From assembly GCF_019795155.1 (NCBI RefSeq), contig NZ_JAILYN010000045.1, positions 1 through 36,069 of the forward strand: a stretch of 36,069 bases of DNA. Direction: 5' to 3'. The notes below the pieces were generated by a model that made no database searches, was not told the DNA's origin, and saw nothing but the letters and a program-made list of their open reading frames with translations. Of the stretch, positions 1 through 36,069 are shown one piece after another; position 1 is the stretch's first letter; every line of letters starts with the position of its first letter. The DNA comes from Marinobacterium arenosum. Lineage in GTDB: Bacteria; Pseudomonadota; Gammaproteobacteria; Pseudomonadales; Balneatricaceae. The translations under genes were made by a program, and so were the position numbers.

Positions 1-38
1 GATTTGCCAAGATCGATAGCCAGTGTCTTAACTTGCAT
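1..38 (-). mobile_element. 5' end of a transposase gene, IS110-family-like (cut by window edge)
   Basis: Reading leftwards from an ATG at 38, the frame is open to the window edge and gives MQVKTLAIDLGKS. A purine-rich Shine-Dalgarno (GAGAGGGG) lies about 8 nt upstream. A short beta-strand ending in an early Asp (AIDLGKS) is how many IS110-family DEDD transposases begin, where the Asp is the first catalytic residue. Only 12 full codons are visible. Other enzymes of the actin/RNase H fold, such as ROK or FGGY kinases, also begin with a similar strand, so the family call is an inference. Confidence 0.5.
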
Positions 39-40
39 GA

Positions 41-111
41 GATGGACCCCTCTCTTTCGGTTTGGGTGACCTTCTCAGCGTAGGCGCGCTGAGAGGGAGG
101 GTGGGTCCATC
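41..111. repeat. Nested inverted repeats beside the transposase start
   Basis: GATGGACCC (41-49) is the exact reverse complement of GGGTCCATC (103-111). Inside it, CTCAGCG (74-80) pairs with CGCTGAG (87-93) across a 6-nt loop. The outer arm overlaps the leader of the transposase start, and the structure ends 7 bp before the stop codon of the neighbouring membrane-protein gene. It may be the terminal structure of an insertion sequence, a terminator, or both. There is no T-run typical of an intrinsic terminator. Confidence 0.5.
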
Positions 112-118
112 CCATTTC

Positions 119-814
119 CTACTGGGGAGGGTTGCTTGGTGCCGGCTGCTCCTCGCGCATCACGCAGTAGATCCGGAAACCGTACACGGTCAGCAGGGTA
201 TGCAGCAGGCCGAACAGGATGTTCAGTGGCAGCGCGGTCCAGAGGCTGTTGCCGAACAGCTGATCCAACAGCAGCTCCAGCAGGATCTCGCTGCCGCTGA
301 GAGCGACGAACAGTACCGCCAACCCCTTCAGCAACGTCCAGAAGTAGTCCTCGGTCTGCTGCCAGCTCTGGCGCAGCGACGCCATCGAGCCCTGGCGTTC
401 CAGCACGCAGATATAGTCGGCGAAGCCGAGCCGGATCAGCAGGAAGATGCCGGGCACGATAAACAACATGAAGCCGCCGAACGCCGCCAGACCGGTCAGC
501 ATGTAGACCAGCAGCAGCGAGCGCCAGCGGGTCAGCGCCCGGCCCAGCGCGTTCAGCGGGCTCAATGGCTGGTTGTCGACCACCGAGCCCAGATAGGCGA
601 TGGTGGCGCCCCAGTACAGTGGGATCAGCAGGAAGTTGGCGATCGCCATCGCCGCCAGCATCTGCTGTTGCTGCGGGCTGCCCGGTTCCATGTCGCTGGC
701 CGACAGGGTGCCGAACAGGTTGATCAGCAGCAGGAACGGCAGCTGGATACGGGCGATGACGTTCAGGTGGCCGCGGAAAAAGAACAGGCTTTGGCGTATG
801 TACTCGGTAATCAT
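119..814 (-). CDS. YciC-family (UPF0259-like) inner-membrane protein
   Basis: A polytopic membrane protein of 231 residues from ATG 814. An in-frame GTG at 820 would add two residues, and neither start has a good Shine-Dalgarno. It has about six hydrophobic segments, including IPLYWGATIAYLGSVVDNQP and a GGFMLFIVPGIFLLIRLGFAD stretch of the type typical of the family. E. coli YciC is about 247 residues, so the length fits. The function of the family is unknown; it is assumed to be an envelope protein. It lies 18 bp after rsmC and is probably co-transcribed with rsuA and rsmC. The C-terminus is polar and proline-rich and faces the IS-like edge. Confidence 0.7.
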   Translation of the reverse strand: MITEYIRQSLFFFRGHLNVIARIQLPFLLLINLFGTLSASDMEPGSPQQQQMLAAMAIANFLLIPLYWGATIAYLGSVVDNQPLSPLNALGRALTRWRSLLLVYMLTGLAAFGGFMLFIVPGIFLLIRLGFADYICVLERQGSMASLRQSWQQTEDYFWTLLKGLAVLFVALSGSEILLELLLDQLFGNSLWTALPLNILFGLLHTLLTVYGFRIYCVMREEQPAPSNPPQ

Positions 815-832
815 GGTCACAACGGTTCAGGG

Positions 833-1876
833 TTATCGAGGCTGGGACAGTCGAACCAGCTTGAAGTTTCCGCTATCCAGCAGGGTTTCGACCTGTCCGA
901 ACAGCGGTGCTGCCTTGCGCTCCAGCGGGATATGCTGGTTGACCACGAAGCAGGCGATACCGTGCCGGCTGAGGCGGTCGTGGGCGGCCTGCAGGAAACG
1001 GTCGGTCAGGTCGCCTTCGACGCTGAAGCCGGCGTGGAACGGCGGGTTGCAGAGGATCAGCTCGTAACGTCCGTCGATCCGGTCGGCACAGTCGGCGGCG
1101 ATCACCTCGCCGTCGATGGCGTAGCGCGCAAAATTCGCCTTGCAGCTGGTCAGCGCCGCGGCGTTGTTATCGGTGGCGGTGACCGGTGCGCCGAGCCGGC
1201 TGGCATGCAGGGCCAGGTAGCCGTAGCCGCAGCCTAGGTCCAAGATACGTTCGGGCGCGCCGGGCAGGGCTTCGAGAAACTGCGGCAGCTGTTCGATCAG
1301 CAGGGCGCTGCCCTTGTCGAGCTTGTTCCAGCCATACTGGCCCGGCTTGCTGCTGAAGCTGAACCGGTCGTCGGCCAGGCATTCGCGCAGCTGGCGGTAA
1401 TCCTGGTCGTCCAGTTCCGGGCCGGCCGGCTCGTCGGGCCGGGTCAGGGTCGCCAACCAGTAATCCTTGCTGGCCTTTTCGGCATCGCAGTCGCCGTGGA
1501 ACAGCTTGCCGGCCTTGTCGATATAGCTCTTGATCCCTTCGCCCTTGGCGCCGGCCAGCAGCAGCTGGCCACCGGGTTTCAGCAGCCGGTAGGCCTCATT
1601 GATAATGTGGTGAACGACCGGTTTCTCCTTGGATACCCGGTAGATCAGCCGGTCGATGCTGCCGTCTGCGATCCCGCTGAGGTCGAAATCGCTGAACTCA
1701 CTGCGCCAGCCGGCTTGCTGCAGTTGGTGGGCCAGGTCGAAGCGGTTGCTGATCGCCAGTACCGCCGGATTCACCGTCAGGCGGGCGCCAAGCAGGTTTT
1801 CGTCGGCGATCCACAGGCTGTTGCCATCGGTACGTTGCAGGGTGGGACGCAGCAGTTCGAAAGCCGGGTCGCTCAT
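833..1876 (-). CDS. rsmC: 16S rRNA (guanine1207-N2)-methyltransferase
   Basis: RsmC methylates G1207 of 16S rRNA in the 30S subunit using S-adenosylmethionine. The 347-residue product (E. coli about 343) has the expected two methyltransferase-like domains. The C-terminal catalytic domain shows SAM motif I ILDLGCGYGYLALHA (211-225) and the N2-guanine motif NPPF (277-280, in ILCNPPFHAGF). The N-terminal half is the degenerate domain, without NPPF. The frame is open well upstream, but the start is set at ATG 1876 because it overlaps the rsuA stop by one base (TGATG), a coupling junction, and gives the family length. Upstream codons in this frame only shadow rsuA. Confidence 0.9.
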   Translation of the reverse strand: MSDPAFELLRPTLQRTDGNSLWIADENLLGARLTVNPAVLAISNRFDLAHQLQQAGWRSEFSDFDLSGIADGSIDRLIYRVSKEKPVVHHIINEAYRLLKPGGQLLLAGAKGEGIKSYIDKAGKLFHGDCDAEKASKDYWLATLTRPDEPAGPELDDQDYRQLRECLADDRFSFSSKPGQYGWNKLDKGSALLIEQLPQFLEALPGAPERILDLGCGYGYLALHASRLGAPVTATDNNAAALTSCKANFARYAIDGEVIAADCADRIDGRYELILCNPPFHAGFSVEGDLTDRFLQAAHDRLSRHGIACFVVNQHIPLERKAAPLFGQVETLLDSGNFKLVRLSQPR

Positions 1877-2565
1877 CAGATTCCCTTCACCTCGTCCTCG
1901 GTCAGCAGGCGGTACTCGCCCGGTTCCAGCTCCTCGTCCAGGCTGATGGTGCCGATCTGCTCGCGGTGCAGGCGCTGTACATGGTTGCCGAGCGCGGCGA
2001 ACATCCGCTTCACCTGGTGGTAGCGGCCCTCCTGCAGGGTCAGCAGTGCTTCGTTCTCGGCAACGATCTCCAGCTCGGCCGGCAGCGTCGGCTTGTCCTC
2101 GCCGTTGAGCATCACCCCTTCGGCGAAACGCGCGACCGCCTCGGCCGGAATCGGATCGCTGGTCCAGACCCGGTAGCGTTTGCCGGTCTTGTGGCGCGGC
2201 GAGGTGACCCGGTGGGCCCACTTGCCGTCGTTGGTGATCAGCACCAGCCCGGTGGTGTCCACGTCGAGCCGGCCGCAGATATGCATCTCGTCGGCCCGCG
2301 GCAGGTCGATCAGGCTGAGTACCGTCGGATAGCTGCCGTCGCTGTTTGCGCAGACGAAGTCGACCGGCTTGTTCAGCATGAGATAGCGGGCGCCGGGCGC
2401 CTCCACCGGGAAGCCGTCCAGGTAGATGTCATCCTGCTCGCTGACCTTCAGGCCGGCGTTGCGCACCGGTTGCTCGTTGAGGGTGATCTTGCCGGCATGC
2501 AGCAGCCGGTGAATCTCCTTGCGGGACAGGCCGGTGCTGTGGGAGAGGTATTTATCGAGTCGCAT
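1876..2565 (-). CDS. rsuA: 16S rRNA pseudouridine(516) synthase
   Basis: RsuA converts U516 of 16S rRNA to pseudouridine. The product has 229 residues (E. coli 231), with an S4-like RNA-binding domain at 1-60 (MRLDKYLSHSTGLSRKE). The catalytic signature GRLDVDTTGLVLITND has its nucleophilic Asp at residue 101, and a conserved LQEGRYHQVKRMFAALG block lies near 175. It is first in the minus-strand operon rsuA-rsmC-yciC-like. Both enzymes modify the small-subunit rRNA, which supports co-expression. Separating RsuA from the closely related RluE/RluB group rests on overall similarity and length. Confidence 0.9.
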   Translation of the reverse strand: MRLDKYLSHSTGLSRKEIHRLLHAGKITLNEQPVRNAGLKVSEQDDIYLDGFPVEAPGARYLMLNKPVDFVCANSDGSYPTVLSLIDLPRADEMHICGRLDVDTTGLVLITNDGKWAHRVTSPRHKTGKRYRVWTSDPIPAEAVARFAEGVMLNGEDKPTLPAELEIVAENEALLTLQEGRYHQVKRMFAALGNHVQRLHREQIGTISLDEELEPGEYRLLTEDEVKGI

Positions 2566-2631
2566 GGCATCCTGACTGTTCTGGTCCGCCGGCGTGACTC
2601 GCCGGATGGCCTAGGCTTAGTGTAACGAGCC

Positions 2632-2637
2632 ATTATA
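2632..2637 (-). promoter_or_regulatory. Candidate -10 element for the rsuA operon
   Basis: TATAAT on the minus strand, 67 bp upstream of the rsuA ATG. No convincing -35 hexamer is seen 16-18 bp further upstream, so only the -10 is supported. It lies in the divergent gap shared with the PTPS-like gene. Confidence 0.4.
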
Positions 2638-2732
2638 CCCGAATGAAGACGCGAACGGTTTGCGTTAATATAGCCGCCGCACCGCCAGCCCGGCTGGTGT
2701 CATCCCTAACCCGATTGGACAGTAGCCAACCC

Positions 2733-3569
2733 GTGAAACTCTTTGTCGAAAACCTGACCAACGTTGATTTCTCCTACCTCCATCCGCAGCGCGGCCTGCT
2801 GGGCGAGTCCTGGCTGGTACAGCTTGAGCTGGACGGCAGTCTTAACGAGGAGGGGATGATCTGTGACTTCGGCATCGTCAAGAAACGGGTCAAGCAGTGG
2901 TTCGATACCACGATCGACCATGCCCTGGTGGTGCCGACCGGCATGCCGCGGCTGAGCATCCAGCAGGCCGACGGCTACACCCGGGTGGACTGGCTTTACG
3001 CCGACGGTCTGCCGTTCCACTGCCGCGCGCCTGAGCAGGCGATCGCCCTGGTTGGCGTGCCGGAGATCAACGAACATACTCTGGCCAGTTGGTGCCGCGA
3101 ACAGCTGCTGGCACTGTTCCCCGAACAGGTGAAGGGGCTGTCGCTGAGTTTCGTGCCGGAGCGGATCGACGGTGCTTTCTACCACTACAGCCATGGCCTG
3201 GAGAAGCACGACGGCAACTGCCAACGGATTGCCCACGGCCACCGTTCGAAGATCGAGATCTACCTGGACGACCAGCGCGACGAGGCGCTGGAGGCCCGGT
3301 GGGCGGACACTCTGCGTGATATCTATATCGGCACCGAAGCGCACCTGGACGGCGATATCGGCGAACTGCACCACTACGCCTACCGGGCGCCGCAGGGCGA
3401 GTTCGAACTGAGCCTGCCGGCCCGTTGCTGCTACCTGATGGATACTGAAACCACCGTCGAACTGATCGCCAGTCACCTGGCCGGGCGGATCAAGCAGCAG
3501 CACCCTGACGCCCAGGTGCTGGTACGGGCATTCGAAGGGGTCGGCAAGGGCGCCATTGCGACGGCATAA
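2733..3569 (+). CDS. Two-domain 6-pyruvoyl-tetrahydropterin synthase / QueD-like protein
   Basis: 278 residues from GTG 2733. The frame is open to ATG 2643, but the extra residues look unrelated to the family, while MKLFVENLTN fits a family start. It appears to hold two T-fold (PTPS) domains. The N-terminal half has GMICDFGIVK (41-50) and the IDH motif (D62, H63), but in place of the zinc histidines it has GLLGESWLVQLEL. The C-terminal half has FYHYSHGLEKHDGNC (H151, H154, C163) and IAHGHRSKIEIYL (H168, H170), and ends with a glutamate in VRAFEGVGKG, but lacks the DFG element. QueD (about 120 residues) makes carboxytetrahydropterin for queuosine and 7-deazaguanines. Whether this long form does the same is unknown. 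Confidence 0.75.
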   Translation: MKLFVENLTNVDFSYLHPQRGLLGESWLVQLELDGSLNEEGMICDFGIVKKRVKQWFDTTIDHALVVPTGMPRLSIQQADGYTRVDWLYADGLPFHCRAPEQAIALVGVPEINEHTLASWCREQLLALFPEQVKGLSLSFVPERIDGAFYHYSHGLEKHDGNCQRIAHGHRSKIEIYLDDQRDEALEARWADTLRDIYIGTEAHLDGDIGELHHYAYRAPQGEFELSLPARCCYLMDTETTVELIASHLAGRIKQQHPDAQVLVRAFEGVGKGAIATA

Positions 3570-3624
3570 GCGGTGTCGGGCCAGGCCCACCATAACCTGC
3601 TTGCATAACCGGTAGTGCAGCCAT

Positions 3625-3655
3625 AAAAAAACCGCAGCGAAAGCTGCGGTTTTTT
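3625..3655. terminator. Bidirectional intrinsic terminator
   Basis: A seven-A run, CCGCAGC (3632-3638), a GAAA tetraloop, GCTGCGG (3643-3649) and a six-T run. It works on both strands and separates the convergent PTPS-like gene from the thiolase gene. Confidence 0.95.
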
Positions 3656-3678
3656 GTTTCGGCTGTCCGAGTCGACGC

Positions 3679-4860
3679 TTAGTCGCGCTCGATCGCCAGC
3701 GCGGTACCCATGCCGCCGCCGATGCACAGCGTGGCCAGGCCTTTCTTGGCGTCACGCTTGATCATCTCGTGAATCAGGGTCACCAGGACACGGCAGCCGG
3801 AGGCGCCGATCGGGTGGCCCAGCGCGATTGCGCCGCCGTTGACGTTGACGATATCGGTGTTCCAGCCCAGTTCCTTGTTGACCGACATCGCCTGGGCGGC
3901 GAAGGCTTCGTTGGCTTCGACCAGCTCCAGCTCGTCGATCGACCAGCCGGCTTTCTGCAGCGCCTTGGTGGTGGCGCAGATCGGGCCGGTGCCCATGATC
4001 GCCGGATCGACACCGGCAGAGGCGTAACCCTTGATGCGGGCCAGCGGCGTCAGGCCCAGCTCGGCGGCTTTCTCGGCGGAGCAGAGGATCACCGCGGCGG
4101 CGCCGTCGTTGAGGGTGGAAGCGTTACCGGCGGTGACGGTGCCGTCCTTCTTGAACGCCGGGCGCAATTTGCCGAGCGCCTCGGCGGTCACGCCGAAGCG
4201 CGGCTGTTCGTCGGTGTCGAACACGATCGGGTCACCCTTGCGCTGCGGGATGCTGACCGGGATGATCTCATCCTGGAAGCGACCGGAGGTCACCGCGGCT
4301 TCGGCCTTGTTCTGGGACGCGGCAGCGAAGGCGTCCTGTTCCTCGCGGCTGAAGCCGTACTTGTCGACGATATTCTCGGTGGTGATACCCATGTGGTAGT
4401 CGTTGAACGCGTCCCACAGGCCGTCCTTGATCATGGTGTCGACCATCTTCCAGTCGCCCATGCGGGCGCCGTTACGGGAGTTCGGCAGCACGTGCGGCGA
4501 CAGGCTCATGTTCTCCTGGCCGCCGGCGACGACAACGTCGGCGTCGCCGCAGCGGATCGCCTGGGTCGCCAACTGCAGTGCCTTCAGGCCGGAGCCGCAC
4601 ACCTTGTTGATGGTCATCGCCGGAACTTCCTGCGGGATGCCGGCGTGGATCATCGCCTGGCGAGCCGGGTTCTGGCCGGTACCGGCGGTCAGCACCTGGC
4701 CGAGGATCACCTCGTCGACCTGGGCCGGGTCCAGCGAAACCTTTTCCAGCAGGGACTTGATTACCGTCGCACCCAGGTCGGAAGCCTGGATGGAGGACAG
4801 GGAGCCGTTAAATGCGCCGATAGCGGTACGACCGGCTGCGACAATTACGACATCACGCAT
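3679..4860 (-). CDS. Acetyl-CoA C-acetyltransferase (thiolase II)
   Basis: A biosynthetic-type thiolase that condenses two acetyl-CoA to acetoacetyl-CoA and runs reversibly. The 393 residues match PhaA/AtoB. The catalytic set is present: Cys88 in [21 protein letters not shown], His349 in GHPIGASG and Cys379 in CIGGGMG. The start is ATG 4860 because AGAGGC sits 6 nt upstream; a longer frame from 4878 begins with an atypical extension. The gene is monocistronic, with its own sigma-70-type promoter and a terminator after it. No phaB, phaC or CoA-transferase gene adjoins, so whether it serves polyhydroxybutyrate synthesis, acetoacetate degradation or both is not decided. The symbols phaA and atoB are therefore withheld. 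Confidence 0.92.
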
Positions 4861-4971
4861 GTTGAGCCTCTTTTCCATTTGTCGGATTGATTCATGGGCA
4901 GTTTACGACGGTCAGATGAACGTGCGGTTGCAGAGCCTCTCTGGTACGGCGCCTGCGTGCCCGGTATTGTT

Positions 4972-5000
4972 GTTATATTGCGGTGCAGCAAAAATGTCAG
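4972..5000 (-). promoter_or_regulatory. Sigma-70 promoter of the thiolase gene with a palindrome in its spacer
   Basis: On the minus strand, CTGACA (5000-4995), a 17-bp spacer, then TATAAC (4977-4972), about 112 bp before the thiolase ATG. The spacer holds TTGC-N6-GCAA (4991-4978), a dyad placed where a repressor would block RNA polymerase. Its GC/TGCA-rich core recalls sites described for PhaR-type regulators of polyhydroxyalkanoate genes, but that link is inference. Confidence 0.6.
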
Positions 5001-5168
5001 TCTGCGGACCGGCCACGCCCTTGTCAAGCAGGTGACGGCTCTGTGTCAGCCGGCGGACCAACTCAGCTAGGTTAGCAGCGCTATCTGAAAGGGGCCAGCA
5101 CGACCAATGGTGTAACCATCGTTGTCGGATGAAAGCGGCGGCGGGGCGGTGGGAAGGGCGGAGCAGTG

Positions 5169-5190
5169 CAGGGAGACCGGGGTCTCCCTG
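5169..5190. terminator. Hairpin after panC
   Basis: CAGGGAGACC (5169-5178) and GGTCTCCCTG (5181-5190) form a perfect stem starting 17 bp beyond the panC stop codon. No U-run follows on the minus strand, so if it ends transcription it is not a classical intrinsic terminator. The remainder of the 346-bp gap 4861-5206 shows only the thiolase promoter and a small ATGGT-GTA-ACCAT dyad, with no gene. Confidence 0.5.
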
Positions 5191-5206
5191 AGGTGTCGGT
5201 TGTCGC

Positions 5207-6055
5207 TCAGAGATCGATAACGATATTGTCGATCAGCCGGGCGCGGCCCAGGTAGGCGGCGGCCAGGATAACCAGCTGGTCATCGCCGGCGTTGGCTGCA
5301 TGCAGGTCCTGGCGGCGGCAGACGCTGAAATAATCGCGCTTGAAACCAACCGCTTCCAGCTGCTGCTGAGCCTTTTCCTGTACCGCTGCGAAGTCGCGTT
5401 GGCCGGCTTCGATCGCCGCTTTGGCATCCTGCAGGGCCTGCTGCAGCGCCGGGGCGACCTCCATCTCTTCGGCGGTCAGGTAGCCATTGCGGGAGCTCAG
5501 TGCCAGGCCGCGTTCGTCGCGGGCGATCGGCGCGCCCTGGATCTCCACCGGCAGGAACAGGTCCTCGGTCATCCGGCGGATCACCAGCAGCTGCTGGAAA
5601 TCCTTCTCGCCGAACACCGCCAGGTCGGGCCGGACGATGCCGAACAGCTTGCAGACCACGGTAGTGACGCCGCGAAAGTGGCCCGGTCGGCTGGCGCCGC
5701 AGTACATGTTGGAGATCTCCGGCACCTCGACCTCGGTCTGGTGCTCGCGGCCGTTGGGGTACATCTCCTCATCGCTGGGCGCGAACAGGTAGTGGCAGCC
5801 GGCTTCAATCAGCTGTTGCTTGTCTTCGGCCAGGGTGCGCGGGTATTTCTCCAGGTCTTCGCCGGCGCCGAACTGCAGCGGGTTGACGAAGATCGAGGCG
5901 ACTACGATATCGGCGTTGGCGGCCGCCTGGCGGACCAGCTGCAGGTGCCCTTCGTGCAGGTTGCCCATGGTCGGCACCAGGCCGATCCGTTTGCCGGCGG
6001 CGCGCTCCTGTTGCAACGTCTCACGCAGTTCTGCAATGGTGTGGAAGGTTTTCAT
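5207..6055 (-). CDS. panC: Pantoate--beta-alanine ligase (pantothenate synthetase)
   Basis: PanC joins pantoate and beta-alanine with ATP to make pantothenate, the coenzyme A precursor. The 282 residues match E. coli (283). The nucleotidyl-transferase motif [10 protein letters not shown] (HxGH type) is near residue 30, followed by [20 protein letters not shown] and, near residue 150, GEKDFQQL. The start is ATG 6055; an in-frame TTG at 6067 adds four residues without a better ribosome-binding site. It follows folK on the same strand, but panB, which commonly sits between or beside them, is not here, so pantoate must come from a panB gene elsewhere. Confidence 0.95.
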
Positions 6056-6091
6056 GATGCTATCCAATCAGGGCTGAAGCAGCCGCGTTAG

Positions 6092-6129
6092 CGGCCCTGC
6101 CGGCCCGTTCAGGGCGCGCGGCAGGGCCG
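6092..6129. repeat. Long GC-rich hairpin between folK and panC
   Basis: CGGCCCTGCCG (6092-6102) is perfectly complementary to CGGCAGGGCCG (6119-6129). Inside the loop GCCC (6103-6106) pairs with GGGC (6112-6115), giving a nearly continuous stem. No T-run adjoins it on the minus strand. It lies in the 93-bp gap ahead of panC, where it could attenuate or stabilise the transcript, or mark a deletion or REP-type remnant. Confidence 0.7.
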
Positions 6130-6148
6130 TTCAAAAACTGGCGCGGGA

Positions 6149-6631
6149 TTATACCGGTATCTGCTGCAAGGTGCCCATAGGGCATTGGGCTAATAGCCGT
6201 TGCAGATCGCTGCCGTCCGGCAGCCGCAGTTGCGGAGCGATCTCGGCCAGCGGCCAGAGTACGAAGCTGCGCTCCTTCATGAAGGCGTGTGGCACTGTCA
6301 GCCGTTCGCTGGCGATGATCTGATCGCCGTACAGCAGCAGGTCGAGGTCCAGGGTGCGTGGCCCCCAGTGGATCTTGCGCACCCGCTGGTGGGCCTGTTC
6401 GATCGCCTGCAGCTGGTCGAGCAGGGCGTACGGCTCCAGTGCACTGTCCAGGCAGGCGACCGCGTTGATGTAGTCCGGCTGACCCGGCGGGCCGACCGGA
6501 TCAGAACGGTACAGGCTGGAGGCGGTAACCAATTGGCTCTGTGGAATCTGTTCGAGTTCCTGCAGGGCGCGGCTGACCTGCCCGCGCGGATCTTCCAGGT
6601 TACTGCCCAAGCCGATATAGCAGCGGATCAT
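6149..6631 (-). CDS. folK: 2-amino-4-hydroxy-6-hydroxymethyldihydropteridine pyrophosphokinase
   Basis: HPPK transfers pyrophosphate from ATP to the hydroxymethyl-dihydropterin in folate synthesis. The product has 160 residues (E. coli 159). It begins MIRCYIGLGSNLEDP, the family N-terminus, and has the HPPK signature WGPRTLDLDLLLYG near residue 92-105, whose two aspartates bind magnesium. ATG 6631 is chosen over a longer open frame because AGGA precedes it by about 7 nt and it starts one base after the pcnB stop (TGACATG), a tight operon junction with pcnB. Confidence 0.95.
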   Translation of the reverse strand: MIRCYIGLGSNLEDPRGQVSRALQELEQIPQSQLVTASSLYRSDPVGPPGQPDYINAVACLDSALEPYALLDQLQAIEQAHQRVRKIHWGPRTLDLDLLLYGDQIIASERLTVPHAFMKERSFVLWPLAEIAPQLRLPDGSDLQRLLAQCPMGTLQQIPV

Positions 6632-6632
6632 G

Positions 6633-8078
6633 TCAGTCCTGCTGTTCCGGGTTTGACTGGCTGCCGCTGTTGCTGCGCTTGCGGGACGGCCGCCGGCGAC
6701 GGCGCGGCTTACGCTTGGGCTCGTCATCATCGGTGTGCTGTTGCAGGCTGTCGCGGTCGACCGAGTTGGCGTTCTGGAAATCGGTCCACCACTGGCTCAG
6801 GCCGCCAAGATCCTCGCCGCTGTTTTCACGCAGCAGCAACAGGTCGTAGGCGGCGCGGAAACGCGGGTGTTCCATCAGCCGTTCGGCGCGGTTGCCCTGG
6901 CGGCGCGGCAGGCGCAGTTGCAGCTCCCAGATTTCGCGGATCGGTGTGGAGAAGCGGCGCGGAATGGCGGTGGAGCGAACCTGCTGGCCAATCACCTCGT
7001 TGGCGGCTTCGTGCAGCGCCTGCAGTGGCGGCATTCGGTTCTGCTTCAACAGTTGATCCATCCGCTGCTGCATCGGGTACCAGAGCAGTGCGGCATAGAG
7101 GAATGCCGGGGTGACGCTCTTGCGCTGGCGGATGCGACGGTCGGTATTGCGCAGCGCGTTCAGCAGCAGCTCTTCGACCGGGTAGTTGCCGGGGTTGCGA
7201 ATCGAAGCGGCGGCCTGCGGGAACAGCTGGCCGAACAGGTTGTGCTGCTGCATCAGCCGGTAGACCCGTTCGGCGTGGCCGGACTGGAACAGTTTCAGTG
7301 ATTCGTCGAACAACCGGGCCGGAGCGATGTCGCGCAGTAGCGGGGCCAGTTCATCGATAGGTGCGGCGGTGGCCGGCTCGATATCGAACTCCAGCTTGGC
7401 GGCGAAGCGTACCGCCCGCAGCATCCGCACCGGATCTTCGCGATAGCGCTCCTCCGGATCACCGATCATGCGGATCACCTTATCCTTGATGTCCTGGTAG
7501 CCGTTGGCGAAGTCGACCACGCTGTGGTTGGCCAGGTCGTAGTAGAGCGCGTTGACGGTGAAGTCGCGTCGCAGCGCATCCTCTTCCAGCGTACCGTAGA
7601 CGTTATCGCGCAGGATCAAGCCGCTTTCGGACTGGCGGCCGTGATCGCCGCCCTCGTTGGCCGGATGAGTATCGTGACCGGCTCGGAAGGTGGCCACTTC
7701 AATGACCTCGCGGCCAAAGCGGACATGCAGCAGCTTGAAGCGGCGGCCGATCAGTCGCGATCGGCGGAACAGTTCATGGGCCATCTCCGGGTGGGCACCG
7801 GTAGCGACGTCGAAATCCTTCGGTCGCTGGCCGGTCAATAGGTCGCGGATACAGCCGCCCACCAGATAGGCTTCATGACCATCATCGAGCAGTCGGTAGA
7901 CGACCTTGTTGGCGTTCTCATCCAGCCGGCGACGGTCAATACCGTGCTCCGCTTCCGGGATGACCACCTTGCCGTGCGGGCGTGTTTCGCCGCCGAAGGC
8001 TTGGTCGGCGCTCTGTCCGTCGGTAAGCGGAGCCTTGCGCTTGAAGAACCGTCCAGCGATGTTCGAAAGGAATTTCAT
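6633..8078 (-). CDS. pcnB: Polynucleotide adenylyltransferase, poly(A) polymerase I
   Basis: PcnB adds 3' poly(A) tails that promote RNA decay and affects the copy number of some plasmids. The product has 481 residues. The nucleotidyltransferase domain shows YLVGGCIRDLLTG (71-83) and KDFDVAT (87-93) with catalytic aspartates, then RRDFTVNALYYD. The C-terminus is strongly basic (KRKPRRRRRPSRKRS), as in PAP I rather than in CCA-adding enzymes. ATG 8078 has no Shine-Dalgarno; the 5' flank instead carries TTAACAACAG, which resembles an Hfq/Crc A-rich target. It lies downstream of the crcZ-like RNA, and a TATACT-type -10 near 8145 suggests it also has its own promoter. Confidence 0.93.
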   Translation of the reverse strand: MKFLSNIAGRFFKRKAPLTDGQSADQAFGGETRPHGKVVIPEAEHGIDRRRLDENANKVVYRLLDDGHEAYLVGGCIRDLLTGQRPKDFDVATGAHPEMAHELFRRSRLIGRRFKLLHVRFGREVIEVATFRAGHDTHPANEGGDHGRQSESGLILRDNVYGTLEEDALRRDFTVNALYYDLANHSVVDFANGYQDIKDKVIRMIGDPEERYREDPVRMLRAVRFAAKLEFDIEPATAAPIDELAPLLRDIAPARLFDESLKLFQSGHAERVYRLMQQHNLFGQLFPQAAASIRNPGNYPVEELLLNALRNTDRRIRQRKSVTPAFLYAALLWYPMQQRMDQLLKQNRMPPLQALHEAANEVIGQQVRSTAIPRRFSTPIREIWELQLRLPRRQGNRAERLMEHPRFRAAYDLLLLRENSGEDLGGLSQWWTDFQNANSVDRDSLQQHTDDDEPKRKPRRRRRPSRKRSNSGSQSNPEQQD

Positions 8079-8255
8079 ATGACTGTTGTTAAGAATCCAG
8101 GCCAGTTTAGAAAGTCGCGCATCATATCATTGTTGCCGATTCAGTATAAGGGACGGGCGCTGGAGCGGCGACAGGAGCGGGCTTGGCGGCAGCTGGAAGC
8201 GGAAAATCTGTTGAGTGATAACTCGGGGGAGGGATGGAAGCTGATCGCAACTCAG

Positions 8256-8442
8256 AAAACAACACGAGCTTTAGCTTGTTGTTGTTGGATCTAAGAGCGC
8301 CGATTCGGGACGTTGTATCTGCCCTGCGATCAGCCGTCGAAGCCCCATTGTTATTTTTATTCGAGGCACTGGGCCCAACTGCTCACGACCTATTTTTATT
8401 TTTATTGATGGTTGCGGCGTTAAGCGTGTTTTTGTTGTTGTA
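8256..8442 (-). ncRNA. crcZ: CrcZ-like regulatory RNA (Hfq/Crc-titrating)
   Basis: The minus strand between cbrB and pcnB lacks a coding frame but carries four A-rich tracts of the kind bound by Hfq with Crc. These are ACAACAACAAAAACA (8441-8427), AATAAAAATAAAAATA (8406-8391), AATAAAAATAACAAT (8361-8347) and CCAACAACAACAAGC (8288-8274). A sigma-54 promoter predicts a start near 8442, immediately before the first tract. The 3' end is uncertain: AACAACAAGC-TAAA-GCTCGTGTTGTT then TTTTC (8286-8256) could terminate a transcript of about 187 nt, but the hairpin is A/U-rich and the RNA may run on towards pcnB (about 360 nt, near the length known in Pseudomonas). In Pseudomonas, CrcZ is transcribed by CbrB from this same interval and sequesters Hfq/Crc, relieving carbon catabolite repression. 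Identification is by motif content, position and promoter, not alignment. Confidence 0.75.
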
Positions 8443-8452
8443 CTAAATATAA

Positions 8453-8468
8453 TGCGAGCGCTGTGCCA
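8453..8468 (-). promoter_or_regulatory. Sigma-54 promoter of the crcZ-like RNA
   Basis: TGGCACAGCGCTCGCA on the minus strand matches the -24/-12 consensus TGGCAC-N5-TTGCA with a single change (TC for TT), and the GG/GC spacing is exact. The predicted start is near 8442. It reads away from cbrB into the A-rich RNA. Confidence 0.85.
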
Positions 8469-8475
8469 GTTTTTT

Positions 8476-8488
8476 TAAGTTATTGTTA
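8476..8488 (-). promoter_or_regulatory. IHF-like site upstream of the sigma-54 promoter
   Basis: TAACAATAACTTA on the minus strand fits the IHF consensus WATCAA-N4-TTR with one mismatch. It lies in an AT-rich stretch (8470-8520) between the -24 element and the proposed CbrB sites, the position expected for a DNA bend. Confidence 0.45.
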
Positions 8489-8541
8489 TTAAATGAAAAA
8501 TAATTTTTTGGTATGATCTGGACAACGTTTTGTTGCGGCTT

Positions 8542-8638
8542 TGTTACCTTTCGTTTCGGTCGGTTGGGTAGTGAGGTAACACTTGGGGCGCGGCAAAGTG
8601 TTACCTGTAGAAAGTGTGGGGATATGCGGGGGTAACCG

Positions 8639-8642
<4 letters not shown>
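8542..8642. promoter_or_regulatory. Proposed CbrB upstream activating sites
   Basis: Alternating half-sites TGTTAC (8542-8547), GTAACA (8576-8581), TGTTAC (8599-8604) and GTAACC (8632-8637) are separated by 28, 17 and 27 bp. The middle two belong to a perfect 10-bp inverted repeat, GGTAACACTT (8575-8584) and AAGTGTTACC (8596-8605). The last is part of GTAACCGTTAC (8632-8642), overlapping the cbrB stop codon. TGTTAC/GTAACA is, from memory, the core of CbrB sites mapped in Pseudomonas. The array lies about 75-175 bp upstream of the sigma-54 promoter, a usual enhancer distance. Confidence 0.7.
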
Positions 8643-10059
<1,417 letters not shown>

Positions 10060-10063
<4 letters not shown>

Positions 10064-13005
10064 TGACCTTCACCATACTCACTACGGGCGGTGTCACTAC
10101 CGGCTGCCGGCATATCGCACGGCAGGGTAATTACGACTTGAGTGCCTTTATTCTGCTTGTTGTTGGCGGGACTGATAATTTCAATATTACCATAATGTTC
10201 CTCGACGATATTGTACACCAGTGCCAAACCCAGTCCGGTGCCCTTGCCGGGTTCCTTGGTGGTGAAGAACGGCTCGAACAGCTGTTTCTGCAGTTCCGGC
10301 GGAATGCCGCTGCCCTCGTCGGTTACCGTGACGATCACCGCTTCCTCCTCCAGCCAGGCGTCGATCCAGATCCGGCCATTCAGTTCCGAGGCGTCGCTGG
10401 CATTGTTGAGCAGGTTGACGAACACCTGCAGCAGCTGCTGCGGGTTGCCGGACACCCGGATCTCCGGCGGTACCTCGTTGAGGTAGTGCTGCTGCTTGCC
10501 GCGGGTATCCAGTGAGATCAGCTGGATCGCCTCGGCGACGCACTCGAACAGGCTGACCGGCTGGTGCTCACGGGTCGGTTCCTGGCGACCGGCATGGGCG
10601 AAACGCACCAGCGAGTCGACGATCCGGCCGATCCGTTTGGTCTGGCCGACGATCTGGTCGCCGGTCTCCAGGATATCGGGATTGTCGGTCTCCAGCTTCA
10701 GGTTCTGTGCCAGGCAGGCGATGCCGGTTACCGGGTTGCCAATCTCGTGGGCCACGCCGGCGGCGAAGCGGCCGATCGACGCCAGTCGCTCGCTGTGTGC
10801 CATGGTCTGCTGCATCAGGTGGTCTTCGGTTTCGTCCTCCATCAGGATCACCATACCGCTGTCCGGCTTGTTGCTCAGCCGGGCTTTATGCAGCCCGTAC
10901 CAGCGGTGGCTGCCGGCCCGCTCCAGACAGTGGCTGGGCAGATGGCCCTCCGGTTGCTGGATGAACTCGCTGAGCAGTTCTCCCCAGGGGGCGGGGAGGG
11001 CGTCGAGCCGGGTGCCGACGCAGTCGTCGGCGTCCAGTTCGGTGTAACGCTCCATCTCGGCGTTCCACAACAACACCTGGCTGTCGCCGTCCAGCGTGCA
11101 GACGCCGATCGGCAGTTTCTGCAGGGTCAGCTTGTGGTAGCGACGCAGCTTGTCCAGTTCCGCCGCCAGGCCGGTCACCTGCTCCTGGTAGTTTTCCAGC
11201 TGGGTCTCCAGCAGATGCACGTTGCGCGCCTTGAAGCCGACCGCCGGGCCCTTGCGGCTGAGCGGTTCCAGCATCGAGGCGGCCTCGACCGGACCGAGCA
11301 GGCCGGACAAATTATGTTCCAGCTGGCTGCGCAGGCGCAGCAGGTCGATCGGTCGCAGATGCTGATCGCTCAGGGCCAGCATCTCGGCCGCCAGGCGTAC
11401 CTCCCGGCGGGCGGCGTCGGCACCGAGCCGGGGCGACAGCAGGCTGACGAAATCCTCCGGCCGACTGGCTTGCAGCGGGTCGGTATTCGGCTGTTGCAGG
11501 GCGTTGACCAGGCAGGCTTCGGCGGAGCGCTGCTCCTCCGGGCTGCTCGGCGTCAGCAGCGAGATGCAGATCATCACCACCGCATTGAGCAGCAGCGACA
11601 TCATCGCGGTCTGGTCCCAGTGGGTGGCGGCCAGCTGGAACGGCATGCTCTGGCCTGCTTCATGGAACAGCGGCAGCAGCATGGTCAGCAACCAGCTGCT
11701 CATGCCGACCAGCAGGCCGATGATCACCCCCCAGCGGTTGGCGCGGGCCCAGTACAGGGTGGCCAGCAGCGCCGGCAGGAACTGCAGGAACGCAAACACG
11801 GTGATGATGCCGAGCGGCTGCAGATCGGAGTCGCTGGCGATCAACCGGTAGAACAGGTAGCTGGCCAGCACCAGGGTGACGATCAGGGTACGCCGCAGCC
11901 AGAGCAGCCAGGCATAGAAGCGGGTGGTGTCGGGCAGCGGGATCAGTGGCAGGATCAGGTGGTTTTGCAGCATCGAGGCCATTGATACGGTGGCGACGAT
12001 CAGGATCCCGCTGGCGGCGGACAGGCCGCCGATAAAGGCCAGCACCGTCAGCCATTCGGAGCCCAGCTGCATGCCCAGGTAGAACATTACGTGGTGCGCT
12101 TCGCCACCGACCCCCAGCGCCTGGCCGGCCCACAGGATCACCGGCACGCCCAGTGCCATCAGCAGCAGGAACAGCGGCATCCCCCAGGAGGCCTTGTAGA
12201 GGGTTTCGTCGGAGGCGTTTTCGGTGAACAGCATGTGGAACATGTGCGGCATCACCACCGCGGAGGCGAAGAACGCCAATACCAGCGAACGCCACAGGCC
12301 GCTGTCGACGTTCTGGAACAGGTCTTTGCCGGCATCCGGGTTGGCGATCAGCCAGGCTTGCAGCCCTTCCGTGCCGCCCAGCACCACGAACAGCGCATAG
12401 AGTCCGATCAGCAGAATCGCCACCAGCTTGATCAGCGACTCCACCGCCATCGCCACCACCAGGCCGGGGTGCTGGGTGCGCAGGGCGGCGTGGCGGGCGC
12501 CGAACAGGATCGCGAACAGCGCGATCACGCCGCAGAAACCGAAGGCGATCTGATCGGCGTTGAAGTCGCCATTGATCAGGTGCAGGGCGTCTGCCACCGC
12601 GCCGATCTGGATCGACAGCAGCGGCAGGGTGGCCAGCACGGTCAGCAGGCTGGTAAGGGTGCCCAGCGCGCCGCTGCGGAAGCGGAATGCGAACAGGTCG
12701 GCCAGCGAACTGAGCTGGTAGGTGCGGGTGATCCGCAGGATCGGTATCAGCAGCGCCGGCGCCAGGGCAAAGGCCGCGGCTGCGCCGGCGTAGGAGACCA
12801 GGAAGGTGTAGCCGCCCTCTTCGGCCAGGCCGAAGGCGCCGTAGAAGGACCAGACACTGGCGTACACGCCGATCGACAACACATGGGTGAGCGGGTGGCG
12901 AACCAGGCGCGATGGGATCCAGCCACGCTCGGTCAGGTAGGCGGCGCCGAACAGGAACAGCAGATAGGCGATCCCGATCAGTACAAGTTCTGGCAGGCTA
13001 AACAT
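10060..13005 (-). CDS. cbrA: Sensor histidine kinase CbrA with sodium/solute-symporter domain
   Basis: A 981-residue hybrid of a transporter-like sensor and a histidine kinase. Residues 1-500 hold about 13 membrane segments of the SLC5/SSF symporter family. A linker (about 500-610) and a PAS-like domain (IGVCTLDGDSQVLLWNAEM) follow. Then come the HisKA H-box FAAGVAHEIGNPVTG and an HATPase domain with N-box FVNLLNNASDA and G-boxes DEGSGIPPE and GKGTGLGLA. CbrA phosphorylates CbrB; the transporter part binds or moves histidine in Pseudomonas. The start is ATG 13005; an in-frame GTG at 13011 is possible. GAGG lies 10 nt upstream of the ATG, inside the cbrX-like gene, whose end overlaps by 8 nt, implying translational coupling. 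Confidence 0.9.
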
Positions 13006-13171
13006 CGTCACGGCGCCTCATATCGAGCAGTAAAAGAAACAGCACCAGTGCCAGCCAGGCGACGAACGGCTGGAACCAGGGTTCCGGATGGCTCTGCCAC
13101 CAGTCGACCACCATCGGCAGCATCAGGTAGACGGCGGGGATCAGCAACAGCAGTAGGCGATGCAGGTACAT
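12998..13171 (-). CDS. CbrX-like small membrane protein
   Basis: A 57-residue ORF running from ATG 13171, two bases after the gluQ stop, to TAG at 13000-12998 inside the cbrA start. The protein begins MYLHRLLLLLIPAVYLMLPM, has a Trp/Pro-rich loop (DWWQSHPEPWFQPF), a second membrane segment (VAWLALVLFLLLL) and a basic/acidic tail (DMRRRDD). In Pseudomonas a similar short gene, cbrX, overlaps cbrA and its translation is needed for CbrA translation. The matching position, size and two-helix layout support the same role, though identity was not checked by alignment. It fills a gap that would otherwise look empty. Confidence 0.8.
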   Translation of the reverse strand: MYLHRLLLLLIPAVYLMLPMVVDWWQSHPEPWFQPFVAWLALVLFLLLLDMRRRDDV

Positions 13172-13173
13172 GG

Positions 13174-14055
13174 TCAGCCCTGCCAGTGGATGCTGGGCCG
13201 GCGCGGAATCTGCTCCGGTCGCCAGTTTTCGACCGCCCAGCTCAGCAGTTCCTCAGCGCGGGCGTCGGTCAGGGTGCTGTCCGGCCGCTGGCCGAGGAAG
13301 CGCAGTGCCGCCAGCAGCTGCGGCACCGGTTGCTGGTCGTCCAGTGGCGCGGCGAAAGTCTGCTTGCTGAGCTTCTGGCCGGCGGCGTTGCTGGCCACCG
13401 GGATATGGCAGTAATGCGGCTGCGGGTAGCCGAGCAGCCGCTGCAGACGGATCTGCTTCGGGGTCTCGTCGAGCAGGTCGCAGCCGCGCACGACATGGCT
13501 GATCCCTTGCAGGTAATCGTCCACCACCACCGCCAACTGGTAGGCGAACAGGCCGTCCTTGCGGCGGATCACGAAATCGCCGCTGTCCTGGTCGAGCCGG
13601 TACTGCTGTGGTCCCTGGATCTGGTCGTCGAAAGCCAGCGACCGGCTATCCACGTGAACACGGATGGCACACTGCTGCTGTTCATGCGGCGGTTGCAGCA
13701 GGCAGTAGCGGTCGTACAGGTTGCTGCCGGTGCGTTTCTGAATGGCGCTGCGTGAGCAGTCGCAGCGGTAGGCGCTCTGTTGCTCGAGCAGCTGTTCCAG
13801 CGCTTGTTGGTAGTGGTGCAGACGGTCGCTCTGGTAGCTGATCGGGCCATCCCAATGCAGGCCGAACCGTTCCAGGGTCTGGGGGATGACGATGCGGGCG
13901 CCGGGGTGTTCGCGGGGAGGATCGAGGTCTTCGATGCGCAGTAGCCAGCGCCCCTGCCGGGCGCGCGCATCCAGATAGCTGGCCAGTGCAGCCAGTAGCG
14001 AGCCGAAGTGCAACAACCCTGTTGGAGAGGGCGCGAAGCGACCGATATAACTCAC
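13174..14055 (-). CDS. gluQ: Glutamyl-queuosine tRNA(Asp) synthetase
   Basis: GluQRS activates glutamate and attaches it to queuosine at position 34 of tRNA-Asp rather than to a tRNA end. The 293 residues are close to E. coli YadB, which lacks the anticodon-binding domain of GluRS. The class-I motifs are FAPSPTGLLHFGS (HIGH equivalent, near 8-20) and QKLSKQ (KMSKS equivalent). CDCSR and YDRYC supply cysteines of the expected zinc site. It follows dksA on the minus strand, as is common in gammaproteobacteria, and is followed after two bases by the cbrX-like gene. Confidence 0.93.
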   Translation of the reverse strand: MSYIGRFAPSPTGLLHFGSLLAALASYLDARARQGRWLLRIEDLDPPREHPGARIVIPQTLERFGLHWDGPISYQSDRLHHYQQALEQLLEQQSAYRCDCSRSAIQKRTGSNLYDRYCLLQPPHEQQQCAIRVHVDSRSLAFDDQIQGPQQYRLDQDSGDFVIRRKDGLFAYQLAVVVDDYLQGISHVVRGCDLLDETPKQIRLQRLLGYPQPHYCHIPVASNAAGQKLSKQTFAAPLDDQQPVPQLLAALRFLGQRPDSTLTDARAEELLSWAVENWRPEQIPRRPSIHWQG

Positions 14056-14074
14056 AGCCTATGCGTGTAAGCAG

Positions 14075-14093
14075 GGGCCGGGGGCGCCGGCCC
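14075..14093. repeat. GC-rich hairpin between dksA and gluQ
   Basis: GGGCCGG (14075-14081) pairs with CCGGCCC (14087-14093) over a 5-nt loop in the 45-bp spacer. No U-run follows on the minus strand, so it more likely adjusts expression within the dksA-gluQ transcript than ends it. Confidence 0.5.
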
Positions 14094-14100
14094 GCTCAGG

Positions 14101-14532
14101 TCAGCTGCCGAGCTGCTTTTCTTTGATTTCGGCCAGCGTCTTGCAGTCGATGCACAGGGTCGCTGTCGGACGGGCCTCCAGGCGGCGGATACCGATCTCG
14201 ATGCCGCAGGCATCGCAGAAACCGTAGTCGTCCTCTTCAATCCGCTCCAGCGCTTCGTCAATCTTTTTGATCAGCTTGCGTTCGCGGTCGCGAGTACGCA
14301 GTTCCAGGCTGAACTCCTCCTCCTGGCTGGCGCGGTCGCTCGGATCGGCGAAGTTGGTGGCCTCTTCCTGCAGATGGTGGATGGTGCTGTCGACCTCCTC
14401 CATCAGCTCCCGCTTCCAAGAGTTGAGGATGCCGCGGAAATGATCGCATTGTGCTTCACACATGTACTCTTCGTCTTTCCGGATCGGATAGGGCTCGAAG
14501 TGTGTGAATTGGGTGTCATTACTGTTTGGCAT
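14101..14532 (-). CDS. dksA: RNA polymerase-binding transcription factor DksA
   Basis: DksA enters the RNA polymerase secondary channel and, with ppGpp, represses rRNA promoters and activates amino-acid genes. The product has 143 residues from ATG 14532, which has GAGG 9 nt upstream; a TTG at 14550 is open but unsupported. The coiled-coil tip residues Asp63, Asp66 and Ala68 (DPSDRAS) are conserved, and the zinc finger is complete: Cys106 and Cys109 (CDACG), Cys127 and Cys130 (CIDC). A GATAAT -10 candidate lies at 14557-14552. The rrn promoters at the right end of this window, with GC-rich discriminators, are the type of target it acts on. Confidence 0.96.
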   Translation of the reverse strand: MPNSNDTQFTHFEPYPIRKDEEYMCEAQCDHFRGILNSWKRELMEEVDSTIHHLQEEATNFADPSDRASQEEEFSLELRTRDRERKLIKKIDEALERIEEDDYGFCDACGIEIGIRRLEARPTATLCIDCKTLAEIKEKQLGS

Positions 14533-14913
14533 GGGCACTGCCTCACTCAAAATTATCGCCGAATCTATGGCGTTTTCACCTGCCTGTGAATGGTGCCGGA
14601 ACCTGTTCCCGACGCCACGAAAGGCAGCAGAAGTTACCAGAAGCCTCGACGTTGCACCAGTCCCTTTTTTGACAAATCGGGAAGCCGGAGAGCCTTATAA
14701 GAGTTATGTCTAGTCCAGTCTGCAGTGGTTGTAAAATTCCGCCTGCGGTCGCTGTTCAAATGCACTGGTAAATCTTGTGACTCGCGACGCCTCGGATAAC
14801 CCGGTAGCCATCGAAGGAGCTCGCTACTCGCTGAGCAGGGAGATTTATCCATTTCTTCATCGAGCGAATATAATGCGCCCTTTAAATAGAGTTGGTGAGT
14901 GGGAGTAGCGAGT
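14533..14913. promoter_or_regulatory. Divergent intergenic region between dksA and the aminotransferase
   Basis: 381 bp with no credible gene. Visible signals are GATAAT on the minus strand (14557-14552) close to dksA, and TATAAT on the plus strand (14869-14874) about 40 bp before the aminotransferase ATG. Neither has a clear -35. A TTGACA at 14669-14674 has no -10 at a normal distance. A TTATAA/CTTATAAG dyad sits at 14694-14701. Confidence 0.45.
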
Positions 14914-16077
14914 ATGACAGCGCAGTGGACCCGGCGGGCGGTCGACATTCAGTCGTTCAAGGTGATGGATCTGCTCAAGCGTGCCAAGGAACTGGACGCA
15001 CTGGGCCATGACGTGGTGCATATGGAGGCTGGCGAGCCGGACTTCGCTACCGCTGCGCCGATCGCCGAGGCCGCCAAGGCGGCGATCGAGCAGGGGCTGA
15101 CCCAATACACCGCCTCGGCCGGCATCATGCCGCTGCGCGAAGCGATCTCCGACTGGTACCGGACCCGCTACGGGCTGGATATCCCGCCGCAGCGGATTAT
15201 CGTCACCTCGGGCGCATCGGGCGCGCTGCTGATGGTGTTCTCACTGCTGGCCGAGCAGGGCCGCAGCTTTATGATGAGCGACCCGGGCTACCCCTGTAAC
15301 CGCCAGTTCCTGCGGCTGATCGAGGCGCGCGGCCAGTTGGTGCCGGTCGATGCCAGCGACAACTTCCAGCTGACGCCGGCGCTGATCGAGCAGCACTGGC
15401 AGCCGCAGACCGCCGGGGTGTTGCTGGCCTCGCCGTCCAATCCGACCGGCGCGGTGGTCGGCCGCGACCAGCTGCGGGCGATCTCGGAAACCGTGCGCCA
15501 ACTGGATGGCCAGCTGGTGGTCGACGAGCTCTACCATGGCCTGACCTACGGTTTCGACGCCAGCTCGGTGCTGGAGGTCGATCCGGATGCTTTCGTGATC
15601 AACAGCTTCTCCAAGTATTTCGGCATGACCGGCTGGCGGCTCGGCTGGATGGTGGTGCCGGAAGCGGCGGCGCCGGAGGTGGAAAAGCTGGCCCAGAACC
15701 TGTTCATCTCGCCCTGCACCATCTCCCAGTACGCCGCGTTGGCAGCGTTCAAACCGCAGACGCTGGAGATTCTGGAGCAGCGCCGGCAGGCGTTCGCCGA
15801 GCGCCGCGACCTGCTGGTCGGCGGTCTGCGCGAGCTGGGCTTCGATATCCCGGTGACCCCGGAAGGGGCGTTCTACGTCTACGCCGGTGCCAGTCACCTG
15901 ACCAGCAACACCTTCGACTACTGCTGGTCGCTGCTGGAGCAGGATAAGGTGGCAGTGACGCCGGGCGTCGATTTCGGCAGCCACCACGCCGACCAATATA
16001 TCCGCTTCTCCTACACCACCGGGTTGGACCGGATCGAATTGGCGCTGGAGCGGCTGCAACGCCGGATCGGCCGCTGA
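14914..16077 (+). CDS. PLP-dependent class I/II aminotransferase
   Basis: A fold-type I aminotransferase of 387 residues, subgroup I-gamma/AspC-like. Cofactor Lys234 lies in [22 protein letters not shown] is at 175-180, and DELY at 204-207 supplies the PLP ring Asp and Tyr. The start is ATG 14914, with GGAG 9 nt upstream; a GTG at 14899 lengthens it by five residues. The substrate cannot be deduced: aspartate, aromatic or alanine/valine-type donors are all possible. It overlaps the next gene, sfsA, by one base (TGATG), so the two are co-translated. The dksA-aminotransferase-sfsA neighbourhood is, from memory, also seen in Pseudomonas. Confidence 0.9.
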
Positions 16078-16778
16078 TGGAGCTGGAATCACTGATCGAA
16101 GGGCGGCTGATCCGCCGTTACAAGCGTTTCCTGGCCGACATCGAACTGGCCGACGGCAGCCAGTTGACCGCCCACTGCCCGAATACCGGTTCGATGAAGA
16201 ACTGCGCCACCCCGGGCAGCCGGGTCTGGCTGCTCGACTCGCACAACCCCAAGCGCAAATATCGGCTCGGCTGGGAACTGGTCGAGGTGCAGCCCGGGGC
16301 GTTGGCCTGTATCAATACCGGCCGTGCCAATGCGCTGGTGCGCGAGGCGATCGAGAATGGCGTGGTTGGCGAGTTGCAGGGGTATGCCTCGATACGGCAG
16401 GAAGTGAAGTACGGTGAAAACAGCCGCATCGACCTGTTGTTGAGTGGCGGCGAACGACCGGATGCCTGGGTGGAGATCAAGAACGTTACCCTGCTGGAGG
16501 AGGCTGGCTGGGGCAGTTTTCCCGATGCGGTGACCGCCCGTGGCGCCAAGCACCTGCGTGAACTGATGCAGATGGTGGCTCAGGGACAGCGGGCGGTGAT
16601 GCTGTTCTGTGTGCCGCACGGCGGCATCCGGCGGGTACGGCCGGCCGACCATATCGATCCGCAATACGGCCGCCTGCTGCGCGAAGCGGCCGCCGCCGGG
16701 GTGGAGCTACTGGCCTATGGCGGCCAGCCGACGCCCGAGCGGGTGGTGCTGACCGAGCGACTGCCGGTCGAGTTTTGA
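16077..16778 (+). CDS. sfsA: SfsA family DNA/RNA nuclease-like protein
   Basis: 233 residues (E. coli 234), matching SfsA across its length: an N-terminal OB-like part with [12 protein letters not shown] and [11 protein letters not shown], then a restriction-endonuclease-like core with [18 protein letters not shown] (the D...ExK pattern) and [13 protein letters not shown]. SfsA was named for stimulating sugar fermentation genes in E. coli. It is usually described as a DNA-binding protein, and the fold suggests nuclease activity; the physiological role is unsettled. Its end is 3 bp from the end of the convergent Rieske gene, with no terminator between them. Confidence 0.93.
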
Positions 16779-16781
16779 GGG

Positions 16782-17102
16782 TCAGCCTTGGTTGATCCAG
16801 AGCGCGCCGTCGCGCAGCTCGAACGGGACCGAGGTTAACGCATCGCCGACGCAGGGACCGAACACGCACTCGCCGCTGTCGATCTTGAACAGTGCACCGT
16901 GGGTGGCACACTGCAGGAAGTTCTTTTCCACATCCAGGAACTGGTCCGGCATCCACTCCAGCGGGATGCTGCGGTGCGGGCAGTTGTTCTCGTACAGGTA
17001 GAGTTGGCCGTGCTTGCGCACCGCGACCAGGGCGCGCTCGCCGGCCTGCAGCCCCTTGGCGCTGTTGTCTGCAATCTCGTTTTCGGCGCACAGGCGGATC
17101 AT
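16782..17102 (-). CDS. Small Rieske [2Fe-2S] protein
   Basis: 106 residues. The cluster ligands are Cys41 and His43 (CPHR) and Cys65 and His68 (CATHG), the two-Cys two-His Rieske pattern. There is no membrane anchor or signal peptide, so it is a soluble ferredoxin-like protein similar to NirD-type or dioxygenase ferredoxin components. AAGGAG 7 nt before ATG 17102 makes the start firm. No oxygenase or nitrite reductase gene is adjacent, so its electron-transfer partner is unknown. It is convergent with sfsA and divergent from tonB, sharing an upstream region with the latter. Confidence 0.85.
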   Translation of the reverse strand: MIRLCAENEIADNSAKGLQAGERALVAVRKHGQLYLYENNCPHRSIPLEWMPDQFLDVEKNFLQCATHGALFKIDSGECVFGPCVGDALTSVPFELRDGALWINQG

Positions 17103-17206
17103 CGGATCTCCTTGCTACAGGGTGGTGGGTTGGTGGCGTAAGGTACTGCATGCCTGAACAGAGTTAAAGTCGGTTTGCACAGGCTTCAACCAGCGGCCGG
17201 CTGCGC

Positions 17207-17221
17207 CCGCTATAATAGCGG
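17207..17221. promoter_or_regulatory. Palindrome covering the tonB -10 element
   Basis: CCGCTATAATAGCGG is a perfect 15-bp dyad (7-bp arms around one A). It contains TATAAT (17211-17216) facing tonB and, in reverse, TATTAT facing the Rieske gene. It ends 5 bp before the tonB ATG. It looks like an operator over a -10 element but does not resemble a Fur box. No good -35 is seen. Confidence 0.5.
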
Positions 17222-17226
17222 CCAGG

Positions 17227-18009
17227 ATGACTGACATTTCCCACCAATCCCTGTTTTCACTGATCCCGGCACTGCTGCTGTCGCTGCTGCTGCATCTGGT
17301 GCTGGCCGGTGGGATCTGGTGGTACCGTTCGCAGCAACCGGCGCAGCCACCGGGTCGCCCGTCGGGCTGGGCCGGGCCACTGCAGACCCGACTGGTGCCG
17401 GCGCCCCGCCGAGAAACGGTCGAATCCCTGGAACGTGCCGAGTCGGAGCCTCTGATAGAGCCAGAGCCAGAGCCAGAGCCAGAGCCAGCGCTTCAATTGA
17501 CACCCGAACCGGAGCCTGAACCGCCACCGATCGTAAAAAAAACGGTCGAGACTCGGCGGCCAACGCCGAGCGCTGCCAAGGCTACGCCAGTCGTCCCGCC
17601 TCCGGCAGTGAAACAGCGGGCGCAGGCACGCCAATCGGCGCCATCACCGTCCGAGCAGGGTGCGGAGGCACCGGCTGCGGCTGCTGAGTCGTTAGCGCCA
17701 GCGCCGGAAGAGGGGCCGGTGGAGCTGCAAGCGCCGCAATATGCCATGCCGGCCACACCGCCGGACTATCCGCTGCGGGCGCTGCGTCGCGGCTGGCAGG
17801 GCCAGGTACTGCTGCAGCTGCAGCTGGATGCCGTGGGCAGGGTGACGGCGGTCGAGGTGGTACGCAGTTCCGGCTATCCGGTGCTGGACCGCGCCGCCGA
17901 GCAGGCCGCCCGCCGCTGGCGCTTCAAACCGGCCATCCGTCATGGCCGTCCGGTGGCTTCCTATGTGAAGATACCGGTCGATTTTCAATTGAAGGACCAA
18001 CGCCGTTGA
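17227..18009 (+). CDS. tonB: TonB-family energy transducer
   Basis: 260 residues. The N-terminal membrane anchor (about 11-32, LIPALLLSLLLHLVLAGGIWW) is followed by a periplasmic Pro/Glu-rich spacer that includes an (EP)n run. The C-terminal TonB domain (about 170-260) contains PPDYPLRALRRGWQGQVLLQ and RRWRFKPAIRHGRPV. TonB passes proton-motive energy from ExbB/ExbD to outer-membrane receptors. exbB and exbD are not in the window. It overlaps the permease gene by 4 nt, implying one transport operon. The (EP)n run is encoded by five GAGCCA repeats (17458-17487). The ATG is only about 4 nt after the predicted start of transcription. Confidence 0.9.
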   Translation: MTDISHQSLFSLIPALLLSLLLHLVLAGGIWWYRSQQPAQPPGRPSGWAGPLQTRLVPAPRRETVESLERAESEPLIEPEPEPEPEPALQLTPEPEPEPPPIVKKTVETRRPTPSAAKATPVVPPPAVKQRAQARQSAPSPSEQGAEAPAAAAESLAPAPEEGPVELQAPQYAMPATPPDYPLRALRRGWQGQVLLQLQLDAVGRVTAVEVVRSSGYPVLDRAAEQAARRWRFKPAIRHGRPVASYVKIPVDFQLKDQRR

Positions 18010-18995
18010 TCGTTTCCCCCGCTATGCTGACCCGGTTGCTGCTACTGGCACTTCCTTTATTGGCGCTGCTGTCGCTGGGCAGCGGCGTGATCGCGCTGCA
18101 GTGGTCGGAGCTCTGGCAGGCCGATTCCGCCACCATGATGGTGCTGTTGGAACTGCGCCTGCCCCGGTTGCTGCTGACCCTGCTCGGCGGTGCCCTGCTG
18201 GGATTGACCGGCGCGGTGGTGCAGGCGTTGTTCCGCAATCCGCTGGCCGACCCGAGCCTGATCGGCGTGTCGGCCGGCGCCGGGCTGGCGGCGGTGGCGC
18301 TGCTGGTCATGGGCGGCAGCCTGCTCGGCGGATTTGTCGGTCTGTTGCTGCTGCCGTTGGCGGCGTTCGGTGGCGGTCTGCTGACCACGCTGCTGGTGGC
18401 ACGGATCGCCCGCACCGGTACCGGCCTGTCGGTGACCACCATGCTATTGGCCGGTATCGCCATCAATTCGCTGGCGGCGGCGATCATCAACCTGTTTCAG
18501 TACCTGGCCGATGACCTGTCGCTGCGTCAGAGTCTGTACTGGCTGCTGGGCGGCTTCCAGCAGGGAGGCTGGGCCGAGGTGGTGGTGATGCTGCCGGTCG
18601 CCGTGCTGGTGATCGGCGCGTTGCTGCGCTACGGCCAGCGGCTCAACCTGATGCTGCTGGGCGACCGCGAGGCGGTGGCGCTCGGGGTGCCGGTGCATCA
18701 GCTACGCCGCCGGCTGGTGATCTTGGCGGCGCTGGGCGTGGCGGTGGTGGTTTCGCTGGCCGGCATGATCGGCTTCGTCGGGCTGGTGGTGCCGCACTGG
18801 GTACGGCTGCTGTGCGGCCCGGATCACCGTCACCTGCTGCCGCTGTCGGCGCTGCTTGGTGCGCTGTTCCTGACCCTGGCGGATCTGATGTCGCGTACCC
18901 TGCTGAGTCCGTCGGAGCTGCCGATCGGCATCGTTACGGCGATGGTCGGCGGGCCCTTCTTCCTGTCGATGATCCTGTACCGGCGGAGGTTCTGA
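18006..18995 (+). CDS. hmuU: FecCD/BtuC-type ABC permease, probably heme
   Basis: 329 residues and about ten membrane segments of the BtuC/FecCD/HmuU family, which move heme, B12 or ferric siderophores through the inner membrane. Family motifs are LRLPRLLLTLLGGALLGLTG, FRNPLADPSLIGVSAGA, GFVGLVVPH and GPDHRHLLP. TTG 18006 is preferred because AAGGA lies 9 nt upstream and it overlaps the tonB stop (TTGA). The first internal ATG (18024) has no ribosome-binding site. Substrate is inferred from the HmuV-like partner ATPase. No substrate-binding protein gene is adjacent. Confidence 0.8.
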   Translation: MIVSPAMLTRLLLLALPLLALLSLGSGVIALQWSELWQADSATMMVLLELRLPRLLLTLLGGALLGLTGAVVQALFRNPLADPSLIGVSAGAGLAAVALLVMGGSLLGGFVGLLLLPLAAFGGGLLTTLLVARIARTGTGLSVTTMLLAGIAINSLAAAIINLFQYLADDLSLRQSLYWLLGGFQQGGWAEVVVMLPVAVLVIGALLRYGQRLNLMLLGDREAVALGVPVHQLRRRLVILAALGVAVVVSLAGMIGFVGLVVPHWVRLLCGPDHRHLLPLSALLGALFLTLADLMSRTLLSPSELPIGIVTAMVGGPFFLSMILYRRRF

Positions 18996-19771
18996 TGCTG
19001 CAATTGGATTCGCTGCGGGTCCGGCATGGCGGTCATGCCTGTCTCGATGACGTCAGCCTGACGCTGCAGGAGGCTGAACTCACGATACTGCTGGGGCCGA
19101 ACGGCGCCGGCAAGTCGACCCTGCTGCAGCTGGCCGCCGGCCTGCAGGAAGCGGATAGCGGCACGGTATCGCTGGACGGCCAGCCGTTGGCGGCGCTGGC
19201 ACTTGAGTGGCGCGCGCTGCGGCTGGCGGTGCTGCTGCAGCGCCAGCAACTGAATTTCGCCTTCAGCGCCGAGCAGGTGGTGGCGTTGGGTGCCTATCCG
19301 TTGCAGCTCAGCGACGCCGACACCCTCAAGGTGGCGCAACTGCGGCTGGCTGAGCTGGAACTGCAGCCGCATGCCGATCAGGACTACCTGACCCTGTCCG
19401 GCGGCGAACAGCAGCGGGTGCAGTTGGCGCGGGTGCTGGCCCAGTGCGGTACCGACTGTCGCTGGCTGCTGTTGGACGAGCCGCTGGCGGCGATGGACCT
19501 GCGCCATCAGCACCTGGCGCTGCATCTGTTGCGGCAACGGGTGGCGGCTGGGGTCGGAGTGCTGGCGGTGCTGCACGACCCGGTGCTGGCGGCCCAATAC
19601 GCCGACCGGGTGGTATTGCTGAAGGAGGGCCGGGTATTGGCGGACGGCGCACCGCGTGAGGTGCTGGATTCCGCCAATCTCAGTGCCTTGTACGGCCTGC
19701 AGGTACAGGCCCACTGGCATCCGCAGGGACTGCAGTTACAGAGTCGACTCGACCAGGCCGTCGGCCCTTAG
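18995..19771 (+). CDS. hmuV: HmuV-like heme ABC transporter ATP-binding protein
   Basis: 258 residues. It has Walker A GPNGAGKST (34-42), signature LSGGEQQRVQLARVLAQ (134-150), Walker B LLLDEP (158-163), DLRHQH and a switch His in VLHDP. The long signature and HQH block resemble HmuV more than BtuD or FepC, so heme is the best guess; B12 or a siderophore remains possible. ATG 18995 overlaps the permease stop by one base (TGATG). Earlier open codons in the frame shadow the permease. Its last 36 bp overlap the 3' end of the opposing APH/P-loop gene. Confidence 0.85.
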   Translation: MLQLDSLRVRHGGHACLDDVSLTLQEAELTILLGPNGAGKSTLLQLAAGLQEADSGTVSLDGQPLAALALEWRALRLAVLLQRQQLNFAFSAEQVVALGAYPLQLSDADTLKVAQLRLAELELQPHADQDYLTLSGGEQQRVQLARVLAQCGTDCRWLLLDEPLAAMDLRHQHLALHLLRQRVAAGVGVLAVLHDPVLAAQYADRVVLLKEGRVLADGAPREVLDSANLSALYGLQVQAHWHPQGLQLQSRLDQAVGP

Positions 19772-21274
19772 CCGGGCGATCAATTTGTCGACCGCCTGCG
19801 GGTCTTCGCTGTCCAGGGTGTAGCTGTACGGCAGTTCGTCTTCGCCGAGCGGCTGCAGATTTTCCAGTTGCGATTGCATGATCGCCACGTCGGCATCGGA
19901 CGGGTCGCCGCCCTGGCGGGTGCGTTCCTCCAGTCGCTGCTCCAGCACCTGCGGATCGCAGCTGCAGCTCAGGATGCGCATCGGTACCCGCAACTGGTGG
20001 GCCATCTCGGCGTAGCTGAGCCGGCTGCGGCGGCGGATGAACGTGGCGTCCACCACCACCGAGTAGCCGGCCTGCAGCAGCGCGCGGCTGGTGTGCAGCA
20101 AGTGGTTGTAGGTGTGGACGTTCATCTGCTTGCCATACAGCTCCAGCTGCTGTCCCTCGCGGCTCAGTTCGGCGAACAGCCGCTTGCGCTCGACATCGGA
20201 ACGGATCCGGATGATGCCCAGCTGCTCGATCATCTGGTCGCTGAGGGTGCTCTTGCCACTGCCGGAGACACCGTTCATCAGGTACAGCACCGGCTGCGGC
20301 CGGTTGGCGTAGCGGTTGGCCAGTGCGGCATAGTGGCGGAACTCGTCGATATCCTTGTGCATGCCGATCATCGCCACCTTGGCCCGCACCATCGCCCGGT
20401 AGGCCTTGTAGAAGTTCAGCAGCTGCACCCCTTCGTAGTCGCCGCCCAGTTCCAGGTACTGGTTCAGGCAGCGCGACGCCCAGCGGAACTGGCCGTTGGC
20501 CTCCAGGTCCATCAGCAGGAAGGCCAGGTCGCAGATGGTGTCGATCCAGCGGAACTGCAGGTTGAACTCGATGCAGTCGAACAACCGCAGTTCACCGTTA
20601 AACAGATTGATGTTGCCCAGGTGCAGGTCGCCGTGGCACTCGCGCACATGGCCGCCGGCCTTGCGCTGGCGGATCAGGTCGGTGAGCGCCCGGAACTGCT
20701 GGGCGGTGCGGTTCGACAACCGCTGCAGCTGCTGCCAGTCGTCGGCGCTGTCCAGCACGTTGCCGATATGCAGGAAATTGTCGGACACCACGTCCCAGAT
20801 GGTGTCGGGCTCGCCCCAGGGGCTGTCGCTGGCGACGATCGGGATGCGGCTGTGGAAGTCGGCGATCTGTTCCGCCAACCGGTCGATCCATTCAGCTGGG
20901 AATCGGTTTGCCCGCAGTAGAATGTCCAGTCGTTCGTCCGGGTTGAACTGGCGCATGCGCACCGCGTATTCGAACGGCTCGTCGTCCGCGTCCAGCACCG
21001 GTTCATTGGCGCTGCCGCAGATTGCCACCACCTGCTGGTAGATGTCCGGCGCCAGCCGCTGGTTCAGGCGCAGCTCCTCTTCGCAGCAATGTTTGCGCTG
21101 TTCCAGGGTGGTGAAGTCGAGGAAGCCGAAGTCGACCGGTTTCTTGATCTTGTAGGCGAACTCGCCGGTCAGCAGCAGCCAGGAGATATGGGTCTCGATC
21201 ACCTGTATCGGTTCGCTCACAGGATGGGGGTAAGCTGCCGGATTCTGAAGGGCTTCAATCAGTTCTGGGTACAT
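19736..21274 (-). CDS. Bifunctional APH-like kinase / P-loop ATPase protein
   Basis: A 512-residue fusion. The N-terminal part resembles aminoglycoside/choline phosphotransferases, with Brenner motif HGDLHLGN (214-221) and DCIEF (233-237) at the metal site. The C-terminal part is a zeta-toxin/shikimate-kinase-like P-loop kinase with Walker A GVSGSGKST (335-343). Such fusions are widespread in proteobacteria, are about 510 residues long, and have no established substrate. An antibiotic-resistance role is not implied. The start is ATG 21274; the frame is open to 21343, but the extra residues look non-coding. Its 3' end runs 36 bp into hmuV on the other strand. Confidence 0.85.
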   Translation of the reverse strand: MYPELIEALQNPAAYPHPVSEPIQVIETHISWLLLTGEFAYKIKKPVDFGFLDFTTLEQRKHCCEEELRLNQRLAPDIYQQVVAICGSANEPVLDADDEPFEYAVRMRQFNPDERLDILLRANRFPAEWIDRLAEQIADFHSRIPIVASDSPWGEPDTIWDVVSDNFLHIGNVLDSADDWQQLQRLSNRTAQQFRALTDLIRQRKAGGHVRECHGDLHLGNINLFNGELRLFDCIEFNLQFRWIDTICDLAFLLMDLEANGQFRWASRCLNQYLELGGDYEGVQLLNFYKAYRAMVRAKVAMIGMHKDIDEFRHYAALANRYANRPQPVLYLMNGVSGSGKSTLSDQMIEQLGIIRIRSDVERKRLFAELSREGQQLELYGKQMNVHTYNHLLHTSRALLQAGYSVVVDATFIRRRSRLSYAEMAHQLRVPMRILSCSCDPQVLEQRLEERTRQGGDPSDADVAIMQSQLENLQPLGEDELPYSYTLDSEDPQAVDKLIARLRADGLVESTL

Positions 21275-21341
21275 AGGAGTCCGCCGCTGGTGGTCGCACC
21301 GAGCCAGAGCGGAACCTCTGTATCGGTGGGTTTGGGAAGGC

Positions 21342-21349
21342 ATTATACT
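21342..21349. promoter_or_regulatory. Overlapping divergent -10 elements for mrcB and the APH/P-loop gene
   Basis: TATACT on the plus strand (21344-21349) ends 6 bp before the mrcB ATG. TATAAT on the minus strand (21347-21342) faces the APH/P-loop gene 68 bp away. The two cannot easily be occupied together. No strong -35 is visible for either. Confidence 0.45.
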
Positions 21350-21355
21350 TAGCGT

Positions 21356-23692
21356 ATGACTAAAAAGAGAAACGCCCGCAGCCGAAAGCGGACACCCAAC
21401 AAGCCGGCCAAGCGCCGGTTTCTTCGTCCTATCCTGCTGTTTTTCCTCAAGCTTTCCGTGGTCTTGCTGGTGCTCGGCAGCTTCGGACTGATCTATCTGG
21501 ATGCCCAGATCCGCGACAAGTTCGAAGGCAAACGCTGGGCTGTGCCGGCCAAGGTCTATGCCCGTCCGCTGGAGTTGTACCCCGGCCAGACGCTGTCACG
21601 CGATGATCTGAAACAGGAATTGAAAGGGCTCGGTTACCGCTTTGTGCGCCATGCCAACCAGGCCGGCACGGTGGAGTGGGCCAGCCAGCGGGTGCGGGTG
21701 CAGACCCGTGGTTTCCACTTCCCCGATGGTGAGGAGCCGCCCCGTGACCTGATGTTGGCGTTCGGCGGCGGGCAGTTGCAGTCGATTCGCAACCGCAGTG
21801 GCGGCAATCTGCCGCTGGTGCGGCTGGAGCCGATCCTGATCGGCGGCATCTATCCGCAGGATCACGAGGACCGTGATCTGATCCGCTTGGCGGAGGCGCC
21901 GGAATATCTGACCCAGGCGCTGATCCAGGTCGAGGACCGGGATTTCTACCAGCATCACGGCATCTCGCTGAAGGGGATCAGCCGGGCGATGTGGGTCAAC
22001 CTGAAGGCGCGCCGTTTCGTGCAGGGCGGCTCGACCTTGACCCAGCAGCTGGTCAAGAACTTCTACCTGACCTCGGAGCGCTCGCTGGCCCGCAAGCTGC
22101 TGGAACTGCCGATGGCGATCCTGCTGGACCTGCATTACGACAAGGACGAGATTCTCGAAGCCTACCTGAACGAGGTCTACCTGGGGCAGTCCGGCAACCG
22201 GGCGATCCATGGCTTTGGGCTGGCCAGTCAATATTACTTCGCCCAGCCGATCCGCGAACTGCAGCTGCACCAGGTGGCGCTGCTGGCCGGCTTGGTCAAG
22301 GGGCCCTCCTACTACGATCCGCGCCGGAACCCGGCGCGGGCCAAGCGGCGCCGCGACCTGGTGCTGAAAGTGCTGGCCGATCAGGGGGTGATCAGCCAGC
22401 AGCAGATGGCCCAGGCGCAGAGTCAGCCCTTGGGGGTGGTCAAGAAGCAGGGGCTGCATAAGGGGGCCTATCCGGCCTACCTGGATCTGGTCAAGCGCCA
22501 GCTGCGCGACGAGTATCCGCAGGAAGCACTCAGCTCCGAGGGGCTGCGGGTGTTCACCAGTCTGGACCCGCTGGTCCAGCATCGGGCGGCGACGGCGCTG
22601 GGGCGCACCATCGGCCAGCTGGAGAAACGCCATCCGAAGCAGAAGGAGCAGCTGGAGGGCAGCATGGTGGTGACCGATCCGCAGACCGGCGAAGTGCTGG
22701 CGCTGATCGGCGGTCGCAACGTACGCTACCAGGGCTTCAACCGGGCGCTGGACATGCGCCGGCCGATCGGCTCGCTGGTCAAGCCGGCGCTCTACCTGGC
22801 GGCATTGGAGAAGGGCTACACCCTGGCCTCGATCCTCGATGATGAACCGATCAAGCTGCGCCAGCCGGACGGTAGCGCCTGGCAGCCGCAGAATTTCGAC
22901 CGGCTCAGCCACGGCCTGGTGCCGCTGCACCGTTCATTGGCACTGTCCTACAACCAGTCTACCGCCCGGCTGGGGTTGGATATCGGCACCGGCACGGTGG
23001 TCGACATGCTGCACCGCTTGGGCGTGCGCGAGGAGCTGAACCCCTATCCGTCGCTGTTCCTCGGCGCTGCCAACCTGGCCCCGGTCGATATGGCGCAGAT
23101 CTACCAGACCATCGCCGCCAACGGCTTCCGTACGCCGCTGCGCGCGATCCGGATGGTGACCGATGCCGAGAACCGCGAACTGTCCCGCTACCCCTATGCG
23201 GTGGAGCAGCAGGTGGCGCCGGAGACCATCCACCTGATCCAGTATGCGCTGCAGGAGGTGGCCCGCGAAGGCACCGCCCGCTACGCCTACAGCCAACTGC
23301 CGGCGGAGCTGAACCTGGCCGGCAAGACCGGCACCTCGAACGATCAGCGCGACAGCTGGTTTGCCGGCTTTGCCGGCGATCGCCTGGCGGTGGTCTGGCT
23401 GGGGCGGGACGATAATGGCAAACTGCCGTTCACCGGCAGTGGCGGTGCTCTCAGGGTCTGGACCGAGTTGATGCGGCTGGAGAGGCCGCAGCCGTTTTAC
23501 GCCACCCGGCCGGAAAATATTGAGTATGTCTGGATAGACGATGCCAGCGGGCTGCGCTCCGCCGAAGGCTGCGAGGGCGCGCGCCAGCTACCGTTTGTGA
23601 TCGGCAGTGCGCCGCATGAGGCGGTCGCCTGCGCCCGCCAATTGCAGGCCTTTGAAACGCCGCTGAAGTGGTTTAGACAATGGTTCAGGTGA
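21356..23692 (+). CDS. mrcB: Penicillin-binding protein 1B (bifunctional transglycosylase/transpeptidase)
   Basis: Class A PBP that polymerises and cross-links peptidoglycan at the outer face of the inner membrane. 778 residues: a basic cytoplasmic tail (1-20), membrane anchor (about 21-48), UB2H domain (about 70-160), GT51 domain with catalytic Glu193 in QVEDRDFYQHHG, and a transpeptidase with Ser473-x-x-Lys476 (SLVK), Ser531-Tyr-Asn (SYN) and Lys657-Thr-Gly (KTG). The UB2H domain, which binds activator LpoB in enterobacteria, and the length support PBP1B over PBP1A. The following gene is a lipoprotein, but with TPRs rather than an LpoB fold. The start codon lies about where transcription should begin. 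Confidence 0.95.
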   Translation: MTKKRNARSRKRTPNKPAKRRFLRPILLFFLKLSVVLLVLGSFGLIYLDAQIRDKFEGKRWAVPAKVYARPLELYPGQTLSRDDLKQELKGLGYRFVRHANQAGTVEWASQRVRVQTRGFHFPDGEEPPRDLMLAFGGGQLQSIRNRSGGNLPLVRLEPILIGGIYPQDHEDRDLIRLAEAPEYLTQALIQVEDRDFYQHHGISLKGISRAMWVNLKARRFVQGGSTLTQQLVKNFYLTSERSLARKLLELPMAILLDLHYDKDEILEAYLNEVYLGQSGNRAIHGFGLASQYYFAQPIRELQLHQVALLAGLVKGPSYYDPRRNPARAKRRRDLVLKVLADQGVISQQQMAQAQSQPLGVVKKQGLHKGAYPAYLDLVKRQLRDEYPQEALSSEGLRVFTSLDPLVQHRAATALGRTIGQLEKRHPKQKEQLEGSMVVTDPQTGEVLALIGGRNVRYQGFNRALDMRRPIGSLVKPALYLAALEKGYTLASILDDEPIKLRQPDGSAWQPQNFDRLSHGLVPLHRSLALSYNQSTARLGLDIGTGTVVDMLHRLGVREELNPYPSLFLGAANLAPVDMAQIYQTIAANGFRTPLRAIRMVTDAENRELSRYPYAVEQQVAPETIHLIQYALQEVAREGTARYAYSQLPAELNLAGKTGTSNDQRDSWFAGFAGDRLAVVWLGRDDNGKLPFTGSGGALRVWTELMRLERPQPFYATRPENIEYVWIDDASGLRSAEGCEGARQLPFVIGSAPHEAVACARQLQAFETPLKWFRQWFR

Positions 23693-23697
23693 CCAAG

Positions 23698-24321
23698 ATG
23701 ATGCAGAGAGTTCGATCGGTACAATCCATTCGCTTGCCCATGGCGGCGCTGGCGGTCACGTTGCTGGCCGGTTGTGCCGGCCAGGGCTACCGGGTGCCGG
23801 TGGAGGATCGCTCGGCGCCCGCCGGCGGGGAGGTACAGATCGAATCGCGCCGGGAGTCCAGCGGCGTTACCGTGACCCCGGTGGCTCCGCCGGTGTTGCA
23901 GACCCGGCCGCTGGAGAGCGCGCCGTTAAATTCATCCGTGCCGGATCAGGCGCCGCAGGCCGCGCCGCTGCCGGTGCTGCCGCCGCAGAGCCGGCAGCCG
24001 CGTAATGCGGCGGTGGTGGCGTTGTTGAACAATGCCCGCCAGCAGGCCGCTCAGGGCGAGCTGCTGGCCGCCCAGAGCAGCCTGGAACGGGCCCAGCGGA
24101 TCGCGCCGCGCGACCCCGAAGTCTACTACCAGTTGGCGGAGCTGCGGCGCCGTCAGCAGCAGTACCGCCAGGCCGAGCAGCTGGCGCTGCGCGGACTGGA
24201 ACTGTCCGGTGGCCAACCGGCGATGCAGAGGGCATTGTGGCTGCTGGTGGCCGACGTGCGCCAGGCTGATGGTGACCGCCAGGGCGCGCGCGAGGCGCGC
24301 GAACGGGCTGCCCGCTACTGA
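23698..24321 (+). CDS. TPR-containing lipoprotein
   Basis: 207 residues. The signal peptide ends in lipobox LLAGC (LAVTLLAGCAGQG), so the mature protein should be lipid-anchored. A Pro/Ala-rich low-complexity linker (about 35-105) precedes about two TPR units (about 105-190: ARQQAAQGELLAAQSSLERA, YYQLAELRRRQQQYRQAEQL). ATG 23698 is chosen because AGGTGA precedes it by 6 nt; an earlier in-frame ATG at 23680 lies within mrcB. It begins 5 bp after mrcB and shares its transcript up to the terminator at 24372. The pairing suggests an accessory factor for PBP1B, but no LpoA/LpoB motif was recognised. Confidence 0.82.
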   Translation: MMQRVRSVQSIRLPMAALAVTLLAGCAGQGYRVPVEDRSAPAGGEVQIESRRESSGVTVTPVAPPVLQTRPLESAPLNSSVPDQAPQAAPLPVLPPQSRQPRNAAVVALLNNARQQAAQGELLAAQSSLERAQRIAPRDPEVYYQLAELRRRQQQYRQAEQLALRGLELSGGQPAMQRALWLLVADVRQADGDRQGAREARERAARY

Positions 24322-24367
24322 TTGCTCCCATGGCCTGAATCATTATTAAAAACAAATTGTTAAAAAC

Positions 24368-24395
24368 AAAAGCCCGCTCAACTGAGCGGGCTTTT
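24368..24395 (+). terminator. Intrinsic terminator after the mrcB operon
   Basis: GCCCGCTC (24372-24379), loop AACT, GAGCGGGC (24384-24391), then TTTT, with an A-run before it. It may act on both strands. Confidence 0.92.
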
Positions 24396-24429
24396 CTATG
24401 TTTGCTGTGCAGCTGCGGGAGCTAAGCTT

Positions 24430-24526
24430 TGTAGCAGCTCGCTTTGCGAGCGACCGTAAAACGTTCAGGTTGCGACTGACTCTGCCCAGCCTGAGCTGTT
24501 CCTACAGCTAGCCTGAATGGCTAGCT
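24430..24526. repeat. REP-like inverted pair (BIME-like) plus hairpin
   Basis: Two similar units face each other. The plus-strand unit starts TGTAGCAGCTCGC (24430) with stem GCTCGC/GCGAGC (24437-24451). The minus-strand unit starts TGTAGGAACAGCTC (24506-24493) with a GCTCA/TGGGC stem. A further dyad, AGCTAGCC (24506-24513) and GGCTAGCT (24519-24526), ends on the stop codon of the membrane-protein gene. The TGTAG(G)AGC head and short GC stem recall Pseudomonas REP elements. No RAYT transposase gene is present here. Confidence 0.55.
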
Positions 24527-25146
24527 TAGCTTGCCTTTCCGGTGCTGGCCTGCAACGTCGCCGGCAATTGGCTAGCCAGTAAAAGAAGCGCAACCGCCAG
24601 GCCGAGACCGTAGAGCTGCGGCAGGCCGGTCGCTGCCAGTGGGCTGTGCGGACTGAGCAGTACCAGCGTAGCGGCCGCCAGCAGCGCGCCGAGCAGCAGC
24701 AACGGCTGGCGAGCGGCGCCCAGCAACAGGCTGCCGAGCAGCCAGCAGGCGGCCACCACCAATACCAGTGCCGCGCTGTAGTCGTTGCCCAGTTCCGCCC
24801 GTCGGAACAGCTCGAACAGCGCGAACAGCACCAGCAGCCAGCGTCCCCAAGCGGCCTGGCTCCACTGCCAGCCGCGCGCCAGCGCCAGCAGTGCGCTGCC
24901 GATCAGCGGCAGCGCGGCATAGTCGGCCAGGTTGGTCAGCAGCCGCTTCAGCGTCTGGCTGTCCTGGCCGGTGCTATCCAGCAGCAGCTCGGCCAGCCCG
25001 GACAGGGCGATAAAGCCGCTGGCCAGGCTAAGCACCAGCAGATGCCCACGCTGCTGCTCGGCAACCCGTTCGGCGCCGCGGTACAGCAGGCCGGCGGCGA
25101 TAGCCGCTGCCAGCAGCAGTACCAGGCTGTTCAGCATCTCCATCAT
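24526..25146 (-). CDS. Uncharacterised polytopic membrane protein
   Basis: 206 residues, extremely Leu/Ala-rich, with about six membrane segments (LVLLLAAAIAAGLLYRGAER, LLVLSLASGFIALSGLAELL, LLVLFALFELFRRAE, LVLVVAACWLLGSLLLGAA and others). No motif or family was recognised. ATG 25146 follows the hemL stop by 3 bp, so it is the last gene of the clc-thiE-hemL transcript; a better Shine-Dalgarno is not seen for either of the next two in-frame ATGs. Codon use looks like its neighbours. The hydrophobic pattern and tight linkage argue it is real, but no function can be suggested. Confidence 0.7.
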   Translation of the reverse strand: MMEMLNSLVLLLAAAIAAGLLYRGAERVAEQQRGHLLVLSLASGFIALSGLAELLLDSTGQDSQTLKRLLTNLADYAALPLIGSALLALARGWQWSQAAWGRWLLVLFALFELFRRAELGNDYSAALVLVVAACWLLGSLLLGAARQPLLLLGALLAAATLVLLSPHSPLAATGLPQLYGLGLAVALLLLASQLPATLQASTGKAS

Positions 25147-25149
25147 GGC

Positions 25150-26433
25150 TTAGGCCAGCTTGGCAAACACGCTGTCGGCCGCGGCGATGGTCGCCTCGAT
25201 ATCCGCCTGGCTGTGGGCGGCGGAGACGAAGCCGGCTTCGAACGCCGACGGTGCCAGGTAGACACCTTCCTGCAGCATGCCGTGGAAGAAGCGGCCGAAC
25301 TTGTCGGCATCGCAGGCGGTGGATTCGGCGAAGCTGGTCACCTGGGCCTGGTCGGTGAAGAACAGGCCGAACATGCCGCCGACCCGGCTGGTGGTGAACG
25401 GTACGCCGTTGGCGGCGGCGACCGCTTCCAGCCCCTGGGTCAGCAGTTCCACCTTGGCGGACAGCTGCTGGTAGAAGCCCGGTTCGCTGATCGCGTTCAG
25501 CATCGCCAGGCCGGCGGCCATCGCCAGCGGATTGCCGGACAGGGTGCCGGCCTGGTAGACCGGGCCGAGCGGGGCGATATGCTGCATGATCTCGCGCTTG
25601 CCGCCGAAGGCGCCGACCGGCAGACCGCCGCCGATCACCTTGCCCAGGGTGGTCAGGTCCGGCTTGACGCCGTAGACCGCCTGGGCGCCGCCCAGCGCCA
25701 CCCGGAAGCCGGTCATCACCTCGTCGAAGATCAGCACGCTGCCATGCTGGTCGCAGACCTCGCGCAGCCCCTGCAGGAAGCCGTCCTGCGGCGGGATGCA
25801 GTTCATGTTGCCGGCCACCGGTTCGACGATGATGCAGGCGATCTGCTCGCCGATCTCGGCGAACGCCTGGCGTACCGAATCGAGGTCGTTGAAGTTCAGC
25901 GTGATGGTGTGTTCGGCCAGTGCCGCCGGTACCCCCGGCGAGTTCGGCTCGCCCAGGGTCAGTGCGCCGGAGCCGGCCTTGACCAGCAGCGAGTCGGAGT
26001 GGCCGTGGTAGCAGCCCTCGAACTTGACGATCTTGTCGCGACCGGTGTAGCCGCGTGCCAGCCGGATCGCGCTCATGGTCGCTTCGGTGCCGGAGCTGAC
26101 CATCCGTACCATCTCGATGTTCGGCATCAGCTGGCAGACCTTGTCGGCCATCTCGATCTCGATCTCGGTCGGTGCACCGAAGCCCAGGCCGTTGTCCAGT
26201 GCCGCGCGTACCGCGCCGACCACCCGTTCATCGGCGTGGCCGAGGATCATCGGCCCCCAGGAACCGACGTAGTCGATATAGCGCTTGCCGTCTTCGTCCA
26301 GCAGGTAGGCGCCCTGGCCGGATTTGAAGAACAGCGGCGTGCCACCGACGCCTTTGAAGGCGCGTACCGGGGAGTTAACGCCGCCCGGGATATGGGCTTG
26401 CGCTTGTTCGAACAGCGTTTCGGAACGGGACAT
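25150..26433 (-). CDS. hemL: Glutamate-1-semialdehyde 2,1-aminomutase
   Basis: HemL converts glutamate-1-semialdehyde to 5-aminolevulinate, the committed precursor of heme, using PLP. The 427 residues match E. coli (426). It begins [23 protein letters not shown], with [11 protein letters not shown] and [12 protein letters not shown]. The catalytic Lys is in [19 protein letters not shown], and Asp binding PLP is in [14 protein letters not shown] 26433 has GGGAG about 8 nt upstream. The leader between thiE and hemL (26434-26494) is unusually pyrimidine-rich in the transcript (runs of T5-T6), which may help initiation or act as a weak processing site. Confidence 0.97.
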
Positions 26434-26494
26434 GGTCAGTCTCCCTGTCGATCAATTGGAAAAATGAAAAGAAGTAAAAATAAAAAATGGATAT

Positions 26495-27121
26495 TCAGAA
26501 CTGTTGCTGGAAGCGGCGCGCCTGGGCGCGGATATCGTCGGCGGCGAACAGTGCGTGCACCACCGCCACCATGTCGGCGCCGGCCGCGATGATTTGGCCG
26601 GCATTATCCACGCTAATGCCGCCGATCGCCACTGTCGGTAGCTGGACCTGCCGGCGAGCCTCGTCCAATACCGACAGTCGCGCCGGCCGGGCATCGGGCT
26701 TGGTGCGCGACGGGAAGAAGGCACCGAAAGCGACATAGTCGGCGCCGCCCCGGGCGGCGTGCTGCGCCAGGGCGAGGGAATCGTGGCAGGTGATGCCGAT
26801 GATCGCCTCGGCGCCCAGCAGTTGGCGGGTTTCGGCCAGGGCGCCATCCTGCTGGCCGAGGTGGACCCCGGCGGCACCGCTCCGATGGGCCAGTTGCGGG
26901 TCGTCGTTGATGATCAACGGTATCTCGAACCGGCGGCAGAGTTCGTTCAGTGCGCTGGCCTGGCGCAACCGCTTGGCATCGTCGTCGGACTTGTCGCGGT
27001 ATTGCACGATCCGGGCGCCGCCGCGCAGGGCCTGCTCGACCGAGTCGAGCAGTCGTCGGTCGTCGGCCATCAGGGTGCTGTCGGTAATGGCGTAGAGGCC
27101 ACGCAGGGTCGGTCGGGACAT
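26495..27121 (-). CDS. thiE: Thiamine-phosphate synthase
   Basis: ThiE couples HMP-pyrophosphate and thiazole phosphate to thiamine phosphate. 208 residues (E. coli 211) of TIM-barrel fold: LYAITDSTL at the start, YRDKSDDD, IINDDPQLA, GVHLGQQD, GADYVAFGAFFPSRTKP and VAIGGIS, covering the substrate and phosphate sites. ATG 27121 overlaps the stop of the CLC gene by one base (TGATG), and the frame's longer extension only shadows that gene. No thiD is next to it, and no TPP riboswitch can precede it because the gap upstream is zero; regulation would have to act at the CLC promoter. Confidence 0.95.
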   Translation of the reverse strand: MSRPTLRGLYAITDSTLMADDRRLLDSVEQALRGGARIVQYRDKSDDDAKRLRQASALNELCRRFEIPLIINDDPQLAHRSGAAGVHLGQQDGALAETRQLLGAEAIIGITCHDSLALAQHAARGGADYVAFGAFFPSRTKPDARPARLSVLDEARRQVQLPTVAIGGISVDNAGQIIAAGADMVAVVHALFAADDIRAQARRFQQQF

Positions 27122-28830
27122 CAGTGTTGCTCCTGCAGGTAGTATTGTTCGAGCTGTTGGCGGCTGAGCAGGCCGAGGATCGCACCCCGGTTCGATTCGA
27201 CATAGAGGGTGTCGACGCCCTGTTTGTTCATGTTGTCGAGTGCTTCTTTCAGGGTGGCGCGGAACGAGATCGGCGCCAGGTCGCGACGCATCGCCGGAAT
27301 CTCGAACAGCTCGGCACTTGGGGCTTCCGGGTGCTGGTCGAGCCACTGGCGCAGGTCGGCGCAGGGCAGCAGGGCGTACTGGTTGTCGCGGCGGATCAGC
27401 AGTTCGGTATGCTGATGGCACAGCTGTTCGGCTTCGCTGCGGGGCAGCGAAGCCTCGCTCAGCTGGAACTGACGGCTCATCAGACTGCCGACGGCGGCGC
27501 GCGACAGCGCCTGGCTCAGCGGCTGGTCGCGGTAGTCCAGTCCCTGGGCGCGTAACGTGGTGATAAACAGCGACGGGGTGTTCAGCAGGTAGCGGACGGT
27601 CAGGTTGCCGATGACGATGGCGATCATGCCGGGCAGGATAATATTGGGATTGCCGGTTAGTTCCAACAGTGCGGTCAGCGCCGCCAGCGGGGCATTGAGC
27701 ACCGCGCCCATCATCGCGCCCATGCCGAGCATGGCATAGAAGCCGGATTCTGAAACCTGCAGATCGACCAGGCTGGCGCCGATCTGCCCCATCGCGCCGC
27801 CGGCCATGGCGCCGATAAAGAAGGTCGGGCCGATCGAACCGCCCGGCACGCCCAGGCCGATGATCAGCGGGGTCAGCAGGCCCTTGGCGAGCAGCAGGAT
27901 CAACAGCGTCTGTAAGCCGAAGGTGCCGGACAGGCTGGCGGAGACGCTGTCGTAACCGATCCCCATCACCTCCGGCACCCAGAGCGCGACCAGGCCGGTC
28001 AGCAGGCCGGCGCAGAGCAGCCGCAGCGACAGTGGAAGCTCAGACAGCCGGATGGTCTGTCGGACGATATGGTTGAATGCGGCGGCAATCAGGCCGATCA
28101 GCACGCCGACCAGCATGATGTAGGGCACCTCGGCCAGTGAGGCGATGGTCAGCGACGGCACATCCAGCACCGCCTCGCTGCCGAGCAGCAGCCGGTTGGT
28201 GACATCGGCGGTGACCGCGGCGACCATGATCGGCACGAAACCGACCGCCGAATATTCCAGCAGGATCACCTCCATGGCGAAGATCACCCCGGCCAGTGGG
28301 GTGTTGAAGGCGGCGGCGATGGCGGCGGCGCTGCCGCAGCCGACCAGCAGTCGCAACGAGTTGTTGGGCAGGTGGAGGTATTGGCCGAGCAGGCTGCTGC
28401 AGGCGGCGCCGATATGGATTGCCGGGCCTTCACGACCGACCGAATGGCCGCTGATCAGCGCAATGCTGGCGCAGGCCAGCTGGTTCAGCATGTTGCCCAG
28501 CGGCAGCTGGCTCTGGTGATAGCTGATCCGCTCCAGTACATGCACCACGCCGACCTTGCGGGCGGCGGCCGGAATGCTGGCCAGCAGGGCGATCAGTGCC
28601 AGGCTGCCGGCCACCGGCAGCAGGAAGCGGGCCCAGCCGGGCATGGATTCGAAGGCATCGGCATGGGGCAGCAGAAACTCCAGCGGTGCAGCCACCATCA
28701 ACCGGAACAGCGAAATCAGCAGTGCGGTGGCGATGCCGGACAGTACCCCCAGTATTACCAGCTGGGGCAGGGCATCGGTATGGGCCAGGCGGTCGCGAAA
28801 GTTCTCCAGCGACCAAAGGGGGTTATCCAT
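27121..28830 (-). CDS. CLC-type chloride channel/antiporter with CBS domains
   Basis: 569 residues: an N-terminal CLC membrane domain (about 20-430) and a C-terminal CBS pair (about 440-569) that usually binds nucleotides. The gating Glu is present (Glu134 in GREGPAIHIG), as are FNTPLAGVIFAMEV and GVPGGSIGPTFFIGA. Two sites depart from the E. coli exchanger. The GSGIP selectivity loop is replaced by KVGVVH, and the residue aligned with the internal proton-transfer Glu203 is Val188. Substrate (chloride, nitrate or another anion) and mode (channel or exchanger) are therefore open. It heads the clc-thiE-hemL operon. No strong Shine-Dalgarno precedes ATG 28830. Confidence 0.88.
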   Translation of the reverse strand: MDNPLWSLENFRDRLAHTDALPQLVILGVLSGIATALLISLFRLMVAAPLEFLLPHADAFESMPGWARFLLPVAGSLALIALLASIPAAARKVGVVHVLERISYHQSQLPLGNMLNQLACASIALISGHSVGREGPAIHIGAACSSLLGQYLHLPNNSLRLLVGCGSAAAIAAAFNTPLAGVIFAMEVILLEYSAVGFVPIMVAAVTADVTNRLLLGSEAVLDVPSLTIASLAEVPYIMLVGVLIGLIAAAFNHIVRQTIRLSELPLSLRLLCAGLLTGLVALWVPEVMGIGYDSVSASLSGTFGLQTLLILLLAKGLLTPLIIGLGVPGGSIGPTFFIGAMAGGAMGQIGASLVDLQVSESGFYAMLGMGAMMGAVLNAPLAALTALLELTGNPNIILPGMIAIVIGNLTVRYLLNTPSLFITTLRAQGLDYRDQPLSQALSRAAVGSLMSRQFQLSEASLPRSEAEQLCHQHTELLIRRDNQYALLPCADLRQWLDQHPEAPSAELFEIPAMRRDLAPISFRATLKEALDNMNKQGVDTLYVESNRGAILGLLSRQQLEQYYLQEQH

Positions 28831-29113
28831 CGAGTCGGGTTCAGCCTGTTCGAGTTATTGTCTGTGTGCAGGGCCGAGTGCCGGTGGCCGATCTGGCTGG
28901 GGGCGACGACAGCCTTATCTTATCACTGTGTCTCAATAGTCTTTGGGGCCACTGGCGAGTATCATACGTTACCAGAACCGGCCCGTTTTTTTTACGTCAC
29001 TCTGCTATTTGAACGGGTCCACGGGTTTGGGCCGCGGCGCTTTGCATGGGGCGTGGCGGTTTTAAGATGATCTTTGCGTCCGGCTGTTTGCCGGGCTGGT
29101 AGGAGAGATGGCT

Positions 29114-30148
29114 GTGATCAAGGTAGGTATCGTAGGTGGCACCGGCTATACCGGTGTCGAGCTGCTGCGGATTCTGGCGAACCACCCGCAGGTGAAAGTG
29201 GAGGTGATCACCTCCCGTTCGGAAGAGGGTATCCGCGTTGCCGATATGTTCCCGAACCTGCGCGGCCACCATGATCTGGCATTCAGCGTGCCGAGCGTCG
29301 ATACCCTGGCCCGTTGCGACCTGGTGTTCTTCGCCACCCCGCACGGCGTGGCGATGAGCATGGCGCCGGAGCTGGTGGCGCGTGGCGTCAAGGTGATCGA
29401 CCTGGGGGCCGATTTCCGGATCCGTGACCTGGAGCTCTGGTCCAAGTGGTACGGTATGGAGCATACCGCGCCGGAACTGGCCGCCCAGGCGGTCTATGGC
29501 TTGCCGGAGGTGCACCGCGAACAGATTCGCGAAGCACAGCTGATCGCCTGTCCGGGCTGCTACCCGACCGCCGCCCAGCTGGGCTTCCTGCCGCTGATCG
29601 AGCGCCAGTTGATCGACCGACGGCGGCTGATCGCCGATTGTAAATCCGGTGTCAGCGGCGCCGGCCGCGGTGCCAACGTCGGCACCCTGCTGTGCGAAGC
29701 CAGCGAAAGCATGAACGCCTACGGCGTGCACGGCCACCGCCATCTGCCGGAGATCAAGCAGGGGCTGAGCGAAGCGGCGGGTCGGCCGGTCAACTTGACC
29801 TTCGTACCGCACCTGACGCCAATGATCCGTGGTATCCACGCTACCCTGTACGGGGTGCTGAAGGATCCGGTCGATCCGGGCTTGCAGCAGCTGTTCGAAG
29901 AGCGCTACGCCAATGAGCCGTTCGTTGATGTGATGCCGGCCGGCAGCCATCCGCAGACCCGTAGCGCCAAGGGCTCCAACATGTGCCGGATTGCGGTGCA
30001 CCGGCCGCAGGGTGACGATACCGTGGTAGTACTGTCGGTGATCGACAACCTGGTCAAGGGGGCCGCCGGCCAGGCCGTCCAGAATATGAACATCCTGTTC
30101 GGCTTCGATGAGACCTGTGGCCTGGAGCAGGTTGCCCTGATGCCCTAA
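29114..30148 (+). CDS. argC: N-acetyl-gamma-glutamyl-phosphate reductase
   Basis: ArgC reduces N-acetylglutamyl phosphate to the semialdehyde with NADPH in arginine synthesis. 344 residues from GTG 29114, matching the Pseudomonas length: NADP-binding [14 protein letters not shown] at 6-19, catalytic Cys149 in ACPGCYPTA, then [11 protein letters not shown] and VKGHRHLPE-like [13 protein letters not shown] is preferred because AGGAG lies 8 nt before it and the protein then begins MIKVGIVGG; the in-frame ATG at 29108 is only 2 nt from the same AGGAG. Its TAA stop (30146-30148) is the left target-site duplication of a MITE-like element. A TAAGAT at 29063 is a weak -10 candidate. Confidence 0.95.
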
Positions 30149-30462
30149 GGAACCTGCGAATAAGTCCCTTATGTTCTCTGCGGGCTCTATAACGGCCAGA
30201 TGCGCGAAAGGCAGCGCAGCGGAATGACGCGTCCTTTCCAAGCTGCCTGACAAAGCATCTGGCCGTTATAGAGCCCGCCCTCCGGGGCTTTCGGTGGTCC
30301 GGCACCCGGGCGATCAGAGCTCTGCGTTAACGATTTACGTCCGGCCGGCGCGCCGGGGACAACCAGTACGCCTGTAATCGTTGCCTTTATGCCCTTGAGT
30401 GTGGGTATTGATCTCTGACCGCTCCGAAAGCCAGAGGCCCAAGGGACTTGTTCGCAGGTTCC
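30149..30462. mobile_element. 314-bp MITE-like element with 22-bp terminal inverted repeats
   Basis: The ends GGAACCTGCGAATAAGTCCC... (30149-30170) and ...AAGGGACTTGTTCGCAGGTT... (30441-30462) are inverted repeats, 21 of 22 bp matching. TAA flanks both sides (30146-30148 and 30463-30465), a 3-bp target duplication of the TNA type known for some IS5-family elements. Inside there is a perfect 24-bp inverted repeat (30180-30203 with 30255-30278) around a 51-nt loop that itself pairs GGCAGC/GCTGCC. A 9-bp pair GGCTTTCGG/CCGAAAGCC (30286-30294 with 30424-30432) and a CCGGCGCGCCGG palindrome (30345-30356) are also present. No transposase frame exists, so it is non-autonomous. Confidence 0.85.
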
Positions 30463-30464
30463 TA

Positions 30465-30498
30465 ATACTTGACTGCTTTTGTAGGGTAAGAGGATAAT
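30465..30498 (+). promoter_or_regulatory. erpA promoter with IscR type-1-like operator
   Basis: TTGACT (30469-30474), an 18-bp spacer and GATAAT (30493-30498) make a good sigma-70 promoter about 32 bp before erpA. Overlapping it, 30465-30489 (ATACTTGACT left half, TGTAGGGTAA right half) matches the IscR type-1 consensus ATASYYGACT-N5-AGTCRRSTAT well in the left half and partly in the right. erpA is a known IscR target in E. coli, which supports the reading. The operator's first base is the last base of the MITE target duplication. Confidence 0.65.
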
Positions 30499-30530
30499 AG
30501 GGCCTGCAAAATCCACAGGTGTGAGTATCG

Positions 30531-30881
30531 ATGACAGAATCCGCTGACCAGAACGTACCGTTGACCTTTACCGATACGGCGGCCTTGAAGGTGCGACGCC
30601 TCATTGAGGAGGAGGAAAACGACAACCTCAAGCTGCGGGTGTATATCACCGGCGGCGGTTGTGCCGGTTTCTCCTATGGCTTCACGTTCGATGAAAACGT
30701 TGCCGACGATGATACCGCGGTGGAAAACCAGGGCGTCACTCTGGTGGTCGACGCGATGAGCTTCCAGTATCTGGCGGGCGCCCAGGTGGATTACAAGGAG
30801 GGGTTGCAGGGCTCGCAGTTCGTCGTAAGCAACCCCAATGCCAGCACCACTTGCGGGTGTGGCTCCTCCTTCTCGATCTGA
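30531..30881 (+). CDS. erpA: Iron-sulfur cluster insertion protein ErpA
   Basis: An A-type carrier that delivers Fe-S clusters to apoproteins such as IspG/IspH. 116 residues (E. coli 114), with the three cluster cysteines Cys44 ([10 protein letters not shown]), Cys108 and Cys110 (TTCGCGSSF). Its place between argC and anmK is as recalled for Pseudomonas and fits ErpA better than IscA or SufA, which lie in isc/suf operons. Likely controlled by IscR through the operator at 30465. Confidence 0.95.
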
Positions 30882-30920
30882 TCGCTCGTTGGGCGGCTCG
30901 GTGGTGCTCTGGAGGGCATT

Positions 30921-31367
30921 ATGAGCTTGGTCAGGCTGATGGCTCTGGTGTTGGCGCTGTATGGCAGCGCCGCACCGGCACAGCCGCTGCAGTCGCCCAT
31001 TGAACCCGGTGGCGGGTATCTTGCCGAGATCCGGGTCCACTCCCCAATGGAGATCGAAGCGATATTGCAGCGCGCCAGTTCACTGGTGGAGCAGGCGCGC
31101 GACTATAACGACTTCGAGCCGATCGTCTTTATCCTGCATGGTAGCGAAGCGGAGGTATTTCGTGCCGCAAACCGGCAGCGATACCGTAAGCTGATCGACC
31201 TGGCTGCCCAGTTGGACGCCTTCCGGGTGATCGATGTGAAAGTCTGCGAGAGCTGGATGCGGGTCAACAATGTCCAGCGCTCGGAACTGCCCGCCTTTAT
31301 CGAAACGGTGCCGTTTGGCCCGTCGGAAGAGCGTCGCCTGAAGCGGCAGGGCTTCCGTTATTTCTGA
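30921..31367 (+). CDS. Exported DsrE/DsrF-like protein
   Basis: 148 residues with a cleavable signal peptide (MSLVRLMALVLALYGSAAPA), so periplasmic. The mature part resembles the DsrE/F fold used in sulfur relay: FEPIVFILHGSEAEVF, then IDLAAQLDAFRVIDVKVCESWM. A single Cys near residue 111 falls at the strand usually carrying the active cysteine, and a C-terminal ETVPFGPSEERRL block is typical of the exported group. Its function is unknown. GGAGG 7 nt upstream supports ATG 30921. It lies 39 bp after erpA and may be co-transcribed, linking sulfur or redox handling to Fe-S supply, which is inference. Confidence 0.75.
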   Translation: MSLVRLMALVLALYGSAAPAQPLQSPIEPGGGYLAEIRVHSPMEIEAILQRASSLVEQARDYNDFEPIVFILHGSEAEVFRAANRQRYRKLIDLAAQLDAFRVIDVKVCESWMRVNNVQRSELPAFIETVPFGPSEERRLKRQGFRYF

Positions 31368-31464
31368 TCTTCCTGAATCAAATTGATCGACGGATTCTTA
31401 CGGATTGGCCTTGATTGGCCTAATTCAGTCCGCTGAGCGCGTTCCAATTTAGCCATGACCGCGG

Positions 31465-32574
31465 TCAGGCAGGGTAGATGGCGCCCAGTATGCGATCGCC
31501 CTGCGCGCCGGTGACACTGGCCAGCGAGCCGGGTTTGCGGGTTTGGGTACGATAGGCCAGCCAGGCGAAAGCTGCCGCTTCAACCCAGTCGGGTGCCAAT
31601 CCCAGTGCTTCAGTCGTGGTTACTTTGGCCGGGGTCAGCAGTTGCTGGATACGCTGTCGCAGCACAGCGTTGTGGGCGCCACCACCGCACAGGTACACCT
31701 CACTGTGCTGCCAATCGGGCTGCAGGCGGATCTGGTCGCTGATGGAATGGGCGGTCAGCTCAAGCAAGGTTGCCTGTACATCGACCGCCACCACGGCTGC
31801 ATCGAGTCCTGCCAGATGCTGGTCGAGCCAGGCTTGGTTGAACTGTTCACGGCCGGTGCTTTTCGGCGGTGGTTGCTGGAAATAGGGCAGGGCCAGCAAC
31901 TGCGTCAACAGCGGCTGATGCGGCTTGCCCTGGCTGGCCCACTGGCCGTTGTGGTCATAGCCGAGCCCCTGCTGCCGTTGAATCCAGCTGTCCAGCAGCA
32001 CGTTGCCGGGCCCGGTGTCGTAGCCCCAGACCGGCTGGCTGCGGTCGGCCGGCAAGCGGGTCACATTGGCCATGCCGCCGATATTGACGATATAGCGGTT
32101 ACGGTGCGCACTGCGGAACAGCGCTTCATGGAAGGCGGGTACCAGCGGTGCGCCCTGGCCGCCGGCGGCCATGTCACGACGGCGGAAATCGGCAATAGTG
32201 GTGATGCCGGTCAGTTCGGCGATGCTGTTGGGGTCGCCGATCTGCAGCGTGAACTGCTGCGCCGGCCGGTGGCGGATAGTCTGGCCGTGACTGCCGATCG
32301 CGGCGACCTGATCGGTGTTCAGGTCCAGCTGTCGAATCAACTGGTTGGCGGCGGCGGCAAACTCCCGGCCCAGTGCCAGATCCAGCTCGCCCAGCTGGTC
32401 GATCTCGTTGTCGCCCGGCTGGGTTAGTTGCAGGATGCTGTCGCGCAACGCTTCCGGCAGTTCGCAACTGCAGTGGCCTATCAACTCAAATTCGGGCGTG
32501 AACCGGGCCGCAACCGCGTCGATGCTGTCCAGGCTGGTGCCGGACATCAGGCCGATGTAGAGATCAGCCTTCAT
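31465..32574 (-). CDS. anmK: Anhydro-N-acetylmuramic acid kinase
   Basis: AnmK cleaves and phosphorylates 1,6-anhydro-MurNAc to MurNAc-6-phosphate during cell-wall recycling. The 369 residues match E. coli. The ATP-binding motifs of the hexokinase/actin fold are GLMSGTSLDSIDA at the N-terminus, IGSHGQTIRHRP, NIGGMANVT, GYDTGPGN and CGGGAHNAVL. Its start overlaps the end of the upstream M23 peptidase gene by 11 nt, so turnover and recycling of peptidoglycan are co-expressed. A TGACCGCGGTCA palindrome (31456-31467) covers its stop codon. The 97-bp convergent gap to the DsrE-like gene has no clear terminator. Confidence 0.95.
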   Translation of the reverse strand: MKADLYIGLMSGTSLDSIDAVAARFTPEFELIGHCSCELPEALRDSILQLTQPGDNEIDQLGELDLALGREFAAAANQLIRQLDLNTDQVAAIGSHGQTIRHRPAQQFTLQIGDPNSIAELTGITTIADFRRRDMAAGGQGAPLVPAFHEALFRSAHRNRYIVNIGGMANVTRLPADRSQPVWGYDTGPGNVLLDSWIQRQQGLGYDHNGQWASQGKPHQPLLTQLLALPYFQQPPPKSTGREQFNQAWLDQHLAGLDAAVVAVDVQATLLELTAHSISDQIRLQPDWQHSEVYLCGGGAHNAVLRQRIQQLLTPAKVTTTEALGLAPDWVEAAAFAWLAYRTQTRKPGSLASVTGAQGDRILGAIYPA

Positions 32575-33976
32575 TGTCGTGCGGTTGGTCTTTATCGCTG
32601 TCGCTGCTGGCCAGCAGGGCGCCGTTCTGGCTGCGCAACTGGGTCAGCAGCAGCGAGGCCATTTCGGCAAAGCGCTCCCGTTCACCTTTGCGGATCGGCG
32701 CCGCGTCCGGCAATTTCACCTTCAGCGGGTTCTTGTGAACGCCGTTGACGCGGAATTCATAATGCAGGTGCGGGCCGCTGGCCAGGCCGGTTTTACCGAC
32801 ATAGCCGATGATGTCGCCCTGTTTGACCTTGCTGCCGACTTTCTGGCCGCGACGGTAATTGTTCATATGGGCGTAGAGGGTGGTGATATTGCTGCCGTGC
32901 TGCAGTATGACGGCGTTGCCGTAGCCACCCTTGCGGCCCCGGTGGATGATCTTGCCGTCCCCGGCGGCGCGGATCGGGGTGCCGGTGCTGGCCGCATAAT
33001 CGACCCCTTTGTGTGCGCGAATCCGGTTCAGGATCGGGTGCTTACGCTTCAGGTTGAAGTAGGAACTGATGCGGGCGAAGTCGACCGGGGTGCGCAGGAA
33101 GGCTTTGCGCATGCTGCGGCCGTCCGGCGTGTAGTAGCTGGTATTGCCGTCACGATCAGTGTAACGCAGGGCGGTATAGGTGCGGCCCTGGTTGGTGAAC
33201 TCGGCGGCAACGATCGCACCGGTGCCGATCTTCTCGCCGTCGAGGTATTTCTCCTCATAGAGGATATTGAACCGGTCGCCTTTGCGGATATCCATCGCAA
33301 AGTCGATATCCCAGCCGAAAATGCTGGCCATTGACATGATGATGCGGCTGGGCATACCGGCGCGCTCGCCGGCCAGGAACATGGAGTCGTCGATCACCGC
33401 CTCGGTATAGCGCAGTTCGATATCAGGCGCGCGCTCGATGGTGTCGATCCGGAAGCCTTGGTCGGTGCGCAGGGCGATGGTGCTGCTAAGACGGTTGTGG
33501 ACATGGCGGGCCTTGACCAGTTCGCCGTCCTCGATCAGGAACTGCAGGCTTTCACCCGGATAGATCCGGTTGAAGGCTTTTTTGCCTTTGGCGGCATTGG
33601 CCACCGCCAGCGCGGTGCGGGCCGGCAGGCCGGCCTTGTCGAACATGCCGGACAGGGTGTCGCCCTTGCCGACCTTGAACTTGAGCCAGTTCTCCTGCGC
33701 TGCGGCAGGGGGCGGCGGAGTTTGTTCCGGTTGCGGCGCGACTTTGTCCGCCAGCGCGGCGATCGGGTCGGTTTTGCTCAGCGCCGGTTCCGGGGCCGCC
33801 ACTTCAAGCTCCAGCGGTTGGCTGCTACGGGTCGCCTCGACCCGCTTGGAGGGCAGCAGGGTCAGCGTAATAGCCAGAATCACAACACAGATGGACACGG
33901 CAACCAGGTGGACGGTTGGAAAATGAAGTTTGCCTGAAACTGCGGACAGCTTCTCTTTCAACTGCGCTGCTAGCAC
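32564..33976 (-). CDS. M23 family murein DD-endopeptidase (MepM-like)
   Basis: 470 residues: membrane anchor (about 22-41), Pro-rich linker (60-95), a LysM/OapA-like domain (KVGKGDTLSGMFDKAGL, 101-117) and a LytM/M23 zinc peptidase. Zinc and catalytic residues are His322 and Asp326 (HKGVDYA), His370 (YAHMN) and His403/His405 (HLHYEF). It cuts peptide cross-links so new strands can be inserted. The length and domain order match MepM (YebA), but the exact orthologue is not proven. GTG 33976 is set by AGGAG 6 nt upstream. The gene is divergent from tyrS and overlaps anmK. Confidence 0.92.
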   Translation of the reverse strand: MLAAQLKEKLSAVSGKLHFPTVHLVAVSICVVILAITLTLLPSKRVEATRSSQPLELEVAAPEPALSKTDPIAALADKVAPQPEQTPPPPAAAQENWLKFKVGKGDTLSGMFDKAGLPARTALAVANAAKGKKAFNRIYPGESLQFLIEDGELVKARHVHNRLSSTIALRTDQGFRIDTIERAPDIELRYTEAVIDDSMFLAGERAGMPSRIIMSMASIFGWDIDFAMDIRKGDRFNILYEEKYLDGEKIGTGAIVAAEFTNQGRTYTALRYTDRDGNTSYYTPDGRSMRKAFLRTPVDFARISSYFNLKRKHPILNRIRAHKGVDYAASTGTPIRAAGDGKIIHRGRKGGYGNAVILQHGSNITTLYAHMNNYRRGQKVGSKVKQGDIIGYVGKTGLASGPHLHYEFRVNGVHKNPLKVKLPDAAPIRKGERERFAEMASLLLTQLRSQNGALLASSDSDKDQPHDNEG

Positions 33977-34342
33977 CCCTGACTCCTGTTTCTGGTTATT
34001 GTTAAAGCGGCATTATACGCATATTTCATATAGTCATGTCGGCAGAATTGGCTGGAAATTGACCCCCGTCGCGGCGGAATTTGACCGGTTATCTTTTGGG
34101 GCAATCTCTGACTGGCCGCTAGGGGTCTTTATCTATAGTCGACTGCGGGGCGGCTCTGTCAGAGTGCTTATGCTTTTTGATTATTACTGATCGGCTGTTT
34201 TATGTAAGAGAAGGCAATAGACTTGTTCGGAAGTTCCCGGGGTTGGCATTTGTTTGCCCGTCTGGCTGTGGGTAAACTATGCCCGGACTTATTAACAGCG
34301 CTTGAATTACAGGCTATTCACTATGTGGGGTACACAGAGAGC
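33977..34342. promoter_or_regulatory. Divergent region between the M23 peptidase and tyrS
   Basis: 366 bp without a gene. On the minus strand TATAAT (34017-34012) is a strong -10, about 36 bp before the peptidase GTG, with only a weak -35 (GACATG at 34040-34035). For tyrS, TAAACT near 34272 is the only plausible nearby -10. The frame upstream of tyrS is open from 34223 but has no family similarity. No T-box was recognised. Confidence 0.45.
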
Positions 34343-35638
34343 ATGAGCGAGATGACGCTTCTTCAGGATTTGAAAGCTCGTGGGCTGATCGCGCAGACGA
34401 CCAGCGAAGAGGAGTTGGAACAGCACCTGGCCGCCGGCCCGGTGACGCTCTATTGCGGCTTTGATCCGACAGCGGACAGTCTGCATCTCGGCCACCTGGT
34501 ACCCCTGCTGATGCTGAAGCGATTCCAGGACTATGGCCATCGGCCAGTCGCCCTGGTTGGTGGCGCTACCGGCATGATCGGTGACCCGAGTTTCAAGGAT
34601 CAGGAACGCCAGCTGAACTCCACCGAGATCGTTGCCCAGTGGAGTAACTGCCTGAAAAACCAGATCAGCCGCTTCATCGAATTCAATGATGAAGATGGCG
34701 CAATCCTGGCCAACAACTACGACTGGACTGCCGGCGTCGATGTACTGAGCTTCCTGCGTGATGTCGGCAAGCACTTCTCGGTTAACAAGATGATCGCCAA
34801 GGAGTCGGTCAAGCAGCGGATCGAACGGGAGGGTAGCGGTATCTCGTTCACCGAGTTTACCTACCAGATTCTGCAGTCCTTCGACTTCCAGCAGCTGAAT
34901 AAAATGTACGGCTGTAGTCTGCAGATCGGTGGCTCCGATCAGTGGGGCAATATCACCGGCGGTATCGAACTGACCCGCCGCATGAACGGCGCCCAGGTGC
35001 ATGGCATGACGCTGCCGCTGATCACCAAGTCGGACGGTACCAAGTTCGGTAAGACCGAAGGTGGTGCGGTCTGGCTGGATGCGGCGAAGACCTCTCCGTA
35101 CGCGTTCTACCAGTTCTGGTTGCAGACGCCGGATGCCGACGTGTACCGCTTCCTGAAATTCTTCACTTTCCTGCCGGTCGAAGAGATCGATGCCATCGAG
35201 CAGGCGGACGCGGCCCGTGAGGGGCGTCCGGAAGCGCAGGCAGTGCTGGCGCGTGAAGTGACCAAGCTGGTGCATGGTGAAGCCGGGCTGGCCGCTGCGC
35301 AGCGGATTACCCAGGCGCTGTTCTCCGGTGACTTGGCGGAACTGAGCGAATCCGACTATCAGCAGCTGAGTCTGGATGGTCTGCCGTCGTCCGCGCTGCC
35401 GGGCGATTTCACCGAGCATCCGCTGACCACATTGCTGTCGGAGGCCGGTATGGCACCGGGTGGCAAACAGGTCAAGGACGCGCTGCAGCGTAATGCGGTT
35501 GTGGTCAACGGCGAGGCCTGCGGTGTCGAGGACAACATGAATGCCGCGACAGTCTTTGCTGCGGATCGTGCAGTTTTCGGCAAGTTCTTCATGGTGAAAC
35601 TGGGTAAGAAAAAGCATCACCTGTTCACGTTGGCGTGA
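34343..35638 (+). CDS. tyrS: Tyrosine--tRNA ligase
   Basis: Class I synthetase of 431 residues (E. coli 424). HLGH (48-51) is the HIGH motif, GGATGMIGDPSFK is next, and KFGKT replaces KMSKS as in E. coli TyrS. A C-terminal S4 RNA-binding domain includes LLSEAGMAPGGKQVKDALQR. The start is taken at ATG 34343, giving MSEMTLLQDLKARGLI; ATG 34352 is an alternative, and both have weak ribosome-binding sites. Longer upstream codons do not look like the family. Placement directly ahead of an rRNA operon agrees, from memory, with Pseudomonas. Confidence 0.95.
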   Translation: MSEMTLLQDLKARGLIAQTTSEEELEQHLAAGPVTLYCGFDPTADSLHLGHLVPLLMLKRFQDYGHRPVALVGGATGMIGDPSFKDQERQLNSTEIVAQWSNCLKNQISRFIEFNDEDGAILANNYDWTAGVDVLSFLRDVGKHFSVNKMIAKESVKQRIEREGSGISFTEFTYQILQSFDFQQLNKMYGCSLQIGGSDQWGNITGGIELTRRMNGAQVHGMTLPLITKSDGTKFGKTEGGAVWLDAAKTSPYAFYQFWLQTPDADVYRFLKFFTFLPVEEIDAIEQADAAREGRPEAQAVLAREVTKLVHGEAGLAAAQRITQALFSGDLAELSESDYQQLSLDGLPSSALPGDFTEHPLTTLLSEAGMAPGGKQVKDALQRNAVVVNGEACGVEDNMNAATVFAADRAVFGKFFMVKLGKKKHHLFTLA

Positions 35639-35684
35639 GCGGAGTGGCTGGCCTAAAGTTAACTATAGGGCAGCGGTACAAGGA

Positions 35685-35708
35685 GGCACCCGGCTGGGTG
35701 CCTTTTTT
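35685..35708 (+). terminator. Intrinsic terminator after tyrS
   Basis: GGCACCC (35685-35691), loop GGCT, GGGTGCC (35696-35702), then TTTTTT. It insulates the rrn promoters from tyrS read-through. Confidence 0.95.
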
Positions 35709-35747
35709 GTGCCTGTCATATTTTTTAAACTTTTTGCGTTCGGCCGG

Positions 35748-35775
35748 TTGACTCCCTCGGTGGGGTCTGTAGAAT
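35748..35775 (+). promoter_or_regulatory. rRNA operon promoter P1
   Basis: TTGACT (35748-35753), a 16-bp spacer, TAGAAT (35770-35775), then the GC-rich discriminator GCGCCTCC. An AT-rich UP-like stretch lies just upstream (35718-35737, CATATTTTTTAAACTTTTT). This is the layout of growth-rate and ppGpp/DksA-controlled rrn promoters. Confidence 0.85.
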
Positions 35776-35934
35776 GCGCCTCCTTGCTTGGGGAGACAGC
35801 CTGAAACGGCCGCTCAGCAAGCCGGGAAGGTCGGAAATAAGTTGTTGATTTCTAATCGAAATTAACGATAATAACCGACCCGCTCTCAGTCGCTTCACAG
35901 CAGTCGCCACGGCGACGAAAGTTGAAAAAAACGG

Positions 35935-35962
35935 TTGACAGCGAAACGGGGTTCGCTAGAAT
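35935..35962 (+). promoter_or_regulatory. rRNA operon promoter P2
   Basis: TTGACA (35935-35940), a 16-bp spacer, TAGAAT (35957-35962), then ATGCGCCTC. It is nearly the same as P1 in both hexamers and the discriminator, with an A-rich stretch (GTTGAAAAAAA, 35921-35931) in the UP position. Confidence 0.9.
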
Positions 35963-35974
35963 ATGCGCCTCGCT

Positions 35975-36032
35975 TGAGCAGAACGCTCAGCACGCTCTTT
36001 AACAAATTGATCAAGTAATTCGTGTGGGCGCT
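35975..36032 (+). promoter_or_regulatory. rRNA leader antitermination site (boxB-boxA-boxC)
   Basis: boxB-like hairpin TGAGC-AGAAC-GCTCA (35975-35989), boxA GCTCTTTAACAA (35994-36005) and boxC-like CGTGTGGGCGCT (36021-36032), as in E. coli rrn leaders. NusB-S10 binding at boxA prevents Rho termination. The 16S rRNA itself begins beyond the window edge. Confidence 0.9.
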
Positions 36033-36069
36033 TGTCGGGATAAGGCAACAAAAGCTTTATCAAGGCAAG

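Follow-up and report, generated by a model that had tools for sequence, protein, structure and literature searches.

A decoy RNA of the CrcZ type, encoded on the minus strand between cbrB and pcnB, very probably lies in the 36,069-nucleotide stretch of Marinobacterium arenosum DNA analysed here (contig NZ_JAILYN010000045.1, hereafter the window). The CrcZ circuit itself is known; what seems to be new is a compact CrcZ-type sponge RNA whose counterparts are spread over many of the order's families, and which in some lineages seems to have parted from its sensor. A preliminary description of the window had read the element as a CrcZ-like sponge RNA, and this reading is supported by the promoter anatomy, by covariation, by extra copies bearing promoters of their own, and by the presence of hfq, crc and rpoN in the genome.

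The minus strand of the window carries, in order, dksA, gluQ, a cbrX-like small ORF, cbrA, cbrB, a gap of 560 bases (cbrB ends at 8639 and pcnB starts at 8078), pcnB, folK and panC, where dksA, gluQ, folK and panC were named from their own sequences and the matching order in the Amphritea japonica record. The element lies inside this gap, as had been described. The cbrB-pcnB synteny matches in A. japonica, and the cbrA product, which has a long N-terminal part without a Pfam match, shows 55% identity over 98% with the A. japonica protein in the equal gene order. The cbrB-pcnB gap of one member of the window's family (G017) is identical, letter for letter, to that of A. japonica NZ_AP025762; therefore the family includes Amphritea (Oceanospirillaceae in the record taxonomy), and the window genome (4.8 Mb) is other than Pseudomonas, which the preliminary description had left as a proviso. 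The cbrX-cbrA layout of Pseudomonas, with cbrX described for P. putida (PMC8871633), is also present in the window and in A. japonica, where the cbrX-like ORF has 58 aa. The features of the locus, all on the minus strand, are as follows.

12998-13171, minus strand: cbrX-like small ORF, 57 aa, overlapping the start of cbrA
10060-13011, minus strand: cbrA, 983 aa, with PAS, HisKA and HATPase_c domains (Pfam)
8639-10063, minus strand: cbrB, sigma-54 activator, 474 aa, with an orthologue in 92 of 116 family genomes (E <= 1e-115)
8542-8604, minus strand: three CbrB-type half-sites, GTAACA 8604-8599, TGTTAC 8581-8576 and GTAACA 8547-8542
8453-8468, minus strand: sigma-54-type promoter TGGCACAGCGCTCGCA (GG-N10-GC), predicting a start near 8442
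8240-8442, minus strand: candidate CrcZ-type RNA, about 203 nt, its start placed by the sigma-54 site and its end by the last conserved pair
8428-8439, minus strand: A-R-N tract 1, at the 5' end, unpaired in the predicted fold
8389-8406, minus strand: A-R-N tract 2, mostly hairpin loop in the predicted fold
8342-8367, minus strand: hairpin GCCUC/GGGGC, whose loop holds A-R-N tract 3 (8361-8347, five A-R-N triplets)
8325-8334, minus strand: closing stem, 5' arm GCUGAUCGCA
8275-8286, minus strand: A-R-N tract 4, its first half pairing with 8265-8258 in the predicted fold
8240-8249, minus strand: closing stem, 3' arm UGCGAUCAGC
8180-8239, minus strand: C-rich, G-poor, rut-like tail, a possible region of 3'-end formation
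6633-8078, minus strand: pcnB, the downstream neighbor

Promoter, tracts and fold of the element

A sigma-54 promoter with upstream CbrB half-sites is one mark of a CrcZ-type RNA, and the window has both as sequence features. The GG-N10-GC at 8468-8453, directly upstream of the A-rich tracts, bears out the promoter of the preliminary description, which had missed the three GTAACA/TGTTAC half-sites farther upstream (at -136, -113 and -79 from the sigma-54 site). These are the half-sites mutated in the crcZ, crcY and PP2810 promoters of P. putida in the experiments described in PMC6296734. Many family members carry TGTTAC near -124 and GTAACA near -80 relative to the sigma-54 site, as do the Gilvimarinus and Halomonas promoters. 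The 29 family promoters together contain 108 exact copies of TGTTAC or GTAACA, a number for which Markov versions of those upstream regions give an expectation of 6.6 (at most 14 across 300 trials). The half-sites favor intervals of about 11.25 bp (R = 0.73), but the 29 promoters, being related, form no independent sample. Among the six Pseudomonas-type crcZ promoters inspected out of ten fetched, five show TGTTAC at -124/-125, GTAACA at -102 to -104 and GTAACG at -80 to -82, and the sixth (L056) shows TGTTAC at -123 and GTAACA at -88. The conserved promoter parts therefore match Pseudomonas in kind and in helical phase; judged by these parts, the window promoter is a crcZ promoter in all but name. 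A fifth A-R-N tract lies on the minus strand at 8490-8479, upstream of the sigma-54 site, within A+T-rich sequence that would be a plausible place for an IHF site.

Multiple A-R-N tracts are a second mark of a CrcZ-type RNA. The four A-rich tracts noted earlier on the minus strand are found at 8439-8428, 8406-8389, 8361-8347 and 8286-8275; they are 12-18 nt long and, except for tract 4, largely unpaired. When both strands were scanned, this was the sole cluster of at least three tracts within 200 nt in the window, and none of 300 first-order Markov sequences of window length reached three (largest cluster 2). The G+C content is 63% in the window and 46% in the element. Among Markov copies of the element itself, in which its A-richness is kept, the four tracts stand out less (P = 0.015), and none of 5000 such copies reached the 8 AAYAAHAA words that the element contains. 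The predicted fold of the element is more stable than those of 200 shuffled versions (z = -3.15).

To explore conservation, we extracted the cbrB-downstream gaps from 49 loci of the window genome and related genomes. In 41 of the 49, three or more A-tracts come after a sigma-54 pattern (26/29 in the family and 15/20 in other families, one of the latter, L025, being Pseudomonadaceae); by this pattern rule the element was not found in the other eight (L002-L004, L026, L028, L031, L037 and L045). Among the 29 family copies with a promoter, 22 were aligned; the other seven had been set aside before alignment, since their 3' half differed or their start was misassigned. RNAalifold on the 22 RNAs gives two helices, the tract-3 hairpin and the closing stem GCUGAUCGCA/UGCGAUCAGC around tract 4, in which 13 of the 16 pairs have changes on both sides. 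There are 43 double-change cells, compared with 13.7±2.6 in shuffles and at most 9 in slid-partner controls. In 46 model matches the count is 126 compared with 33±4.4, an excess inflated by related sequences and by an alignment fitted to the model. In an alignment-free count, stems of at least 5 bp enclose 50% of 134 internal tracts, compared with 19% when the flanks are shuffled. Invariant columns fall nearly all within the A-tracts and the stem arms. In the predicted folds the design is one of A-R-N tracts displayed in loops.

A covariance model, R1, was built from these 22 RNAs, which come from 19 family genomes. It matches the window RNA, itself part of the building set, with 156 bits (E = 2e-32), and 99 of the 116 family genomes at E <= 0.01, about 80 of which were new to R1; the remaining 17 gave no match at this threshold.

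The preliminary description had ended the RNA at an A/U hairpin (8286-8256), which would give about 190 nt. This hairpin does occur in the predicted fold, but it fails as the end of the RNA: the family as a whole does not preserve the base pairing between tract 4 and the GUUGUU arm (8265-8258), the hairpin has no U-run after it, and a terminator scan of the window returned no terminator-like site on the minus strand. Conservation extends beyond it, and the closing stem ends at 8240; therefore the unit is about 203 nt. Downstream of the stem, C exceeds G in all 22 RNAs (C 25-64% and G 0-10% in the bases at hand, up to 60), with a mean C excess of 0.30 (lowest 0.03) compared with 0.09 further down and 0.06 upstream. 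This C-rich tail looks like a Rho loading region. The tail at 8239-8180 and the family tails often contain CCUCC-like stretches able to base-pair with Shine-Dalgarno sequences; they may serve for Rho loading or for pairing. In a few relatives (L176, L180 and L181) a G+C stem and then a T-run are seen instead.

The tail could also suit a classical trans-acting, base-pairing Hfq sRNA, with A-tracts for the Hfq distal face and a seed for target mRNAs, since a C-rich stretch follows the stem in the 22 RNAs (strongly in most, weakly in a few) and could pair with G-rich ribosome-binding sites. We consider this unlikely. The invariant columns lie in tracts and stem arms rather than in an unpaired seed, four tracts exceed the need of one Hfq, and the promoter is as in crcZ.

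As a CrcZ-type decoy, the element would work as follows. On exhaustion of good carbon sources, CbrA/CbrB, bound at the GTAACA/TGTTAC half-sites, would switch on transcription by sigma-54, beginning at about 8442; the RNA would soak up the Hfq/Crc repressor, and the carbon genes would be released. The RNA would end in the long closing stem, its 3' end perhaps formed by Rho at the C-rich tail and then trimmed back to the stem. Transcription, binding, titration and the mechanism of 3'-end formation are what we infer here, whereas promoter anatomy, tracts, covariation, distribution and partner genes are read from sequence.

Copies, distribution and protein partners

The window genome bears a second copy (contig C25, 433-628; L165:433-628) with its own sigma-54 and CbrB sites. 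This copy lacks the 3' arm of the closing stem and adjoins an IS256-like transposase gene (L165:1-369, named from its sequence). The other three genus members examined (L002-L004) have cbrB, and only 187-199 bases, without tracts, separate it from pcnB. Two of these three show three or four R1 matches elsewhere in their genomes, and the third (71% complete) shows none. Among the eight R1 matches outside the cbrB gap in the window genome, G001 and G002, six have the sigma-54 pattern and CbrB half-sites. Genomes of other genera likewise carry several copies or tandem ones, the latter about 390-690 bases apart; in G020 all five copies carry the sigma-54 pattern and CbrB half-sites. Up to five sponge RNA copies per genome, partly in tandem, can be seen at L175 and L177 (G020), L169-L171 (G002), and L192 and L193 (G341).

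These copies bear on whether the element instead belongs to pcnB, as a 5' leader or cis-acting regulator at the start of a long pcnB transcript that controls poly(A) polymerase. On the minus strand no terminator-like site lies between the RNA and pcnB, and the RNA keeps its place ahead of pcnB in relatives that lack cbrAB at the locus. A pcnB leader is nevertheless very improbable, given copies with promoters of their own far from pcnB (no pcnB match in L165-L171), the tandem arrangement, and congeners (L002-L004) whose pcnB has so short and tract-free an upstream region. That the tracts are A-rich DNA near a promoter, or low-complexity sequence, with no function as RNA, as the A+T content of the gap (53% compared with 37% in the window) and the further tract upstream of the sigma-54 site might suggest, deserves hardly any credence in view of the compensatory changes in 13 of 16 pairs and the R1 matches in some 80 family genomes outside its building set.

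Elements of this kind are also seen outside the family. A scan with a single CbrB protein returned mostly distant sigma-54 activators, and 9 of its 80 loci (L070-L078) were used. Among ten named loci with a CbrB of at least 60% identity, eight have a sigma-54 site and at least four tracts: Amphritea japonica, Pseudomonas fildesensis, two Gilvimarinus, Litchfieldella anticariensis, Serpens gallinarum, Halomonas maura and a Cellvibrionaceae MAG. The two that lack this combination are L071, with 334 downstream bases only, and L072. According to a 2022 review, the cbrA-cbrB-crcZ arrangement is on record only for Pseudomonas and Azotobacter, and the system is unique to Pseudomonadaceae (PMC8871633). 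In a marine metatranscriptome, cbrA and cbrB transcripts are reported from a mesopelagic community, and the passages on them name no carriers and do not mention CrcZ (PMC5073097). Among the papers listed in searches of the open-licence literature on CrcZ and CbrB, none was found to report a CrcZ-type RNA outside Pseudomonadaceae. The suggestion that the circuit extends to another lineage with a shorter RNA appears to hold, with a genome other than Pseudomonas and an RNA of about 203 nt.

The genome also encodes the partners that a CrcZ-type RNA calls for, namely Hfq, RpoN, Crc and CbrAB. Among 57 relatives, the window genome included, Hfq is found in 56 and RpoN in 55. The core of the window genome's own Hfq (hfq at L197) agrees with that of P. 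aeruginosa at 58 of 62 residues. Position 25, which in P. aeruginosa is a Tyr belonging to the distal face, is Phe here; Y25 is named in PMC4063720. The search for crc proposed earlier found the gene; the nearest solved structure of its product is P. aeruginosa Crc (E = 8e-81, 48% identity). Among the residues whose roles in RNA and Hfq contacts are described in PMC6422490, this Crc keeps R138, K139, R140, R141, E193 and R229, and it has the changes E142D and R230P. In the family, Crc is found in 109 of 116 genomes at E <= 1e-40. It would be too strong to say that the RNA strictly tracks Crc: G344, G345, G392 and G393 (drafts 87-94% complete) have an R1 match and CbrB and no Crc match at E <= 1e-40, which may reflect either the incomplete drafts or a true loss of Crc. 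In genus g2, moreover, R1 finds nothing in 13 of the 15 genomes, while Crc is present in 13 of the 15.

Relatives without cbrAB

No CbrB is found at E <= 1e-115 in 24 of the 116 family genomes, namely 15 of genus g2, six of genus g4, G011, G359 and G333 (20 of the 24 named directly and four by elimination). G333 was rejected as a case of loss, because its assembly is broken into frame-shifted pieces and fragments of cbrAB are present. At the thresholds used, G011 has no match to R1, CbrB or Crc. In genus g2, two genomes have weak R1 matches (G004 and G019, 25.6 and 29.1 bits), with no pcnB, gluQ or cbrAB match in those stretches. At L180:3233-3364 and L181:3426-3553 (genus g2, no CbrB), A-tracts lie between short inverted repeats, with a G+C stem and then a T-run; these weak matches, with no pcnB match nearby, are a possible further sponge RNA in small genomes.

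It is in the six g4 genomes and G359 that both the RNA and Crc are found (7/7). Six of the seven loci place the RNA between gluQ and pcnB and show no match to cbrA or cbrB (the cbrA search covered the locus only); at the seventh, L189, the contig ends inside the RNA. In the 150 bases upstream of the RNA, TGTTAC and GTAACA are absent in all seven, and GG-N10-GC is absent in six, the one in L189 overlapping a sigma-70-like site. All seven carry a sigma-70-like pair (9-10 of 12 matches, 17-18-base spacer) whose end lies 4-6 nt ahead of the point where the RNA match begins. An equally good pair falls within 2-9 nt of the RNA start in 0.5-4% of Markov copies, and anywhere in the 74 bases in 0.6-20%; each single match is modest evidence, and six of the seven cases are related. 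RpoN is still encoded in all three g4 genomes tested. Because genus g16, to which G359 belongs, otherwise has CbrB (10/11) and other families keep cbrB before pcnB, there seem to have been two losses of cbrAB in which the sponge was kept under a new promoter, a count judged from genus membership.

Taking the two lines together, we lean towards a joint reading in which the elements form a separate compact family of Hfq/Crc sponge RNAs at the crcZ position in a family outside Pseudomonadaceae, with loop-displayed tracts and a closing stem and with looser counterparts across the order, and in which the sponge has been freed from CbrAB in at least two genera of that family. In the freed form, cbrA, cbrB, the CbrB sites and the sigma-54 site would be gone from the locus, the RNA and Crc would be kept, and a sigma-70 promoter may drive the RNA. 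If so, the carbon signal must enter the circuit another way, or the sponge is a constitutive buffer of Hfq/Crc, and sponge-RNA control of Hfq/Crc would be an older device common to many families of the order. The half-size form would be easier to dissect, and the relatives without cbrAB offer natural experiments with a sponge and no sensor; it thus becomes testable which portion of CrcZ cannot be dispensed with, and whether Hfq/Crc release can be regulated by any route other than CbrAB.

Relation to the known CrcZ systems

The Rfam CrcZ covariance search proposed in the preliminary description did not place the element in RF01675. The whole window gave no Rfam match at the gathering score, a search with RF01675 gave none in the window genome and 14 control genomes, and an 801-base stretch around the element scored 18.1 bits (E = 0.013) against a cut-off of 95, with an alignment mainly at the 5' end that begins at 8441 with model position 1. 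Among 293 genomes of the order, 14 reached the cut-off (11 of family f21 and 3 of family f2), and the total rises to 59 when weaker matches (E <= 0.001) are included. The 11 genomes of f21, with best scores of 305-368 bits, served as positive control; f21 is taken as Pseudomonadaceae because its locus L057 closely resembles the Pseudomonas fildesensis locus L070. Conversely, R1 gives 12-19 bits at best on Pseudomonas-type CrcZ loci, driven by the A-tracts. The scores in both directions thus do not establish the RNA body as homologous to Pseudomonas CrcZ, and the body has apparently diverged or been replaced, while position, promoter and 5' tract are shared. That the element works like CrcZ is, as a reading of sequence, well supported; it is not the CrcZ of Rfam.

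The nearest known system is CrcZ of Pseudomonas (RF01675), with CrcY and CrcX, together with CrcZ and CrcY of Azotobacter. In common with it the window RNA has its place between cbrB and pcnB, its sigma-54 site, TGTTAC/GTAACA half-sites on the same helical phase (at equal offsets in many relatives), the 5' ACAACAACAA tract, several A-R-N tracts, extra copies, and Hfq and Crc in the genome. It differs in size, about 203 nt with four tracts compared with the 407 nt and six A-rich stretches given for CrcZ in PMC4063720, and in fold, with tract-bearing hairpin loops and a closing stem. It is followed by a C-rich tail, whereas a G+C hairpin is visible at the 3' end of Pseudomonas CrcZ, and, unlike in Pseudomonas, some of its relatives have neither CbrAB nor CbrB sites. 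For these relatives the nearest parallel is CrcZ*/CrcY*, the sigma-54-independent processed forms described in P. putida and A. vinelandii (PMC6292655). These are decoy RNAs made without a sigma-54 promoter, comparable to what the cbrAB-less relatives must do; however, their hosts keep cbrB and the sigma-54 promoter, whereas the cbrAB-less relatives have neither at the locus and carry a sigma-70-like match immediately upstream of the RNA.
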